Source of the DNA: a virus
IMG/VR virus record: IMGVR_UViG_3300042290_000148
Location: 1 to 54,267 of that record
Length of the DNA: 54,267 bases
Direction: 5' to 3' (one strand)
Position 1 is the first letter of the stretch. Each line of letters begins with the position of its first letter. This document shows, piece after piece, positions 1 through 54,267 of this stretch. The notes under the pieces are model-generated. The model was not told where the DNA came from and did no database searches. It was given only the letters and a program-made list of their open reading frames with translations. The position numbers and the translations under genes were made by a program.

Positions 1-331
1 CTTCTTTTGAAGTATGTGTGAAGACACTATGCGCTATGATTAAATCATACTTTTCTTCTATTACTGGAAGTTGTTCTTTTCCTCCAGGATTATATTCTGG
101 ATTAAATCCGTCATAATGGATGAAGTTTGCACCAGGAAACATACGTCTTCCTGTTTCAATTGCATCCTCACAGATATCAATGCCAGTATAATTTTCTTGA
201 GGAAAAGATCCGTTAGAAGTTTCTAGAAATATACCATAGTTGCAACCAAAATCTAATACCTTTCGTTCATCGACATCTGGTATCATATCTTTTATCACAG
301 TATGAATGGGCAAATAATAGTGTATTAGCAT
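1..331 (-). CDS. SAM-dependent methyltransferase, 3' part outside window
   Basis: Class I methyltransferase that should transfer a methyl group from S-adenosylmethionine to an unknown acceptor. The ATG is at 331 and about 110 residues are readable before the gene leaves the window. Motif I reads VLDFGCNYGIF from about residue 25, followed by the acidic strand GIDICEDA that usually binds the SAM ribose, then IIAHSVFTH. The motifs LD.GC, GID and AHSVFTH recur in the methyltransferase at 12671-13393, so the two are probably paralogues. The gene begins at the base after the upstream stop codon, so it is co-transcribed with the RNase H-like gene. The substrate cannot be told from sequence. Confidence 0.75.
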   Translation of the reverse strand, partial: MLIHYYLPIHTVIKDMIPDVDERKVLDFGCNYGIFLETSNGSFPQENYTGIDICEDAIETGRRMFPGANFIHYDGFNPEYNPGGKEQLPVIEEKYDLIIAHSVFTHTSKE

Positions 332-772
332 TTAGTGCCTCACTACATGGTCGGCAGCATGTGTTGCCGCAAACGAATCGGGTTTGATTTTAGCATCAAT
401 CCCTGTTGTTCCCTTAACATACCCCAATGCTTCTTTAACAGCAATGTTAGATTTATGCTTGGGATCTGGATTGATATCAAGGTGGATTTCTAGATGCCGA
501 TTGCCAATTACATCAACAATTTCAGTTGCTGCTTCGATGGCAAATCCTGCTTCGGTAATCAGACGTTGACGTAAGTTACCAAAGTCACGCATTTCTACGT
601 TTCTAGAAAATATTTTACCGCCATGCTTAGAATCCATGTGAAGAATAATGACGGTGGAATACTTGGCGTACCACTCACCGCTACGCTTTTTGAATCTAAT
701 AGAATCAGCACCTATATAAACAGATGACGTTTCACTGGAGTTTAGAATTGCTTCTCTTGCCTCATCATACAT
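332..772 (-). CDS. RNase H-like protein, YkuK/DUF458 type
   Basis: 146 residues. The N-terminal SSVYIGADSIRFKK (first acidic residue of an RNase H-like strand), a following hydrophobic strand (STVIILHMDSK), and the acidic EIHLDINPDPKHKS plus the C-terminal KPDSFAATHAADH fit the YkuK (DUF458) family, which has a ribonuclease H-like fold and unproven activity. Start ATG at 772 is preceded by an AGGTGA ribosome site. It sits between the tRNA-Trp gene and the methyltransferase. A role in RNA or DNA processing is plausible but not shown. The family call rests on overall pattern, and the nuclease reading is an inference. Confidence 0.6.
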   Translation of the reverse strand: MYDEAREAILNSSETSSVYIGADSIRFKKRSGEWYAKYSTVIILHMDSKHGGKIFSRNVEMRDFGNLRQRLITEAGFAIEAATEIVDVIGNRHLEIHLDINPDPKHKSNIAVKEALGYVKGTTGIDAKIKPDSFAATHAADHVVRH

Positions 773-790
773 GCGTCACCTGTTTATAAA

Positions 791-864
791 TGGCGAAGGT
801 GCCGGGATTCGAACCCGGAACGACGGTTTTGGAGACCGTAATGATACCATTTCACTACACCAAC
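791..864 (-). tRNA. tRNA-Trp (CCA anticodon)
   Basis: Cloverleaf on the minus strand with encoded 3' CCA (791-793), T-loop TTCGAAT in a 5 bp stem, and anticodon stem ACGGT/ACCGT around loop CTCCAAA, giving anticodon CCA for UGG. The acceptor stem GTTGGTG/CACCTTC contains two T-T mismatches, which is weak for a tRNA. It is the most downstream tRNA of the cluster. Confidence 0.85.
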
Positions 865-871
865 AAAAAAA

Positions 872-948
872 TGGTCTGGAATGTAGGATTCGAACCTACG
901 ACCCCCTGCTCCCAAAGCAGGTGCGCTACCAGGCTGCGCTAATCCCAG
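872..948 (-). tRNA. tRNA-Pro (UGG anticodon)
   Basis: Complete cloverleaf with acceptor CTGGGAT/ATTCCAG, encoded CCA, anticodon stem CCTGC/GCAGG and loop TTTGGGA (anticodon TGG). T-arm GTAGG-TTCGAAT-CCTAC is perfect. It lies 7 nt from tRNA-Trp, so both are cut from one transcript. Confidence 0.95.
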
Positions 949-957
949 AAACTTTAG

Positions 958-1146
958 TTACTTTGAATCTGCTTGTGGAGTTGCTTCCGACGCAACAACT
1001 TCTACAGTTTCTGTTGCATTTGCTGTAGCAAGTGCAGCATCAGCCGCTGGGCCAGCAGCTTCCGATACAGATGGTGTTTCCGCGGTAGGAGCGCAAGCGG
1101 CAGTAAGAGCGGCAACTGCGAGAACCATAAAAGTCTTGATATTCAT
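958..1146 (-). CDS. Small secreted lipoprotein candidate
   Basis: 62 residues. An N-terminal hydrophobic segment (MNIKTFMVLAVAALTAAC) ends in a Cys preceded by TAA, which resembles a lipobox although the usual Leu at -3 is a Thr. The rest is Ala-, Thr- and Glu-rich and low in complexity (APTAETPSVSEAAGPAADAA), as in many small phage or bacterial envelope lipoproteins. ATG at 1146 follows an AAGGAATTAATT ribosome site. It is embedded in the tRNA cluster between tRNA-Pro and the Arg tRNA-like gene. A role at the host inner or outer membrane, for example superinfection exclusion, is possible but purely speculative. Confidence 0.55.
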   Translation of the reverse strand: MNIKTFMVLAVAALTAACAPTAETPSVSEAAGPAADAALATANATETVEVVASEATPQADSK

Positions 1147-1203
1147 AATTAATTCCTTGGTTGTTATATGAAATTATCGCGCATCTAACATTCGTGATAA
1201 TTC

Positions 1204-1285
1204 TGGAGCCCAAGATAGGATTCGAACCTACATCTTACTTCCAGTTACCTTTGGCTCCGTTCGTAGCGGAGAGGGATACTTGGGC
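1204..1285 (-). tRNA. Atypical tRNA, probable tRNA-Arg (ACG), no D-arm
   Basis: A perfect acceptor stem GCCCAAG/CTTGGGC with discriminator T and encoded CCA, and a T-arm with loop TTCGAAT, are clear. The only 5 bp stem with a 7 nt loop and a T at position 33 is CTCCG-CTACGAA-CGGAG, giving anticodon ACG (Arg, CGN). Only 7 nt separate the acceptor from this arm, so there is no room for a D-arm. About 23 nt lie between the anticodon stem and the T-arm, with a 3 bp CCA/TGG hairpin in it. It may be a degenerate tRNA, a tRNA mimic, or an unusual functional form. Confidence 0.6.
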
Positions 1286-1290
1286 AAACT

Positions 1291-1363
1291 TGGAGCGACC
1301 GATGGGATTCGAACCCACTCCGTCAGCTTGGAAGGCTGAGTCCTCACCCAGGAGAACAGTCGC
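1291..1363 (-). tRNA. tRNA-Gly (UCC anticodon)
   Basis: Acceptor GCGACTG/CGGTCGC with discriminator T and encoded CCA, anticodon stem TCAGC/GCTGA with loop CTTCCAA (anticodon TCC, reads GGA), T-loop TTCGAAT. It is 5 nt from the atypical Arg tRNA. Confidence 0.93.
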
Positions 1364-1369
1364 ATTTAT

Positions 1370-1678
1370 CTAAATGCTGGCTCTAATAGCTATGACAGTT
1401 TGCACATCATAGAAATCATCTTGGTCTAGACCTTCTGATTCAAGAGTTACAACTTCTGCTTCATCGATGAATGTTATTCTGGAATCTGCAAGCTCTCTTG
1501 CAACACAAGCCTGTGCCGCTGCCTGCGTAGAATACAAAGTGCAGAGAGGATTTCCAGGCTTTACACCTAGAAAATCAGTATCATCAATTAGACTATCGAA
1601 CTTTTCAGCCAGATCGTTACCTGCTAGAGAGTTGTAATGGTTAGCATTATTAACAAAAAATTTAGCGATATATGCCAT
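1370..1678 (-). CDS. Small phage protein, paralogue of the next gene
   Basis: 102 residues, function not recognised. It shares a layout with the 95-residue protein at 1704-1991: an N-terminal M-x-Y-x-x-K strand, an NH near residue 12, a TDFLGVKPG versus TGFIGLKGG core, a Ser/Thr-started Ala-rich helix (STQAAAQACVA versus TAENAYAFAES), a V-x-x-LE strand, and a C-terminal DFY. This suggests a tandem duplication. No membrane segment or catalytic motif is visible. ATG at 1678 follows an AGGA ribosome site, and the gene lies 6 nt before tRNA-Gly within the stable-RNA locus. Confidence 0.6.
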   Translation of the reverse strand: MAYIAKFFVNNANHYNSLAGNDLAEKFDSLIDDTDFLGVKPGNPLCTLYSTQAAAQACVARELADSRITFIDEAEVVTLESEGLDQDDFYDVQTVIAIRASI

Positions 1679-1703
1679 TGCTTTTTTCCTGCTCTTTTAT
1701 GTA

Positions 1704-1991
1704 TTAATTGTCGGGAACATAGAAATCGCTGACCGCTAAGCCATCAGCATCTTCTAGAGGCATTACGGTGGTAGTCGGTTGACCACCGATTACAAGAGGA
1801 TCTGCCCGATGACTTTCTGCAAAAGCATAGGCATTTTCTGCCGTGTCGAATAGAAAATATGTGGTCATGCCGCCTTTTAGGCCGATGAAGCCAGTTCTGC
1901 TTTTCCAATCATCATTTCGACTCTTTTTTGCCTCGGGTGAATGGTCAATGTGATTAACTTGAACCAAGGTACATTTTACAACATAAGACAT
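1704..1991 (-). CDS. Small phage protein, paralogue of the previous gene
   Basis: 95 residues, predicted alpha/beta fold, function not recognised. The pattern YFLFDTAENAYAFAESHRAD and the closing LAVSDFYVPDN match the 102-residue neighbour at 1370-1678. ATG at 1991 has a GGAG ribosome site. A T4-type late promoter (TATAAATA at 2024-2031) sits 33 bp upstream, so this pair is probably expressed late, apart from the early or constitutive tRNA transcript. Confidence 0.6.
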   Translation of the reverse strand: MSYVVKCTLVQVNHIDHSPEAKKSRNDDWKSRTGFIGLKGGMTTYFLFDTAENAYAFAESHRADPLVIGGQPTTTVMPLEDADGLAVSDFYVPDN

Positions 1992-2023
1992 AAATTTTCT
2001 CCAACAATGGGTATCTCTATCGC

Positions 2024-2031
2024 TATTTATA
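2024..2031 (-). promoter_or_regulatory. T4-type late promoter
   Basis: Exact TATAAATA on the minus strand, 33 bp before the ATG at 1991, in the short gap between the tRNA-Asp gene and that gene. In T4 such an octamer alone is the promoter and is read by RNA polymerase carrying gp55 and the gp45 clamp, both encoded in this window. Confidence 0.7.
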
Positions 2032-2035
2032 ACAT

Positions 2036-2112
2036 TGGCGACTCGGACGGGACTTGAACCCGCAACTTCCAGCGTGACAGGCTGGTGCTCTAACCAATTG
2101 AACTACCGAGCC
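2036..2112 (-). tRNA. tRNA-Asp (GUC anticodon)
   Basis: Acceptor GGCTCGG/CCGAGTC, discriminator G, encoded CCA, anticodon stem CCAGC/GCTGG with loop CTGTCAC (anticodon GTC), T-loop TTCAAGT. Normal D-arm. Confidence 0.96.
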
Positions 2113-2118
2113 TTATAT

Positions 2119-2203
2119 TGGTGGGCCAGTGAGGTATCGATCCTCCCCCGAAGACGGACGAGATTTACAGTCTCGCTGCTAGAGCCACTAGCTTTACCGA
2201 CCC
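2119..2203 (-). tRNA. tRNA-Tyr (GUA anticodon), unusual T-loop
   Basis: Acceptor GGGTCGG/CTGGCCC with discriminator A and encoded CCA, anticodon stem CGAGA/TCTCG with loop CTGTAAA (anticodon GTA), and a long variable arm as expected for bacterial tRNA-Tyr. The T-loop reads ATCGATA instead of TTCRANY, so position 54 is A and the normal T54-A58 pair cannot form in the usual way. Confidence 0.9.
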
Positions 2204-2208
2204 AAAAA

Positions 2209-2284
2209 TGGTGCTCCCGAACGGATTCGAACCGCTGACACGTGGTTCTTCAAACCACTGCTCTACCAACTGAGCTACAGGAGC
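2209..2284 (-). tRNA. tRNA-Phe (GAA anticodon)
   Basis: Acceptor GCTCCTG/CGGGAGC with ACCA end, anticodon stem GTGGT/ACCAC with loop TTGAAGA (anticodon GAA), T-loop TTCGAAT, canonical D-arm. Confidence 0.96.
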
Positions 2285-2291
2285 GTAATAG

Positions 2292-2374
2292 TGGTACGCC
2301 TAGAGGGACTCGAACCCCCACGCTTTCGCACTGGTACCTAAAACCAGCGTGTCTACCAATTCCACCATAGGCGC
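2292..2374 (-). tRNA. tRNA-Leu (UAG anticodon)
   Basis: Acceptor GCGCCTA/TAGGCGT with ACCA end, anticodon stem CTGGT/ACCAG with loop TTTAGGT (anticodon TAG, reads CUA), class II variable arm (GCGAAAGC core), T-loop TTCGAGT. Confidence 0.95.
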
Positions 2375-2383
2375 AAAAAGAGC

Positions 2384-2496
2384 GACCACCTGCAGTGTGC
2401 CTTGATCGAATTACGTCCGGGCGCTTCGATCTTCCCAGATAAAGAATACTGTTGCAACAGTATCTCTACCCCTTCGCGGGTTCAGCAGAGGTGGTC
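2384..2496 (-). ncRNA. Structured cloverleaf-like RNA in the tRNA cluster
   Basis: 113 nt between tRNA-Leu and tRNA-Ala with no open frame. The ends form a perfect 8 bp helix GACCACCT/AGGTGGTC. Inside, on the minus strand in order, are a short ACCC/GGGT hairpin with a GCGAAG loop (2468-2481), an 18 nt perfect palindrome (2446-2463), and a GATCGAA/TTCGATC hairpin (2404-2431). The whole is a four-way junction like a tRNA, but with no T-loop, no anticodon arm and no CCA. A T-run follows the 3' side. T4 also carries two stable RNAs of unknown role (species 1 and 2) in its tRNA cluster; this may be a functional analogue. Confidence 0.7.
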
Positions 2497-2501
2497 TAAC
2501 T

Positions 2502-2577
2502 TGGTGGAGAATAACGGGTTCGAACCGTTGACATCCAGCTTGCAAAGCTGGCGCTCTACCAACTGAGCTAATTCCCC
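2502..2577 (-). tRNA. tRNA-Ala (UGC anticodon)
   Basis: Acceptor GGGGAAT/ATTCTCC with ACCA end, anticodon stem CCAGC/GCTGG with loop TTTGCAA (anticodon TGC), T-loop TTCGAAC, canonical D-arm. Confidence 0.96.
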
Positions 2578-2585
2578 AAAACTTA

Positions 2586-2819
2586 TTATTTTTTATAAGA
2601 GTTAATATATTTTTGGTATTCTTTGTTTGGATGATTTACCAATCGTTTATGGTACAGATCAATTATAGTTTTTGCGGCCGTACCAGGCAACAGATTAGGA
2701 AAAAATCCATGTATGAAACTTGCTAATGCTGCCCAAAGTAATCTCAGTCCAGCCGAATTTGCAAAAACAAAATGGCTTAAATAAGTTTCTTTGCTTTTTT
2801 CTAAGTGTTCTCTAAACAT
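2586..2819 (-). CDS. DUF6356-like small protein
   Basis: 77 residues. The opening HLEKSKETYLSHFVFANSAG, a hydrophobic stretch LRLLWAALASFIHGFFPNLLP and the closing TAAKTIIDLYHKRL match my recollection of DUF6356, a short family sometimes annotated near capsule genes, with no proven function. The middle segment could be membrane-associated. Its start overlaps the end of the AMP-forming ligase gene by 19 nt, so the two are translationally linked and may act together. No catalytic motif is seen. Confidence 0.6.
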   Translation of the reverse strand: MFREHLEKSKETYLSHFVFANSAGLRLLWAALASFIHGFFPNLLPGTAAKTIIDLYHKRLVNHPNKEYQKYINSYKK

Positions 2820-4267
2820 CTAAAAAATTCCCTCATTAATTCTTTATCTAACTTGACTCCAAAATAGTAATCTTTGAAATCCAGAATTGCAAACTTATCT
2901 ATACGAACTAGATTGGTTCCGTGATGAAAGAGAATTGCAGCATCTATTTCCATAACTAATTCGTTTATATCTTTATCATAAGACGAGTTGATTGCTAGAT
3001 AGATTTGGTTTTCGATAATATCTATAACAACAGAAACGTTGTTATCATATTTAGCAGAAATATTTTCAAGGAATGGCAAGTCTACTGTAGTATCATTGAT
3101 ACGAATGACATCGGTGCGCCCGGTATGTTTATACTCATGCCAGTGGGCTTTTACCTTCACGAACTTATCATTCGTAGCTACCGTCTTATCATAAACGGGC
3201 ATGTGAACTAAGAGACCGCCTTCTTCATCGAAAGAAACGCCATAGAAAGCATCTGGTTTAAAAAACTCGGTGTTATCAAAAGTATCGGCATTAACCGCGG
3301 TTAATCTGGACAACAGAAGTGGTCCAGCAGTTTCATTGCAACCAAAAACACTTTCTATGCTTTCAACATAACCTTCTTTCACATATTTCGTATAATCATA
3401 TGGAATGTAAGACAGAAGATCCAAACGCATATTTGGATATTTTACGCCGTGATTTTCCAACGAAGTAAAAAACTTATCGGAAAGATCCCTATATGATAAA
3501 GTGGCATGATTGATATCTTGGTCCTTCAAAGTCAGGACTAAGTTATCAAGAATTTCCGCGCGGTGTGACATAAGATAGTGGTTCTTTACCGCATCGCTAT
3601 GCAACGAAGGTAAGAAAAACACACTCAAACTACTACCGTGATTAAGGTTTCTGCTATGCAGAACGTTACCCGAAAATCTCGACGAATTTCTCTTACACAA
3701 TTCATAGAAAAATCTATGTGTATGTGTAAGTAGCTTCGGAGTATTTGTGGTACCGCTGCTGGTGCATATCATTAAAGTATCGTCTGGGTGCGGCCGAATT
3801 ACAGAGATTTCATCAAATCTTTTTTGATTGTCAACTGTAATAAGACGCAAATCCTCAATGCTAAATGATTTATTGCAATAGTCTATGAACCACGCGGATT
3901 TAGAATATGAATAACCGGCAGCATCATGAATATAGATGTTGATAGGCGACAGTAACTTAACTTTAGGATTTACCTTATCACTAGCCAGATATGCTGGCAG
4001 TTGATCCGCAATAGTAACTACCAAGGACAACTCGAAACTGGCAAAACAAAGGGCAAGATAGTCACTATCTACCACTAGTAGTCCGATAAGAATCCTATCG
4101 CCTTTTTTGGCGCCGCATGTTTCAGTTAAAACATACTTCCAATGGTCAATCTTCTTGACCAATTCATCTTTATTAATCGAATCTGGTGTGGGGTATTCTG
4201 TTGCAAGAGGACTAATGTCTACGCTTTGATAATTGTCCGAGATAAAATCTCTCGTTAAAGTCTGCAT
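2801..4267 (-). CDS. AMP-forming acyl/aryl ligase (ANL superfamily)
   Basis: About 488 residues. The adenylation signature CTSSGTTNTPKLLTHTH corresponds to the P-loop motif (T/S)SGT(T/S)G.PK of acyl-CoA synthetases and peptide-synthetase A domains, with Asn for the second Gly. FGCNETAGPLL matches the YG.TE motif, HTGRTDVIRI matches the (Y)RTGD motif, and FGVKLDKELM near the end could hold the catalytic C-domain Lys. It should activate a carboxylate as an acyl-AMP; no carrier domain is attached and the substrate is unknown. A longer frame reaches 4336, but the ATG at 4267 has a GGAG site 7 nt away and is preferred. Such a gene is rare in a T4-like phage and looks acquired. It is coupled to the DUF6356 gene. 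Confidence 0.75.
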   Translation of the reverse strand: MQTLTRDFISDNYQSVDISPLATEYPTPDSINKDELVKKIDHWKYVLTETCGAKKGDRILIGLLVVDSDYLALCFASFELSLVVTIADQLPAYLASDKVNPKVKLLSPINIYIHDAAGYSYSKSAWFIDYCNKSFSIEDLRLITVDNQKRFDEISVIRPHPDDTLMICTSSGTTNTPKLLTHTHRFFYELCKRNSSRFSGNVLHSRNLNHGSSLSVFFLPSLHSDAVKNHYLMSHRAEILDNLVLTLKDQDINHATLSYRDLSDKFFTSLENHGVKYPNMRLDLLSYIPYDYTKYVKEGYVESIESVFGCNETAGPLLLSRLTAVNADTFDNTEFFKPDAFYGVSFDEEGGLLVHMPVYDKTVATNDKFVKVKAHWHEYKHTGRTDVIRINDTTVDLPFLENISAKYDNNVSVVIDIIENQIYLAINSSYDKDINELVMEIDAAILFHHGTNLVRIDKFAILDFKDYYFGVKLDKELMREFFRCLENT

Positions 4268-4359
4268 AACATCTCCATTGTTTAAAACATAAAGCGAAGT
4301 GGGTGGATTCGGATATACCACCAAGCAACTAGCCAAATACCTATGTATCTATTTCGTCG

Positions 4360-4466
4360 CCACGACTCGTTAGCTGGTTAAGCAGGAGACCAATCCCCGA
4401 GTCTACCTTATCCCCTCTGGCAGGAGAGTATTCAGTCACACTTCTTACAGCCTCCGTCGAGGCTGA
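4360..4466 (-). ncRNA. Structured RNA candidate downstream of tRNA-fMet
   Basis: About 107 nt between tRNA-fMet and the ligase gene with no convincing reading frame. Stable hairpins on the minus strand: AGCCTC-GACG-GAGGCT (4449-4464), CTCT-CCTGCC-AGAG (4415-4428), and a GACTCG/CGAGTC helix (4364-4403) that encloses a TGGT/ACCA hairpin (4375-4392). Spacing and base composition resemble the neighbouring stable RNAs. No tRNA T-loop is present. It may be a second stable RNA or a long structured leader of the ligase mRNA; the ends are approximate. Confidence 0.5.
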
Positions 4467-4470
4467 TATC

Positions 4471-4545
4471 TGGTTGCAGGAGTCGGACTTGAACCGACGA
4501 CCTTCTGGTTATGAGCCAGACGAGCTACCACTGCTCCACCCTGCG
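4471..4545 (-). tRNA. Initiator tRNA-fMet (CAU anticodon)
   Basis: Cloverleaf with anticodon stem TCTGG/CCAGA and loop CTCATAA (anticodon CAT). The acceptor CGCAGGG/TCCTGCA leaves an unpaired C1-A72, the hallmark that lets bacterial formyltransferase and IF2 recognise the initiator. Encoded CCA, T-loop TTCAAGT. Confidence 0.92.
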
Positions 4546-4551
4546 TCAAAC

Positions 4552-4626
4552 TGGCTCCCTAAGATGGATTCGAACCACCGACCAATTGATTAACAGTCAA
4601 CTGCGCTACCGCTGCGCCATTAGGGA
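4552..4626 (-). tRNA. tRNA-Asn (GUU anticodon)
   Basis: Acceptor TCCCTAA/TTAGGGA, discriminator G, encoded CCA, anticodon stem GTTGA/TCAAT with loop CTGTTAA (anticodon GTT), T-loop TTCGAAT. Confidence 0.95.
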
Positions 4627-4633
4627 ATAAAAA

Positions 4634-4709
<76 letters not shown>

Positions 4710-4714
4710 AAAAA

Positions 4715-4801
4715 CTTATTAGAAGAATGCACTGGACCAGCGCATGCCATTTGCAACTAACATCATCGGAATCGAACCGAGCAATGCACTCATCTAATAA
4801 G
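4715..4801 (-). ncRNA. Long-stem RNA element with a T-arm-like hairpin
   Basis: The ends (4715-4734 and 4782-4801) pair over 20 nt with one mismatch and two G-U pairs; the outermost 9 bp, CTTATTAGA/TCTAATAAG, are perfect. The interior holds a T-arm-like hairpin with loop TTCGATT (4765-4780) and an 8 bp hairpin near 4727-4745. Five T's follow the 3' side, directly before tRNA-Thr. It is the first element of the stable-RNA transcript. Possible roles are an RNA processing signal, an attenuator, or a stable RNA. Confidence 0.55.
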
Positions 4802-4867
4802 TCATGTGGGAGAGCCGAAGCCCTCCCGACACAAACTTTATCTAACAATGTCAAAGAACCGAAACTC

Positions 4868-4875
4868 TATTTATA
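4868..4875 (-). promoter_or_regulatory. T4-type late promoter of the tRNA cluster
   Basis: Exact TATAAATA on the minus strand, about 67 bp before the long-stem RNA element. It is the distal half of a tandem early/late promoter pair, so the stable RNAs may be made throughout infection. Confidence 0.65.
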
Positions 4876-4876
4876 C

Positions 4877-4905
4877 ACTTTACTACACTTTTTAGTGTAA
4901 GTCAA
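4877..4905 (-). promoter_or_regulatory. Sigma70-like early promoter of the tRNA cluster
   Basis: TTGACT, 17 bp, TAAAGT on the minus strand. The spacer carries an ACACT/AGTGT inverted repeat that could be a repressor or activator site. Placed directly upstream of the late octamer at 4868-4875. Confidence 0.6.
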
Positions 4906-4925
4906 GTTCTTTTTAAAATTTATTT

Positions 4926-5432
4926 TCAAAAATCTTCTGGTCGATATGGGTCGTAAAATCTTCCCCACATCCAACCAGATGGTAGTATGAAAGTCAGTGG
5001 GTCTACCAAATGCGTTTTACCACTAGGGTCGACACACCACTTTCGTCTTCTATGTCTCGCCTTCATCGCTATGAGATTGCGAGTTTCCCATGATTGGCGT
5101 CTACCATACATAGGATTGTTTTCGTTGCGCCTTGTTCCTCGCATCTTGCGACGAATTTTGGCCTTTGTTTCTTCTTTCAAGCCACCCCAGTTGGGGTTGT
5201 TGCTACCGCTTAACGCTAGAGCAATCTTTCGTTTATGCTCTGTTGTTAGATTTGGTATCTTCTTTCTAGCAACTTTATCCTTGAATGTCAACCCTTTTTT
5301 TAAACTGTCTGCTTTTTCTCTGATATATTCGATATTAGAGTTTTGTAGCAACAGTTCTCTGGGTTTTGGTACCTGTTCCGGGTCCTTGACTAACCAGATT
5401 TCGCTTTTGTGTTTAAAGAGGAAGTATCTCAC
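4926..5432 (-). CDS. NUMOD3 DNA-binding protein, homing-endonuclease-like
   Basis: 168 residues. The segments TTEHKRKIALALSGSNNPNW and ETKAKIRRKMRGTRRNENN followed by NPMYGRRQS are two NUMOD3 repeats, the short helical DNA-binding modules attached to GIY-YIG and HNH homing endonucleases. No nuclease domain is evident in the rest: the N-terminus is MRYFLFKHKSEIWLVKD and the C-terminus PSGWMWGRFYDPYRPEDF. It may be a DNA-binding remnant or a free-standing regulator. The start is GTG at 5432 with an AAAGGTG site, overlapping the end of the SpeD-like gene by 20 nt. Basic and Arg-rich throughout. Confidence 0.7.
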   Translation of the reverse strand: MRYFLFKHKSEIWLVKDPEQVPKPRELLLQNSNIEYIREKADSLKKGLTFKDKVARKKIPNLTTEHKRKIALALSGSNNPNWGGLKEETKAKIRRKMRGTRRNENNPMYGRRQSWETRNLIAMKARHRRRKWCVDPSGKTHLVDPLTFILPSGWMWGRFYDPYRPEDF

Positions 5433-5817
5433 TTATAACACCTTTATCCAGTAATGTCAAGTCATGTTCGCGGTCAATATATTTAAATTCAACATTTACC
5501 GGCATAAAATCACTTAGAGCCAGAAATACATCATCAACATTCAGCTTTGAGCAAGTATAGACATCCAGTTGCATCAAAGCAGGATTCACTTCATCCCATA
5601 CATGCATGGCGATGTGGCTTGTTTCGATAATAGTTACCGCTGTCAAACCTTGATTGCCCACCATATCAGAATACACGGCATACGGACCCATAAGAATCTT
5701 CATATCAATCTTATCAACCAAAAGTTTCATCCAGTCTTGAATGGCTTCTGCGCACTTAGGCGGATTTTTAAGTTCGGCACGGATGATTAGGTGCTTATGT
5801 TCCAGTATTTGACCCAT
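5413..5817 (-). CDS. speD: S-adenosylmethionine decarboxylase-like protein (SpeD family)
   Basis: 134 residues, the usual length of a class 1b proenzyme. It carries the self-cleavage region as IIETSHIAMHVWDE and DVYTCS: Ser67 (future pyruvoyl group), His72 and Cys89 align with Ser63, His68 and Cys83 of the Thermotoga enzyme. The usual Glu before the cleaved Ser is Thr here. The canonical reaction gives decarboxylated SAM for spermidine synthesis. Several phage homologues have been reported to decarboxylate ornithine or arginine instead, so the substrate is open. ATG at 5817 is preferred over the TTG one codon earlier. No spermidine synthase is in the window. Confidence 0.85.
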   Translation of the reverse strand: MGQILEHKHLIIRAELKNPPKCAEAIQDWMKLLVDKIDMKILMGPYAVYSDMVGNQGLTAVTIIETSHIAMHVWDEVNPALMQLDVYTCSKLNVDDVFLALSDFMPVNVEFKYIDREHDLTLLDKGVISEILPL

Positions 5818-5849
5818 CAAAGTATTTCCCTAGATAGTGGAGAGAACTT

Positions 5850-6647
5850 CTATTTATTAGGTCTCCACCAGATACTTTTGATGAAGTCATTACCGAAATT
5901 TTCTACCGCATATTCATAATTTTGCTTACAGTGAGGAATATTATCGTATATGATTTGTTTCTCTTCGTCTGTAAACTCGTTTATATCTAATAATTTGTTT
6001 GCTATTTTGGAAAAATTAAAATCAGTATAAGGAATTTGCAAATACTCACATAATTCCATCATACTATTTTCTGTAAACAGCGTCTCATAAAATCCAATAA
6101 AAATATTTTCAAAGACTTGACGATAATTGTCTATCGTTTTTTCCCAGTTTAACAATCGGTATTCAAATGGAACAGGAATGTTCAATACATCATCTAACGT
6201 AACAGGAACATCGCTTGAAGTATTTTGTCGATATCTTCTAAATGTATCAGACATATTTTCGTTGGAGTCCAGAGACAACTTAGCGATTACATCTAATTTT
6301 GTTTCTGAAATTTTCTGACTTATTGGATCTCGAAGAATAATTACGGGGCGAACATTGAATCCATACAAGGTTGCCTTCAGTGCAAACTCTTTAAGTTGTT
6401 CTATTGTTGCAAAACCATTGGAAGGCGACATTTCACCCAGAAGTTTAACTTCGGGATTTTCTGCCAGTTTTTGATAATGATCAAAGAAATTGGATTTATC
6501 AAAATCAGGATTCAGAGTGAACCCATCCATAAAAAGAAAATATTCTTTTATGCTAGATAGGTCACAGTCCCCACGGCCGTTTAACTCCCCATACAACCAC
6601 GTGCTTCCCGCTCTTGCGCAACCCGCGTATAAAAGCAAATTTATCAC
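5850..6647 (-). CDS. Sulfotransferase
   Basis: 265 residues. The N-terminal AGCARAGSTWLYGEL is the 5'-phosphosulfate loop of PAPS-dependent sulfotransferases, and VIILRDPISQKISET is the 3'-phosphate-binding strand-helix (Arg and Ser). It should transfer sulfate from PAPS to a hydroxyl or amine, perhaps a host surface sugar or lipid. Several marine T4-like phages carry such genes. It begins at a GTG (6647) three bases after the upstream stop. Two residues of the sulfate-binding loop are unusual (CARAG rather than PKTG), so activity is likely but not certain. Confidence 0.8.
   Translation of the reverse strand: MINLLLYAGCARAGSTWLYGELNGRGDCDLSSIKEYFLFMDGFTLNPDFDKSNFFDHYQKLAENPEVKLLGEMSPSNGFATIEQLKEFALKATLYGFNVRPVIILRDPISQKISETKLDVIAKLSLDSNENMSDTFRRYRQNTSSDVPVTLDDVLNIPVPFEYRLLNWEKTIDNYRQVFENIFIGFYETLFTENSMMELCEYLQIPYTDFNFSKIANKLLDINEFTDEEKQIIYDNIPHCKQNYEYAVENFGNDFIKSIWWRPNK
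5851..5858 (-). promoter_or_regulatory. Possible late promoter (AATAAATA)
   Basis: One mismatch from TATAAATA, 34 bp before the speD-like ATG at 5817, overlapping the stop region of the sulfotransferase gene. Weak call, based on similar spacing to the exact late octamers. Confidence 0.3.
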
Positions 6648-6650
6648 GAA

Positions 6651-7160
6651 TTATTCCGAGAGCGGTTCTGACTTTTTTGATACCTTCTTCTTCTTAACCT
6701 CGGGCTTTTTCCAACCAGTCAGAAAACTATCTAGCACATCGGCAAGAGCAGGATAAATATCAAGAATTGTTTTATCTTTTGCCGCATCCAAAAGAACTTG
6801 TTCGTCAGGATGAACACCTTGACAAATCTGCATCCAGATTTCTTCGCGGCGCCACTGAGCGACATTTGCTGCGCTGCCGTTAGGAAGAAGCGTTAGGATC
6901 CGTCTAAATTCCATGGTGATAGTGGTGTCAGACATACCAGATGGTAGTCCTTCATTCTTAATGGGTGTCTTACCATCAGGTAGATTGTATGGCCCCTGTT
7001 CATATCCTACGCCCCAAGCTAGAAAACGCATAAAAATAGAGTTGCCAAGAGAGACTGCCCGAACTCGTTCGCGCAATTCGTCTACGTCCTTTACCTCTGT
7101 TACCCAATCCAGGGCTTCATTGATATACTTAAACTTCTTCGGCTGTAATCTTGTTGCCAT
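6651..7160 (-). CDS. Conserved T4-like phage protein, DUF6433-like
   Basis: 169 residues, function unknown. The N-terminal pattern (INEALDWVTEVKDVDELRER, then FMRFLAWGVGYEQGPYNLPDG) and helix-rich middle resemble the DUF6433 proteins of T4-like cyanophages. The tail after residue 150 is Lys/Ser-rich (KKPEVKKKKVSKKSEP) and probably disordered. It overlaps the end of the cytidylyltransferase gene by 32 nt and is followed after 3 nt by the sulfotransferase, so it is mid-operon. No catalytic motif is seen. Confidence 0.6.
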   Translation of the reverse strand: MATRLQPKKFKYINEALDWVTEVKDVDELRERVRAVSLGNSIFMRFLAWGVGYEQGPYNLPDGKTPIKNEGLPSGMSDTTITMEFRRILTLLPNGSAANVAQWRREEIWMQICQGVHPDEQVLLDAAKDKTILDIYPALADVLDSFLTGWKKPEVKKKKVSKKSEPLSE

Positions 7161-7569
7161 TGCTAATTCTCTTTCTCAATTCAGTAGTGCTAAAGCTGTG
7201 CCTGCGACTATTGTAATAAACTTCCATATCTAGTTCGTCACCAGTAAACCGCTTACCGTAATAATCTTGGCCGATGATGCGAACATCCCAGTCATAACAT
7301 TGTAGTATATTTAGCAAGTCTTCTTCCGTCGTATATGGAATGATATCGTCCACATACCTACAGGCTTGCACCTGAATATACCGTTCTACCAGAGATTGAA
7401 CGGGCTTGTTCTTCTCTGGGCGGTCAATCGTTGGGTCAGTCTGTAACGCCACAACTAATCGGTCACACTGTTCTTTAGCTTCCTGTAGCATAAGAACGTG
7501 ACCCGCGTGAAACAGGTCAAAGCAACTGGCTGTGATGCCTACTCGCTCATCGGAACTATTAAAATTCAT
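7129..7569 (-). CDS. Cytidylyltransferase-like protein (TagD type)
   Basis: 146 residues, close to the 130-150 of glycerol-3-phosphate cytidylyltransferases. The nucleotide-binding signature FDLFHAGHVLML (HxGH) is complete, and RHSFSTTELRKRI corresponds to the RTxGISTT motif. It should couple CTP (or ATP) to a phosphorylated alcohol or sugar, giving a CDP-linked precursor. It overlaps both flanking genes. The substrate cannot be told. A link with the sulfotransferase and epimerase in envelope or glycan modification is only an inference. Confidence 0.8.
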   Translation of the reverse strand: MNFNSSDERVGITASCFDLFHAGHVLMLQEAKEQCDRLVVALQTDPTIDRPEKNKPVQSLVERYIQVQACRYVDDIIPYTTEEDLLNILQCYDWDVRIIGQDYYGKRFTGDELDMEVYYNSRRHSFSTTELRKRISNGNKITAEEV

Positions 7570-8440
7570 CGATCAAATCAATCATCTGCTTCATACGATT
7601 TGCAATAAAGTAGTTTAGAAGACCACTGCGGTCGCCACCTTTCTGCTTCTCGTAACTATCTATAACATCATTTTTGATGTCTTCAGGAATACGCGACAGG
7701 TCGACCAGTTCGCGGTTGCGCTGAAAGTTGCGCCACATCTCATCGCTAGTGATGAAGTCTTCTGGCTTCTGGTGCTTCCACTGAGCAACCTTATCTTTCT
7801 TCATGGGACGCTGGCGTGAACCAGTGACAAAAGTATCATCGTCTGATAGGATGTTAGGAACACCGTCACCCTTATCGCCCATGATAATGTGTTCCATAAG
7901 AACAGCGGCAGGCGTCTCTGTTATCTTAACAAACTTCTTTTGAACCGGAGCATACTGCTTGACGTTGGACCATTTCTGTAACTGATTGAAGTCATGGTCA
8001 CCAGAAAGAACGAGAAACGGCTCTGCACTGGGCAGAAGGCCATCGACATTCGAAGTCTGACTATATTCAGCCAAAACACCTATTACATCATCTGCTTCTG
8101 CGCCGTCAACATCGATGACAGGATACGGAAAGTGTTCTGACAATTCAGCACGAACCTGGTGCAATGCTTCGAAGATGGAATTCCAATCAAAGCCACTATC
8201 GGCGCGGTTCTTCTTACGATTAGCCTTGTAGTTAGGGAAGAACTGACGGCGCCAGTAGTGGCGATTATCACATGCAATAACAATCTCGCCAAACTCTGGT
8301 CCGAACTTACGCTTATAAGAACGGATTGAATTGATAATCATGTGGCGTATCAGAGGTAGATTGACCTCTACATCACGGCGACCACCAAGTTCTGCCATCA
8401 TATTGCTAATTGCAACTTGATTAAAATCTACTACAATCAT
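7559..8440 (-). CDS. rnh: RNase H / 5'-3' exonuclease (T4 Rnh, FEN family)
   Basis: 293 residues (T4 Rnh is 305). Removes RNA primers and flaps from Okazaki fragments. The metal-binding clusters are present: D-x-N in MIVVDFNQ, IDVDGAEADDVIGVLA, LSGDHDFNQL and GDKGDGVPNI (helix-hairpin-helix start). The N-terminal ARxxxR helix region is replaced by DNRHYWRRQFFPNYKANR, which holds the usual YK.NR. The start ATG overlaps the upstream stop (ATGA). It is in a separate operon from the polymerase, as in T4. Confidence 0.93.
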   Translation of the reverse strand: MIVVDFNQVAISNMMAELGGRRDVEVNLPLIRHMIINSIRSYKRKFGPEFGEIVIACDNRHYWRRQFFPNYKANRKKNRADSGFDWNSIFEALHQVRAELSEHFPYPVIDVDGAEADDVIGVLAEYSQTSNVDGLLPSAEPFLVLSGDHDFNQLQKWSNVKQYAPVQKKFVKITETPAAVLMEHIIMGDKGDGVPNILSDDDTFVTGSRQRPMKKDKVAQWKHQKPEDFITSDEMWRNFQRNRELVDLSRIPEDIKNDVIDSYEKQKGGDRSGLLNYFIANRMKQMIDLIDEF

Positions 8441-8772
8441 TCGCTTTCACCCTTGCTTTTAGTTAAGACTTCGCGAATGTCATCCAGAAGATTTATTTCT
8501 GGACAGTGGACGCCAGCTTGACGCATATACATGCCTTGAATCATAACAGCAATAACGGCACAATCGCCGTTAAAGTTGTCATTCAACTTACCCAACTTCT
8601 TGTCTACGGCCCTCAAAATGCCATTCAGACAAGCATGGGCAAAAGCCTCAGCGTCCTGATATGCAGAATATTCGGTAGCACCTTCAAGAAAGTAATTGTA
8701 GGATTCCAAATCTTCTTTCGTGGGCGGCGCCGAACGAGGTCGAAGATATGTAATGTTATCATTATCTGACAT
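8437..8772 (-). CDS. Conserved hypothetical protein
   Basis: 111 residues, not recognised beyond a likely T4-superfamily small protein. A short Pro-rich N-terminus (YLRPRSAPPTKEDLE) is followed by mainly helical sequence (AFAHACLNGILRAVDKKLGK, DCAVIAVMIQGMYMRQAG). No membrane span or metal motif. Its start and end overlap both neighbours (TAATG and ATGA), so it is translated with rnh. Confidence 0.6.
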   Translation of the reverse strand: MSDNDNITYLRPRSAPPTKEDLESYNYFLEGATEYSAYQDAEAFAHACLNGILRAVDKKLGKLNDNFNGDCAVIAVMIQGMYMRQAGVHCPEINLLDDIREVLTKSKGESE

Positions 8773-9890
8773 TAAAAGACTTTCAAAATTAAAGTTGTTG
8801 CCGTGAGTCGAGGGCGCACATTCGCATTCTTACTTTTAACAGAAGAATACCATTTTGTCAAGTCTTTTTTAGCGGTCGCAGAAAATGCAGGAATCTGTTC
8901 TTCTGGCTTTCGAAGCAATTTGCAACTGGACATGGCCTCATCATAACCCACGAGAGATGCACCCTTTACAGTGATGCCACCACCGACTGGACTATAATAC
9001 TTGGAAATCTTGCGGGTCTTTGTATCGAACGCCCAGACTTCACTACAGTTAAGAAGGTTGATGGGGTCAACGCTCTTGCCGAACTTAGGGTCTTCTACCA
9101 AGAACTTGACTGCCCGTACCAGTTTAGTTTTATCTTTGGGCTTCTTACTGCGAACCTTGGCAACTTGCTTACTAACATAAGCCTTCTTGAGGTCATTGAC
9201 ATAACCTTCGATAAGCTGGACAATCTTCTTGATGAGTGTGATACCAGGGAACGGGAAAGAATCCATGAACTCAATCTGTTCTTCGGTCAAAGTCTTTCTA
9301 TCTGTCCGACGAAGTTCCAGAACTTCTGAATATTCTGCCAGAAGAGGCTGGAGCTTATCAGCACAAGCCGCATACTGCTTATCATTCATCTTATATGGCA
9401 TTAGAATTTGAGCCATGTTCTTATTGTCTTCGCCAGTGATAAGATTTTCGATTTCATCATTTACAAGAGACAAGATGTAGGTAGAAGCCAGTTTAACGGG
9501 CTTGACTACCTTGATCACAGGAGAGGCAACAGGCTCATCATCGTCATCTGACTTGATGCGCTTGTTTGCCACTTCCTGAATCTTTTCCCAGATGCGGTTC
9601 TGGTGAACCTCGCTTACTGGGAAACCACGCATGGCAATTCGAGCCGTGTTGGCATAGGTTCTAGGTAGAAACTTATCTGGTACCTGACTGACAGCCTTTA
9701 GCTTCTCTTTATCGGCTTTGAACCAATCAGTAAGAAAAGCGCGGCAGTCTTTGGCATCTACAATATAGTTATACCAGTTAAGAGCATTGCTAAATTCGCT
9801 TTGATAGTTTACAGGTTCGTAACTATCGGCCCAGATAGGCTCGACACCGACGAACTTCGACTCAGCAACAGGTACCTTAAGTTTATACAT
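8772..9890 (-). CDS. Conserved hypothetical protein, helical and basic
   Basis: 372 residues, function unknown. Regions: an N-terminal NYQSEFSNALNWYNYIVDAKD and AFLTDWF that occur, from memory, in other T4-like phage proteins; an acidic linker (KSDDDDEPVAS); a long central helical part with a Lys-rich stretch (KVRSKKPKDKTK); and a beta-rich C-terminus (EVWAFDTKTRKISKYYSP, LTATTLILKVF). The ATG at 9890 has AAGGAG 5 nt upstream; an in-frame GTG two codons earlier would fall inside that spacing. The gene is driven by a consensus sigma70 promoter 25 bp upstream, so it is probably a strongly expressed early gene. Confidence 0.7.
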   Translation of the reverse strand: MYKLKVPVAESKFVGVEPIWADSYEPVNYQSEFSNALNWYNYIVDAKDCRAFLTDWFKADKEKLKAVSQVPDKFLPRTYANTARIAMRGFPVSEVHQNRIWEKIQEVANKRIKSDDDDEPVASPVIKVVKPVKLASTYILSLVNDEIENLITGEDNKNMAQILMPYKMNDKQYAACADKLQPLLAEYSEVLELRRTDRKTLTEEQIEFMDSFPFPGITLIKKIVQLIEGYVNDLKKAYVSKQVAKVRSKKPKDKTKLVRAVKFLVEDPKFGKSVDPINLLNCSEVWAFDTKTRKISKYYSPVGGGITVKGASLVGYDEAMSSCKLLRKPEEQIPAFSATAKKDLTKWYSSVKSKNANVRPRLTATTLILKVF

Positions 9891-9914
9891 AATCACTCCT
9901 TGTCAATATATCTC

Positions 9915-9943
9915 ATTATACGATATATCAAGGTATTTGTCAA
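9915..9943 (-). promoter_or_regulatory. Consensus sigma70 early promoter
   Basis: TTGACA, 17 bp, TATAAT on the minus strand: a perfect match to the E. coli consensus. The -35 overlaps the last codon of the upstream gene. Drives the 372-residue protein gene and probably the rnh operon. Confidence 0.85.
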
Positions 9944-10206
9944 CCCTCAAATTTTACTGAAATTACAGTATCATAGCGAAAAGAACGCCATGCATTCTTA
10001 TCGAGGTCCCATACGGCCAGCGAATCAGTAGGACCCTTTTTCTGAATTGATTCTTCGAGATCGGTTTGCTTTGGTAATACCGATTCTTGTAGGGTGCAAC
10101 GCATTACCCGCTCATCACCATTCTGCTTCGTAAAAGTAACTGTGCCTACCTTAGCACGAAGATTGTTTGTAAGGTCTTCGCGCATTGCTTCAACGTCGGT
10201 CATCAT
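9940..10206 (-). CDS. SH3-like small protein (DUF2693 type)
   Basis: 88 residues. The pattern MRCTLQESVLP, followed by SLAVWDLDKNAWRSFRYDTV and IS at the end, is the DUF2693 / SH3 beta-barrel protein common in T4-like phages; its function is unknown. The ATG at 10206 has AGGAG 8 nt upstream; the longer frame from 10233 would start inside the preceding gene. It follows the membrane protein gene by 1 nt. Confidence 0.75.
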   Translation of the reverse strand: MMTDVEAMREDLTNNLRAKVGTVTFTKQNGDERVMRCTLQESVLPKQTDLEESIQKKGPTDSLAVWDLDKNAWRSFRYDTVISVKFEG

Positions 10207-10207
10207 T

Positions 10208-11179
10208 TCACATTCTCCTAATATTTTTTTCATCGACTATAATTTGACCTCTTGCATTTTTGCGAGGAGGGTCTGGCATAGAAACATCATGAGTAGAACC
10301 ATGCTTCTCAAACTGAAAGAAGTCTGGAACTTCTGGTATGAGGGCTTTTGGTTTCTGCTTACGTGTTTTCTTAGCTTTTGGCGTCTCGGTTGGAGCTTTC
10401 GGTTCATCCACTTCAACTGAGACAATATTCACTATATCTGATTCTTCTCGTTTTGTCAACCCTAAAAATGTCATATTTGCTGCAATTATCAAAAGAATTG
10501 CCAGCGGGTCAAAAACAAAGATAAGAATGATAATCATCATACGGACGGCCTTGTCGATGGTGGCATTATCACCACTACCATAGAATAGTTCCGCTACATA
10601 TTTGATTGGTCCTACTTCCGCTTCGAGTATGAGGTTCTCTGTTTTGAGCGGTATGAGATTAGTCTCAATAGTCTCAATGTTTGTAGTTGCACCCTCAATT
10701 TCTTTATTGAGCGCCGCACGTTCCCTCTTTTGTCGATTTCTAATGAAGTTAGCATCGAGGATATTTTCGCCAGTAGTGAGTCTGTCCAGAGTATCCAAAG
10801 ATGTTTGCGCATTCTTTAGTCTCCTTTCAGCCGAAGTCTTCTGACTTTCTAGTTGTGCAATCTGTAATTGTGCTGAACCGCCAACTGTGGTGTGTTCAAT
10901 ATGCGCTTTACTTAGATAGCCGAACACACCCATGCTGGTGATGAACGACAAGACTACCACTGCTATCGTAAAGTATGTCTTCAATAGTCTGTTAGCAATC
11001 TTCCAGTTACGATACACCCAACTTGCTGTCACAAGTTTAGCTAGTTCTAGGACAATACCCATAGCAGCGATTGCAATAGGTGAAGCAGGAAAGATGGCCA
11101 TCAAGCCTAATATAGAAAAATAACCAGCTACACTAGTAATCGCTAGTGCTACCAGCATCAAGAGGGCTGCGAAAAACAT
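10208..11179 (-). CDS. Membrane protein with periplasmic or cytoplasmic coiled coil
   Basis: 323 residues. Four hydrophobic segments: about 2-30 (AALLMLVALAITSVAGYF), 32-52 (AIAAMGIVLELAKL), 69-90 (FTIAVVVLSFITSMGVF) and 215-240 (MIIILIFVFDPLAILLIIAA). Between the third and fourth lies a 110-residue coiled coil (LQIAQLESQKTSAERRLKNA onwards). The C-terminus is Lys/Pro-rich and probably disordered. Similar coil-containing membrane proteins occur in marine T4-like phages; the function is unknown. The ATG at 11179 has GGAG 7 nt upstream and lies inside the GIY-YIG gene (22 nt overlap). Confidence 0.75.
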   Translation of the reverse strand: MFFAALLMLVALAITSVAGYFSILGLMAIFPASPIAIAAMGIVLELAKLVTASWVYRNWKIANRLLKTYFTIAVVVLSFITSMGVFGYLSKAHIEHTTVGGSAQLQIAQLESQKTSAERRLKNAQTSLDTLDRLTTGENILDANFIRNRQKRERAALNKEIEGATTNIETIETNLIPLKTENLILEAEVGPIKYVAELFYGSGDNATIDKAVRMMIIILIFVFDPLAILLIIAANMTFLGLTKREESDIVNIVSVEVDEPKAPTETPKAKKTRKQKPKALIPEVPDFFQFEKHGSTHDVSMPDPPRKNARGQIIVDEKNIRRM

Positions 11180-11511
11180 CCAGGTCTCCAGTCAGGTAAC
11201 TTTAATTCTTTCAAGTGCGATAGTCGTAATCTAACATTCCACATGTCATTGATACACCGATCATCAAATCGATACTCCCATTGTAGAATATGCTCGACTG
11301 CTTTTGCGTGAGATTTGCCGGCATATTCTGCAACAACTTCTTTACGCATTTCGCCTTCATAGTTAGTAACATATGTAGAACTACCAAAATATTTTTCAAA
11401 TAGTTTATCAGTCTTACATGAATAACCAATATAGTATTTGCCGTCGTCAAAGTAGGTGCAATAAACTCTATGCACTTTCTTTGGCAACGGCTTCTTCTTT
11501 TTAATAACCAT
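11158..11511 (-). CDS. Small GIY-YIG-like endonuclease
   Basis: 117 residues. The stretch VYCTYFDDGKYYIGYSCKTD holds the core of a GIY-YIG domain (the YIG is intact as YIGYS; the GIY half is degenerate as VYC). A Glu in EHILQWEYRF could supply the conserved acidic residue. No DNA-binding module is attached, so it is shorter than T4 SegA-type homing enzymes. It may be a free-standing homing or repair nuclease, or an inactive relative. N-terminus is Lys-rich (MVIKKKKPLPKKVHR). Confidence 0.65.
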   Translation of the reverse strand: MVIKKKKPLPKKVHRVYCTYFDDGKYYIGYSCKTDKLFEKYFGSSTYVTNYEGEMRKEVVAEYAGKSHAKAVEHILQWEYRFDDRCINDMWNVRLRLSHLKELKLPDWRPGCFSQPS

Positions 11512-11535
11512 TAGTTCACTCCGAGTGTGAACTAT

Positions 11536-11688
11536 TTATTCGTCCTCGTCCCAGTCATCAAACTCGAGGTCTTCTTCGGCTATCTTGGTTCCACAAAACG
11601 GACAGTATTTAGTTTTGTAGTATTCTTCATCCAATTCATGCTCCACCAAAAACACGGCATCACATGAAAAGCATTCCTGTTCTTCCAT
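11536..11688 (-). CDS. Mini zinc-ribbon protein
   Basis: 50 residues. Two CxxC knuckles, CFSC at 6-9 and CPFC at 29-32 (CPFCGTKI, a classic zinc-ribbon turn), should bind one zinc. The C-terminal third is strongly acidic (AEEDLEFDDWDEDE), which could mimic DNA or bind a basic partner. The ATG overlaps the nrdB stop (TAATG), so it is translationally coupled to the reductase small subunit. Function unknown; similar zinc-ribbon mini-proteins in phages bind host RNA polymerase or nucleases, but nothing here proves that. Confidence 0.65.
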   Translation of the reverse strand: MEEQECFSCDAVFLVEHELDEEYYKTKYCPFCGTKIAEEDLEFDDWDEDE

Positions 11689-12674
11689 TATGCAGCTCCC
11701 CAAACACTTTCCCATGTACCAGATAGAGCGCCCTTGGCATAATCGGTAGCACGATTTTCAAAGAAGTTGGTATGAGTAGGCGCATTGATCATTTCTTCAA
11801 CCCATGGTAGAGGATTCTTCTTTACTTTAAAGATACCTTTAAGACCAAGACTAATCAATCTACGGTCGCAAATGTAACGAATATACTTTTTAACATCATC
11901 TTCCGTCAAATCTTCCATAGCTCCCATGGAGAATGAAAGTTCAATAAACTTGTCTTCCAGGTCTACCATTTTCTCGGCAATAGTATATATGCTAGACTTT
12001 AGTTCGTCGTTCCATATATCTCTATTCTCTTCAACATATGCACGGAACAACTTAATCATCGACTCGGCATGCATTGTTTCATCAACGATTGACCAAGTAA
12101 CGATCTGTCCCATTCCCTTCATTTTCCCGTGACGAGGGAAGTTGAGGAGCATGATGAAGGACGAGAACAACTGCATACCTTCAGTGAACGCCGAAAATGC
12201 AGCAATGTTAGTGGCGACAGATTCCTTTGTGCCATTTGAATTCGACAAATCTGTAAAGTAGTCGTGTTTTGCCCGCATTGAGTCGTATTCAAGGAATTCT
12301 TGATACGTTGTTTCAGGCATACCCAACGTCTCAATAAGGTGTGAGTAAGCGGCGACATGAAGAGCCTCCCTTGCTGCAAATCCCATCAACATCATACGGA
12401 TTTCAGGTTGAGGGAAATATGGTAGATAGTTCTTTACATAACCACCCGCGACATCGATATCACCTTGTGTAAAGAAACGAAAAATGTTAGTGAGAAAATG
12501 CTTTTCGCCGTCAGTAAGACGTTTCTTCCAATCGTTTACATCTTCAATCATAGGAACTTCTGTATGAAGCCAGTGGGATTGTTCATGCTTCAACCAGGCA
12601 TCATATGCCCACGGGTAATTAAATGGCTTAAAATAAGAACGTTCATCCATAAGAGTAATCGAAGGTTTGGTCAT
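11688..12674 (-). CDS. nrdB: Ribonucleotide reductase small subunit
   Basis: 328 residues. Makes and stores the tyrosyl radical used by NrdA to reduce ribonucleoside diphosphates. The iron and radical motif EALHVAAY keeps the E-x2-H-x3-Y spacing of E. coli E115, H118, Y122, and SIVDETMHAESM carries a second Glu/His set. A longer frame runs to 12743, but the ATG at 12674 overlaps the upstream methyltransferase stop (ATGA) and matches the family N-terminus (ITLMDERSYFKPFNYPWAYD). It is separated from nrdA by the glutaredoxin and a methyltransferase. Confidence 0.96.
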   Translation of the reverse strand: MTKPSITLMDERSYFKPFNYPWAYDAWLKHEQSHWLHTEVPMIEDVNDWKKRLTDGEKHFLTNIFRFFTQGDIDVAGGYVKNYLPYFPQPEIRMMLMGFAAREALHVAAYSHLIETLGMPETTYQEFLEYDSMRAKHDYFTDLSNSNGTKESVATNIAAFSAFTEGMQLFSSFIMLLNFPRHGKMKGMGQIVTWSIVDETMHAESMIKLFRAYVEENRDIWNDELKSSIYTIAEKMVDLEDKFIELSFSMGAMEDLTEDDVKKYIRYICDRRLISLGLKGIFKVKKNPLPWVEEMINAPTHTNFFENRATDYAKGALSGTWESVWGAA

Positions 12675-13393
12675 TTGTTGGCTTTCGTAAATAACATGTA
12701 AGTCTGGTCGTAGGTGGAATCGAAAAGTTTTTCTACTTGCCAAGTAGTCTCGTCGGCAATAGCATATACTATATCTTCACTATATCTATATGGCTCGGCA
12801 ATTTCAACCTTTTTATATTCTAAATCCGGTGTTTCTGAAAATAAAAAAGTAATTATAAGTTTAGCATCATCATTGAATAGGTTGTGAGAACGAGACAAAA
12901 ATAATTTTAGTTTATCGTAATGTAAATGAGTAAATACAGAATGGGCAAATCCAAAATCAAACTTTACATTAAAATCTTCAAATGAAAAATCGTCAGTAAT
13001 TATAAAATTTTCGGATGTTATCTTATTCTGTAAATTATATTTCGGAACTTCGTAATTAAGACCAGCTTCAACTAATCCTAGATTAACATCTATACCATAA
13101 TAATTATTAGGGTCAAGATATTCGATTAATTTGCAACCAACTCTCATACTACCACAACCAACATCTAGTATTTTCATGTTGGATTGTAGTCCATGAGACT
13201 TTAATATATCAAGATGATGAGTTCCTATTTCATCCCAATGTTCTATTGGTCCACCTACTAATTTTCTATGGTCATTATCTTGTTTTCTGTAATCACTGAG
13301 TATTTCAAATGGAGAATAATAACCATTGTCTAAATCAATAGGAGTCTCTGCTAATATCTCACATTTATTCAAAATCAATTTTCGGCGGCCCAC
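12671..13393 (-). CDS. SAM-dependent methyltransferase inside the nrd operon
   Basis: About 240 residues. MKILDVGCGSMRVGCKLI is motif I of a class I methyltransferase, YYGIDVNLGLVEAG the ribose-binding part, and FDFGFAHSVFTHLHYDKL the post-motif shared with the partial gene at 1-331. The preceding WDEIGTHHLDILKSHGL also occurs in sugar or lipid methyltransferases. The longest frame starts at GTG 13393, inside the glutaredoxin gene; a TTG overlapping that gene's TGA is an alternative start. It sits between glutaredoxin and nrdB, genes that work together, so it looks like an insertion. Substrate unknown. Confidence 0.75.
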   Translation of the reverse strand: MGRRKLILNKCEILAETPIDLDNGYYSPFEILSDYRKQDNDHRKLVGGPIEHWDEIGTHHLDILKSHGLQSNMKILDVGCGSMRVGCKLIEYLDPNNYYGIDVNLGLVEAGLNYEVPKYNLQNKITSENFIITDDFSFEDFNVKFDFGFAHSVFTHLHYDKLKLFLSRSHNLFNDDAKLIITFLFSETPDLEYKKVEIAEPYRYSEDIVYAIADETTWQVEKLFDSTYDQTYMLFTKANK

Positions 13394-13611
13394 TTAACAA
13401 GATCGTCATAACCACCAACATGTTCACCATTGATCCAAATCTGTGGAACAGTGGTCACATTAGGAAGTTGTGCAGTAATGTCTTCCCAAAGGCAGTCTTT
13501 TCCGACTACCATTTCGGTATATTGAATGTCCATACCCTGCATAAACTCTTTTGCTTTTACGCAATAAGGGCAATCTGGTTTTGAAACTATTTGTGCAAAC
13601 AATTGTGTCAT
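13375..13611 (-). CDS. nrdC: Glutaredoxin
   Basis: 78 residues, a compact glutaredoxin. The redox site is CPYC at residues 14-17, with the cis-Pro loop TTVPQIWINGEHVGGYDDL (TVP and GGYDD bind glutathione). It should re-reduce the NrdA tail Cys pair. Located 5 nt after the nrdA stop, in the order nrdA, glutaredoxin, (methyltransferase), nrdB. The name follows T4 nrdC by role. Confidence 0.93.
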   Translation of the reverse strand: MTQLFAQIVSKPDCPYCVKAKEFMQGMDIQYTEMVVGKDCLWEDITAQLPNVTTVPQIWINGEHVGGYDDLVKWAAEN

Positions 13612-13615
13612 TTAC

Positions 13616-15415
13616 TTATCCTTCGCAAGCTATGCAAGCATCGCCATCGATCATTGCTTTAAAGTCAATTTCCTTAATTGCATCTCGTTCGATGCGCTTG
13701 GAAATCTTATCTGCCTTACCGAGTTTTTCTGAACGGCAATAATATAAAGTCTTTAACCCCTGCTTCCATGCTAGGAAGTGGACAGCATGAAGATATTTGA
13801 TATTTGCATCGGGACGGAAGAATAGATTGAGAGACTGTGCCTGATCAATAAACTTCTGTCTGTCTGCCGCATGTTCAATGACCCACCGTTGGTCAATTTC
13901 CATGGAGGTCTTATAGACTTCCTTGGTTGTTGTATCCATCCAAGTAAGGTGTTGAACCGAACCATCATTGGCGATAATAGAAGACCAAACTTCGTCATAC
14001 CAACCATCTTTCTGGTTTACTGATTCAAACTTAATGATTCCGTCAAGGTATTTATTCTTATTCAGAAATGAACCCGATAATGTATCTTGACGATATGCGT
14101 TGGCTCTCCACGGTTCAATCGATGGACTTGTATTACCCATGATGATAGATGAAGATGCATTAGGCGCAATAGCTTGCATGTGGCTGAAACGACGACCCGT
14201 ACCAGCAGCATCAGGTGCTTCACCGCGTTCTGTGCCTAGTTCTAGGTTAGCAACATCTAAGCGTGTCTTAATGTGCTTGAAGATACGCATATTGGTACCC
14301 TTAGCAACTGCCGACTCCCATGCAACACCCTTACGCTGGAGATAAGCATGAAAGCCTAGAGCGCCAATACCGATAGAACGTTCGCGCTTGGCCGAGTAAA
14401 TTGCTCTGGAAACTTGCTTTGGTGCATTATCAATGAAATACTGAAGAACATTGTCAAGCATCTCTGCCATATCTTTCAAGAACAGAGGGTCCTTGGACCA
14501 CGCATCATAATATTCTAGATTGACTGAGGACAAGCAACAAACAGCCGTGCGTTTTCTATCGGTAGGAAGAATAATTTCAGAGCAAAGATTGGACTGGTGT
14601 ATCTTTAGACCCAAGGCCTTTTGAAAATCTGGCAACGCACGGTTCGAGGCATCGATAAAGTGAATGTAAGGCTCACCTGTCATCATTCGAAGTTCGAGTA
14701 TCTTCTGCCAAAGTTCCTTAGCAGAAACAGTATCACGAATTTCACCCGACTTTGGATCAGTCAGATTCCAGCTATCATCTGTATCGTCATCTGCCATACA
14801 ACGTTCGATGATTTGCATGAAGTCGTCGGTGATATTGATTCCGTGGTGCAAATTGAGCGCCCGCATATTGGGGTCGCCAGTTGGCTTGCGCATTTCTAGA
14901 AATAGCCCAACATCAGGGTGAGAAATATCCAGATAAGCAGCATAAGAACCACGGCGAGTGCGACCTTGACGGTAAGCCATAGAAGAAGCATCATAAGTGC
15001 GAAGATGAGGCATAACACCAGTAGACTTATCATCTGCGGCGCGAATACCAAAACCAATACCAACGCCGCCACCAAGCATAGACAACCAGTTAGTTTCTGA
15101 AAGATTTTCAACTAGACCCTCCGCAGTATCATCAATGAAGTTTAGGAAACAACTGATTGGCATACCACGCTTCGACCGACCAAACGAGAGGATCGGAGTT
15201 GCATATGACAACCAGTGCTTTGACGCATATTCGTATAGACGCTGCGCATGTGCAGGATTAGAACCGAACGTCTTTGAAACAAAAGCGAACCGATGTTGCG
15301 GAGACGTTTCGTCGTCCTTCATGTATGATTCTTGAAGTCGCTGAATACCTAGTTTGTCAAACAGGGAGTCCCGTGATAGGTCAATCTCAATATCCAGATA
15401 ATTCTCTCTTGCCAT
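13616..15415 (-). CDS. nrdA: Ribonucleotide reductase large subunit
   Basis: 599 residues, class I catalytic subunit that reduces ribonucleotides. Active-site elements: Cys89 in MPISCFLNF (C225 of E. coli), SNLCSEI (C439 and E441 equivalents), AVCCLSS (C462 equivalent) and the C-terminal redox pair CIACEG. The E. coli-type protein is about 760 residues; here the N-terminal ATP-cone (overall activity site) is missing, so dATP should not shut the enzyme off at that site. ATG at 15415 directly follows the upstream stop with an AGGGA site. Operon with glutaredoxin and nrdB. Confidence 0.96.
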   Translation of the reverse strand: MARENYLDIEIDLSRDSLFDKLGIQRLQESYMKDDETSPQHRFAFVSKTFGSNPAHAQRLYEYASKHWLSYATPILSFGRSKRGMPISCFLNFIDDTAEGLVENLSETNWLSMLGGGVGIGFGIRAADDKSTGVMPHLRTYDASSMAYRQGRTRRGSYAAYLDISHPDVGLFLEMRKPTGDPNMRALNLHHGINITDDFMQIIERCMADDDTDDSWNLTDPKSGEIRDTVSAKELWQKILELRMMTGEPYIHFIDASNRALPDFQKALGLKIHQSNLCSEIILPTDRKRTAVCCLSSVNLEYYDAWSKDPLFLKDMAEMLDNVLQYFIDNAPKQVSRAIYSAKRERSIGIGALGFHAYLQRKGVAWESAVAKGTNMRIFKHIKTRLDVANLELGTERGEAPDAAGTGRRFSHMQAIAPNASSSIIMGNTSPSIEPWRANAYRQDTLSGSFLNKNKYLDGIIKFESVNQKDGWYDEVWSSIIANDGSVQHLTWMDTTTKEVYKTSMEIDQRWVIEHAADRQKFIDQAQSLNLFFRPDANIKYLHAVHFLAWKQGLKTLYYCRSEKLGKADKISKRIERDAIKEIDFKAMIDGDACIACEG

Positions 15416-15958
15416 TTATAGTCCCTGTTCCTTCAAAACTTTTTCGATGTCTGGTTTAAAGTAAGTATCTGGTTTCAGAATCTTACCATCTGCCCGTTTC
15501 TTAATCTTTCCACTCTCGGAAACCTTGCTCATATTTGATGCTCGAACTTCTTCCCATACCGCATCAAAATTAATACCCAGAGTTGCGAAAAGTCCTTTTA
15601 CGACCCAGACTAAATCTGCGCCACCATCTGCAACGTCACCGATGTGCCGACGAAGAAATCCGTCACACAGTTCGCGGAATTCTTCATCAATTAGATCAAT
15701 ATATAGCTTGGCTTGAGCCTCATTATTTTCATTTAGATGTGGAGTTGCACCGATATACTGGTCGGCCGCTGCCATAAACTGTTCAACATCATTCTGATAA
15801 TTATTATTCTTCTTACTCAATGTATAACTCCCATCTTCATTTTCTATCCAAATTATTGTATCACCGGGCTTCCACCCAGTTTCTTCCTCAAGGCCATCCC
15901 AGGCAATATAATGTTCATCTGAAACTGCATCATACTGCACTGTAACTGTATCCACCAT
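15416..15958 (-). CDS. AbrB-like domain fused to a MazG/PRA-PH-like pyrophosphohydrolase
   Basis: 180 residues in two parts. Residues 1-50 (ALSDEHYI-like strand, GWKPGDTIIWIENEDGSYTL) look like a SpoVT/AbrB (MazE) swapped-hairpin. Residues 55-180 contain IDEEFRELCDGF and DVADGGADLVWVVKGLF with the E..E..D..D spacing of all-alpha NTP pyrophosphohydrolases, plus FDAVWEEVRASNMSKV near the end. It could clean damaged or signal nucleotides (for example ppGpp, as proposed for phage MazG), feeding the nrd genes downstream. The fusion is noteworthy; in other phages I recall the two parts apart. Starts at ATG 15958. Confidence 0.75.
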   Translation of the reverse strand: MVDTVTVQYDAVSDEHYIAWDGLEEETGWKPGDTIIWIENEDGSYTLSKKNNNYQNDVEQFMAAADQYIGATPHLNENNEAQAKLYIDLIDEEFRELCDGFLRRHIGDVADGGADLVWVVKGLFATLGINFDAVWEEVRASNMSKVSESGKIKKRADGKILKPDTYFKPDIEKVLKEQGL

Positions 15959-15959
15959 T

Positions 15960-16805
15960 TTAATACTCCAAAGCTGATTTACAAATATCTTCTAAAGATT
16001 TAGTTTCAGTGAAAAACTTGCTTACTTCTGGTAGAACAGAAACTACAACTTCTCCAGGTCTTCTATCACAATACACTTTTTTGATGGGTTTGTCAATGAC
16101 ATTTTCCATGGCAGACACAACTTCTAGCACAGAACTTCCTGTTGTGCTTCCCAGACATTCTACATTATTTGTTGCACCATTTTCTACTATTCTATAAAGA
16201 GAATCCACAATATCTGTAATATGCGTATAATTTCGAATAGTAGTTCCGTCTCTAGTATCATAATCAGTACCAAAGATACCAACTTCTGGATACAAACCAT
16301 TAGCAACTGCGGCCAATTTACGAATTAAGTGATAGTGACTGTCATCGAACTTGTCGAATCCGTCGTTACCACTGACATTATAAAATCTAGCAATACTATA
16401 AGACGGAAGTAATGTAACTAAGTCTTCGCCTGCTCGTTTACTTCCGGCGTATGGACTACTTCCAGGATTAAATGCGGAGCCTGTGCTACAGTAAACAAAA
16501 TTATCTGTTCTAGTTGAATCTAGAACGTTTTGAGTGCCTAAAAGATTTGTCTTATAATAAGGAATAGGCATTGTAACCGATTTTGATACCATCGTCAATG
16601 CCGCTAGATGAACAACAGCATCATAATCCCCAGCAAAAGTGGCAATTCTGATATCCCAAGGAATTACCTTACCCTCAATATACTTGGAAATTTCATTCTG
16701 TTGCAAATTGAAATCTGTTGCGTAAACTTGATGTCCACCCTCTGCCAACTTTTTGACAAGATGACTACCAATATAGCCAGTTGCACCGGTAACTAGGACT
16801 TTCAT
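15960..16805 (-). CDS. NAD-dependent sugar epimerase/dehydratase (GalE-like)
   Basis: 281 residues, short-chain dehydrogenase fold. The N-terminal VTGATGYIGSHLVKKL is the NAD-binding GxxGxxG loop, AVVHLAAL follows the expected strand, and the catalytic pair is in SSPYAGSKRAGED (YxxxK) with the upstream Ser in VYCSTGSAF. NYTHITDIVDS is the substrate-binding HVxD-like motif. It probably interconverts or dehydrates a nucleotide sugar, for host surface or virion glycans; the sugar is unknown. ATG at 16805 with GGGAAGAT upstream. It is followed by the pyrophosphohydrolase gene after 1 nt. Confidence 0.88.
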   Translation of the reverse strand: MKVLVTGATGYIGSHLVKKLAEGGHQVYATDFNLQQNEISKYIEGKVIPWDIRIATFAGDYDAVVHLAALTMVSKSVTMPIPYYKTNLLGTQNVLDSTRTDNFVYCSTGSAFNPGSSPYAGSKRAGEDLVTLLPSYSIARFYNVSGNDGFDKFDDSHYHLIRKLAAVANGLYPEVGIFGTDYDTRDGTTIRNYTHITDIVDSLYRIVENGATNNVECLGSTTGSSVLEVVSAMENVIDKPIKKVYCDRRPGEVVVSVLPEVSKFFTETKSLEDICKSALEY

Positions 16806-16888
16806 CTATCTTCCCGACTTTTTTGAGTTAAAAATTTGGCGAGAAAAAAATGTCACTTGCCGTTTTTCAAAGGTTCCTGGCTTTTTGG

Positions 16889-17599
16889 TCAAGGTAGTTT
16901 TCTTTCGAACTCTGCCCATGCCGCCATGTCATCTAGTGCCTTGATTACATCGGGAAAGTGTTGACCAATAATCTCCCAGCACTGTTCTGCTACGATGCGG
17001 TGTTCTTTCTGTGTGGCTTTGTCCATACGAAGTTGGCAGTAGTGAACCCACGAACGTAGCGAACCTGCCATGATAATGATGGACTCTGTATTACCTTCAG
17101 GTAGAACGGCGCGGGCCTGTTCTTTGGCAATACCATTCTCAATTGCCCACTCATAAGCATCTAAAGCGGCATCAGTGGCGTTTACCTGTCTCATTGCCCA
17201 TTGTTCGGCCAATTCATTGTTTCCGGATCCCAATTCCACCGAGTTTTGTCGGTTATTGGCGTCCTGTAGTCTTGCCTCTCTAGTGACAAATTCAAGGCTT
17301 TTAGTCGGGTCTGCATATCTCTGCGAAAATTCTTGGAACGAAAAGGATCGATGGCGAAGAATTTGCCGAGCGATGTCACGAGTTGTTTTAATTTCCATTG
17401 ATACATGTACCATCTCCAATGGTGACCAGTGTTGGTTCTTGATAAGATATTGAACCAACTTAGGTGCTGTTGCTGTATTGTTTTGATTCGAGGGATTCGA
17501 TACTCTTGCTGCCCATGCAACAAGTTCATTGGCAGTATTACATTCTGTGTAGGCACTTGGCTTTGTAATACCAATTAAATTTACTTCACTCAACTTCAA
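16889..17599 (-). CDS. thyX: Flavin-dependent thymidylate synthase
   Basis: 236 residues. Converts dUMP to dTMP with methylene-tetrahydrofolate, FAD and NADPH. The ThyX signature RHRSFSFQEFSQRY (RHRx7S) is complete and followed by the catalytic-site part ARAVLPEGNTESIIIMAGSL with RSWVHYCQLR. T4 uses the unrelated ThyA, so this is the marine-phage solution. The frame opens with TTG at 17599, next to the ribosome site; a second TTG at 17593, 8 nt after AAGGA, fits better. No ATG is available. It overlaps the upstream gene by 14 nt. Confidence 0.95.
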   Translation of the reverse strand: MKLSEVNLIGITKPSAYTECNTANELVAWAARVSNPSNQNNTATAPKLVQYLIKNQHWSPLEMVHVSMEIKTTRDIARQILRHRSFSFQEFSQRYADPTKSLEFVTREARLQDANNRQNSVELGSGNNELAEQWAMRQVNATDAALDAYEWAIENGIAKEQARAVLPEGNTESIIIMAGSLRSWVHYCQLRMDKATQKEHRIVAEQCWEIIGQHFPDVIKALDDMAAWAEFERKLP

Positions 17600-17852
17600 A
17601 TTCCTTCACTGCTTGGAACTGTGCCTTACTTACGAAACCAACACCCAATAGATGGTCTACACGGTCAGTTGCGTCGGCATAATCTGCATATCTACCATCA
17701 TCGAACCACCACCAGCGGTCGAGACCAAGGAACCAGCGAGGTTCGCGTCGGTATTCGACCAGCCACATATCGTCGGTTCGATGGATACGCAACTTTGTAA
17801 TCTTAATACGGTGTATCTCTACACCATATTCATTAGCGACCAATTCGCTCAT
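17586..17852 (-). CDS. Conserved hypothetical protein between primase and thyX
   Basis: 88 residues, not recognised. Rich in aromatic and charged residues (WLVEYRREPRWFLGLDRWWW, then DDGRYADYADATDRVDHL), suggesting a small beta-rich domain followed by helices. ATG at 17852 has GGAG 7 nt upstream and forms an ATGA overlap with the primase stop, so it is translated with primase. No metal or catalytic motif. Confidence 0.65.
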   Translation of the reverse strand: MSELVANEYGVEIHRIKITKLRIHRTDDMWLVEYRREPRWFLGLDRWWWFDDGRYADYADATDRVDHLLGVGFVSKAQFQAVKEFEVE

Positions 17853-18889
17853 ATCTTTCTCCACATGGCATATCTTGCCTTTGCTGCTAACCCTTGAAAC
17901 GTATTATCATTTATAATAGCATGAATTTCATCGGGTGTCAATCCATTTTCAATCATCTCATTGATATCTTTACCGGGAACACTGTCTGGCCAGATTACCA
18001 TCTTATAACTCATATCTATATACTTATTCATCAACTTACCGACTTCTCGGTTTTTAGGTTGATTGTCAAAAATAATTGTTATTTTTTCTTTTTGTATCGG
18101 GAGTTGGTCGATTTTTCCGAATGACGTTCCAGCACAAGCGATAGAATTATCCAGAAAAAGGGAGTCAAGGGGCCCTTCGACAACGAGTATTTCTTTTGTA
18201 GGATCGACCTTATCCAGACCGAAAATGGATGGCGCATCTTCATCTACCTTAACATTAATATAACGTAACGACTCGCCTCGGATTCCGCGAAGGCTAACAA
18301 CCAAGAGTTTACCAGAGCCATCAAAAAAAGGAATCGCAAGCCTCGGCTCGGTTGTGATGATGGACTCTTTGTATTTGGCATTAAGTTGTATGATGTCTTT
18401 AACATTAGGTATGAAATACAGCCGACTAAAAGCATCGCGAGGGATTTTGCGGTCAGTAACATATTGAATTACCTCGTGGTCATCTGGTAGTGTATCAAGT
18501 CGATCCATAATTTGGTCGATTGGTTTAGGGTCTGGTTTCTTAGTGAATACAGGCGGTGAAAAATCTAGAACGTCTTGAATATTCTTGTGAGACTTAGCAG
18601 GTCCAACTTTGGCAGTATCTGCATAGCGTTGTATGACATACTGCCTATATTGATTGTCATCAAACTGCTTTAGAAAGTTGCCGAAGCCCATAGATACGCC
18701 ACAGTTGTGACACTTATAGTTTAGGTCATTCTTTCCTAAGAAGAAATAGCCGCGAGATTTTCTTTTGTTACGCGAGGAGTCACCGCAGATGGGACACCTG
18801 CAGTTCCAAAGATCGTTAGATTTTTTCTTGAAGTTCTCCAGACGATACGAAATGGCATGGAGAAACTGAATATCAATATATGCACTCAT
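17849..18889 (-). CDS. 61: DNA primase (T4 gp61 homologue)
   Basis: 346 residues (T4 gp61 is 342). Makes RNA primers for lagging-strand synthesis with the gp41 helicase. A zinc-binding N-terminus CRCPICGDSSRNKRKSRGYF and KCHNCG (residues about 30-70) is followed by the TOPRIM core ILVVEGPLDSLFLDNS (E-G) and ITIIFDNQPKN (D-x-Q) and WPDSVPGKDINEMI. A GTG five codons upstream (18904) falls in the promoter, so the ATG at 18889 is chosen. This lies only 6 nt after the -10 box, with no ribosome site, so the mRNA is probably leaderless. Confidence 0.93.
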   Translation of the reverse strand: MSAYIDIQFLHAISYRLENFKKKSNDLWNCRCPICGDSSRNKRKSRGYFFLGKNDLNYKCHNCGVSMGFGNFLKQFDDNQYRQYVIQRYADTAKVGPAKSHKNIQDVLDFSPPVFTKKPDPKPIDQIMDRLDTLPDDHEVIQYVTDRKIPRDAFSRLYFIPNVKDIIQLNAKYKESIITTEPRLAIPFFDGSGKLLVVSLRGIRGESLRYINVKVDEDAPSIFGLDKVDPTKEILVVEGPLDSLFLDNSIACAGTSFGKIDQLPIQKEKITIIFDNQPKNREVGKLMNKYIDMSYKMVIWPDSVPGKDINEMIENGLTPDEIHAIINDNTFQGLAAKARYAMWRKI

Positions 18890-18895
18890 AGATTC

Positions 18896-18924
18896 ACTAT
18901 ACACCTTTAGACGGTGTAAGTCAA
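18896..18924 (-). promoter_or_regulatory. Sigma70-like promoter of the primase operon
   Basis: TTGACT, 17 bp, TATAGT on the minus strand. The spacer contains an ACACC/GGTGT inverted repeat. Expected start point is at or one base before the primase ATG, implying a leaderless mRNA. Confidence 0.75.
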
Positions 18925-18929
18925 CCCTT

Positions 18930-19394
18930 TTAGAAGAACTTCATCACCATCGGTAATATTTTTGTGATGATGGCACCGAGAACAATGCCACCACCTATCA
19001 TAATATACTTGGTTCTTTCCAATTTGTCAATACGATTTTTATGTTTTTCTTCTTCTTTATCAACTGAACCCTTGAGGTCTTTGATAGCAGCAAGCATCTT
19101 GTCTTCGGTAGACTGAATTTTTGCTTCAAGTTCACGAGTGGTTGTTGTGATACGCGAATGTAACTCGGCGTTACTTGCCTTGGTTTCTTGTCTATGCACC
19201 TCTAAACTCTGGTAGATATCTTCGTTGACATTTTCTTGTGCTTCGAGTTTAGTATCATGAACAGCAAGCATCTTATTGATGCAGTTGGAAACATCACCAA
19301 TCTTTTCGATTGCGAGGTCAAGGCGACCGAACACCACCTGAATTTGCTTCAGGTCATGTTCGATTACCGCGACTTTGGTTTCCAAAGATTCCAA
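18930..19394 (-). CDS. Coiled-coil protein with C-terminal membrane anchor
   Basis: 154 residues. About residues 1-125 are a charged coiled coil (LETKVAVIEHDLKQIQVVF, then long Glu/Lys helices). The C-terminus (YIMIGGGIVLGAIITKILPM) is one membrane span followed by VMKFF. This layout resembles XhlA-type haemolysin/holin accessory proteins, and the gene lies two genes from the endolysin, so a lysis role is plausible. The start appears to be TTG at 19394, directly after the stop of the EF-hand gene, with AAAGG upstream. Confidence 0.65.
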   Translation of the reverse strand: MESLETKVAVIEHDLKQIQVVFGRLDLAIEKIGDVSNCINKMLAVHDTKLEAQENVNEDIYQSLEVHRQETKASNAELHSRITTTTRELEAKIQSTEDKMLAAIKDLKGSVDKEEEKHKNRIDKLERTKYIMIGGGIVLGAIITKILPMVMKFF

Positions 19395-19565
19395 TTACTT
19401 TGCCTTTGGTTTACGTGCTTTTTTGACAACTGCTTTAACTTGTTCAACCTTTGCTTCTGCCTTATCAACTGCGGCAGTAACCTCAGCGAGGTCAATCTTA
19501 CCGTCCTTGTTAGCGTCTACAAAACCAAAAAGTTTTTTCAGTGCATCTTTGATTTGATTAAGCAT
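19395..19565 (-). CDS. EF-hand mini-protein
   Basis: 56 residues. One textbook 12-residue EF-hand loop, DANKDGKIDLAE (D1, N3, D5, G6, I8, E12), is flanked by helices LKKLFGFV and VTAAVDKAEAKVEQVK, followed by a basic tail KKARKPKAK. It should bind one calcium ion, alone or as a dimer. It is placed between the endolysin and the anchored coiled coil, so it may tune lysis or virion entry; this is an inference. A longer frame begins at 19631 inside the endolysin gene, but the ATG at 19565 lies just after its stop and is preferred. Confidence 0.7.
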   Translation of the reverse strand: MLNQIKDALKKLFGFVDANKDGKIDLAEVTAAVDKAEAKVEQVKAVVKKARKPKAK

Positions 19566-19569
19566 ATTC

Positions 19570-20745
19570 TTATCCCCAGTTTGCGTATTGTTTAGTTTTC
19601 TTAATACGGTCATCAAGACCATGCGTACCACCGTTTACTCGGCGAGTAATCTGGCCGATGACTGCATCTGTTACACCCTTATCTGCAATAGCGAATAGAC
19701 CATTCTTATTGAAGAACCAAAGAGCGGATTCGAAAGCAAGTTCTGTTGCTACGATGTCTGGGTTTGTCAGGACATCAGGGCGCTTGATTGATTGTGAGAA
19801 TGCAGTGTAGTTATCCTTACCAGTTAACTGGATTGGACCACGGCCACGGAACTTATATCCGTCACCCGATGACTCTGGTCCATTACCCATACGATTAGCA
19901 TACACTTTGTTTGCAATCTTTTCTGGCTTACGAGCATATCCGGCAGTCGATGCGATGGTCGGAAAATACTTCTTGAAGATGCCGTTGAGGCCCTTGTCAG
20001 AGTAGTTTAGATTTTCTGAGAACACCTTGAAGCCACCGGACTCATGAGCGCATTGTCCAAAGAAGTGCGCAGCCTGTGCAGTAGAAAGTTTGTAGTAATC
20101 CTTAGCACCCTTGAATGTTCCTGGGCCCCACTTACCATCGGCTGGAATACCACACTTCGCTTGAAGTGCCGCCATTGGTCCAAGACCAGCAGTTGATGTT
20201 GCTTGAACGGCGGCCTTAGCAACTTGCGCTACTGCTTGAACAACAGGCGCACCCGCTTCTCTAGTAGTCGATGGGTCAAAGTCAGCAACAGGTGTATACT
20301 TTGTACCACCAGCCTTAGACTTAGTGGCAATCAAACGTTGTTTACGATTGCCGCCTTCTTTCTTAATTGATGCGTGAACCCAACCAGAATTCTTATCGCC
20401 CGCTGCATAGAACTCAAGGATAACCTGATCGAACTCAAGGTTATCGGCAACCCAGTCAGCAACCTTCTTGTTGTCTACACCCTTAACTTCGAAGTCAATT
20501 GCTTGACCGTTAACGTGTTGAGAAGTCTTCGAACCACCTACTGCCTTGTTGACAAGTGGTGCGCGATAAGACGAGTTGATTGTAACTGGCCCAAACTTGG
20601 CTCTTACTGGCTCAAGAATCTTCTCGCAACAGTAGCGCATATTTTCGATATGCTCTGCGGTTGGAGTGTTAGGGATGCCTAGTCGCTTGGCGGTAGGCGA
20701 TACTGTCATTTCTTCCAGTGCAAAATGTTCTGTTAGCTTTGTCAT
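19570..20745 (-). CDS. Two-domain endolysin: M15 peptidase plus GH19 muramidase/chitinase-like
   Basis: 391 residues. Residues 1-160 form an M15A peptidase (VanY/Csd-like): SQHVNGQAIDF gives zinc ligands His77 and Asp84, and GWVHAS the third. Residues 190-391 form a GH19 glycosidase: GQCAHESGGF holds the catalytic Glu, ENLNYS, then YKFRGRGPIQLTGKDNY and the C-terminal RVNGGTHGLDDR are family landmarks. It should cut both peptide stems and glycan strands of peptidoglycan at lysis. There is no signal peptide, so it needs a holin. The ATG overlaps the upstream stop (TAATG). Confidence 0.92.
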   Translation of the reverse strand: MTKLTEHFALEEMTVSPTAKRLGIPNTPTAEHIENMRYCCEKILEPVRAKFGPVTINSSYRAPLVNKAVGGSKTSQHVNGQAIDFEVKGVDNKKVADWVADNLEFDQVILEFYAAGDKNSGWVHASIKKEGGNRKQRLIATKSKAGGTKYTPVADFDPSTTREAGAPVVQAVAQVAKAAVQATSTAGLGPMAALQAKCGIPADGKWGPGTFKGAKDYYKLSTAQAAHFFGQCAHESGGFKVFSENLNYSDKGLNGIFKKYFPTIASTAGYARKPEKIANKVYANRMGNGPESSGDGYKFRGRGPIQLTGKDNYTAFSQSIKRPDVLTNPDIVATELAFESALWFFNKNGLFAIADKGVTDAVIGQITRRVNGGTHGLDDRIKKTKQYANWG

Positions 20746-21197
20746 TAGAATGGTCCGTGGTCTTCGTCTGAATCTTTATACTTATCAATTGCTGCCATCA
20801 GTTTAATTTCTGTGTCAGCTTCAATTGATTCCGCTTGGGCATTGGTAACATGCGCTTCTGCTAGTGCCTTATGGTCAGTCTTACCTAGCTCTTGAACTTT
20901 GACATTAGGGTCAAGTTCTGAAACTTTCATACCCATCATCGTCGCAAACGCACCGACGAAAGCACCAACGATGGTAGAGAATGCTGGACCAATAATCTTA
21001 AAGATTTCGTTGTTATCGATTGTCTCATTAGGAACAAAAAGGCCAATCATCATGGTCACAACAACAGACATCATAATGATGCCAAGAATAGCCGCGGCCA
21101 TCTTCATGATGGTAAGTTGAATCTTACCCTTCTCAATTTCTAGTTCTTGGAGGGTATCAATTTGTTTACCCACCGAGAAAAAATTTGACAAACTCAT
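20745..21197 (-). CDS. Two-span membrane protein, holin or lysis-accessory candidate
   Basis: 150 residues. Two hydrophobic segments, about 32-54 (MAAAILGIIMMSVVVTMMIG) and 68-88 (IIGPAFSTIVGAFVGAFATM), separated by an acidic NETIDNNE loop. A charged helix precedes them and an acidic tail follows (SIEADTEIKLMAAIDKYKDS). It lies directly upstream of the endolysin with an ATGA/TAATG-type coupling. This supports a role in lysis, although the tail is long for a simple holin. ATG at 21197 has AAGGA upstream. Confidence 0.6.
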   Translation of the reverse strand: MSLSNFFSVGKQIDTLQELEIEKGKIQLTIMKMAAAILGIIMMSVVVTMMIGLFVPNETIDNNEIFKIIGPAFSTIVGAFVGAFATMMGMKVSELDPNVKVQELGKTDHKALAEAHVTNAQAESIEADTEIKLMAAIDKYKDSDEDHGPF

Positions 21198-21730
21198 TGT
21201 GCATTCCTTCTTATAATTTTTTTCTTCTTTTTATAATTTGCTTGTGCCTTCTTAGAGACACCAGGTTCTGCTTGGTTGGCTTTAGTTGGATTTGGAATAC
21301 CAATCCCAGCTATTCCACCACCACCGACACCCATCTCTTCAACAAACTGTCTGAATGATAGTGTTCTGTTCTCTAGGTCTTCTGCTAAAGCAATAGCGTC
21401 TGGTTCTTGGTGTGCCATGTAGAATAGTTCCTCTAAAACATCGTCATCATATTCTACCCCTTCTTTTACCAATGCAACCGCAGCGGCAAAAGAAAGAAAG
21501 TTCTTACTTTCTACTGGCACCATATGAATAATTCTTTTCAATCTAAAAACTAAACGATGGAGATAAGTATATGCTTCTCTCTCAACATCTGTATTTAGTT
21601 TTGAAATTGGTGTGATTTCTTTACCCTTCTTGTCGATAATGCCCAAGCGGTATGCGTCCGTTCTTTCAAACGGAGTAGTGAGCATCCATAGGACGCGCAG
21701 TGCAATAGCATTATCGATCAACTTAGCCAT
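21194..21730 (-). CDS. Conserved T4-like phage protein, probably virion-associated
   Basis: 178 residues. The N-terminus KLIDNAIALRVLWMLTTPFE, then TDAYRLGIID, is a pattern I recall from T4-like phages of marine bacteria, with no assigned function. The protein is helical up to about residue 125, then Gly-rich (MGVGGGGIAGIGIPNP) and ends in a Lys-rich tail (KKAQANYKKKKKIIRR), typical of a DNA- or capsid-binding tail. The ATG at 21730 is used with AAGGA; the preceding TTG is not. It sits among virion genes, overlapping its neighbours. Confidence 0.6.
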   Translation of the reverse strand: MAKLIDNAIALRVLWMLTTPFERTDAYRLGIIDKKGKEITPISKLNTDVEREAYTYLHRLVFRLKRIIHMVPVESKNFLSFAAAVALVKEGVEYDDDVLEELFYMAHQEPDAIALAEDLENRTLSFRQFVEEMGVGGGGIAGIGIPNPTKANQAEPGVSKKAQANYKKKKKIIRRNAQ

Positions 21731-22085
21731 CAATATTCCTTAAAGTTCTCGCTATGTTTAAATCTAAAGGTATTTCTGGTATATCATCTACAGTCATTCT
21801 ATTTAGATAAACTAGAAATGTTTTCAGGTATGACCAATACTTATTTTCTAATTTATATAAAAGCATCAAAGTGGTTTCATTACCAAATACGTTATACAAA
21901 ACTATTAAGTGATTGAGTATCAATCTTTCACTTAATATATCTGTTGTTACATATCTACGAAATAATCGTTTGATATACTTAAATCGTTTTAAATCTTCTT
22001 CAAGGTCAGACATACCAAGGCAACCTCGATTGTCATAACTCTTAATAGCAAAGATCAAAAAATTATCATCATTTAATTCAAACAT
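21723..22085 (-). CDS. DUF7207-like small phage protein
   Basis: 120 residues, all-helical. MFELNDDNFLIFAIKSYDN, DLKRFKYIKRLFRRY, and ERLILNHLIVLYNVFGNE match a conserved protein of T4-like cyanophages that I know as DUF7207; function unknown. It sits between two virion genes and is probably expressed late with them. ATG at 22085, one base after the upstream stop. Confidence 0.65.
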   Translation of the reverse strand: MFELNDDNFLIFAIKSYDNRGCLGMSDLEEDLKRFKYIKRLFRRYVTTDILSERLILNHLIVLYNVFGNETTLMLLYKLENKYWSYLKTFLVYLNRMTVDDIPEIPLDLNIARTLRNIDG

Positions 22086-22086
22086 A

Positions 22087-22539
22087 TTATGTTACTGTCG
22101 CCGTTCCTCCAATGAAATACCACAATGTTCCTTGGAACATAAGTGTCGCGGTATCTCCTGCCCCATTAAAAACAATACTAGAATGACCAATATTGGACGT
22201 AATACTTAGTGTATGATTTGCGGAATTTGATTGCATGATGATAGTTTTAATTTGGCCATCAACACCATCAACGATGGTTAATGTACCACTAGCATCAGGT
22301 GACGTAATCCTTGTTACCAAAGATGTAATTGAAATGGCACCCGCAGCCGATAAAGTCTGCGGAGTGCCACCCAATACTAATTTGTCTTCTAAAACTACCG
22401 GGACAGGAATGCCGCCGAACAGATTAGCAACAGTAATCTTATGATCATATGGACTTGTATTTGGTTTCACTAGATAAATCACATCAGCCGAATTCGCTTC
22501 GGTTGCTGGATTCATCGCTGTTACTTTGCTATCTGCCAT
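22087..22539 (-). CDS. Virion structural protein, beta-rich
   Basis: 150 residues. Ser-, Thr- and Gly-rich beta structure with a repeated strand pattern (TLTIVDGVDGQIKTIIMQSN, HTLSITSNIGHSSIVFNGAG, TATLMFQGTLWYFIGG). The N-terminus MADSKVTAMNPATEANSADV is typical of tail-fibre or decoration modules. It is encoded next to the larger virion protein. The C-terminal pattern is shared with fibre-tip modules of other phages, so it may be a trimeric surface protein. Exact role unknown. Confidence 0.65.
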   Translation of the reverse strand: MADSKVTAMNPATEANSADVIYLVKPNTSPYDHKITVANLFGGIPVPVVLEDKLVLGGTPQTLSAAGAISITSLVTRITSPDASGTLTIVDGVDGQIKTIIMQSNSANHTLSITSNIGHSSIVFNGAGDTATLMFQGTLWYFIGGTATVT

Positions 22540-22545
22540 TAGTTA

Positions 22546-24117
22546 TTAATCCTCTGGGAATTCGATATCGTCAGCGGCATCACCGGTGATGCCGTTCTTC
22601 GAAAGGGCGCACAGAACTTCATACTGGATACGACCAGCATGAGCACCAGTTAGAACCTTACGCTTTACCCAACCAGTGTGAGCAACAGCACCACTAAGTC
22701 CTTCTTCATCACCTTGGTTTACACCAAGTGCTGCATTAGCAGTAGCAGTTGTTGCAGTCATCAGATCGAAATACTGATCATTATTACCAGTACCAGAAAT
22801 CAGAACGAGTGTAAATGGCGTATATGTTAGACCAGTTGGCGTACCTACTGTTGTAGTAAGTGCAGAACCATCTTCACCCGTCAGAGTAAATCCAGTTACG
22901 GATGGCGATGTACCTGTAACAGCAGAAACAGTATAGATGCTGCCCGTCGCATATCCAGAAATAGTACCAGTTCCACCTAGTGTACCAGTAATACGAATAC
23001 GATCACCAGCTGCTAGAGTAGTTGCGGTGCAAGTAAACTGACCGCCAGTTCCAGAGATAGCAACACCAGCAAGTGCGGTACGACCAGCAGCAGCAGAGGC
23101 AGAAGCAGCCAAACGGAACAGACCAGTTGTAAACCCTAGAGCAGAAACAAAGTATGAAGTTCCGTTTACTAAACCAGTAACAGCAGTACCACCATTATGA
23201 TAATACTTAATTTCTTCACCAGAAACTAAACCGTGAGTAGCATAAGTAAACTTCTCTTCAGCAATAGTAACAGCAGATGTAGGCACAGTTCTGCGTGGAA
23301 CTGAAAGATTTACAGTAGGAGCAGTTTCATATGAAGAACCATTGTCTGTTACAGTGATTGCAGTAACTACGCCACCAGAGATGGTCGCTGTTGCCTCAGC
23401 ATCAGCACCACCACCACCTGAGAAACCAACAGCAGGGGTTTCAAGGTAACGTGTACCACCTTGGATTAGAGCAACCGCTGAAATGTAACCACCCGATTGG
23501 TCGCCATGAATTTCGCTGCTTCTTACACCAAAAACTTGTGTCGATTCAAAGTCAGTTGATCCAACAGAGGCAACGAAAGTTGGTTTTTCGTGGGCTCTAT
23601 ATGTTTGACCAGAGAATGTAGTCAGAGTTGTTCCTGGATTTGCATTGATAACAGTCGCCACTGTTTCACTAGCAACGGCGATTACAATCATTTCCTGAGT
23701 ACCAACACGAACGATATCATTAACAAGAAGAAGATCCGTCACGAACAAGGTGTCTGTACCTGTTAGAGTTCCGCGACCGTAATCTAGACTTAGTGTGAAA
23801 GTGTGTGAAGCACCTGAACCATCTGTCGAGGCGATTACTGTTGGATTATTATGTAGTGCCTGTGCTTCAGTAGCAGCAACCATGAAAGTATCTGTAGTAA
23901 CATTAGTTACGTAGTATGTGCTGCCAGATGTCAGACCTACAACAGAAGTTCCTCCACCGTTTGCATATGCAACAGGATCGCCTAGTTGAAATGGATGGCC
24001 TGACGAATTATAAACGCCGGCAGCATGACCTGTGGCGCCATTGAATGTGATAGCAGGTGCAGTAAGAGTTACTGTACCCGACACTGATTTACTATCTGCT
24101 TTACCCCATGCGGACAT
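22546..24117 (-). CDS. Large virion surface protein with beta-domain insert
   Basis: 523 residues, Gly-, Thr- and Ser-rich. The first residues (MSAWGKADSK) and the last about 60 (VAHTGWVKRKVLTGAHAGRI, then QYEVLCA and DAADDIEFPED) resemble a short structural protein I know from other T4-like phages. Between them lie several beta domains with repeated patterns (LVSGEEIKYYHNGGTAVTGL versus LGDPVAYANGGGTSVVGL, each followed by G-T/S-x-Y-x-V strands) and a YISAVALIQGGTRYLETPAV module. It is probably a capsid decoration or neck/tail surface protein enlarged by duplication. ATG at 24117 with GGAG. Confidence 0.7.
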   Translation of the reverse strand: MSAWGKADSKSVSGTVTLTAPAITFNGATGHAAGVYNSSGHPFQLGDPVAYANGGGTSVVGLTSGSTYYVTNVTTDTFMVAATEAQALHNNPTVIASTDGSGASHTFTLSLDYGRGTLTGTDTLFVTDLLLVNDIVRVGTQEMIVIAVASETVATVINANPGTTLTTFSGQTYRAHEKPTFVASVGSTDFESTQVFGVRSSEIHGDQSGGYISAVALIQGGTRYLETPAVGFSGGGGADAEATATISGGVVTAITVTDNGSSYETAPTVNLSVPRRTVPTSAVTIAEEKFTYATHGLVSGEEIKYYHNGGTAVTGLVNGTSYFVSALGFTTGLFRLAASASAAAGRTALAGVAISGTGGQFTCTATTLAAGDRIRITGTLGGTGTISGYATGSIYTVSAVTGTSPSVTGFTLTGEDGSALTTTVGTPTGLTYTPFTLVLISGTGNNDQYFDLMTATTATANAALGVNQGDEEGLSGAVAHTGWVKRKVLTGAHAGRIQYEVLCALSKNGITGDAADDIEFPED

Positions 24118-25445
24118 TAGTTGTCTCCCTTTTTATATTCTTGATCTACAAAGTTAAAAAATTGTTTGCGTTTTTCTTCATCAAGTTCCGAGGGAGACTT
24201 GATACCATACTGTGTAAGTGCTGCGTCAAATGTGGTCTTATAAGATTCATTCATCTGTGTGAAGGCAGCGATATCAGCCAGTGCTTCGCCGCGGCGAGAT
24301 TCCTTTGCAAGAATTTTACGGCCAGCACGGATACGACTATTTAAACGGTTTCCATACTTTCTCATACTATCCAGGTCATTAACATTTGCAACGACTTCAC
24401 CCGGTTTAGTCTTTGCCTTATCCATATAAGATTGAAGTTTACCCTTTGAAAGTTCATCGATTGTTTCGACTTCTTCTTTCACACCAGCATTCATTTTTTT
24501 AGCATGAGCATGTGCAGCCTTGTGCTGGTCAGGAGATGTTTGCTTTGATTGGGTGTCTCCATAAGGAAACGACTTGACCACCTTTGATGTCATCAATGCC
24601 TGACCCATCGCATCTTTTTTCCCAGTAGGAATTTTTTTGTTCACATGATGTGCGTTATTGGCTGTGTGAACGAAATATGTTGCTTCTTCCAGATCGACTT
24701 CCTCAGTGCGAGAGTTTTTCAAATCGGCGGCGCTAGGTGCACCTTCTGAACCAGGCTTGCGCATACGTTCACCAGATCCTGATTTAATGCGCTTACGCTT
24801 TGCATGAATGTTATCCCAGAGGCCGCGCTTCTCTTCGACTGGCTCGGCTTCTTCATTCTTCTGGGTATTCATTGCCTTCTTAGCAAGATGTTTGGCAACG
24901 TTCTTTACCTTATTGCCGTATTCGTCTTTGCGCTCTCCGGCTTTTTTATATGGACCTTCAAACGGCATTTTTTCTTCATTCATTTCGCTTTGGAGATAGT
25001 TCGCTGCGGTTGAGATATAGTCTTCTGCTAGGGTAATCTTTGATTGAACCCACTCAGGAAGATTTGTATCTTCGCTCATCGAATCATGCATACGTTGCGA
25101 GTTAGCAATGATTGACTTTAGTTGGGACATAGCCATGTCACCTTCATAGTCATACTCTTGCTTCTCTTTAGCTTCGGTTGCATACGATTTAGCACCAACT
25201 CTGGCCTTATTAAAGATAGAATCATCACCCAGAACGATGAACATCATGGAATTTAAGAAGTTTGCCATGATGTCGCGCTCGGCGCCTTGAAGTGGATAAC
25301 CACCTTGTATCTTAGTAATAGCTTTGCGCAATAGAGGAATAGTATTCGATGGCATTAGTCCAGCACGGACTAGTTGCTGCAAACGCATATCCAAATCTAC
25401 TGACTCTGCCATTACAGTGTCTTTAATTGTTTGTTCGAGTGACAT
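24117..25445 (-). CDS. Internal head-type protein, charged and modular
   Basis: 442 residues. A helical N-terminal domain (MSLEQTIKDT, VRAGLMPSNTIPLLRKAITK) is followed by low-complexity, highly charged modules: DEYGNKVKNVAKHLAKKAMN, KRKRIKSGSGERMRKPGSEG, ETIDELSKGKLQSYMDKAK. Such modules are mixed and matched in internal or core proteins of marine T4-like phages. A packaged or prohead-core role is inferred. The frame runs on to 25475, but the ATG at 25445 has AAGGAG and sits 21 bp after a late-type octamer, so it is preferred. Confidence 0.7.
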   Translation of the reverse strand: MSLEQTIKDTVMAESVDLDMRLQQLVRAGLMPSNTIPLLRKAITKIQGGYPLQGAERDIMANFLNSMMFIVLGDDSIFNKARVGAKSYATEAKEKQEYDYEGDMAMSQLKSIIANSQRMHDSMSEDTNLPEWVQSKITLAEDYISTAANYLQSEMNEEKMPFEGPYKKAGERKDEYGNKVKNVAKHLAKKAMNTQKNEEAEPVEEKRGLWDNIHAKRKRIKSGSGERMRKPGSEGAPSAADLKNSRTEEVDLEEATYFVHTANNAHHVNKKIPTGKKDAMGQALMTSKVVKSFPYGDTQSKQTSPDQHKAAHAHAKKMNAGVKEEVETIDELSKGKLQSYMDKAKTKPGEVVANVNDLDSMRKYGNRLNSRIRAGRKILAKESRRGEALADIAAFTQMNESYKTTFDAALTQYGIKSPSELDEEKRKQFFNFVDQEYKKGDN

Positions 25446-25465
25446 TAGTATCTCCTTATCCTCTA

Positions 25466-25473
25466 TATTTATC
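25466..25473 (-). promoter_or_regulatory. Late promoter variant GATAAATA
   Basis: One mismatch from TATAAATA, 21 bp before the ATG at 25445; it overlaps the stop codon of the Dps-like gene. Confidence 0.5.
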
Positions 25474-25909
25474 ACTTAGAGGATGCACGGATCATCCAAC
25501 CGTGTTTTGCATGAACATCTAATCTCTCTTCGAGTAAGTTCAATAAGCCTCTATTATTTTCCGCGTCTGCCAATTTATGAGCCGAATTAAGTGCTTCAAT
25601 CACAGAGGCATTTGCGTCATTAAGGTCAGATAACATACCAGATACATCTACACCATAGATATTAGATTCTTTGATAGTAGTAATAGAAGCAAGTTCTGTC
25701 ATATTATATGGCGCATATTCATCCAAAGCTCTAATTTGTTCCGCCACGGTGTCTATAGCCGCAAACAGTTCTTCGTAGATGTCAGAAAAGAAATCGTGCA
25801 GCTGGGAGAAGTCTTTACCTTCTACATTCCAGTGAAAGCCATGCGCCTTAAAATACATTGCATATGTATTTGCCAGAACAATTTTAAGGGAAGTATTCAA
25901 CTCATCCAT
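25472..25909 (-). CDS. Dps-type ferritin
   Basis: 145 residues, the length of a minimal Dps. The ferroxidase centre is intact: His26, His38, Asp53 and Glu57 have the 12, 15 and 4 residue spacing of Listeria His31, His43, Asp58, Glu62, inside GFHWNVEGKDFSQLHDFF and AAIDTVAEQIRALD. Dps dodecamers oxidise Fe(II) with peroxide and store it, and some bind DNA. There is no Lys-rich tail, so DNA binding is less likely. It lies between two virion-type genes under late control, so it could be packaged or protect the phage DNA from oxidative damage. Confidence 0.88.
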   Translation of the reverse strand: MDELNTSLKIVLANTYAMYFKAHGFHWNVEGKDFSQLHDFFSDIYEELFAAIDTVAEQIRALDEYAPYNMTELASITTIKESNIYGVDVSGMLSDLNDANASVIEALNSAHKLADAENNRGLLNLLEERLDVHAKHGWMIRASSK

Positions 25910-25910
25910 A

Positions 25911-28169
25911 TTATTTCTTCTTCGTTCTTGCGTTGGTCACGCGGCTCTGGTCACGCTTTCTTTCGCTTTGTTGTAGGCGGATTGAAAGTCTTGATACCAT
26001 TGGTGCCATGCGCTTTACTTGTGCTTCGATACGTGCCTTTTCAGAGGCTGATACAGAAGATGGGTCGCGGTTACGAAGAATGCGCTTGTAAACCATTCTA
26101 CGAGCGGCGCGAATTGAACGAGATTTAATTCTATCAGGTGTAGCAATACGCTTTAGCGCCATATTCTTTGCAAGATTGCGGCGAGTCTTGTTGCGCATTG
26201 CAGCAAATCTTTTCTTTAGACGACCCTGAGGAGTGATGGCTTCATCTAGTTCGCCTTCATTCTCATCTTCGTCTTCTACATCTTCGGCATCATAGTATTT
26301 ACTTAGGTCTTGCCATGAAGAAGATTCAATTTCATTAGTGACATCAGCCTCAATTGCAGCCAAGTCACCCTCGGTCCATTGATTTACCGTATCGTCGGCG
26401 CTCATATCATCTAAACCAGGTAGAGGTGATAGTTGATACGGCGAAGGATAATTTGCAGGTGAGATATTGTCAGTGCAAGGTCCCATTGTCTGACCCATGG
26501 TCTCTTCTGAGATTGCTCTCATAAAATCAGCATGTGATTTGTGGGCGCGCTTGACTAGACTTTCTTTTTCGATTGAAGACTTCAACGAGTGATAGCGGTC
26601 ATTGAACTTCTCTACATGGTTAGGAGCTACGTGGTGTTCTGCACCATCATAGAACTTAACCTTGGAACCAATAGAAGTGGCTTTACGAAGTTGCATAACA
26701 AGATGCTTAGGTTCTTCTGCTCTCTGGACTGCCTTTTTCTTTGCAATATCTTTCTTAGCCTTTGCGATTTTTTTCGGATCGGCAAGTGTCTTTCGTAGTT
26801 TGGCAGCAAATTCAGAACGCTTCTTGGCACCTAGGGCCGAGATTTCGTCGAGTTGTTGTTCTTGGATAGCATCACCAGAAAATGGATTCATTGCTGGAAT
26901 CTTATCAGCCGCTAGACCTTCTTGTCCTGGTGTCATAGCTGCCCACTTCTTGCGAAGTTCTGGGCTACCCCATTCGTCTTCTTTACCTAGTTCTTCTTTG
27001 ACAGTGCTGTTGTTTAGACGTTTTGCCATAGCACCACGAATTCGCGAGAGAGACCCGACACTGCTCTGTGGTGTTCTTGGTTTTTCAGCAGCAGGATGCA
27101 TCGTAGGTTTAGCAATCGGCGGACGTTTTGGTGGCGTTTTCGGCGTATAACCATTACTAACGCTGTGTGCATTTTGGTCAATACCATACTCGTTTATCTG
27201 CTCGATTTCTTCGTTACAATTCCAGCGGCGTAGTGACATAGCCTTACGGGTTGGACGACCCTTCTCATCCTTCATAGGACCTTTCATGCCACCCATGCGG
27301 GCGCAGAATGACTTGCGACGACCAGCAGCTTCACCTTTTGGATCCAGCTTACTAGGAGGTGTAGTAACAGCCGTCTTGATACCCATGGCCTTGGCACCCT
27401 TACGAGTTAGACCAGCGCCATCTTCTGTGGCACGGTAGTGACCCTTAGAGTCTTCGCCGCGCTCTTCTGGAAGAATTGAAGACTTAGTTACCTTTGATTT
27501 GAATACAGTGTGGTCAACACCGACTCTCTTTGCTGCAACCTTATGTGCATGAGCGGTGTTCTGAGCCTTAACATGGACCGAACCAGCAGCAACAGCTTTA
27601 CCAGCATGTTGTTTAGGAAAGTCTACCTTCCACATGCCATATGCTTCTTCGACTTTGTTTGAGACTTCGATGGTCTGTGCATTCAATGGCTTCTTGGCTT
27701 CATCGCCGTTTGCCGCCTTGTATGCTTTGTCCATATCTTCGTCGCTATCACTTTCTTGTGGCTTTAGACCAGCATTTGAATGGTAGCCATACTCACCTTC
27801 TTTAGGAAAGCCTTCTCTTGGATAATTATCAGCGGCTTCTTTGACATGACGACCCATGCCACTGGAATAGGTATTGAGTTCGTATGGGTGTGTGCCGCCC
27901 TTGTTGAATACTTGAACATGTACCATGTGCTTCTTGCCACTAGTATGAGTGGCTGGCATACTTACAGAGGTGGTATTACCTTCGCTTGGCTTCTTTGAGC
28001 CAACACCAACGTGCTGGAATCTATCATCGTCACTTACACTAAGACCAGCCTTTTGGTGGTGTGATAGTGCGTGATTGATTGCATCGGTATATGATTTGTG
28101 ATACAGTGTGTAATCAGAACCACGAGCCTCTTTCAGTCGCGCCTTTGCTTTCTCAATAATATTAGCCAT
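25911..28169 (-). CDS. Large modular internal/virion protein with DUF6321 segment
   Basis: 752 residues, very basic. Segments: an N-terminal helix and a His-rich beta region (YTLYHKSYTDAINHALSHH onward, residues 20-115); a KVDFPKQHAGKAVAAGSVHV module near 185; the DUF6321 block TRKGAKAMGIKTAVTTPPSK followed by RKSFCARMGGMKGPM (about 255-320); further linkers; and a basic helical C-terminus (RLKKRFAAMRNKTRRNLAKN). The DUF6321 block and the basic helices recur in head proteins of T4-like marine phages. A DNA-binding prohead-core or ejected internal protein is inferred. A late promoter lies 33 bp upstream; ATG at 28169 with GGAG. Confidence 0.7.
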   Translation of the reverse strand: MANIIEKAKARLKEARGSDYTLYHKSYTDAINHALSHHQKAGLSVSDDDRFQHVGVGSKKPSEGNTTSVSMPATHTSGKKHMVHVQVFNKGGTHPYELNTYSSGMGRHVKEAADNYPREGFPKEGEYGYHSNAGLKPQESDSDEDMDKAYKAANGDEAKKPLNAQTIEVSNKVEEAYGMWKVDFPKQHAGKAVAAGSVHVKAQNTAHAHKVAAKRVGVDHTVFKSKVTKSSILPEERGEDSKGHYRATEDGAGLTRKGAKAMGIKTAVTTPPSKLDPKGEAAGRRKSFCARMGGMKGPMKDEKGRPTRKAMSLRRWNCNEEIEQINEYGIDQNAHSVSNGYTPKTPPKRPPIAKPTMHPAAEKPRTPQSSVGSLSRIRGAMAKRLNNSTVKEELGKEDEWGSPELRKKWAAMTPGQEGLAADKIPAMNPFSGDAIQEQQLDEISALGAKKRSEFAAKLRKTLADPKKIAKAKKDIAKKKAVQRAEEPKHLVMQLRKATSIGSKVKFYDGAEHHVAPNHVEKFNDRYHSLKSSIEKESLVKRAHKSHADFMRAISEETMGQTMGPCTDNISPANYPSPYQLSPLPGLDDMSADDTVNQWTEGDLAAIEADVTNEIESSSWQDLSKYYDAEDVEDEDENEGELDEAITPQGRLKKRFAAMRNKTRRNLAKNMALKRIATPDRIKSRSIRAARRMVYKRILRNRDPSSVSASEKARIEAQVKRMAPMVSRLSIRLQQSERKRDQSRVTNARTKKK

Positions 28170-28201
28170 TAAAAGTATCTCCAGAAGCTAAACGTTTGCT
28201 A

Positions 28202-28209
28202 TATTTATA
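28202..28209 (-). promoter_or_regulatory. T4-type late promoter
   Basis: Exact TATAAATA on the minus strand, 33 bp before the ATG at 28169, in the gap after the Rz gene. Confidence 0.75.
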
Positions 28210-28213
28210 ACAA

Positions 28214-28729
28214 TTACTTCTTCGATTTCTCGGAGTTGATACGGTCAACCTCAGTTTTGTTATCTGCAATCCACTTCTGTAGAGCAATCAATTGCTGGGC
28301 GTTTTGCTGGCATCTGGAGTAGTTTGTGATGATTCCGACGAGGGCCGTAGTGTCTGTAATTCCTGAGGAGGACGCATCAGAAGCTCGGGTGGGGTCGGCA
28401 TCACTGGCAGTGGCACTAGAGTCGTGCGTGAACACCCAGCCGTTAGACATAACAGACTGGCTAGGAACAATGTTTTTGGCGGTATCAATGTAAACATATT
28501 CTTTCTCTCTAATTGTGTTTGTTCTATCAACATATTCAGTAACTACATTATTACTTATTTCAGCATTCTTTTTCTCAAGTTCGGCAACTTGTGTGCTTGC
28601 CTTAGCAGCAAATCTTTGTAGTTCTGCTTCGGCGTAGGCAGAGCCCTTCATATATCCATATAGGAATACACCAAGTATTAAAGCAGCGCCTGCTAGTAAC
28701 TTATATGGGAGAGGGATCATACCAAACAT
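28214..28729 (-). CDS. Rz: i-spanin (Rz-like)
   Basis: 171 residues. One N-terminal membrane span (LLAGAALILGVFLYGYMKGS) is followed by a periplasmic coiled coil (AEAELQRFAAKASTQVAELE onward) and a soluble C-terminus, the layout of the inner-membrane spanin. It joins the outer-membrane lipoprotein encoded inside it (28288-28497) to fuse the two membranes at the last step of lysis. The frame extends to 28780, but the ATG at 28729 has AAGGA and gives the right topology. It follows the holin candidate. Confidence 0.85.
   Translation of the reverse strand: MFGMIPLPYKLLAGAALILGVFLYGYMKGSAYAEAELQRFAAKASTQVAELEKKNAEISNNVVTEYVDRTNTIREKEYVYIDTAKNIVPSQSVMSNGWVFTHDSSATASDADPTRASDASSSGITDTTALVGIITNYSRCQQNAQQLIALQKWIADNKTEVDRINSEKSKK
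28288..28497 (-). CDS. Rz1: o-spanin lipoprotein (Rz1-like), embedded in Rz
   Basis: 69 residues, wholly inside the Rz gene in another frame. The signal MFTLIPPKTLFLASLLCLTAGC ends at a lipobox Cys (residue about 22), and the mature part is Pro-rich, PLPVMPTPPELLMRPPQELQ followed by TLRP, which is the Rz1 signature (PPELL..PPQEL..L). ATG at 28497 has a GAGAAAG site; an upstream in-frame ATG at 28533 would put 12 extra residues before the signal. Processed by Lsp, it should go to the outer membrane and pair with Rz. Confidence 0.85.
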   Translation of the reverse strand: MFTLIPPKTLFLASLLCLTAGCSRTTLVPLPVMPTPPELLMRPPQELQTLRPSSESSQTTPDASKTPSN

Positions 28730-28739
28730 ATTTAATTCC

Positions 28740-28988
28740 TTATTCTTCTTCTGACTTCTTTGTTGGTTTCTTAGGCGCAAACTTTTCTACACCAGTAATA
28801 CCAAGAGTGCCGATAACAATATACATTACACCGTTGAAGATAAACTCTTCAATGGTGAAGTCCCAGAATAGATTAGCAATGTAGCCAATGGCAATAAGTA
28901 GTGTAGCAACAACTGCTACCATACGTTTAGAAGATGGATTACCATTTTCTGACATCATATCTTTGATATATGTTAGAAATTTGCCCAT
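28740..28988 (-). CDS. Putative holin
   Basis: 82 residues with two membrane spans, RMVAVVATLLIAIGYIANLF and FIFNGVMYIVIGTLGITGV, an N-terminal charged part and a Lys/Glu tail (KKPTKKSEEE). Size, topology and position directly before Rz/Rz1 fit a class II holin. Similar proteins (…SSKR..AV..TLL.G.AYIA.LFW…) are frequent in T4-like phages. The endolysin is 8 kb downstream in the same direction, so the lysis genes are split. ATG at 28988 with AGGA. Confidence 0.7.
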   Translation of the reverse strand: MGKFLTYIKDMMSENGNPSSKRMVAVVATLLIAIGYIANLFWDFTIEEFIFNGVMYIVIGTLGITGVEKFAPKKPTKKSEEE

Positions 28989-28989
28989 G

Positions 28990-29598
28990 TTAGAGTCCTA
29001 GAAACGTTTTGAAGGACAAGGCTTCATGGAGGCCCATGCCACGGCGAACATCTTTATAGAGTTCGCTCTTATGCTTTGTGGACATTGCACTAGGTGCCAT
29101 CTTATGAAATTCTTTTTCGTTACCAGCGGCTGCATGTTGGCGCATCTTGGTACCAGAAGCGCCTGCTACACCTGTGTCAGCATCCGAACGTTCTTTACCA
29201 ACGGTATGAATGGTAATCTTCTTAAAGTTGTAGTGGCCGTGACGACCTTCTTTGCCATTATACTTATGCGCGAGAGCATGGAATTCATGTGCGCGGTCTG
29301 AACCAACGTGTAAGTGTAAGTGTGTAACACCTTCACTATGAAGTCTTGACATTTGGTGTAGGAGAGTGGGATGTTCTTTATCTAGAAGACGAACATTGGC
29401 ACCTGGAAATGCTCTCTTAGCATGTTTCAACTTCTGTTCAGGCGTCAAAGGATTCTTTTTAGAATCGTGTGTGCCAGTAAGAACGATGGTATGTCCGTGG
29501 GTACCAGCCGTGTTACGAACTTGGTTTACAACAGCTTCATGACCCACGGTGATTGGGTTCATTCTACCTTGTGTGATATGATGATGAACGTCAGCCAT
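28990..29598 (-). CDS. Nucleotidyltransferase-like protein
   Basis: 202 residues. GRMNPITVGHEAVVNQV carries the (H/T)xGH nucleotide-binding signature, and GASGTKMRQHAAAG fits the second conserved motif (S-S/G-T-x-x-R) of the NMNAT/cytidylyltransferase superfamily. TGTHDSKKNPLTPEQKLKHA is typical of the phage version. Very His-rich. It lies among virion genes and ends with HEALSFKTFLGL, a motif common at the ends of phage head proteins, so it might be a virion-associated enzyme or a domain now used structurally. Substrate unknown. Confidence 0.7.
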   Translation of the reverse strand: MADVHHHITQGRMNPITVGHEAVVNQVRNTAGTHGHTIVLTGTHDSKKNPLTPEQKLKHAKRAFPGANVRLLDKEHPTLLHQMSRLHSEGVTHLHLHVGSDRAHEFHALAHKYNGKEGRHGHYNFKKITIHTVGKERSDADTGVAGASGTKMRQHAAAGNEKEFHKMAPSAMSTKHKSELYKDVRRGMGLHEALSFKTFLGL

Positions 29599-30731
29599 TA
29601 TTTGCCCTTGCTTGCTCTTAGAATTGCACTGCGCTCTCGGTTAGCTTTCGAGAAGCCTTCGCGGTCAACAACCTTCAGACCATGGGCGACATAACCTTCG
29701 CCGCCAGCGGCTGCACCATTAATATGCGTCGAGAACCCACCACCGGCGGCACGATCTAATCCTCTAGCAAGATGATTGGTCGCTTGTTGTAAATGGTGGT
29801 GAATTTGAAACGATCTTTGAAAGTGCTTTTTGCTGGCATCTACCTGCGATAGATGAGTATTCATAGTGGCAGTCTTGCGCTCTTTAGCAGCCGGAGTCTT
29901 GACGGCATCTATCAGTTTCTGGTGCGAAGTTTCTAAATGCTTCCTGTATCCTTCGACTGAAGGTTTTTCACCGCTTGTAACAGTTCTATTGATATAAGTT
30001 CTTAGATGTATTTCATGACCAGGCAGATGCTGATACGAGTGACTTTTCATCAACTTTTCTGCCGCACTCAGATGCTCTTCTGCTTGGGACTTAACTGTAG
30101 AATGAAGTTTGCGCTCTTTGTCTGATACAAGATGTTGTACCATGTGAACATCAGGATGTGATTGAAAGTGCGACATGTCCGTGATAGGATGTGCGGTTCT
30201 TTCTGGACCCTTTAGCTCCGTATGTATAGTAACACTAACCTTGGATTTCTTTAGCTTCTTCGCTTCTTCGCTACCAGCATCCGCACGATATTCAATCGTA
30301 TTTGGAGTATGCGAGATGTGTGAGGTGTATTCTGATCTTCCAGAAGGTTCGCTCATATATCCGCCCTGGTATTCACCGGGCTTTTTTGGAATTACTTTAC
30401 CCAGGTGGGCATGAAGTGCTTTCAGAGGACCAACAAGATATGGTTTATGGCCATGTTGCTTTTCAATATCTGCGGCAGAATAGTTGTAGTGAGAACCAGC
30501 ACCCTTATACTTGACACCAATCTTACCATCAGGTGTTCGAATTACATGGAAAGACATTCTATCATCTATCTTACGAGTAGATGGTGTTTTCCCACGTGCA
30601 ACACCACGCAAAGTTTCCAATGCGTGGTGTGCAGCGTCTTGACTATCAAATGATCTATCAGAGGGATGCTCTATATGAGCAATACCACCAGTGTGGGTCG
30701 CCTCAGTGATAAATTGTGTAAAGGATAACAT
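29598..30731 (-). CDS. DUF6267-type phage protein, possible nucleotidyltransferase fold
   Basis: 377 residues. MLSFTQFITEATHTGGIAHI, EHPSDRSF, KIDDRMSFHVIRTPDGKIGV, then GHKPYLVGPLKALHAHLGK and GEYQGGYM match DUF6267 of T4-like phages. KYKGAG near residue 74 and GGEGYVAHGLKVVDREGFSK near the end resemble motifs I and V of covalent nucleotidyltransferases (ligases), which is only a suggestion; the usual KxDG is not exact. The frame extends to 30836, but the ATG at 30731 sits 29 bp after a late promoter. The next gene overlaps by TAATG. Confidence 0.7.
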   Translation of the reverse strand: MLSFTQFITEATHTGGIAHIEHPSDRSFDSQDAAHHALETLRGVARGKTPSTRKIDDRMSFHVIRTPDGKIGVKYKGAGSHYNYSAADIEKQHGHKPYLVGPLKALHAHLGKVIPKKPGEYQGGYMSEPSGRSEYTSHISHTPNTIEYRADAGSEEAKKLKKSKVSVTIHTELKGPERTAHPITDMSHFQSHPDVHMVQHLVSDKERKLHSTVKSQAEEHLSAAEKLMKSHSYQHLPGHEIHLRTYINRTVTSGEKPSVEGYRKHLETSHQKLIDAVKTPAAKERKTATMNTHLSQVDASKKHFQRSFQIHHHLQQATNHLARGLDRAAGGGFSTHINGAAAGGEGYVAHGLKVVDREGFSKANRERSAILRASKGK

Positions 30732-30759
30732 AAGGGTCTCATCTCTATTGATTACCCTA

Positions 30760-30767
30760 TATTTATA
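30760..30767 (-). promoter_or_regulatory. T4-type late promoter
   Basis: Exact TATAAATA on the minus strand, 29 bp before the ATG at 30731; the head of the late lysis/virion transcript. Confidence 0.75.
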
Positions 30768-30808
30768 ATACTTTCGAATCACACTCTCTCTTTTCCATCT
30801 ACTATTAT

Positions 30809-30836
30809 ATAGTAGCAGATTCTGAGGAAATGTCAA
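30809..30836 (-). promoter_or_regulatory. Sigma70-like promoter candidate
   Basis: TTGACA, 16 bp, TACTAT on the minus strand, 78 bp before the ATG at 30731. A 6 bp inverted repeat CTACTA/TAGTAG (30799-30815) overlaps the -10 and could be an operator. Confidence 0.5.
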
Positions 30837-30845
30837 GCGGTATTT

Positions 30846-31196
30846 TTATGCCAGTATAGCACTCAATTCTTCGGTAACATCCACTGCGGTAAGATCGATA
30901 GGAGGAAAATCGATTGCACCATTTAGATTGGCTTGGAATGTTTCAGAATTTGTAGGGGCTTCTGCAAAATAAATTTCAAATCCAGCTACAGTTTCACGAA
31001 CAAATGAATCGCCACCTTCAAACATGTGGGAAACTTTATCAAGTTCTTCATTAATCATTTCAAAGGTGGGTTCACCAGTAAAATACTTGACGATATATTC
31101 TTTTGCACCAACTGTCTTCCATAATGGAAGGTCAGCACTACCAACATTTGTCCATACAAATGAGGATACTACAAGTTTAAGATTCAATTCGTCCAT
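30846..31196 (-). CDS. Conserved hypothetical protein
   Basis: 116 residues, not recognised. Acidic, with alternating strands and helices (KLVVSSFVWTNVGSADLPLW, GFEIYFAEAPTNSETF) and no membrane span. It follows the tRNA-Arg(UCU) gene by 16 nt and would be carried on the same sigma70-driven transcript. ATG at 31196 with AGGA. Confidence 0.6.
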   Translation of the reverse strand: MDELNLKLVVSSFVWTNVGSADLPLWKTVGAKEYIVKYFTGEPTFEMINEELDKVSHMFEGGDSFVRETVAGFEIYFAEAPTNSETFQANLNGAIDFPPIDLTAVDVTEELSAILA

Positions 31197-31212
31197 ATTA
31201 TTTCCTAAAAAC

Positions 31213-31289
31213 TGGTGCGCCGTGCAGGACTCGAACCTGCTGCCTCAAGATTAGAAGTCTCGCGCTCTATCCAGATGAGCTAACGGCGC
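31213..31289 (-). tRNA. tRNA-Arg (UCU anticodon)
   Basis: Acceptor GCGCCGT/ACGGCGC with ACCA end, anticodon stem CGAGA/TCTTG with loop CTTCTAA (anticodon TCT, reads AGA), T-loop TTCGAGT. It is isolated from the main cluster and has its own promoter. AGA is a rare codon in many bacteria. Confidence 0.95.
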
Positions 31290-31297
31290 ATAACTAT

Positions 31298-31326
31298 TGT
31301 ATACTACATTTATAACAGTTTGTCAA
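31298..31326 (-). promoter_or_regulatory. Sigma70-like promoter of tRNA-Arg(UCU)
   Basis: TTGACA, 17 bp, TATACA on the minus strand, just upstream of the tRNA 5' end. The spacer contains TATAAATG, one base off a late octamer. Confidence 0.75.
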
Positions 31327-31327
31327 G

Positions 31328-32719
31328 TTAAAACTCAAACTTTGAAAAATCTCTTCGCTTACCAATGGTAGTATTTTCAAACACTGGAACATCGTCTTGC
31401 CCAGAGTCCATAATACCAGCCTGAGCATCATCTTCCAAGTCATACAGTTTCATCTTACCACGGTCGATACCAATCATGAAGCGTTTGTTCATACCTGGGT
31501 CGTTGTAACGATTCTTCAACTGCTTTATCATCAACTGGCCCATCTTGTCAAGTTCTTCTGTTGCGATAAGGGCAAACATCAAGTCAGCCGTAGCTGGTAG
31601 ACCAAATGATTCTGAAGTATCTGTCAGTTCGACATCTGAATTGGCATAACCACTGCGGGTTGTCTGTGTAGCAGAAACGATTGGCAAATCAAACTCTACT
31701 GCCAGACCACGAAGTTCTTCTGCGATACCCTTAATGACTGTGTAAGAATTGGCACCAGACGATGCTTTGTAGCGACTAGATGCACAAATATTCAGATAGT
31801 CAATGAAGATAACATCTGGCTTGAAGTTCCGCTTCAACTGGAGTTCGTTCAACAGAGCCTTGAAATGGCCTACATGGGCGCTGGCGGTTGGATATTCTTT
31901 GACAATCAAACGACCTTCTGTCTTCGAACGAATCTTTGCAATGCGCTGGTCAAACATAGACTTAGATAGGTCTTTGAGTTCTTGAATGTTAACGTTCATC
32001 AAGTTGGCGTCAATACGTTCTGCGATACGTTCTTCTGCCATTTCAAGGGTGATATACAAAACGTTCTTGTTCTGACCCAATGCACCAGCAGCCATGTGGC
32101 ACATGAACAGAGACTTACCAACACCAGTACCAGCAAGAGCAATGTTCAATGTCTTATTTGGTAGACCACCATTGGTAATCTTGTTGAACATCTCGAGGTC
32201 AAACGGCAACTTAGTTTCTGCCCGGTGATAGAAATCAAAACGGTCTTCGGCGTTATCAATGTAGTCATGTCCTACGTTGTTATCAAACCCAACTGCCAAT
32301 GCATCTTGGAGAATGGAAGGAATACCATCTTGCGAATGTACCTTGTCTTCGCCATCAATGATTTGAATCGATTGCATAATGGCATTATACACCGCTCGGT
32401 CTTTGCAGAACTTTTCGGTCTGGTCTAGAAGCCACTTCTCATTGGCATCCACATCATCATCAAGTGCGGTTAGAGTTTCTGTAACGTGCTGATACTCTTT
32501 TTCATTTACCTTGCGGTCATTTTGTAGAGCAATGTTTATGGCATCGATGGTAGGAAGAGAATTATATTTGGTAACAAATTCGTTGATGTAACGATAGATT
32601 AACTTCTCGGCGTTGTCTGTAAAATATTCATCTTTAATGAATGGGATTACCTTACGCAGGTAATCCTCATCCGAAATCAACTTACTTAGGATAATAGTTT
32701 CAATTTTCTTCTGCAACAT
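31328..32719 (-). CDS. 41: Replicative DNA helicase (T4 gp41, DnaB family)
   Basis: 463 residues (T4 gp41 is 475). The 5'-3' helicase that travels on the lagging strand and binds the gp61 primase. Walker A is AGTGVGKSLF (near residue 195), Walker B in PDVIFIDYLNICAS, and SATQTTRSGY supplies the sensor/arginine region of the RecA-like domain. The N-terminal helical part mediates hexamer and primase contacts. It lies downstream of uvsX, as in T4, overlapping the small zinc protein gene by 20-22 nt. Confidence 0.96.
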   Translation of the reverse strand: MLQKKIETIILSKLISDEDYLRKVIPFIKDEYFTDNAEKLIYRYINEFVTKYNSLPTIDAINIALQNDRKVNEKEYQHVTETLTALDDDVDANEKWLLDQTEKFCKDRAVYNAIMQSIQIIDGEDKVHSQDGIPSILQDALAVGFDNNVGHDYIDNAEDRFDFYHRAETKLPFDLEMFNKITNGGLPNKTLNIALAGTGVGKSLFMCHMAAGALGQNKNVLYITLEMAEERIAERIDANLMNVNIQELKDLSKSMFDQRIAKIRSKTEGRLIVKEYPTASAHVGHFKALLNELQLKRNFKPDVIFIDYLNICASSRYKASSGANSYTVIKGIAEELRGLAVEFDLPIVSATQTTRSGYANSDVELTDTSESFGLPATADLMFALIATEELDKMGQLMIKQLKNRYNDPGMNKRFMIGIDRGKMKLYDLEDDAQAGIMDSGQDDVPVFENTTIGKRRDFSKFEF

Positions 32720-32921
32720 TCACATCCTCTAGTTCAAAATATTCTTCATAATCATTAGCAATCTTCATACAACAATCTTCACATACCCACTTCTCAAAAG
32801 TTAGGCCATGTTCTGAACCATGAAGACAGATTGCAGCATCTTTCTTAGGATTGATGCCGCAACCACATTCGTCACAGATTTTCGTATTCTTCTGAAACAT
32901 CTTCGTCAAGAATTTCCACAT
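32700..32921 (-). CDS. Small zinc-finger protein between uvsX and gene 41
   Basis: 73 residues. Two Cys knuckles, CDECGCG near residue 17 and CEDCC near residue 48, with a Cys and His between (CLHGSEH), suggest a treble-clef or ribbon zinc site. The C-terminus is acidic (NDYEEYFELEDVNVAEEN). ATG at 32921 has GGAGGG and lies inside the last 50 nt of uvsX; its end overlaps the gene 41 start. It might bind replisome proteins or nucleic acid (T4 has gene 40 at this place, which it does not resemble). Confidence 0.7.
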   Translation of the reverse strand: MWKFLTKMFQKNTKICDECGCGINPKKDAAICLHGSEHGLTFEKWVCEDCCMKIANDYEEYFELEDVNVAEEN

Positions 32922-33936
32922 TTTCACCCTCCATCATTTGTCCGCCTGCCATGCGGTATCGCTTTTCAATCCAATCACTGAATGTTGGGTCGGTCAGAAC
33001 TGGCATCCAGAATTCTTTGTTGTATGTATCATTCAGGCGATGCTTCTTTTCTTCTGTTGCCAACTGGTACCAACCATTCGATGGCTTGATAACGTGGCCG
33101 CTTTCTAGTGCCATATCAAGTAGACCAGACCACTTACTGATACCACCTTGAAAGGTTACTTCGATTGGAATCTTTGACTTCTCACGAACATAACGAGACT
33201 TCTCGACGTTAATGATAAAGTTGTAACCAACTACTTCGGTGCCTTGCTTCTCTTGCTGGCGACCAATGATAAAGATATTATCGGCTGAGTAGTAGATGCC
33301 CGTACCACCAGAGACGATTGCCTTGGGGAACATACCAATTTCCATATAAGTGTGATTGACCACGACCATAGGAATGTCTTTAATGGTAAGATGTGGTGTA
33401 ATCATACGGAACAAGGACTTCATCTGCTTGGCGCGGGTCATATCTGCAACCGACTTACCATCTAGGGCATCATCAACTTCTTTCTTAGAAGCAAGGTTAC
33501 CCACAGAGTCAACTACAATCATGACACGGTCCTTACGTTCAAGTTCATTAACTTGCTTCATAATATCATGTTTCAATTGTTCAATGTCAGTGATGGGAGT
33601 ATGAACAACCTTACCTGTATCAATGCCAAAGTTCTCAAAGTATGACTGAGGAGCACCAAACTCGGAGTCGTAAAACAAAACAATACCATCATCATACTTG
33701 TCCAAGAAACTCTTAACCAACATCATGGCGAATGCAGTCTTAAAGTGTTTAGATGGGCCAGCAAAGATGGTTAGCCCTGGTGTCAGACCACCATCTAGTT
33801 TACCAGAGAGAGCCACATTTAGTGCAGGAACAGAAGTCTGAATTAAATCTTTGGTACTAAAGAGTTTACTTTCTGATAATACATTCGTTTCTTTGATAGT
33901 AGTATTCTTTTTCAGTTTGTCAAGTAGTGCGTTCAT
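32872..33936 (-). CDS. uvsX: RecA-like recombinase (UvsX)
   Basis: 354 residues (T4 UvsX is 391). Forms filaments on single-stranded DNA and drives strand exchange and recombination-dependent replication. Walker A is GPSKHFKT (residues 60-67), the form used by T4 UvsX rather than GPESSGKT of RecA; VMIVVDSVGNLASK is Walker B, and PMVVVNHTYMEIGMF is the loop region. The ATG overlaps the polymerase stop (ATGA). GGAGGACC is present upstream. Confidence 0.96.
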   Translation of the reverse strand: MNALLDKLKKNTTIKETNVLSESKLFSTKDLIQTSVPALNVALSGKLDGGLTPGLTIFAGPSKHFKTAFAMMLVKSFLDKYDDGIVLFYDSEFGAPQSYFENFGIDTGKVVHTPITDIEQLKHDIMKQVNELERKDRVMIVVDSVGNLASKKEVDDALDGKSVADMTRAKQMKSLFRMITPHLTIKDIPMVVVNHTYMEIGMFPKAIVSGGTGIYYSADNIFIIGRQQEKQGTEVVGYNFIINVEKSRYVREKSKIPIEVTFQGGISKWSGLLDMALESGHVIKPSNGWYQLATEEKKHRLNDTYNKEFWMPVLTDPTFSDWIEKRYRMAGGQMMEGENVEILDEDVSEEYENL

Positions 33937-36458
33937 GCGAATAGGTCCTCCAATGTTGCTTTAGGTTCAGTAGACCAGCCTAGACCGTCTACAATCATGT
34001 TAAGTGGGTCAAGAAATGCTTTCTGGAACATCATCTTATAATCTATATATCGGTGAATGTCAAGTTCTTTTGGCATTATTCCGAGAAAAGCAATACAATT
34101 TTCATGCATTGTATTAGGCTCTTTGAGATAAAGGAACTTAATCTTTTCACCCTCTTGTATTAATTCATACTTCTTGTCAAGGTTGGCTTTCTTGATCATA
34201 TGGTTATACATCAGGGCACCGCGAACATGCATCGGTGTTCCCTTGCCATAAATATCAGCCGTAGATGTATACTTAGACAACCCATTTACACCTCGTGGGA
34301 ATGCAATCTCTTCAGGTGTCATCTTGTAGAAGGCTTCGCGGGTTTCTTCAATGAACTTCTGTAGAGTTGCTTCGTCGGAGGTCAGGCAGAGTCTGACGGC
34401 TTCTTTGAGGCTCTTGCGGACGGGCGCAGGCGTAGACGAGCGGACGATTTCGAGACCCATGACTTTGAGTTTTGGCTCATCGTAACGGACGCCTTCGTTG
34501 TCATAGACATTAAGTGCGTACCTCTTTTTTGCAACCCAGATGCCACGTTCCGCGATTGCCTCGCGTTTGAATATAATTTTCTTCTGAAATGCATTCGTGT
34601 AGTCCGCAAGTCCATCGCAACTCTTGTTGATCGCCTCTGTGATTTTCTCTTCGCAGATTTTATCGAGAACGCCAATGAGTTTGTCGCGGTCCATATCAGG
34701 ATAAAACTTACTAACAAGAGGCTCCAGGGAAATATAACAAGAATCAGTATCACTGTAGAAAGAGTAGTTGTGTCCATTTGTTCCTACGACCTTGTTGAGA
34801 TATGCGTCAAGTGCCTTACCTACTTCCTGAATAATATACTGACCAGTCATAGTGATGCCTTCAGCCACTCGGGCATCATAATAACGGAAGTATTCATTAC
34901 CCATGGCACCGAAGAGAGAGTTCAACTGAATCTTTCTTGCCATTTGAAAGTTGTTATACTTCGAAATGTTGTTCTTTAGTTTTTCGTCTTTAGTAAGTTC
35001 ATATTCTTTCTGCGCGGCAATCATTAACTTCTTGTAGCGTTGACGGTCATCAAAGAACTTCTCTACGATTTCTGGAAACAGACCTTGCTTAGTGCGATTA
35101 TAGCAATACCCATTTGAAGTCATGCAATAATCATTGTCTTTTAGGTCATCAAGGTCAAAGGTCTTATCAAGAAGGCCGCGCACGGTGGTGTCTTTGACAT
35201 AACCATTTACCATGGTCTCAGGCGACATGTTATACTGCATAATGATTGACGGATACAGAGAGGTAGCATCGAAAGAAACTACCCAGTCATACTTACCGGG
35301 CTTAGGTTCTTGAACATACGCACCTTCAATGCCGCGGCCCTGTTGGTCTCTCTTCTGAGGAATGTGAATGTTCTTATCATACAGGTGATTATAGAGAAGG
35401 CAATCCCAGGTGCGAACCTGTGAGAAAACGTCATTGTAATTACACTTGGCGTCATAGGCCATCGTGAGGATAAGTTCAATCAACTTCAACTTACGTTCAA
35501 GTTCGTCCACAATTTCAACGTCTCGAACGTTGTATTCAACAAACTTCTGCCAGTCTTTAGTGTAAAACTCACGGAAACTTTCATAGGGATTTTCCAGCTT
35601 GTTCTTACCAAGTTCTACAGAAGCAATATGGTCTAGCTTGTAGGACTCTTGGTTAGAATACGTGAACTTCTTAAAGAGGTCCAGATAATCTAGAACGGCA
35701 ATACCCTTCATTTCATAGGTAAACATTTCGCGACCCATGACGTTCATGTTCTTGCGCTGCACTAGACCCCAAGGAGAAAACTTCTTCTTAGTGGCATTTT
35801 CATCATTGAACAGCCGCTCTACACGGGCAATCAAGTATGCAATATCGAAAAGTTCAACGTTCCAACCAGTGATGATATCTGGATGATTATCAGAATGAAA
35901 ACGGACATAAGTTTCTAGCAGGTCACGTTCATTATCACACTTGACATACAGAAACTTGTTGCCAGTGGCACGAAGGGCTGCAATTTCTTCTGAGTTTACA
36001 TCATCAAATTCACCGCAACCAAAGGTAATAATCTGGCGAGAGACTAGGTCCTTGACAGTGATGAGAAGTATCTCTTCAATCGGATTATTGATATCTGGAA
36101 AGCCAAACTCGGCTCTCGTTTCGATATCGATTGTCTGAATCTTTAGAGCATTCATATCCCATTGAATTTCACCAGGAAACTTATGCGTGATATACTGGTA
36201 GCCAAAGTTTGTCTGACCATAGATAGGAAAGTTATCTACTTCACCATAGGTTTGAATAAACTCTTTGGCGTCATTATTACTTTGAAACTCAACTGGCTGA
36301 AGATTGTCGCCATACAGAGACTTATGGACACCTTCTTCTTTGCTCTTCACATAGAGAACAGGAGAGAAGTCTTCCCTACGATTGAAGCGCACACCATTAT
36401 GAACACCTCGAACGAGAATCTTGGAGCCATATTGGTGTGCGCTGGTATAAAACTTCAT
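33933..36458 (-). CDS. 43: DNA polymerase (family B, T4 gp43)
   Basis: 841 residues (T4 gp43 is 898). Exo I is TIDIETRAEFGF (Asp111, Glu113), followed by ITGWNVELFDIAYL (Exo II) and YNVRDVEIVDEL (Exo III); the polymerase site has FDATSLYPSI (motif A, near 398), KIQLNSLFGAMGNEYF (motif B) and FYSDTDSCYI (motif C, near 570). The extreme C-terminus ATLEDLFA is the clamp-binding peptide. It copies the phage genome with 3'-5' proofreading. A sigma70-like promoter lies 27 bp upstream. uvsX overlaps it by ATGA. Confidence 0.98.
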   Translation of the reverse strand: MKFYTSAHQYGSKILVRGVHNGVRFNRREDFSPVLYVKSKEEGVHKSLYGDNLQPVEFQSNNDAKEFIQTYGEVDNFPIYGQTNFGYQYITHKFPGEIQWDMNALKIQTIDIETRAEFGFPDINNPIEEILLITVKDLVSRQIITFGCGEFDDVNSEEIAALRATGNKFLYVKCDNERDLLETYVRFHSDNHPDIITGWNVELFDIAYLIARVERLFNDENATKKKFSPWGLVQRKNMNVMGREMFTYEMKGIAVLDYLDLFKKFTYSNQESYKLDHIASVELGKNKLENPYESFREFYTKDWQKFVEYNVRDVEIVDELERKLKLIELILTMAYDAKCNYNDVFSQVRTWDCLLYNHLYDKNIHIPQKRDQQGRGIEGAYVQEPKPGKYDWVVSFDATSLYPSIIMQYNMSPETMVNGYVKDTTVRGLLDKTFDLDDLKDNDYCMTSNGYCYNRTKQGLFPEIVEKFFDDRQRYKKLMIAAQKEYELTKDEKLKNNISKYNNFQMARKIQLNSLFGAMGNEYFRYYDARVAEGITMTGQYIIQEVGKALDAYLNKVVGTNGHNYSFYSDTDSCYISLEPLVSKFYPDMDRDKLIGVLDKICEEKITEAINKSCDGLADYTNAFQKKIIFKREAIAERGIWVAKKRYALNVYDNEGVRYDEPKLKVMGLEIVRSSTPAPVRKSLKEAVRLCLTSDEATLQKFIEETREAFYKMTPEEIAFPRGVNGLSKYTSTADIYGKGTPMHVRGALMYNHMIKKANLDKKYELIQEGEKIKFLYLKEPNTMHENCIAFLGIMPKELDIHRYIDYKMMFQKAFLDPLNMIVDGLGWSTEPKATLEDLFA

Positions 36459-36484
36459 GTAACCCTCTTTTCAATTCAAATACT

Positions 36485-36513
36485 ACTATACTATAAAACA
36501 TAACAAAAGTAAA
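36485..36513 (-). promoter_or_regulatory. Sigma70-like promoter of the polymerase gene
   Basis: TTTACT, 17 bp, TATAGT on the minus strand in the gap after the nuclease gene. Confidence 0.6.
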
Positions 36514-36519
36514 GAGGTT

Positions 36520-36942
36520 TTAGTTACACCATGATGCTTTCTTTTCGCCCATATAGGCGCGGGCAAGACCAGCCTTGATTAGTTCTGTTGATAGGTCCTT
36601 GCCATTATACTTGACATAACCAAGAACACGGCCGCCAAACTTGTCCCATTCTTTTAGATCAACCTGAATAATCTGACCAGGTTTAATCACAGACTTAGTA
36701 AAGTTTGTTGCTGCTTCTCCACCAGCAGCTTCCTTAGGACACTGGGCACGTCCACCCTTTTCAGGTGTATCAACACCCAATACTCGGATTTTAATTACGG
36801 GTGGAATTGGAGCTGGCACCCATGGTGCTTCGACTTCGATTGTGTCGCCGTCCATAACTCTTGTTACCTTCCATGAATGCTCTACTGCCAGAGCTGGAGT
36901 GGCAATCAGGGCTGCGGCTAGAAATGCGGTAAATAATTTCAT
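36520..36942 (-). CDS. Secreted thermonuclease-like nuclease (SNase)
   Basis: 140 residues. A signal peptide MKLFTAFLAAALIATPALA precedes an SNase domain: RVMDGDTIEV (metal Asp), KIRVLGVDTPEKGGRAQCP (Arg35-x-x-G-x-D and the catalytic Glu43 equivalents) and FGGRVLGYVKYNG (Arg87 equivalent). Calcium-dependent cutting of DNA and RNA in the periplasm or outside the cell is expected. The domain is short but keeps all active residues. It is placed between the Sm-like gene and the polymerase and might degrade rival phage or host DNA in the periplasm (inference). Start overlaps upstream stop (ATGA). Confidence 0.85.
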   Translation of the reverse strand: MKLFTAFLAAALIATPALAVEHSWKVTRVMDGDTIEVEAPWVPAPIPPVIKIRVLGVDTPEKGGRAQCPKEAAGGEAATNFTKSVIKPGQIIQVDLKEWDKFGGRVLGYVKYNGKDLSTELIKAGLARAYMGEKKASWCN

Positions 36943-37238
36943 ATGATAATCTTACTTTCTGGAATAACGATACCACTACCGAAACGAGTATTATATTCGT
37001 TCTTCATTCCAGTATCTGGTTCGAAAATAGAAACAACTGCACCAGCACGAATAGGAATATCTCCGGTCTGGGCATACGGGCAGAAGGGTGCTAGTCCAAT
37101 ACCAAACTGATTGTTCTGGTTAGGTACCATCATAATCAACAGAGGCTTTTGTAGGATTACAAGACCCTCAGCACTTTCATCAATGTCAGCAATGATTTCC
37201 TCACCGCTGATTAGCTTTATACATTTAATATTGGACAT
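36939..37238 (-). CDS. Sm-like small protein
   Basis: 99 residues. IKCIKLISGEEIIADIDES is the Sm1-like strand pair (L.sGe.i.g.v..), with later strands VVSIFEPDTGMKNEYN and IVIPESKIII. Such small LSm-like proteins are common near replication genes of T4-like phages; their ligand is unknown. The protein at 52862-53224 opens with the same pattern (VLRLKNGETLIASVRL). The ATG at 37238 has AAGGTGAA; an in-frame GTG at 37247 is not needed. Located between hsp20 and the nuclease gene. Confidence 0.6.
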   Translation of the reverse strand: MSNIKCIKLISGEEIIADIDESAEGLVILQKPLLIMMVPNQNNQFGIGLAPFCPYAQTGDIPIRAGAVVSIFEPDTGMKNEYNTRFGSGIVIPESKIII

Positions 37239-37259
37239 AGCATTCACCTTCTTAAATTA

Positions 37260-37748
37260 TTACTTAGTTTTACCTTCTGCCAAGAATTCGGCAGCTTGTG
37301 ATGGATATTCATTATCCTCATCGGTAATGTCGATCTTCTTGGCTTTCTTTTCTTCTGGAATAAATGCTTCAAGCCAAATCTTTAGCATACCATTTACCAG
37401 AGTAGAACTTTTTACTTCAACATTGTCGGCAAGAGTGAATTCACGTTTAAATCCTCGCTCGGCAATACCTTTGTAAAGGTATTCAGTATTGTCAGTGGCA
37501 TCGATTTTACCACGAATACTCAACAGACCTTCTTGCAATTCAATATCAATCTCGGACTTACCGAAACCAGCAACGGCTAGTTCAATAACGTAGCGGTCTT
37601 CATCGACCTTCTTGATATTGTATGGGGGATATTTAATTGGCATCATCTGGGATGATTGGTCGGCAATATCTGCCAGCCTCTTCATAACACGGTCTGCGCC
37701 AACGAAATAACGATCCATCTGTGGGATCATTGTTGTATCAAATTTCAT
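37260..37748 (-). CDS. Small heat-shock protein (Hsp20/alpha-crystallin)
   Basis: 162 residues. The alpha-crystallin domain spans about 42-145 (YNIKKVDEDRYVIELAVAGF, then RGFKREFTLADNVEVKSSTL, and GMLKIWLEA). An IxI-type tail is seen as KKIDI. It should hold unfolded host or phage proteins in a refoldable state. Many cyanophages and pelagiphages carry a copy. The ATG at 37748 has TAGGAGC; the frame opens further upstream across a terminator and is rejected. It has its own early/late promoter at 37807-37837. Confidence 0.92.
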   Translation of the reverse strand: MKFDTTMIPQMDRYFVGADRVMKRLADIADQSSQMMPIKYPPYNIKKVDEDRYVIELAVAGFGKSEIDIELQEGLLSIRGKIDATDNTEYLYKGIAERGFKREFTLADNVEVKSSTLVNGMLKIWLEAFIPEEKKAKKIDITDEDNEYPSQAAEFLAEGKTK

Positions 37749-37773
37749 ATTTTTGCTCCTATTAAGCGAGTTT

Positions 37774-37807
37774 AAAAAAGTGTGCCATCCGAAGCATGAC
37801 ACACTTT
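37774..37807 (-). terminator. Intrinsic terminator after regA
   Basis: A 12 bp stem (AAAGTGTGTCAT / ATGGCACACTTT with one G-T pair) around loop GCTTCGG is followed by a run of six T's. It should stop the replication-gene transcript that ends with regA. Its 5' arm touches the promoter octamer at 37807-37814. Confidence 0.85.
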
Positions 37808-37837
37808 ATTTATACTATACTTTTAGAAGAAAGTCAA
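37807..37837 (-). promoter_or_regulatory. Overlapping early/late promoter of hsp20
   Basis: TTGACT, 17 bp, TATAAA for sigma70, with the -10 being part of an exact late octamer TATAAATA (37807-37814). The expected start, about 37802, lies in the 5' arm of the terminator, so the new RNA has a shortened stem and can pass it. Confidence 0.7.
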
Positions 37838-38254
37838 CTACTTTTTGCGACCGATGTTATACTTTTGAATAAGTTCCCACTCGTTCTTTTCTTTGTAAGC
37901 AATTACTTTGATTTGATTTAGAGGTGCCTTGTCCTCATGAATTTCTGGATTGAGAATGGTAATCAAACCCCAGTCCGAAAGTAAATGCGCAACAGTATTT
38001 CTACGTTGCAAGTCATTATCGCTAAAGTCCGCATCTTTACCATCTAAGGCAAAGAGTTCCTTAAAGTGGACAATGAAATACCTACCCTGCTTATGAAGGA
38101 TATGGCATGACTGATAAAGAATCTTATCCTTACGAGACGCTACCCCAATACGTGAAAGAGTTTCACGAACCTTTAGAAAGTCGTCTGGATTCTCCAACTT
38201 AACTTCCAAGGGAGCATACCCAGGATAGTTAATATCAAAAAAATCTTCGCTCAT
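37838..38254 (-). CDS. regA: Translational repressor RegA
   Basis: 138 residues (T4 RegA is 122). Binds the start regions of early phage mRNAs, including 44 and 45, and represses them. The pattern FLKVRETLSRIGVASRKDKI, then LYQSCHILHKQGRYFIVHFK and ELFALDGK is the RegA core, and RRNTVAHLLSDWGLI follows. Placed between gp62 and a terminator, as in T4 (order 44, 62, regA, 43), except that hsp20, the Sm-like gene and a nuclease gene now separate it from the polymerase. Start overlaps the gp62 stop (ATGA). Confidence 0.95.
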   Translation of the reverse strand: MSEDFFDINYPGYAPLEVKLENPDDFLKVRETLSRIGVASRKDKILYQSCHILHKQGRYFIVHFKELFALDGKDADFSDNDLQRRNTVAHLLSDWGLITILNPEIHEDKAPLNQIKVIAYKEKNEWELIQKYNIGRKK

Positions 38255-38706
38255 TTTCTACCACCTTTATACAATTTCTCTTTTATTGTTTTCTTTTGTT
38301 CTTCGGAGAGAATTGTAAGAGCTTGACTAGCTTTTTCATTACTATAGCCATAATACTCCTTGATCATCTCAACTTCGGCATCGTCTTCAATTTTGATCCA
38401 TTTATCAAAACGCTTTCTAGACCTAATTGTATTTATAAGAAAAGTATTTTGCAGAGCTTTATCAAGGTGTGGGCGGCAGTTCATCTCGTTGGCTGGAATG
38501 ACAGTATCAGCACTGAAACTCAGTCCACGATTGATGATCCAAGGGTTGTATTGCTTCTCTGACCACTCATCTACTATGAGATTAGTCTTCTTGTGGTTAA
38601 TATCGTTGATGAAATCAAAGGGAGAAATCTTGGCTTTTTTCTCCACATAATCTTCTGGCTTGTATTCTACCTTTGGATCACCAAGGCCCTCTAGAATACC
38701 GTCCAT
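38251..38706 (-). CDS. 62: Clamp-loader small subunit (T4 gp62)
   Basis: 151 residues (T4 gp62 is 187). Partner of the gp44 ATPase, loads the gp45 clamp on DNA. The conserved part is PFDFINDINHKKTNLIVDEW to KQYNPWIINRGLSFSADTVI, and the helical tail KLYKGGRK. ATG at 38706 overlaps the gp44 stop (TAATG) with a GGAGTGG site; an in-frame GTG three codons upstream would lie inside gp44. An intragenic TATAAATA at 38430-38437 is probably coding coincidence. Confidence 0.9.
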   Translation of the reverse strand: MDGILEGLGDPKVEYKPEDYVEKKAKISPFDFINDINHKKTNLIVDEWSEKQYNPWIINRGLSFSADTVIPANEMNCRPHLDKALQNTFLINTIRSRKRFDKWIKIEDDAEVEMIKEYYGYSNEKASQALTILSEEQKKTIKEKLYKGGRK

Positions 38707-39638
38707 TACTTCCACTCCACTCCAGCCATAATCTCAACCAGACAGGCTACGAGATTGATTTCTTGGTTGGTGGCGAAAGCAGACTTGTATTGATAGTCGG
38801 CCAGCAGAACGATAAGAGCCGCAGGATACTTAACATCATCAAGAAGGGTATCATAAATCTTACGGAAAATGATGCCAGCATCGTTGTCGATATTATCTAC
38901 AACCCACTGACGGACTTTCTTGAAGTCCTTACCACGAAGGGCATCAACCAGTTCTTTCATATTGATTTCTTGGACATTGGCCAAGATACCAGCATCGATA
39001 GTACCACTTACACTGTAACGCTGTAGTTCATTAAGAACACGGCGATAATCAGGGAAGTGCTTCTTGAGGACTTCGGCAACAACCTTGTCATCATACTGCA
39101 CACTCTCGGCTTCAAGAATATCACCAAGACGTTTCATAAAACGTCCAGCCATCTTTGGTCTATCGGCCTTAGTCAGCTTGAATTCAATCACCGCAGTTCG
39201 ACTATGCAGAGGTGCAATGATACGGTTCTTGAAGTTACAGGTAAAGATGAAGCGGCAGTTGTTGGCAAACTCTTCAATGAAGGCACGAAGGGCTGGCTGA
39301 GTGGAATTTGGATTCAGGTAATCGGCTTCGTCTAGAATAACAACCTTAGTCTTGCCGCTAAACGAGACAGAGGATGCAAACTCACGAATCTTGGTACGGA
39401 GAACATCAATACCAGATTCTTCTGAACCGTTAATAACGATATAATCACAACCCAATTCTTCACAAATGGCTCGGGCGATAGTAGTCTTACCTACACCAGC
39501 CGAGCCACACAGGAGCATATTGGGAATCTCACCAGTTGCCACAAACTGGCGAAAGGTATTCAGTTGTTCATCGGGAAGGATACAATCGTCCAGCTTACGA
39601 GGACGATACTTCTCAACCCAGAGGAAGTCTTCACGCAT
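38706..39638 (-). CDS. 44: Clamp-loader large subunit (T4 gp44, AAA+)
   Basis: 310 residues (T4 gp44 is 319). Walker A is GSAGVGKTT (45-53), Walker B in KVVILDEADYL (near 112), and FTCNFKNRIIAPLHSR holds sensor 1 and the SRC-like arginine-finger region (SRTAV). It forms a 4:1 complex with gp62 that opens the gp45 clamp. The frame extends to 39692, but the ATG at 39638 has GGAG 7 nt upstream and the family start MREDFLWVEKYRP. A hairpin with T-rich tail precedes it. Confidence 0.96.
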   Translation of the reverse strand: MREDFLWVEKYRPRKLDDCILPDEQLNTFRQFVATGEIPNMLLCGSAGVGKTTIARAICEELGCDYIVINGSEESGIDVLRTKIREFASSVSFSGKTKVVILDEADYLNPNSTQPALRAFIEEFANNCRFIFTCNFKNRIIAPLHSRTAVIEFKLTKADRPKMAGRFMKRLGDILEAESVQYDDKVVAEVLKKHFPDYRRVLNELQRYSVSGTIDAGILANVQEINMKELVDALRGKDFKKVRQWVVDNIDNDAGIIFRKIYDTLLDDVKYPAALIVLLADYQYKSAFATNQEINLVACLVEIMAGVEWK

Positions 39639-39650
39639 AATGATTCTCCA

Positions 39651-39696
39651 TAATAAAATAAAATGTCCGTCGCGATGTGTAAGGGCATCCACGGAC
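39651..39696 (-). terminator. Terminator-like hairpin before gene 44
   Basis: Stem GTCCGT/ACGGAC enclosing GATG/CATC, followed by ATTTTATTTTATT on the minus strand, in the 86 nt gap between the peroxiredoxin gene and gene 44. It could attenuate read-through from upstream or expose the gene 44 start to RegA. Confidence 0.5.
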
Positions 39697-39724
39697 TCTG
39701 GCTTAGTGACCAGTATTCACTATA

Positions 39725-40309
39725 TCAGTTGTTGCGCAACCAGTCAAGAATATTTTCGGGTGAAGTTACACCATAAGGATCATCCGCGCAGTTGTCCTCA
39801 ACTACATCACCTTCAATGAACCACTTCTCAATCTGACCGTTATTCACCACAACAGCATATCGCCATGAACGTTCACCAAAGCCAAGATTGTCCTTCTGGA
39901 CATTCATTCTCATCTTACGAGTGAACTTACCAGAACCATCAGGAATCATCTTAACCTTCTTGATCTTCTGATCTTTCGCCCAGCAATTCATGACAAAGGA
40001 ATCATTGACAGATACACAGTAGATGTCCTTGATACCAAGTGCCTTAAACTCAGCAAAGTTCTTTTCGAAACCAGGTAACTGGTAGGTCGAACATGTTGGA
40101 GTAAAGGCACCAGGAAGAGAGAACAGAACTACACGTTTACCAGCGAAGTAATCATAGGTTGTCTTATCTTCCCAACGGAATGGGTTAGGACCTTCAATCG
40201 AGTCATCGCGGACACGGGTCTTGAAGACTACTGCAGGAACAATCTCAGGTAGTTCCTGATCGCTGGCTTCATCGTCCCACTCCCGCTTAAATTTAAACTT
40301 CTCTGCCAT
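39725..40309 (-). CDS. Peroxiredoxin (Prx5/AhpE-like)
   Basis: 194 residues. Reduces hydrogen peroxide or alkyl hydroperoxides. The peroxidatic Cys is in FSLPGAFTPTCSTYQLPGF (PxxxTxxC), and ERSWRYAVVVNNG includes the distal Arg. There are only a few other Cys (YCVSVNDSFVMNCW, DNCADD), so a 1-Cys or atypical 2-Cys mechanism is likely. It lies between two replisome genes (44 and 45), probably an inserted protective gene, and is translated with the 55-residue gene (TAATG overlap). Confidence 0.9.
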   Translation of the reverse strand: MAEKFKFKREWDDEASDQELPEIVPAVVFKTRVRDDSIEGPNPFRWEDKTTYDYFAGKRVVLFSLPGAFTPTCSTYQLPGFEKNFAEFKALGIKDIYCVSVNDSFVMNCWAKDQKIKKVKMIPDGSGKFTRKMRMNVQKDNLGFGERSWRYAVVVNNGQIEKWFIEGDVVEDNCADDPYGVTSPENILDWLRNN

Positions 40310-40476
40310 TATACCACAGCTACCTGCGCATCAAAGTCATTAAGAATGAGGAGCTTGTTAAACTGGCGAACAACTTCATCAAGGTCACTGGTGGTAAACG
40401 CAATGGTTACATCACGAGGGTCTTCTTCTGCATCATAAGGAATGCGGGCATTAAATGTGAATTCAAACTTAGTCAT
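40309..40476 (-). CDS. Small hypothetical protein after gene 45
   Basis: 55 residues: a beta-rich start (KFEFTFNARIPYDAEEDPRD), a helix (SDLDEVVRQFNKLLILNDF) and a final strand (DAQVAVV). No motif is recognised. ATG at 40476 has AAGGAG and its stop overlaps the peroxiredoxin start (TAATG). T4 encodes RpbA near this position, but this protein is half its size and not clearly similar. Strong coupling and coding character make it a real gene. Confidence 0.65.
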   Translation of the reverse strand: MTKFEFTFNARIPYDAEEDPRDVTIAFTTSDLDEVVRQFNKLLILNDFDAQVAVV

Positions 40477-40487
40477 ATTATTTCTCC

Positions 40488-41147
40488 TTAAATAGAGGAC
40501 GCAGGGTCCATTGCAATGTAATAAACGAGTTCGCGACCCTTGCTCTTAAACTCCATGGCGCGCTTCTTACCAAGCGTGACAGTGTAGTTATCAGAGAGGA
40601 CTTTGAGGTTCTCGGTCTTCACTCGGCAATCAAACACAGGAGCGGGGTCGGTGCTGATAGTCTTAGTGTAGGAGTTTGCCGATGAATTAGTGGGGTCGCC
40701 AACCTTGAGTTGAACCTGGGCGCCATCCGATACAATGCTGATGATTGGTGCCGAGGTGATTGATGCGGCGCGGAGAATCATGCTGATTGCATCCGCAGAA
40801 AGATCGAACGACCACACAGGTTCAATCTCAAGGTTTTTGTCGGGAGCAGCGGTCACGGTGCCAGGATCGGAATAGAAGTATTCAAACTTCGAGCCGTCCT
40901 TACTAACCTTGATGCTAGTCTCGCCAAAATCTACGTCCTGATCTTCCATAAGGGTCAGAAGTGCCAGAAGGCTGTTCAGATCATAGACGGCAATTTCACG
41001 CGGAAAGGTTTCAGTAACCGTGGCACGTGAAAAGATGTTCTTCCCAGGACTTACGGTACCAATCACATTACCCTGCCGAAACAGAATATTGGTATTGATA
41101 CCAGCGTAGTTCTTTAGAAGTGAAAGTGTTTCATTAGAAATTTTCAT
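40488..41147 (-). CDS. 45: Sliding clamp (T4 gp45)
   Basis: 219 residues (T4 gp45 is 228). A trimeric ring that gives the polymerase processivity and, with gp55, activates late promoters. The N-terminus MKISNETLSLLKNYAGINTN and strands EIAVYDLNSLLALLTLMEDQ and FGETSIKVSKDGSKFEYFYS are typical. Ends at AMDPASSI. Clear homologue despite low-complexity folding motifs. It lies upstream of gp44/62 with the peroxiredoxin between. Confidence 0.95.
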   Translation of the reverse strand: MKISNETLSLLKNYAGINTNILFRQGNVIGTVSPGKNIFSRATVTETFPREIAVYDLNSLLALLTLMEDQDVDFGETSIKVSKDGSKFEYFYSDPGTVTAAPDKNLEIEPVWSFDLSADAISMILRAASITSAPIISIVSDGAQVQLKVGDPTNSSANSYTKTISTDPAPVFDCRVKTENLKVLSDNYTVTLGKKRAMEFKSKGRELVYYIAMDPASSI

Positions 41148-41153
41148 AATATA

Positions 41154-41666
41154 TTAACCTTTTTTCTTGTTGGTCTTATTACCAGTATTTGTTATAACAG
41201 AAATTGTGTCGTTTGTCAAGAGAGAACTGGTGCCCATGTTGTAATTATTCCAGTCTGGAACAATAGTATCGTTAAGGTTTAGCGTAATAGTATCATAACC
41301 ATTTGGATGAGCAGACAAAGTTGTAGTAGACAAGGCTGTAGCAAGAGCAGGTTTTAGGTTGACATCCTCGTAAAGTCCTGCTAGACTAGGCTGTTGTGCC
41401 TTATCATGAACATGCAATGCAATGATGGCATAGTGAATGACCTTCATGAGGTCCTTGCGCCAGTCTTCGGGAGTTCCCTTATGACCGTATCGCTGGGCAT
41501 ACTTCATGATGTTTCCAACCGTGAAGCCTACACCATGTCCACCATCAATGATAAACTCGGTAGCTTGGTACTTGTTCTGCGAATAGTGCTGCCCATAAGT
41601 GGCATTCACATACTCGGTAACCTGCCGAAGCAGGTCACCTTCGTTATACTTATATTTAATTGTCAT
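41154..41666 (-). CDS. DUF3310-like protein
   Basis: 170 residues. YQATEFIIDGGHGVGFTVGN followed by IMKYAQRYGHKG and WRKDLMKVIHYAIIALH is the DUF3310 (SaV) motif pattern of phages (ID.I.....F..GN.iKY..R...K....D..K...Y). Function is unproven; the family was once called nucleotide kinase without support. The C-terminal 60 residues are Thr- and Asn-rich (ALSTTTLSAHPNGYDTITLN). ATG at 41666 has AAGGAG. It lies between the AAA ATPase and the clamp gene. Confidence 0.75.
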   Translation of the reverse strand: MTIKYKYNEGDLLRQVTEYVNATYGQHYSQNKYQATEFIIDGGHGVGFTVGNIMKYAQRYGHKGTPEDWRKDLMKVIHYAIIALHVHDKAQQPSLAGLYEDVNLKPALATALSTTTLSAHPNGYDTITLNLNDTIVPDWNNYNMGTSSLLTNDTISVITNTGNKTNKKKG

Positions 41667-41675
41667 ACTATCTCC

Positions 41676-42845
41676 TTAGAAAGGTGTTTCTTCAAAAAAT
41701 GCGTCTTCATTGACGTTATCGGTAGGGCCAGTATCAATCTTGGCATCAACCTTGGTGTAGAGGTCGAGGAATGCTGACTTGGTATCAGCATCAAAGCGGT
41801 TAACGCAGAGTTCGACTGCCTTCTGGCGAGACTTGAACATGGCGAAGGCATTGACAATGTGTTCCAGACGGCGAGTCGAAATCAGGTCGTCAATGCCACC
41901 ATCGTAAAAAGTCTTACGGATGATTTCAGCCCAAGTAACAAGGTTGTCGGCGAATTCTTCATCAATCGCGCCAGCCTTTTCCATCTTGTTCATGACAATC
42001 TTCTTTTCGACCTTAGCCGATGGGTATTCTTGTTCGACTGTGATGGCGAAACGCTCAAGGAAGGCATCATCAAGAATCTGAGCCGAGATGAACTTGCCGT
42101 CATCGGAACCACGACCCTTGGTGTTAGCAGTTGCAACCACGTTGAAGCCCTTGGCGGGGAAGACAGTCTCGCCAGTCTTCTTATTGAAGTATGGCTTGCC
42201 TTCAAGAATGGCCTGGATGCACATCAACTTGTTCGAACCGCGGTCGATTTCATCAAGAATAAGAATTGCCCCACGCTTCATGGCAGTCAGAACAGGACCT
42301 TCGCGGTACACTACGTTACCATCGACAAGGGTGTTGCCACCAATCAGGTCGTCTTCATCGGTTTCTACCGAGATGTTGACGCGGAGACATTCGCGCTTCA
42401 ACTTGGCGCAAGCCTGTTCAATCATTGTGGTCTTACCGTTACCAGACAGGCCAGAGATGAACGTGGGATAGAAGGCTTCTGCCTTGAGAACCTTAATCAG
42501 GTCGGTGTAAAAGCCAAACGGAACGTAGGTCGCATCAAGACGGGGAACCAGATTGTCAATGATTACCTCTAGCTTAGGCTGCATCACCGTCTTAGCAACG
42601 GGCTTCGAGATAATCTCAGCAACTGGCTGAGGCATCACGGGTGCAGGCTTGGCAGTCACGCCAACCATTGCAGCAGACAAATCGTAAACGCCACGAGAAA
42701 CCACATTGTCCTTTGACAGGAGCCAGTTCAACTTCTCAATACCCATGGGGTGGGCGACGGCAAAAACATCTTTCTTGCGGAAAATACCACCATTCGTATC
42801 AGCGGCACGAAGGGCGGCAAGCAGGTCTTCACGGGTACTAATCAT
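41676..42845 (-). CDS. cobS: MoxR/CobS-like AAA+ ATPase
   Basis: 389 residues. Walker A is GLSGNGKTTM, Walker B AILILDEIDRGS, and VVATANTKGRG with FLERFAI give sensor 1 and the arginine finger. In bacteria CobS works with CobT in cobalt chelation; cyanophage copies are also called cobS, but the downstream chemistry is unknown. The next upstream gene encodes a VWA metallopeptidase-like protein, so together they form a MoxR-VWA pair that probably remodels a protein or inserts a metal. Early promoter 47 bp upstream; ATG at 42845 with AAAGGTGA. Confidence 0.88.
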   Translation of the reverse strand: MISTREDLLAALRAADTNGGIFRKKDVFAVAHPMGIEKLNWLLSKDNVVSRGVYDLSAAMVGVTAKPAPVMPQPVAEIISKPVAKTVMQPKLEVIIDNLVPRLDATYVPFGFYTDLIKVLKAEAFYPTFISGLSGNGKTTMIEQACAKLKRECLRVNISVETDEDDLIGGNTLVDGNVVYREGPVLTAMKRGAILILDEIDRGSNKLMCIQAILEGKPYFNKKTGETVFPAKGFNVVATANTKGRGSDDGKFISAQILDDAFLERFAITVEQEYPSAKVEKKIVMNKMEKAGAIDEEFADNLVTWAEIIRKTFYDGGIDDLISTRRLEHIVNAFAMFKSRQKAVELCVNRFDADTKSAFLDLYTKVDAKIDTGPTDNVNEDAFFEETPF

Positions 42846-42891
42846 AATAAAATCACCTTTTCACAAACAAACATCATCAATCACATTATTT

Positions 42892-42920
42892 ACTATAGTC
42901 GATTCGCGACCAAATGTCAA
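42892..42920 (-). promoter_or_regulatory. Sigma70 early promoter of the cobS-like gene
   Basis: TTGACA, 17 bp, TATAGT on the minus strand. Identical, spacer included, to the promoter at 45188-45216; the spacer ends in CGAATCGAC. Confidence 0.85.
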
Positions 42921-42927
42921 GTGTTTT

Positions 42928-45156
42928 TTACGCCACAGCCTCAACCATTTTTGTAAGAATTACACGACCAATAGATTTCTTATCCTGAAACGCCTTGAAC
43001 GCCTTGGTCAGTTCTTTCTTATCGTTGGAGTCCACAGTCAGAGTGTCTTCTGAAATTTGCAGACTACTGCCAGCTTTAATCAGAAACTGGTCATCAAAGC
43101 CGTTGCTGTCCTTGAGAAGTGCCGCACCTTCCTTCTTGAAAGCCTTGCGGGTCGCATCACTGACTGTGCCAGGGACGAGCGAACGAGCCAAGAAATACTT
43201 GAGGTCATAAGAACCCATCAGGTAAAAGTTAATCATCCGCGAACCAGTGGTTTCACGATACAGTTCAAGAAGAGCCTTACAGTAAGACCGGCTGCGGTAG
43301 CTAACACCGTCATATTGCTGCGAAAAGGTGCGACGAGTCTTAGAGTCAACAATAGCTAGGTTCTTACGGTGATAATCATTATGATTATGACCAACAGTTT
43401 CGAAGTTGCAATCACCTTCACCATCGGTCAAGAATACCGACGAAAGAACTTCAACGCGATTGCGGTTCTTGAAATCTTCGGCGATGTAACGGCCAAGCAG
43501 AATGGCTTCTTCTAGCGGAGTGCTGCCAAGACCAAAAGAATTGGCAGCGGTACCGTCTAGATAAAGGTCATGATAGCTACGATTATAAGACTGGCCAAGA
43601 GCAAGAATATTTGCCATCTGGGTCTTGAACTTACCACCAGAAACGCCGGTAGCCACCAACTGGAGCATACGGAAACTGGGGTCAGAAATCATCAGGTTGT
43701 TAGGGTCAGACAAGTTATTACGGCTGCGCACTGTATCGAAATACGTTTGTGGTGCGCTAGAGTTCGTAATGAAACCGTAAACTTCAAACGGAATGCGAAC
43801 TTTCTGGCAGAACGAAGCCAGTAGAACCAGCTGCTCCATGGTACCAGACATGTTGGAAGACATGCTGCCCGACATATCAAGGTACAGAAGCATGCCGTGG
43901 TTCTGACCGTTAGGAACAACCGTGTTCTGTAAGAACAGGTCTTCTGTAATCTTGTAAGCCCACACTTTGTCCATGTTGATGCGGCCAGTCTTGGAAGTCT
44001 GGGCGCGCATAAGCGACTTGGCTTTTTTCTTACGTTCAAAGTCCTGTGCCATTGAACTAAGGTACTTGCTGTTCTTGGCAAGAAACTCCTTGTAGAGTTC
44101 CATCTTGACTTGTTCGGCAGTCTTGCCTGCTCGGTATGCGGCGCCACCAACAGAGAACTTCAACATCTTTTCGACGGTGTTAATACCGACAATAAAATCA
44201 GCCGGGTTCAGAATAGGGAGCTTGGCATAAAACGTCTCACGGGCGTTTGCATCAAGCAGGCTGTCTTCATTCCGACGAAAGTTCTCATCGGTGAACGAAG
44301 TCGGCTCAGGGCTTTCTTCTGTATCATCGGACTCACTGTCACCAGACGAACCGTCTTCTTTCTCTTCTGACTTTTCTTCTGACTTTTCTTCGGTATCATC
44401 GGACGATGAAGACTTAGGTTCTTCTGTTTCGTCTTCTGATTTCTGACCCGTAGAGGAAGGCGTCTGTGGCTTTTCCTTGTCATCTGAGTTGTCCGAATTA
44501 GGAACTTCAACGTAGTCTGCACTCGGATCGAATTCACCGTCACCATCTTCCATGATATCACCAAGGGCGTTCATGAATTGTTCGAAGTCAAGTTCCTCGG
44601 TTGAATTTTCGGCACGTTCATAGAGTTCGCTAGCCAGCGCTACCACATCTTCCCAGGTGTCGAGGCTGTCAAGACGATTGACAATCGCTTGTTCTTCGTC
44701 CGAGAACTTGACGTTCAAAAACGAACCGACCTTGGCGTGAAGGTTGATGCGGTCAATGAACTTTAGCTTATTGACATCCATACCTTCGACACCGAAGAAA
44801 TTCTTTTCGAAGAGTTCTTGGTAACCATTGTAGAACGACCGACGAAGACCGGGGTAACGGTTCTTCATCTTGCGTTCGATACGAGCATCTTCAATGATGT
44901 TGAGGAAAGACTTGAAGCCCACACCCTTCTCAGAGATGCTGGAGTGCCAGCCGTCAGCAGGCGTTTCAAGAGCGTGACCGACTTCATGGCCGATTAGCAG
45001 GTCATAAAGGTCAGCCGAAGTCTCTTTGAAGATCGGCAGCACGACCGTGCGGGTCTCCAGATTGAAGTAAGCGGTACTTGTCTTCTGGTGTTCTACATGG
45101 ATATTTTCTGTCGCCAACAACTTGGCGAGAATCGACTTTTCAGCAAACTGGGACAT
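42928..45156 (-). CDS. cobT: VWA-domain metallopeptidase-like protein (CobT-like)
   Basis: 742 residues. Residues 40-130: a zinc-peptidase-like site GHEVGHALETPAD (HExxH) and NIIEDARIERKMKNRYPGLR. Residues 195-290 are an acidic Ser/Glu linker (EEKSEEKSEEKEDGSSGDSE). From about residue 400: a von Willebrand A domain with MIDAS LYLDMSGSMSSN and FLTDGEGD. This is the CobT/VWA partner of the AAA+ protein encoded just downstream. An active peptidase is possible, but the HExxH could be structural. ATG at 45156 with GAGG; GTG one codon earlier ignored. Own early promoter. Confidence 0.88.
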   Translation of the reverse strand: MSQFAEKSILAKLLATENIHVEHQKTSTAYFNLETRTVVLPIFKETSADLYDLLIGHEVGHALETPADGWHSSISEKGVGFKSFLNIIEDARIERKMKNRYPGLRRSFYNGYQELFEKNFFGVEGMDVNKLKFIDRINLHAKVGSFLNVKFSDEEQAIVNRLDSLDTWEDVVALASELYERAENSTEELDFEQFMNALGDIMEDGDGEFDPSADYVEVPNSDNSDDKEKPQTPSSTGQKSEDETEEPKSSSSDDTEEKSEEKSEEKEDGSSGDSESDDTEESPEPTSFTDENFRRNEDSLLDANARETFYAKLPILNPADFIVGINTVEKMLKFSVGGAAYRAGKTAEQVKMELYKEFLAKNSKYLSSMAQDFERKKKAKSLMRAQTSKTGRINMDKVWAYKITEDLFLQNTVVPNGQNHGMLLYLDMSGSMSSNMSGTMEQLVLLASFCQKVRIPFEVYGFITNSSAPQTYFDTVRSRNNLSDPNNLMISDPSFRMLQLVATGVSGGKFKTQMANILALGQSYNRSYHDLYLDGTAANSFGLGSTPLEEAILLGRYIAEDFKNRNRVEVLSSVFLTDGEGDCNFETVGHNHNDYHRKNLAIVDSKTRRTFSQQYDGVSYRSRSYCKALLELYRETTGSRMINFYLMGSYDLKYFLARSLVPGTVSDATRKAFKKEGAALLKDSNGFDDQFLIKAGSSLQISEDTLTVDSNDKKELTKAFKAFQDKKSIGRVILTKMVEAVA

Positions 45157-45187
45157 CACAAAACCTCATCAATCAATCATATAATTT

Positions 45188-45216
45188 ACTATAGTCGATT
45201 CGCGACCAAATGTCAA
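45188..45216 (-). promoter_or_regulatory. Sigma70 early promoter of the cobT-like gene
   Basis: TTGACA, 17 bp, TATAGT, the same sequence as at 42892-42920, so both genes of the pair get equal control although each has its own promoter. Confidence 0.85.
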
Positions 45217-45225
45217 GCGATTCTT

Positions 45226-45588
45226 TTAGAAACAACGGCGCTCACGGCGAATATATCGATTGCCGTAGTAGTCATATTCAGTAACTTCTGTGGTACGGCA
45301 GTTACGGTCGCGGCGATAATATGCATCACGGTTGCGATAGTGATATTCATACTCGCGGTCATAAACTTCGCGCTCAACTTCCTCGTCGCGGCTATTGTTG
45401 TTTTTAATAGCAGCACCAAGAATAAATGCGCCTAGACCGATAGCAATAGCTTCGCCGGTATTAATATGATTGCCGCGCTTGCGCTCGTGGCGTTCAGTGC
45501 GGTGTTCACCACGACCCTTGGCTTCTGCTACCACAGGAGTAGCAAGAACACTGACCGCAATAATACTAGAAATAACAGACTTAAACAT
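45226..45588 (-). CDS. Secreted Arg- and Tyr-rich small protein
   Basis: 120 residues. A signal peptide (MFKSVISSIIAVSVLATPVVAEA) is followed by a basic segment (KGRGEHRTERHERKRGN), a Gly/Ala-rich helix GEAIAIGLGAFILGAAIK that could insert in a membrane, and a Tyr/Arg-rich tail (YDREYEYHYRNRDAYYRRDR) with two Cys. It resembles small periplasmic glycine-zipper proteins of bacteria and may be host-derived. ATG at 45588 has AAGGAG; the frame reaches further upstream. Early promoter 22 bp upstream. Possible envelope or exclusion role, not shown. Confidence 0.7.
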   Translation of the reverse strand: MFKSVISSIIAVSVLATPVVAEAKGRGEHRTERHERKRGNHINTGEAIAIGLGAFILGAAIKNNNSRDEEVEREVYDREYEYHYRNRDAYYRRDRNCRTTEVTEYDYYGNRYIRRERRCF

Positions 45589-45609
45589 AATCATTCTCCT
45601 TATATTATT

Positions 45610-45637
45610 AGTATACACGAATCGATGGTAATGTCAA
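45610..45637 (-). promoter_or_regulatory. Sigma70-like early promoter
   Basis: TTGACA, 16 bp, TATACT on the minus strand, 22 bp before the secreted-protein ATG. The spacer holds CGATTCG, a variant of the CGAATCG element seen in the neighbouring early promoters. Confidence 0.75.
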
Positions 45638-45638
45638 G

Positions 45639-46244
45639 TTAAAAACGTGTCATTGACCCATCGGCATGAGCCAAAAATGGCTCAAACTTAATGTTGGGAT
45701 ATTCATCTGCCAAATCTTTGAACATCTGGAGATTGGAAACAGCATCATCAAAGAGACGAGCGCGAGTAAATTTACCAGTATCAAGGTATTGTTTAATAAA
45801 GATTTTCTTGGCTGGAGCAGACGGCATAGCGCCTAGATTGCCAGCACGGTGAACATGTATATCATCAATATCGATACCTTGTTGACGAAAGGTATCTAGA
45901 AAAATATCACGGTCATCAAAATCTGACCGAGCGGTAATGACAATCATCTTACTGCCACGGGCCTTAATATTTTTATGCATTGCAATCAATTTGCGAATCG
46001 CTTTAGCGATAGGTTCGCTGGTGTCACGAAAATGCCGGGCGTCCCTAAACTCGCTAAAGTCAAAGGATTCACCCGGCTGTAAATTATATGTATTGTATTG
46101 CTTGTTACCCAGTGTCTTGATTATCTTACCGCCTTTGACGATATGGACACGGGCTTTGGTACGGAACAATGTCTCGTCAATATCCCAGATAGTTAATCCG
46201 GCACTGTCTTGCGACTCACTTATAAACTCTTTAAAACCAATCAT
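45639..46244 (-). CDS. HAD-superfamily phosphatase
   Basis: 201 residues. The DxD motif is TIWDIDETLFR (Asp21 and Asp23), motif II is MIVITARSDF, and ARLFDDAVSN supplies the last acidic pair. The domain also resembles the 3'-phosphatase half of T4 polynucleotide kinase, but no kinase domain is present, so the substrate may be a nucleotide or a nucleic-acid end. The N-terminus MIGFKEFISESQDS is a short tag also seen on other phage proteins. The ATG lies 6 nt after a -10 box with no ribosome site, so it is probably leaderless from the early promoter. Confidence 0.8.
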   Translation of the reverse strand: MIGFKEFISESQDSAGLTIWDIDETLFRTKARVHIVKGGKIIKTLGNKQYNTYNLQPGESFDFSEFRDARHFRDTSEPIAKAIRKLIAMHKNIKARGSKMIVITARSDFDDRDIFLDTFRQQGIDIDDIHVHRAGNLGAMPSAPAKKIFIKQYLDTGKFTRARLFDDAVSNLQMFKDLADEYPNIKFEPFLAHADGSMTRF

Positions 46245-46250
46245 ATTTAT

Positions 46251-46279
46251 ATACTACTCGATTCGTGAGTGAATGTCAA
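46251..46279 (-). promoter_or_regulatory. Sigma70-like early promoter of the HAD gene
   Basis: TTGACA, 17 bp, TAGTAT on the minus strand, spacer ending CGAATCGAG. The -10 is 6 nt from the ATG at 46244. Confidence 0.75.
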
Positions 46280-46283
46280 GTAG

Positions 46284-46291
46284 TATTTATA
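46284..46291 (-). promoter_or_regulatory. T4-type late promoter of the HAD gene
   Basis: Exact TATAAATA on the minus strand, 4 bp upstream of the early -35 and overlapping the last codons of the ClpP gene. It would give a 30-35 nt leader. A second TATAAATA at 46244-46251 abuts the ATG and is not counted. Confidence 0.5.
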
Positions 46292-46883
46292 CAGGCGGGG
46301 CTTTCTTTCGAGTTTTCTTGGGCTTTGGAGCCTCTTCTTCCGCGTCTGCTTCGATACGGTTCTTCAAACGCTTGGCAACTTCTTCCGCATCAAGCCAGAT
46401 GTCCTTGTTATCAAGCATAGACTTAATTTCTTCTGGCGTCAGGAAGTCTTTATAGAAAGAAGCAAACAACTTCTCAGACCATGCACGGAAGTGTGTGATT
46501 TGGTCATACATTTCGCCGCCCTTACCAATGGTGCCACTTGAATAGTTGTGGAACATGAACATGGTATGGTCAGATAGTTCAAAGCGATCCGCACTAAGGA
46601 AGATAAGAGTTGCAGCCGACATACAGATGCCTTCTACCGAACAAACGATAGTAGCATTTGATTCTTGAATTGCTCTTACTATCTGGAGAGCGGCAAACAG
46701 GTCGCCACCTTCACTGTTGATACGAATGTAGATAGTATCTGTCTCGCCAGCCGCTCGAAATAACTGGAACCATTCTACATATTCTTCGGCGGCTTTAATT
46801 TCGCCGCACAGATATAGATTTACGACAGTAGCTACAGGTTGCGCAAAGTATCTAGCCTTAGAAGGACCATCAAACTCGTTCAT
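46287..46883 (-). CDS. clpP: ClpP-like serine protease
   Basis: 198 residues, the length of ClpP. The catalytic triad is visible: Ser in EGICMSAATLI, His in FMFHNYSSGTIGKG and Asp in DIWLDAEEVA. IRINSEGGDLFAALQIVRAI is the handle/strand before it. It needs a Clp ATPase of the host, or acts on capsid proteins as a prohead protease. Cyanophages also carry clpP among early genes. C-terminal tail is Lys/Glu-rich. The ATG at 46883 lies inside the preceding gene's last 14 nt; a TTG at 46925 is less likely. Confidence 0.88.
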   Translation of the reverse strand: MNEFDGPSKARYFAQPVATVVNLYLCGEIKAAEEYVEWFQLFRAAGETDTIYIRINSEGGDLFAALQIVRAIQESNATIVCSVEGICMSAATLIFLSADRFELSDHTMFMFHNYSSGTIGKGGEMYDQITHFRAWSEKLFASFYKDFLTPEEIKSMLDNKDIWLDAEEVAKRLKNRIEADAEEEAPKPKKTRKKAPPV

Positions 46884-47247
46884 AGAATCTTGTGATTGCG
46901 GTGATCTTTTCAATTTGGTTATCAATTATGGGTGTCCTATTCGGCCAGTGGATGTATTCCTTTTCAGGATTTTTCATCAGGTTATACATTAAAGGTAAAA
47001 TTAAGTCTTCTACCTGCTTCAACTTTTCAGAAACTTCCATTTCGACCAGTCGCTTATGTTCTGAGATAAGTGTTGACTGGTCTACATTAAGAAGTCTAGC
47101 TTCTAGGTCATATAGTTTGGCCATAATCTCATCTTTAAGATCGCTGGCACCTATATCGTCGTTAGGATTATATGGTTCTCGAACGTGAACCACAGTTTCG
47201 GTTGGGTCTTCGAATGTAAATCCGAAATCATAGGTTGTGTTGGACAT
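46870..47247 (-). CDS. Conserved hypothetical protein, helical
   Basis: 125 residues. A short N-terminal strand region (MSNTTYDFGFTFEDPTETVV), a long helical centre (KDEIMAKLYDLEARLLNVDQ to KLKQVEDLILPLMYNLMKNP) and a C-terminus overlapping clpP. No motif is recognised. Its start region is duplicated at 47786-47819 next to the deformylase stop, which suggests that it originally overlapped the deformylase gene and that the oxygenase gene was inserted between them. Confidence 0.65.
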   Translation of the reverse strand: MSNTTYDFGFTFEDPTETVVHVREPYNPNDDIGASDLKDEIMAKLYDLEARLLNVDQSTLISEHKRLVEMEVSEKLKQVEDLILPLMYNLMKNPEKEYIHWPNRTPIIDNQIEKITAITRFYERV

Positions 47248-47265
47248 ATTTTCTAGTATACCTTT
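47232..47265. repeat. Direct repeat copy A (start of the 46870-47247 gene)
   Basis: 34 nt that match 47786-47819 at 32 positions in the same orientation. Contains the ATG at 47247 and its upstream AAAGGTATAC region. Confidence 0.85.
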
Positions 47266-47283
47266 CGTGGGGATAAAATATAT

Positions 47284-47757
47284 TCATTTCAACATTTTCC
47301 AAAAATTAAAAGCCATGGAGACTCTTTCGCCATCACCTTCGTTCGGTAAAACCCGATGCATCAAATCATCAGGAAATAATAATAACAACCCAGCATATGG
47401 TTTAATCTGAAAGATTTCTTTTTTAATCTCATACTCAAAATGACCAGCATTTTCTGGAACTTGGAGATAAAGAACTCCACACATCTCATCTGTGGCACCC
47501 CTATCGTGATGGTGCCACTCATTATAATCGCTACCAGTATTGATATTATACCAGCAAGTTATATCTCCAGTAACACCCGCTACAGCTTGAACATTATCTA
47601 TAACTGATTCTGCCCAGGAATAAGTTTTTCTATTACAACGTTCACTGTGCCATCCACCTTTATTACTTCGTTTAACAGACTTGGTTATGCCACGCAATGC
47701 TAAAACATTATCGGTGAAATTTTCTGGTAAAGTAAGTTGAACCAATCGCATAGTCAT
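47284..47757 (-). CDS. 2-oxoglutarate/Fe(II)-dependent oxygenase
   Basis: 157 residues, a minimal double-stranded beta-helix. Iron ligands are His83 and Asp85 in EWHHHDRGATDE and His134 in LMHRVLPNE; Arg145 in GERVSMAFNF should bind 2-oxoglutarate. It hydroxylates or otherwise oxidises an unknown substrate. Such genes are very common in marine T4-like phages. It lies between direct repeats that flank the insertion point. No clear ribosome site precedes the ATG at 47757. Confidence 0.88.
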   Translation of the reverse strand: MTMRLVQLTLPENFTDNVLALRGITKSVKRSNKGGWHSERCNRKTYSWAESVIDNVQAVAGVTGDITCWYNINTGSDYNEWHHHDRGATDEMCGVLYLQVPENAGHFEYEIKKEIFQIKPYAGLLLLFPDDLMHRVLPNEGDGERVSMAFNFWKMLK

Positions 47758-47765
47758 AAAAATAA

Positions 47766-47801
47766 TTAGTCAACTGTAAATTCAAAGGTTGTTTTGGACA
47801 T
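47766..47801 (-). pseudogene. Remnant start of the 46870-47247 gene
   Basis: ATG plus ten codons and a TAA (MSKTTFEFTVD), matching MSNTTYDF at the start of the gene at 46870-47247. Lies over and after the deformylase stop and just before the oxygenase gene. Confidence 0.6.
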
Positions 47802-48297
47802 ATTTTCTAATATACCTTTTTGCTCGTTTTTCTAGTGACTTCATAGCCATCTTCATTTTCATTTCAGAAGCATGGTCAGAGAAATTCAACCCAAGCATAT
47901 GATCATATTCATGCTGAAAAATTCTGGCGGGTAATCCCGTGAACTCTTCTACTATATATTCACCTTCTACGTTCTGATATGAGGCAGTGATTGCGGCTGG
48001 GCGTTTGATAGAAAGCCATAGACCTGGATAACTTAGACAGCCTTCTTTAGCAAGATTAGTTTCGGGTGACCATGAAACAATCTTGGGGTTAAAAATATTC
48101 TTGCGATTATCATCATCTGAACCCATTACAAAAACTTTAGCATCGATTCCCACCTGATTTGCAGACAGTCCTAGACCTCGAAGGTCACGAGATTTTGTCC
48201 ATAGCTTATCAACCAGATCGTTTGCGTCACCAGCATCAAAGTCAAATGCAGACGGCTCTTTGCGAAGCTGCGGATCAGTAAACTTAATTAATTCCAT
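47782..48297 (-). CDS. def: Peptide deformylase
   Basis: 171 residues. Removes the formyl group from new proteins. All three motifs are present: GLGLSANQVG (motif I, GxGLAAxQ), KEGCLSYPG (motif II, EGCLS) and FQHEYDHMLG (motif III, HExxH as HEYDH). Full length with a basic C-terminal helix (KRAKRYIRKYVQNNL), unlike the trimmed cyanophage versions. With the phage initiator tRNA in this window it suggests that the phage supplements host translation start and processing. ATG overlaps the gp46 stop (TAATG). Confidence 0.95.
   Translation of the reverse strand: MELIKFTDPQLRKEPSAFDFDAGDANDLVDKLWTKSRDLRGLGLSANQVGIDAKVFVMGSDDDNRKNIFNPKIVSWSPETNLAKEGCLSYPGLWLSIKRPAAITASYQNVEGEYIVEEFTGLPARIFQHEYDHMLGLNFSDHASEMKMKMAMKSLEKRAKRYIRKYVQNNL
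47786..47819. repeat. Direct repeat copy B (end of the deformylase gene)
   Basis: 34 nt, 32 identical to 47232-47265. Encodes the deformylase C-terminus on one frame and the remnant ATG on another. Confidence 0.85.
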
Positions 48298-50012
48298 TAT
48301 ACCACCATTTCACTATAGTTATTTTTCTTTTCAAACTTAATTAGACTGCGGAACTTATCAAACAGTTGGTCGCCCTTATGACTGATAACAAATACATTAG
48401 TATCTTCACCCAATGTATCAAGTAGAGACATAATATAATCTGTCCCATTGTTGTCTAGTGAACTATCAAATACTTCGTCCAGGATTAGAAGATTGGTAGC
48501 TACACTGTTCTTCATCTTAGCGATTGTTCGCCACGTAAAGAGAAGAGCCAGGTCGATGCGTTGCTTTTCGCCTTCAGAGAAGGATGCGTAACTGAAATCG
48601 TCACGATGGCGAGACTTAATCGTTTCATCAAACTTCTCATCAAGATTAAACTGCACAAAGAAGTCCATTGCTTGTAGATATTTATTCACCAACTTATTGA
48701 TAACTGGAAGATACTGCCGAATAATCTTAGTCTTAATACCAGTGTCCTTGAGGAGAGTGGAGACAGCATCCATGTAATGCTTTTCTTCATTCAACTTGGC
48801 CTTTTCTTCGTTCTGAACCAGAACTTCTTTAGCATAAGTCTTTAGCTTATTCTTTTCAGTATCTATATCACCAGTTTTAGATGAAATATCATTCAGTTCC
48901 AGATTGAGTGCTTGGATTAATCTCTGTTGAACAATCATTTCATTATGATGAGTTATAATCGAAGCATTCAGCCCAGAAATTTGTTCGGAAAGAACCGCAT
49001 TTTCCGCGATAAGTTCTTCAAGTTTTGTAAATTCTTCCTGGAGTTTCTCCATTCCCGAAGATAGTTCTTGCATTTTCTCTTGTCTGGATGATACGATGGT
49101 TTCTTTATGATCGTGAGCAATGCCTTGCCGACATGTCGGACACTCATCTGTTTCCTCGTAGAATGCCACCTCCTTTTGGAGATCGCGGAGTTGGGTGGAA
49201 AATTTGGTTTTAAAGGAGTCGAGTTTCTTTTGCTTGTCTGCAAGGTCTCCGAGACTTTGTTGGGTTTCTTCAACAGAAAGTTTTTGCCCTTCCAAATCGT
49301 TAGCGAGGCTTGTAAGACTTGATATCTTTTCTTCGCCGGTCTGAATACGCTCCAATATTTCATCGACTCTCTTCTCTCGGTTCGCTTCTAGGGTGTCAAC
49401 ATATTCTTTCTGTATCGAAGCCTTTTGTTTCAAGACTTCCAGCTTACCGTCGGCATCCTGTAATTGATCTTTAAGAGCATTCATCTTGTCACGCAACACC
49501 ACATTCATTGTGGTAAAAATTTGAATGTCCAGCAGGTCTTCGATGATTTCTCTACGGGTTCCAGAGGGCAACTGCATGAACGGGGTGAATGACGCCGAAC
49601 CTAGAATGACAATCTGGGTAAAAGACTTGTAGTTCAACTTGAGAATGGATTCCTCAAGATACTTTTGATAATCTCTAGCGGCCGCATCTTGATTCAACAG
49701 TTCGCCATCAACATAGATTTCAAAAAGACCGGGCTTGATACCACGAACAATCTTATACAATTTACTACCACTGTGGAATTCTACCTCAACCAGAAGTTGC
49801 TTCTTGTTAATGGAGTTTACCAACTGCGGCTTGTTGATGTTGCGAAACGGCTTACCGAAAAGAGAGAAGCACAATGCATCAAGCATCGTGGACTTGCCGC
49901 CGCCATTCTCACCGACTATGAGGGTACTGGGTGAACGGTCTAGTTTAATTTCAGTAAACTGATTGCCAGTAGAAAGAAAGTTCTTCCAACGAATAGTGTT
50001 AAAAATAATCAT
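48297..50012 (-). CDS. 46: Recombination nuclease subunit gp46 (Rad50/SbcC-like)
   Basis: 571 residues (T4 gp46 is 560). SMC-like ATPase that, with gp47, resects DNA ends for recombination and degrades host DNA. Walker A is VGENGGGKSTML (near residue 33), the zinc hook is DECPTCRQG in the middle of a long coiled coil (about 170-430), the ABC signature is FSEGEKQRIDLAL and Walker B is LLILDEVFDSSLD. Stop and start overlap with deformylase (TAATG) and gp47 (ATGA). Confidence 0.97.
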   Translation of the reverse strand: MIIFNTIRWKNFLSTGNQFTEIKLDRSPSTLIVGENGGGKSTMLDALCFSLFGKPFRNINKPQLVNSINKKQLLVEVEFHSGSKLYKIVRGIKPGLFEIYVDGELLNQDAAARDYQKYLEESILKLNYKSFTQIVILGSASFTPFMQLPSGTRREIIEDLLDIQIFTTMNVVLRDKMNALKDQLQDADGKLEVLKQKASIQKEYVDTLEANREKRVDEILERIQTGEEKISSLTSLANDLEGQKLSVEETQQSLGDLADKQKKLDSFKTKFSTQLRDLQKEVAFYEETDECPTCRQGIAHDHKETIVSSRQEKMQELSSGMEKLQEEFTKLEELIAENAVLSEQISGLNASIITHHNEMIVQQRLIQALNLELNDISSKTGDIDTEKNKLKTYAKEVLVQNEEKAKLNEEKHYMDAVSTLLKDTGIKTKIIRQYLPVINKLVNKYLQAMDFFVQFNLDEKFDETIKSRHRDDFSYASFSEGEKQRIDLALLFTWRTIAKMKNSVATNLLILDEVFDSSLDNNGTDYIMSLLDTLGEDTNVFVISHKGDQLFDKFRSLIKFEKKNNYSEMVV

Positions 50013-51064
50013 ACGGTAACGTTCTGTGCCTCAACATAGAGTGTCTGTAGAATAGACTTAATACGGTTCTTTTCCAAATCGGTTTGAATGGTGTCAACAA
50101 AATCTGAGAGAACCGACATAGTATCTTCTACATTTAACTCTTCATCATCCGTCGCTTCTGTTTCAAATTCAGAAAAGTCTTCGATGATTTTAAGTTCGAT
50201 TAGATTTAAATCATATAGCTTATCAACGAAGCGGTCAAACTTATAGAAGTCAGTTTTCTTCACAACTACCAAACGAACACAAGATCCGACCATAGGTAGA
50301 AGGTCGATAGCAGAGGGGTCACCATTAGTATCGTCATAATAGATTTTATGGAAGATTTGAAATGGGTTCTCAAAGAATTCTACCTCATTTGTTTCCGTAT
50401 CATATAAGTGATACCCTCTCTTATCATTATAATCAGACCAAGTAAACTCATAGGTATTACCAAGATAAAGAATATTACCAGTGCGACTACGATGGTGGAA
50501 ATGACCACTACAAACGAGAGGAAATCTATCAAAGTCCACAGTATCCATTCCGTGATCATTTTTATGCCCACGGTACATTTCAAAACCTGAAAATTCAAAG
50601 TGTCCAAATACTGCTTGTGCATTACTTTTCTTTACTACCTCCATAGTTTCTGAATAATTACCAGAACAAATCCATGGAACAAGTAGTAGATTTTTTCCGT
50701 CTAATCTAATTTCTTCTGCTTCCGAATATGTAATAATGTTTTCATACTCACGGAGCAGAAGGTCCAGTGAGTTTACATCGTTAGTATTCTTGAAGAAAGT
50801 ATCGTGGTTTCCAGCAATCATATGAACATCGATGCCCAAATCACTGGTCTTGTCAAAGAAATACTCACGGCACTTCTTCAACGTATTATAATTTATAAAC
50901 TTGCGCCGATCAAAGACATCACCCAAGTGAATGATAGTCTTGATACCTTCTCGTTCCATATGAGGAAAGAATGTTTCCGTGTAGAACTTCGCAAAGAAGT
51001 TATCGAAGGGAATAGAATCCGACCTAGCACCAAAGTGAGTGTCAGTAATTAGCGCAATCTTCAT
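50009..51064 (-). CDS. 47: Recombination nuclease subunit gp47 (Mre11/SbcD-like)
   Basis: 351 residues (T4 gp47 is 339). Metallophosphoesterase with the full set of metal motifs: DTHFGAR, IIHLGDVFDRR, AGNHDTF and SGHFHHRS. Nuclease partner of gp46. The C-terminal part (KIIEDFSEFETEATDDEEL) is the helical DNA-end or gp46-binding region. Overlaps the DnaQ-like gene upstream (ATGA). Confidence 0.97.
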   Translation of the reverse strand: MKIALITDTHFGARSDSIPFDNFFAKFYTETFFPHMEREGIKTIIHLGDVFDRRKFINYNTLKKCREYFFDKTSDLGIDVHMIAGNHDTFFKNTNDVNSLDLLLREYENIITYSEAEEIRLDGKNLLLVPWICSGNYSETMEVVKKSNAQAVFGHFEFSGFEMYRGHKNDHGMDTVDFDRFPLVCSGHFHHRSRTGNILYLGNTYEFTWSDYNDKRGYHLYDTETNEVEFFENPFQIFHKIYYDDTNGDPSAIDLLPMVGSCVRLVVVKKTDFYKFDRFVDKLYDLNLIELKIIEDFSEFETEATDDEELNVEDTMSVLSDFVDTIQTDLEKNRIKSILQTLYVEAQNVTV

Positions 51065-51600
51065 GACTTTAGAATTCCAAGTAGAGTATTGGTCTGGCTG
51101 ATAGCATCATCAAGTGCATGGTGATGCGTATCATTTTCAGCGGCACGAATCTTAGCATTGCTAAGCCCCATAAGGTTCATCACAGTGCGATAACACATGA
51201 TGTTACTAAAGCGCCAAGGGTATGGCATACCGACCGCTGCATATCCAGACTCCAGAATAGAGATGTCAAACGATGCACCATTACCCCACGGCATTACCTT
51301 GTCTCTACCAATCCAGTCAGTGAAATTTTGTAGTGCGTCCACGAGTTGCAGTTGGTCGACCAGAAGAGCATCTCTAGCCGCCGCACTTTGCTGCATCCAC
51401 CAATCAATAGTAGACTTGTCAACGTGAAGACCCGCGGCCTTACAAGATTTGGCATCGATGTTACAGTAGAACTTATCGATAATGCCTTCACCGATAGTGA
51501 ACTTGGTAGCACCAATAGAAAGAATGGTCGCGTTGGCTCTTGTCGAAAGAGTTTCCAAGTCAATCATCACATGAACGGTAGTAGGATCAGTTACTTTCAT
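51061..51600 (-). CDS. DnaQ-like 3'-5' exonuclease (DexA-like)
   Basis: 179 residues. DEDDh family: VMIDLETLSTRANATI (Exo I, D and E), WGNGASFDISILE (Exo II, D) and THHHALDDAISQT (Exo III, H-x4-D). It resembles the Rv2179c-like exoribonuclease group and T4 DexA (227 residues), which trims single-stranded DNA. Degradation of host DNA or RNA ends is likely. It is coupled to gp47 downstream (ATGA) and to the 55-residue gene upstream (ATGA), so it is part of the same unit. Confidence 0.88.
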   Translation of the reverse strand: MKVTDPTTVHVMIDLETLSTRANATILSIGATKFTIGEGIIDKFYCNIDAKSCKAAGLHVDKSTIDWWMQQSAAARDALLVDQLQLVDALQNFTDWIGRDKVMPWGNGASFDISILESGYAAVGMPYPWRFSNIMCYRTVMNLMGLSNAKIRAAENDTHHHALDDAISQTNTLLGILKS

Positions 51601-51764
51601 TTACGCTTCTCTTTTGCATATTGTGATAATGCCTTATCGCAGTAGTCACGAATATTTTCTACCGTCACCATATAGTTATGTCTGATATTAGACGGCGTTG
51701 CCTTGTCCTGCATAGTATCGACCATCTGCTGGACGATTGCAGGAACAATTAGTTCCTTAGTCAT
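51597..51764 (-). CDS. Small hypothetical protein before the exonuclease gene
   Basis: 55 residues, mostly helical (IVPAIVQQMVDTMQDKATPS, then IRHNYMVTVENIRDYCDKAL and SQYAKEKRK). The ATG at 51764 has an AGGTG site and the stop overlaps the exonuclease ATG as ATGA, which supports it as a real translated gene. No homology recognised. Confidence 0.6.
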   Translation of the reverse strand: MTKELIVPAIVQQMVDTMQDKATPSNIRHNYMVTVENIRDYCDKALSQYAKEKRK

Positions 51765-51772
51765 ATTACACC

Positions 51773-52114
51773 TTATTTTTTATCTGCCCCCGACGTGGGA
51801 GTTGCAGCATTTGCGACATCAGGAATAGCTTTCTCTAGCGCCTGTTCCGCATCAAGCTCTTCACCTTCTTGAAGGCGCTTCAATGCAATTTGACCGTTAC
51901 AAATCATGTAGTGCTGACCTTCACCGAGTTTAGAAGATTCGAGGTAGATGCACCCGGCATTCTGAACCGAAATAGTCTGCACTTCTTCGCGATGACCTGC
52001 AATGCTATTGCCAACAGAAATCAAAGCAGTAGAAACAACGCCCAGAATCAACAGGGAGAACCAGTTATCAGAAACAAACTTGACAGCATTATTAGTTTTT
52101 GGAGAATCAATCAT
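51773..52114 (-). CDS. Membrane-anchored small protein
   Basis: 113 residues. One hydrophobic segment near the N-terminus (WFSLLILGVVSTALISVG, about 20-37), then a soluble domain with two Cys (NAGCIYLESSKLGEGQHYMI, CNGQIALKRLQEGEE) and an Ala-rich tail (NAATPTSGADKK). An N-in, C-out inner-membrane protein is likely, and the Cys pair may form a disulfide in the periplasm. Function unknown. The ATG at 52114 is preferred over a TTG at 52129. Confidence 0.65.
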   Translation of the reverse strand: MIDSPKTNNAVKFVSDNWFSLLILGVVSTALISVGNSIAGHREEVQTISVQNAGCIYLESSKLGEGQHYMICNGQIALKRLQEGEELDAEQALEKAIPDVANAATPTSGADKK

Positions 52115-52129
52115 AAATGTACCTTTCAA

Positions 52130-52157
52130 TTAGAGTGATGTTCTCATCTTACTCTAA
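52130..52157 (-). other. Hairpin after gene 55
   Basis: Stem TTAGAGT/ACTCTAA enclosing GATG-AGAA-CATC on the minus strand; it covers the gene 55 stop and ends just before the next ribosome site. No T-run, so it is more likely an mRNA stability or translation element than a terminator. Confidence 0.45.
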
Positions 52158-52733
52158 ATCTAGTCCAGAGTCAATAGTTTTTTGTTTATCCAGATATTTT
52201 GGTCGGCGCTTAGGAATATTACTGACCTCCGCTGGCTTATCAAAGTCTTCTACCAGGTCAATCGTCTTTTTAAGATAGTCAATGAACTCGTTGCCATAAT
52301 CACCACCGTCATGGTCTTGGGTAATCAAATCATGAACATCTAGATTGCGGATGTATCGGTACTTTGCAGCCTGTTGCTTCTTCTCTTTCGCAATACGGCG
52401 TAAGAAGGCATAATACGTAATCTGTGTGAAGTATGCAAAGGGGTTCTTAGACTTAGCAGGATCGAAGTTATCGATGTAAGTAATACAGTTTTCAATTCCA
52501 TCAAGGATCATTTCCTCACGATAGGTATAATTGATGAAGTTAGATTTATATGCCAAGTGATTAGCAATCTTGAGGAAGCATTCGCCTAGATAATTGGGCA
52601 CACGAGGCTTCTTACTACGATCATAGTCCGGTTCAGCTTTAGCAGCCAAAACCTTTTCTCTATACTCTGTAATCTTTTCTAGAAACAAAGCATTGTCTAC
52701 ATAGTGAACATTATTTTTTCTATTCTTGACCAT
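52149..52733 (-). CDS. 55: Late-transcription sigma factor (T4 gp55)
   Basis: 194 residues (T4 gp55 is 185). Directs RNA polymerase to TATAAATA late promoters, together with the gp45 clamp. The region-2-like core NFDPAKSKNPFAYFTQITYY and AFLRRIAKEKKQQ is the family landmark. The C-terminus has RRPKYLDKQKTIDSGLDLE. The exact late octamers found in this window are its expected targets. ATG at 52733 has GGAGG; sigma70-like promoter 25 bp upstream. No gp33 coactivator was recognised. Confidence 0.93.
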   Translation of the reverse strand: MVKNRKNNVHYVDNALFLEKITEYREKVLAAKAEPDYDRSKKPRVPNYLGECFLKIANHLAYKSNFINYTYREEMILDGIENCITYIDNFDPAKSKNPFAYFTQITYYAFLRRIAKEKKQQAAKYRYIRNLDVHDLITQDHDGGDYGNEFIDYLKKTIDLVEDFDKPAEVSNIPKRRPKYLDKQKTIDSGLDLE

Positions 52734-52757
52734 AGGGCCTCCATCATGATATAATCT

Positions 52758-52786
52758 GTTATACTACATTTTTTTGCATATGGCAA
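52758..52786 (-). promoter_or_regulatory. Sigma70-like promoter of gene 55
   Basis: TTGCCA, 17 bp, TATAAC on the minus strand, with an A/T-rich spacer, 25 bp before the ATG at 52733. Confidence 0.6.
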
Positions 52787-52834
52787 CATTTTTATTGAAA
52801 AAAGTATTTACAACTAGTGATTCTTGGTGTATAA

Positions 52835-52851
52835 GAAGAGTGTAGCTCTTC
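52835..52851 (-). terminator. Possible terminator after the 52862 gene
   Basis: Hairpin GAAGAG-CTACA-CTCTTC on the minus strand, 11 nt past the stop at 52862. The T-rich part (TTATA) is short; a T-run (TTTTTT) lies about 40 nt further on. Weak call. Confidence 0.35.
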
Positions 52852-52861
52852 AAGAATAACT

Positions 52862-53224
52862 TCAATTAAGTAATCCTTTGCTTCTTAGTATTCTTGCTTG
52901 AAGCATTTCCATCTCATCAAAGTCTTCAATGTCTTCTACCGGTTCGGGGTAATTCCCCGTGTAGGAGAGATACTGTTGTAGCAGATTTTCTTTTAAAGAG
53001 CAAGAGGTAAGTATCTCTTTGGCACTTAAAAGAAAACTTTTATCTGGTGAAATTCCAATCCATGGCTTCAAGAGAAAAGTTTCTCCGTTTATTCCGTCAT
53101 GGTTGACTTGAACCGCAATGACGGCAATAGGATCGTCTAACCAATAATTATTAGGGTCTGCTAGGCGAACACTTGCTATTAGTGTTTCGCCATTTTTTAA
53201 TCTTAGGACGGTCACTTCACTCAT
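52862..53224 (-). CDS. Sm-like small protein (second copy)
   Basis: 120 residues. VTVLRLKNGETLIASVRLAD, then YWLDDPIAVIAVQ and FLLKPWIGISPDKSFLLSAK has the strand order of an LSm-like barrel. The helical tail EILTSCSLKENLLQQYLSYT and the acidic linker are extra. It shares the G-E-x-I/L-I-A start with the protein at 36939-37238. T4-like phages often have such proteins near uvsW or gene 55; function unknown. Its ATG overlaps the UvsW stop (ATGA). Confidence 0.6.
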   Translation of the reverse strand: MSEVTVLRLKNGETLIASVRLADPNNYWLDDPIAVIAVQVNHDGINGETFLLKPWIGISPDKSFLLSAKEILTSCSLKENLLQQYLSYTGNYPEPVEDIEDFDEMEMLQARILRSKGLLN

Positions 53225-54267
53225 AGCTTTATTCTCACTAATTTGTAGTTGAAACCTTCTTCATTATATATCTTAATTCTTTCCACCATATGGGAAAGGG
53301 TATAGTTCTTTCGGCTCTTCCATGTTAGGTCATCACCGATATCAAATAGTCTGCACATTGTCTTGTCGGTACCCTTTCGTAGTCCTCTACCAATCGATTG
53401 TAAATTTCGGATACGCGATTTGGAAGGTGATGCAAAGATGACGTTGTGTAGATTTCTTATATTTATACCCGTTGAAAACGTGCCATAGGACGCTATGATA
53501 ATGGCATCTTTTTCTTTTTCTGTGATATCTCTAATGGCTTCTCGCTGTTGCGTATCCGTTCCACCATGGACAAAGAAAACTTGGCGAGTATCTCCAACCT
53601 TATTGTTGATTAGGTCATACAAAACTTGGCCATGCTTTTCAACAAACTGAAATAGAACAAGTGTATTACCCTTTTGAGTGGTAGCAAGGTTTTTAATCAC
53701 GTTGTTGCGCTTGGGGTGTGTAACCAGCCAGTCCATTTCTTCTTGATATGTGTAGGTCTTTAGAGCCTTCTTTTCCTCGTCTGTGTAGTCCAGAAGAATA
53801 CAGTGAATGTCAAGATCGGCTACTGAGCCTTGGTCCATCAGTTCCTTAGTAGAGATGACTTTCTTTACCTTACCGAACAGACCCTCAAGAATAAGTTTAT
53901 GAGTCTTCATTCCATCTAATGTGCCGGTGGTACCGATACGATACTTTGTGTTGACGCACTTATCAAAGATTGATGTCAATGACTTTGCTTTAAACAAGTG
54001 GGCTTCATCGCCATAGATTACATCAAATTCATCAAAGAATTTTTTAGGTAACTTGTAGATAGACTGCCAAGTGGAGATAACAATAGAGGCTTCGTTTGAC
54101 TTTTCATGGCCAGCGTAAATCTTGGCGCAGTTCTGAGATACGTACCACTCGGTGTGTGATGCATAGTCTTGAAAGTCTTTATACATTTGTTCTACCAGTG
54201 AAGTGGTGGGAACAATGATAAGTTGTTTGCGACCGAACTGTTGATGGTATCTCATTAGTAGATAGAT
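53221..54267 (-). CDS. uvsW: UvsW helicase, 5' part outside window
   Basis: About 349 residues are visible, the frame stays open to the right edge (T4 UvsW is 503). Superfamily 2 helicase that reverses forks and branch-migrates DNA, and favours recombination-dependent replication. Seen: motif Ia LIIVPTTSLVEQM, motif II YGDEAHLFKA (DEAH), motif III TGTLDG, motif V ASYGTFSTGINIRNL and motif VI QSIGRGLRKG. Motif I (Walker A) must lie beyond the window. ATGA overlap with the next gene. An internal TATAAATA (53460-53467) encodes GINI and is ignored. Confidence 0.93.
   Translation of the reverse strand: MYLLMRYHQQFGRKQLIIVPTTSLVEQMYKDFQDYASHTEWYVSQNCAKIYAGHEKSNEASIVISTWQSIYKLPKKFFDEFDVIYGDEAHLFKAKSLTSIFDKCVNTKYRIGTTGTLDGMKTHKLILEGLFGKVKKVISTKELMDQGSVADLDIHCILLDYTDEEKKALKTYTYQEEMDWLVTHPKRNNVIKNLATTQKGNTLVLFQFVEKHGQVLYDLINNKVGDTRQVFFVHGGTDTQQREAIRDITEKEKDAIIIASYGTFSTGINIRNLHNVIFASPSKSRIRNLQSIGRGLRKGTDKTMCRLFDIGDDLTWKSRKNYTLSHMVERIKIYNEEGFNYKLVRIKL

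What the first reader, a model, noticed from the sequence alone, without database searches (positions are those of the whole stretch)
2384..2496. Four-way-junction RNA without tRNA landmarks inside the tRNA cluster
113 nt closed by a perfect 8 bp helix, with three internal hairpins (one an 18 nt perfect palindrome). It has the shape of a tRNA but no anticodon arm, T-loop or CCA. It lies between tRNA-Leu and tRNA-Ala, so it should be transcribed and processed with them. T4 has two stable RNAs of unknown function in the same kind of locus. This may be an equivalent, perhaps a tRNA decoy or a ribosome- or nuclease-directed RNA.
Basis: partly seen in the sequence, partly recalled or inferred. Interest (0 to 1): 0.75.

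Follow-up and report, generated by a model that had tools for sequence, protein, structure and literature searches.

The report
Self-pairing phage RNA among tRNA genes
Between two tRNA genes of an uncultured virus of bacteria lies a gene for a small folded RNA, found in about a hundred virus fragments and apparently built so that two copies can stick together by their loop ends; it matched no catalogued RNA family that was searched, and its job is unknown.

Summary
The feature is real but lies on the MINUS strand (2496 to 2384), with the tRNAs, and is a three-way junction, not a four-way one. Pattern scans of viral contigs found the same RNA in 65 contigs as form A (38 distinct sequences, 73-131 nt) and in 39 contigs as form B (24 distinct), a circular permutation: the P1 ends are joined and helix P2 is opened. 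Both share the strands GCUGAA-CC, GG-AA and AAGGCACACU. Compensatory changes abound: form A 21 of 37 pairs, covariation 0.348 versus at most 0.050 when slid; form B 0.531 versus at most 0.173.

The apical loop of arm 3 is self-complementary in all 36 distinct arms while its letters change (CCGG, UGCA, CUAG, CGCG, GCGC, UCGA). All 29 long arm-2 loops carry a palindromic hexamer (UUGCAA, UACGUA, UCGCGA, UUCGAA). Best explanation: a homotypic kissing-loop dimer or oligomer, the logic published for OLE and GOLLD. Rfam 15 has no credible match, BLAST queries found no copy in named phages, T4 rnaC/rnaD do not match, and 24 contigs searched whole each hold the core motif once. Fold: near certain. Self-assembly: likely, inferred. 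Biological role: unknown; ribozyme activity not excluded. No expression data.

The parts
2384..2496 (-). RNA gene (form A, 113 nt), RNA 5' end at 2496
   Evidence: Homologues in 64 further contigs. CM R1 gives 125.6 bits, but R1's training set includes this sequence, so that match is by construction
2489..2496 (-). P1 5' strand (GACCACCU)
   Evidence: 4 of 8 P1 pairs with changes on both sides, 99.0% of cells paired over 37 distinct aligned rows
2384..2391 (-). P1 3' strand (AGGUGGUC)
   Evidence: as above
2481..2486 (-). Conserved junction strand J1/2 (GCUGAA)
   Evidence: Not asked for by the pattern; 41 of its 57 new loci have GCTGAACC in place, and the 16 without it have no tRNA within 600 nt. 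Members were sorted by this strand, so its invariance is partly by definition
2434..2480 (-). Arm 2 (P2); reduced to a 9-10 nt hairpin in L127, L151, L169, L176 and opened in form B
   Evidence: 10 of 13 distal pairs with changes on both sides; P2 base types CCC/GGG, CCU/AGG, CCA/UGG, CCU/GGG
2446..2463 (-). 18 nt perfect palindrome: apical stem and loop of arm 2
   Evidence: self-match
2452..2457 (-). Arm 2 loop hexamer UUGCAA (self-complementary)
   Evidence: 29 of 29 long arms carry UUGCAA (25), UCGCGA (2), UACGUA (1) or UUCGAA (1); 4 of 4 short arms carry none
2432..2433 (-). J2/3 (AA)
   Evidence: alignments A1, A2, A4; two form-B sequences (L189, L190) have GGGA instead of GGAA here
2404..2431 (-). 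Arm 3 (P3a, P3b, apical loop)
   Evidence: P3a 4 of 6 pairs with changes on both sides, 99.5% of cells paired; P3b 2 of 4, 90.5%
2416..2421 (-). Arm 3 apical hexamer CCCGGA, core CCGG self-complementary
   Evidence: 36 of 36 distinct arm-3 sequences have a palindromic tetranucleotide at the apex, 32 of 36 a palindromic hexamer; this window's hexamer is one of the four exceptions
2394..2403 (-). Conserved junction strand J3/1 (AAGGCACACU)
   Evidence: Left free, where all 11 true hits have it; imposed in whole or part by the other scans
2497..2498 (-). Conserved 5' flank UA
   Evidence: UA in 62 of 65 form-A contigs
2381..2383 (-). Conserved 3' flank RCU (here GCU)
   Evidence: ACU or GCU in 63 of 65 form-A contigs
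2502..2577 (-). Upstream tRNA-Ala(UGC)
   Evidence: nearest upstream tRNA in 56 of 65 form-A contigs
2292..2374 (-). Downstream tRNA-Leu(UAG)
   Evidence: nearest downstream tRNA in 38 of 65 form-A contigs

Best explanation
A gene for a small trans-acting structured RNA, transcribed in the phage tRNA array and cut out with the tRNAs (inferred). It folds into a three-way junction with a highly conserved core (shown by covariation). The end of arm 3 is a self-complementary loop, so two copies of the RNA join by a symmetric kissing loop (inferred from palindrome switching). Long-arm members carry a second self-complementary loop on arm 2, which would allow chains or closed rings (inferred). The conserved core would be the part that binds a target or does chemistry, presented in a dimer or larger assembly (inferred). 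The order of the strands does not matter, because a circularly permuted form exists (shown). The downstream biological role is not known.
For: Covariation: form A 21 of 37 pairs with changes on both sides, 160 such cells, score 0.348 vs 0.132 shuffled (0/500) and <=0.050 slid (alignment fitted to the model). Unfitted MAFFT alignments: A2 score 0.235 vs 0.121 shuffled, <=0.060 slid; form B 0.531 vs 0.198, <=0.173. All 72 of 72 loci matching a core pattern that ignores P1 have P1 with >=6 of 8 pairs (best of four 3' offsets). Held-out short-arm members score 61.5-75.9 bits. Palindromes: 36/36 distinct arm-3 apices have a self-complementary tetramer, of 6 types, and 32/36 a palindromic hexamer; interior-shuffle null for hexamers mean 4.6, maximum 13 in 2000 (for tetramers mean 14.7, maximum 25). 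Controls for hexamers: anticodon arms from the same loci 19 of 435, form-B P1 caps 1 of 21. The innermost four bases of a 4 nt loop cannot pair within the hairpin. The core motif occurs once in each of 24 contigs searched whole, so the partner would be another copy of the same RNA. Published precedent for the logic: OLE L9.3 and GOLLD L21a (PMC12286853, section 8 read).
Against: No expression, no biochemistry. Most arm-3 apices belong to two tetramers (CCGG 18, UGCA 11), so the number of independent switches is perhaps 5-8 (my estimate; no tree was made), and rows are related. By the tetramer measure the controls are not low: 103 of 435 anticodon arms and 11 of 21 P1 caps. The window's own arm-3 hexamer is CCCGGA, not fully palindromic. 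Some loops fold in the monomer as 4 nt loops, which may be tight for kissing. Vienna predicts the P2 base poorly in form A (mean pair probability 0.36) and one distinct sequence (L057) does not form P3. The form-A P2 swap test alone is not significant (349 of 2000). The long, nearly invariant junction is more than a dimer alone would need. No target known.
Confidence: 0.62

Rival explanations
1. A new self-cleaving (or ligating) ribozyme: a junction core with three helices, of which different ones are open in different types, used to trim tRNA precursors.
For: Nearly invariant multi-strand junction, variable helices, and circular permutation, a pattern known for hammerheads (permutation discussed in PMC10085705, abstract and one section read; the type I/II/III comparison is recalled). 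Theta ribozymes lie next to phage tRNAs (PMC10879173, abstract read). Conserved UA and RCU flanks just outside P1.
Against: No match to any Rfam ribozyme at E<=10 for four members. The core motif occurs once per contig although arrays hold many tRNAs. In the window the neighbouring tRNAs encode CCA, so no special 3' processing is needed. Ribozyme status would not explain palindrome switching in arm 3.
Confidence: 0.13
2. A monomeric scaffold that binds a protein (host nuclease, ribosomal or modification factor); the palindromic loops are recognised by a symmetric protein dimer or are incidental.
For: Conserved unpaired strands GCUGAA, AA and AAGGCACACU suggest a binding site; T4 stable RNAs of unknown function lie in a similar place ('unknown function' recalled).
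Against: A protein reading a sequence would conserve it; here self-complementarity is kept while the letters change.
Confidence: 0.15
3. A decoy or kissing partner for tRNA-Ala(UGC), whose anticodon loop UUUGCAA matches and can pair with the arm-2 loop UUGCAA.
For: tRNA-Ala(UGC) is the nearest upstream tRNA in 56 of 65 form-A contigs; UUGCAA is self-complementary and occurs in 25 of 33 distinct arm-2 sequences.
Against: Loop changes to UACGUA, UCGCGA, UUCGAA with tRNA-Ala(UGC) still upstream; four short-arm members lack the loop; form B lies by tRNA-Leu or tRNA-Asn, or by no detected tRNA, instead.
Confidence: 0.05
4. A DNA-level element (hairpin or cruciform, recombination site) rather than an RNA.
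For: Palindromic stretches, movable location among tRNA genes.
Against: No antisense tRNA among the neighbours detected. G.U pairs that would be A.C on the other strand are kept: 37/37 U.G at columns 13-181, 23 G.U plus 14 A-U at columns 158-169. Core motif once per contig.
Confidence: 0.03

Closest known systems
GOLLD RNA
   Same: Phage-encoded, often beside tRNA islands, unknown function; symmetric kissing loops with palindrome switching (PMC12286853, passages and section 8 read)
   Different: Many members over 800 nt versus 73-131 nt; no Rfam match here; the core motif was not compared base by base with the GOLLD model
ROOL RNA
   Same: Phage and prophage RNA near tRNA islands that assembles through kissing loops
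   Different: Several hundred nt (recalled), octamer cage; no Rfam match here
T4 rnaC and rnaD (species 1 and 2 stable RNAs)
   Same: Stable RNAs of 139 and 119 nt in a T4 tRNA cluster
   Different: No R1 match at E<=10 and no AAGGCACACT within one mismatch; rnaC ends in a T-arm-like hairpin (read by eye), which this RNA lacks
phi29 packaging RNA (recalled, not fetched)
   Same: About 120 nt, paired ends, three-way junction, two loops making intermolecular contacts
   Different: There the two loops pair with each other; here each loop pairs with itself. Different phage type. No sequence test made
Theta (HDV-like) and hammerhead ribozymes
   Same: Small RNAs next to phage tRNAs (theta); circular permutation around a conserved core (hammerhead)
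   Different: No Rfam ribozyme match at E<=10; hammerhead core CUGAUGA/GAAA (recalled) not seen; cleavage untested

Membership tests
tRNA / tmRNA | Cloverleaf with anticodon and T arm, or tmRNA fold | tested here: not met
   ARAGORN none; Rfam tRNA none within 2375-2501; permuted tmRNA only 9.3 bits vs gathering 47
GOLLD / ROOL / OLE | Match to the family covariance model | tested here: not met
   No match at gathering in the window or eight form-B loci or at E<=10 for four family members
GOLLD / ROOL / OLE | Homo-oligomer by symmetric kissing loops | tested here: inconclusive
   Palindrome switching at 36/36 arm-3 apices fits; no assembly experiment
T4 rnaC / rnaD | Sequence and structure homology to T4 RNAs | tested here: not met
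   R1 (form A) no match in L058 at E<=1 or E<=10; core strand AAGGCACACT absent at <=1 mismatch. No form-B model was built
Known self-cleaving ribozymes (hammerhead, HDV-like, twister, pistol, hatchet) | Match to the Rfam model | tested here: not met
   no such match at E<=10
Self-cleaving ribozyme (any) | Self-scission | not testable with these tools
   needs in vitro transcription
SRP RNA / 5S rRNA (eye resemblances) | Match to the Rfam model | tested here: not met
   no such match at E<=10
Form A and form B as one RNA | Same core strands and helices in rotated order, not both in one genome | tested here: met
   AAGGCACACT exactly once per contig in 24 of 24, though contigs may be partial and a diverged copy would be missed

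The most novel reading that the evidence does not exclude
A previously undescribed class of phage RNA that builds an RNA-only assembly from a very small monomer (73-131 nt in form A) by one or two independent self-complementary kissing loops, and that exists in nature in two circularly permuted forms, probably interconverted by tandem duplication and loss of the outer halves.
Probability: 0.42. Interest if true: 0.9.

Novelty: new variant of a known kind. Interest (0 to 1): 0.8.

Why it matters
Stable RNAs of unknown function in phage tRNA arrays have been known since T4 (recalled), and GOLLD and ROOL only recently turned out to be RNA-only cages (PMC12286853). This RNA is far smaller, has a defined core, strong covariation, a permuted sister form and a directly testable assembly rule (swap the palindromes). 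It would be a minimal natural system for asking what self-assembling phage RNAs do, and a possible part for RNA nanotechnology. If it proves to cleave itself, it would be a new ribozyme class.

Tried and rejected
Plus-strand reading: rejected because the tRNAs and the G.U pairs put the RNA on the minus strand. RNAalifold on the MAFFT alignment A1 misplaced arm 3, in my judgement because the stem lengths differ; replaced by a hand structure tested on A2. An SRP-like motif (GUCCGGAAG..AAGCA) and a 5S-like motif seen by eye in L028: no Rfam support, and not kept in other members. Complementarity of the core strands to E. coli rRNA: only an 8-mer (UGUGCCUU, 16S position 1023) and a 7-mer of the same sense in 23S; little more than chance, rejected.

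Named phages: BLAST queries from the window, L028, L036, L129 and a form-B composite found no copy. Matches were short fragments (E 7e-3 or worse); for L129 the query held the 3' end of a tRNA, and the 20 of 514 rows listed all lie within query 4-45, that is the tRNA end and a few bases. Three cyanophage tRNA regions (S-CAM7, S-SKS1, S-RIM2) gave no form-A model match at E<=10; they hold one-mismatch copies of single core strands, but no place with both strands together was seen in the positions printed (at most six per strand and motif). Bacterial genome contigs: two strict form-A patterns, 0 hits; form B was not searched there.

Matches counted as neither form: 1 of 12, 1 of 7 (L021, contig ends short of the site), 9 of 36 new, 6 of 19 new (one of them, L061, is a truncated second view of the L015 contig), 35 of 35 new, 12 of 12 new, 16 of 57 new, 1 of 11 new. 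They were left out of all counts. Of the 16, none has a tRNA within 600 nt; four (L142, L159, L167, L173) have a 6 bp P3-like stem but no GCUGAA strand in place, and are left open. The T-arm control returned nothing (my expression failed) and is not used. R1 gives an 18-bit, E 0.046 hit in L166 next to form B; not counted. R1 does not detect form B otherwise (L129, L134, L182, L183), as expected for a permutation.

Literature: no description seen in the listings; this covers open-licence PMC only and, where many papers matched, only the top 10-20 listed.

Full report
Observation. The window record is a 54,267-base virus contig. The reported 113 nt segment has the 8 bp end helix and 18 nt palindrome described, and no tRNA was called in it. 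All 11 ARAGORN tRNAs in the window are on the minus strand, so the RNA is the reverse complement, 2496 to 2384. Its single-sequence folding is only moderately better than shuffles (z -2.87; 1 of 200).

Homologues. A gapped pattern on P1 and the few bases next to it found 12 viral contigs, of which 11 carry the whole RNA. Patterns on parts of the core found more. After removing matches that are neither form (listed by call in Tried and rejected) there are 72 form-A loci, 65 contigs once repeated views of a contig are dropped, with 38 distinct sequences of 73-131 nt, and 39 form-B contigs with 24 distinct sequences. A covariance model from 10 form-A sequences (R1) finds the RNA in 40 of 40 form-A sources given, including those that hold its training sequences. 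Among the rest are the short-arm members (E 9.6e-14 to 1.4e-17) and L020/L137, whose altered core the patterns used before one search had not matched.

Structure. Form A: P1 - NN - GCUGAA - P2 (CC.../...GG) - AA - P3 (GA.../...UC) - AAGGCACACU - P1'. On 37 distinct aligned rows, 96.0% of cells pair, 21 of 37 pairs have changes on both sides, covariation 0.348 against 0.132 shuffled and at most 0.050 slid (this alignment is fitted to the structure). On an unfitted alignment of 10: 12 of 38 pairs, 0.235 against 0.121 shuffled and at most 0.060 slid. Strand-swap tests on distinct strand pairs: P1 97.9% own against 85.8% swapped, P3 87.5 against 58.8 (0 of 2000 permutations each), form-B P2 84.0 against 64.9 (1 of 2000); form-A P2 alone is not significant with 4 types (349 of 2000). 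A short GCU/GGC helix inside P1 is invariant and so untested.

Circular permutation. In form B the same three core strands occur in the order GG-AA-arm 3-AAGGCACACU-P1 hairpin-GCUGAA-CC, and the outer helix is P2 (AUCGG/CCGAU, AGUGG/CCACU, UUUGG/CCAAA and others). Fourteen form-B sequences, chosen from the 24 for diversity, in an unfitted alignment give covariation 0.531 against 0.198 shuffled (0 of 500) and at most 0.173 slid; 9 of 13 pairs change on both sides. In 24 contigs searched whole (up to 179 kb) the exact motif AAGGCACACT occurs once each, so the two forms look like alternatives. The cap of P1 in form B often keeps the flanks of form A (RCU in 13, UAG in 11 of 24 distinct), which suggests origin by tandem duplication and loss of outer halves (inference).

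Palindromic loops. All 36 distinct arm-3 sequences have a self-complementary tetranucleotide at the apex: CCGG 18, UGCA 11, CUAG 4, CGCG 1, GCGC 1, UCGA 1. Thirty-two have a palindromic hexamer (shuffled interiors: mean 4.6, maximum 13 of 36 in 2000 trials; tetramers: mean 14.7, maximum 25). The four exceptions are CCCGGA (this window), GUGCAU twice and UCUAGG; the last three are self-complementary with G.U. Controls: 19 of 435 distinct anticodon arms from the same loci and 1 of 21 form-B P1 caps have a hexamer by the same rule; for tetramers the controls are higher (103 of 435 and 11 of 21). Arm 2: 29 of 29 long arms carry UUGCAA 25, UCGCGA 2, UACGUA 1 or UUCGAA 1; 4 of 4 short arms carry none. 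Several loops have the form purine-N6-purine (GUCUAGAA, GUGCGCAA, GUUGCAAA, GUUCGAAA, AUACGUAG), as in the HIV-1 dimer initiation loop (recalled). Kretsch et al. 2025 use this argument, palindromes switching in loops that cannot pair internally, for intermolecular contacts in OLE and GOLLD (PMC12286853; passages and section 8 read). I therefore infer homotypic kissing.

Context. Form A: nearest upstream tRNA is tRNA-Ala(UGC) in 56 of 65 contigs, tRNA-Asn 6, other 3; it ends 5-6 nt before the RNA in 56 of 65 (not exactly the same 56). Nearest downstream: tRNA-Leu(UAG) 38, tRNA-Phe 18, none detected 7, other 2. Flank UA in 62 and RCU in 63 of 65. Form B: upstream tRNA-Leu(UAG) 19, tRNA-Asn 5, none within 600 nt 15; downstream tRNA-Leu(CAA) 18, none 18, other 3. 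No antisense tRNA among the neighbours detected. The window's DNA polymerase is closest among named phages to cyanophage gp43 at 48-49% identity in the 25 rows listed. Of the 24 records, 10 have a match to it: 7 at 78-100%, G022 (form A) and G018 (form B) at 43%, G008 (form B) at 31%; 14 have none, including a 179 kb form-B record. So the RNA spans quite different phages, though records may be partial. Hosts are unknown.

Known families. No credible Rfam 15 match at E<=10 for the window, L028, L036 or L129 members. T4 rnaC/rnaD region: no form-A model match. No hit in named phages with the queries used, and none in bacterial species genomes with two strict form-A patterns.

How it most likely works. 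Shown: fold, permutation, self-complementary loops, core motif once per contig, tRNA-array location. Inferred: co-transcription and tRNA-like excision, homodimer or oligomer by arm 3 (and arm 2 when long), core strands as binding or active site. Unknown: target and benefit. Limits: the near-invariant core is partly imposed by the search patterns and by how members were sorted; related rows are not independent; there is no transcript evidence.

Novelty. The RNA family has no listed relative in the searches made, but its niche and its inferred assembly rule are those of GOLLD and ROOL, so I file it as a new variant of a known kind rather than as categorically new; a ribozyme result would change that.

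Noticed in passing
window 2120-2204, minus: A tRNA-Tyr-like gene (anticodon GUA read by eye, CCA encoded) between tRNA-Asp and tRNA-Phe, not called by ARAGORN or Rfam gathering here, while ARAGORN calls tRNA-Tyr(gta) near the like tRNAs in L009 and L014.
   Followed up: partly
window 1207-1285, minus: A further weak tRNA match (31.1 bits, over the Rfam cut-off) not in the ARAGORN list.
   Followed up: no
window 4292-4464, minus: manA-family cis-regulatory RNA (65.1 bits) just upstream of a gene with a weak AMP-binding-enzyme match below Pfam's cut-off (open frame 2801-4336 from TTG, or 2801-4267 from ATG), inside the tRNA array.
   Followed up: no
L129, L130, L149, L161, L172 downstream of form B: Another repeated, perhaps structured element (CGCCGCCCGTATG..., then ATCCCGGGCCTAG, with GCCCG/CGGGC able to pair, by eye) after form B; in L130 it lies further on.
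   Followed up: no
L128, L132, L152, L191 downstream of form B: A long hairpin, seen by eye and not tested (GAAGCGACAGATCTA ... TAGGTCTGTCGCTTC in L128), follows form B and varies between loci.
   Followed up: no
L130 and L145 downstream of form B: A second CTGCTGAACC strand in a different stretch (CCGGCTGCTGAACCATGT...), perhaps a decayed or diverged copy lacking AAGGCACACT.
   Followed up: no
L142, L159, L167, L173 (the match): Four small viral contigs hold GGAAGA-hairpin-TCAAGGCACACT with a 6 bp P3-like stem; in three of the four the tip is perfectly palindromic (CTGATTAATCAG). No tRNA within 600 nt and no GCUGAA strand in place: chance or a distant relative.
   Followed up: partly
window 4926-5432, minus: Probable homing endonuclease (NUMOD3 motif; weak match to a homing endonuclease family) next to the tRNA array.
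   Followed up: no
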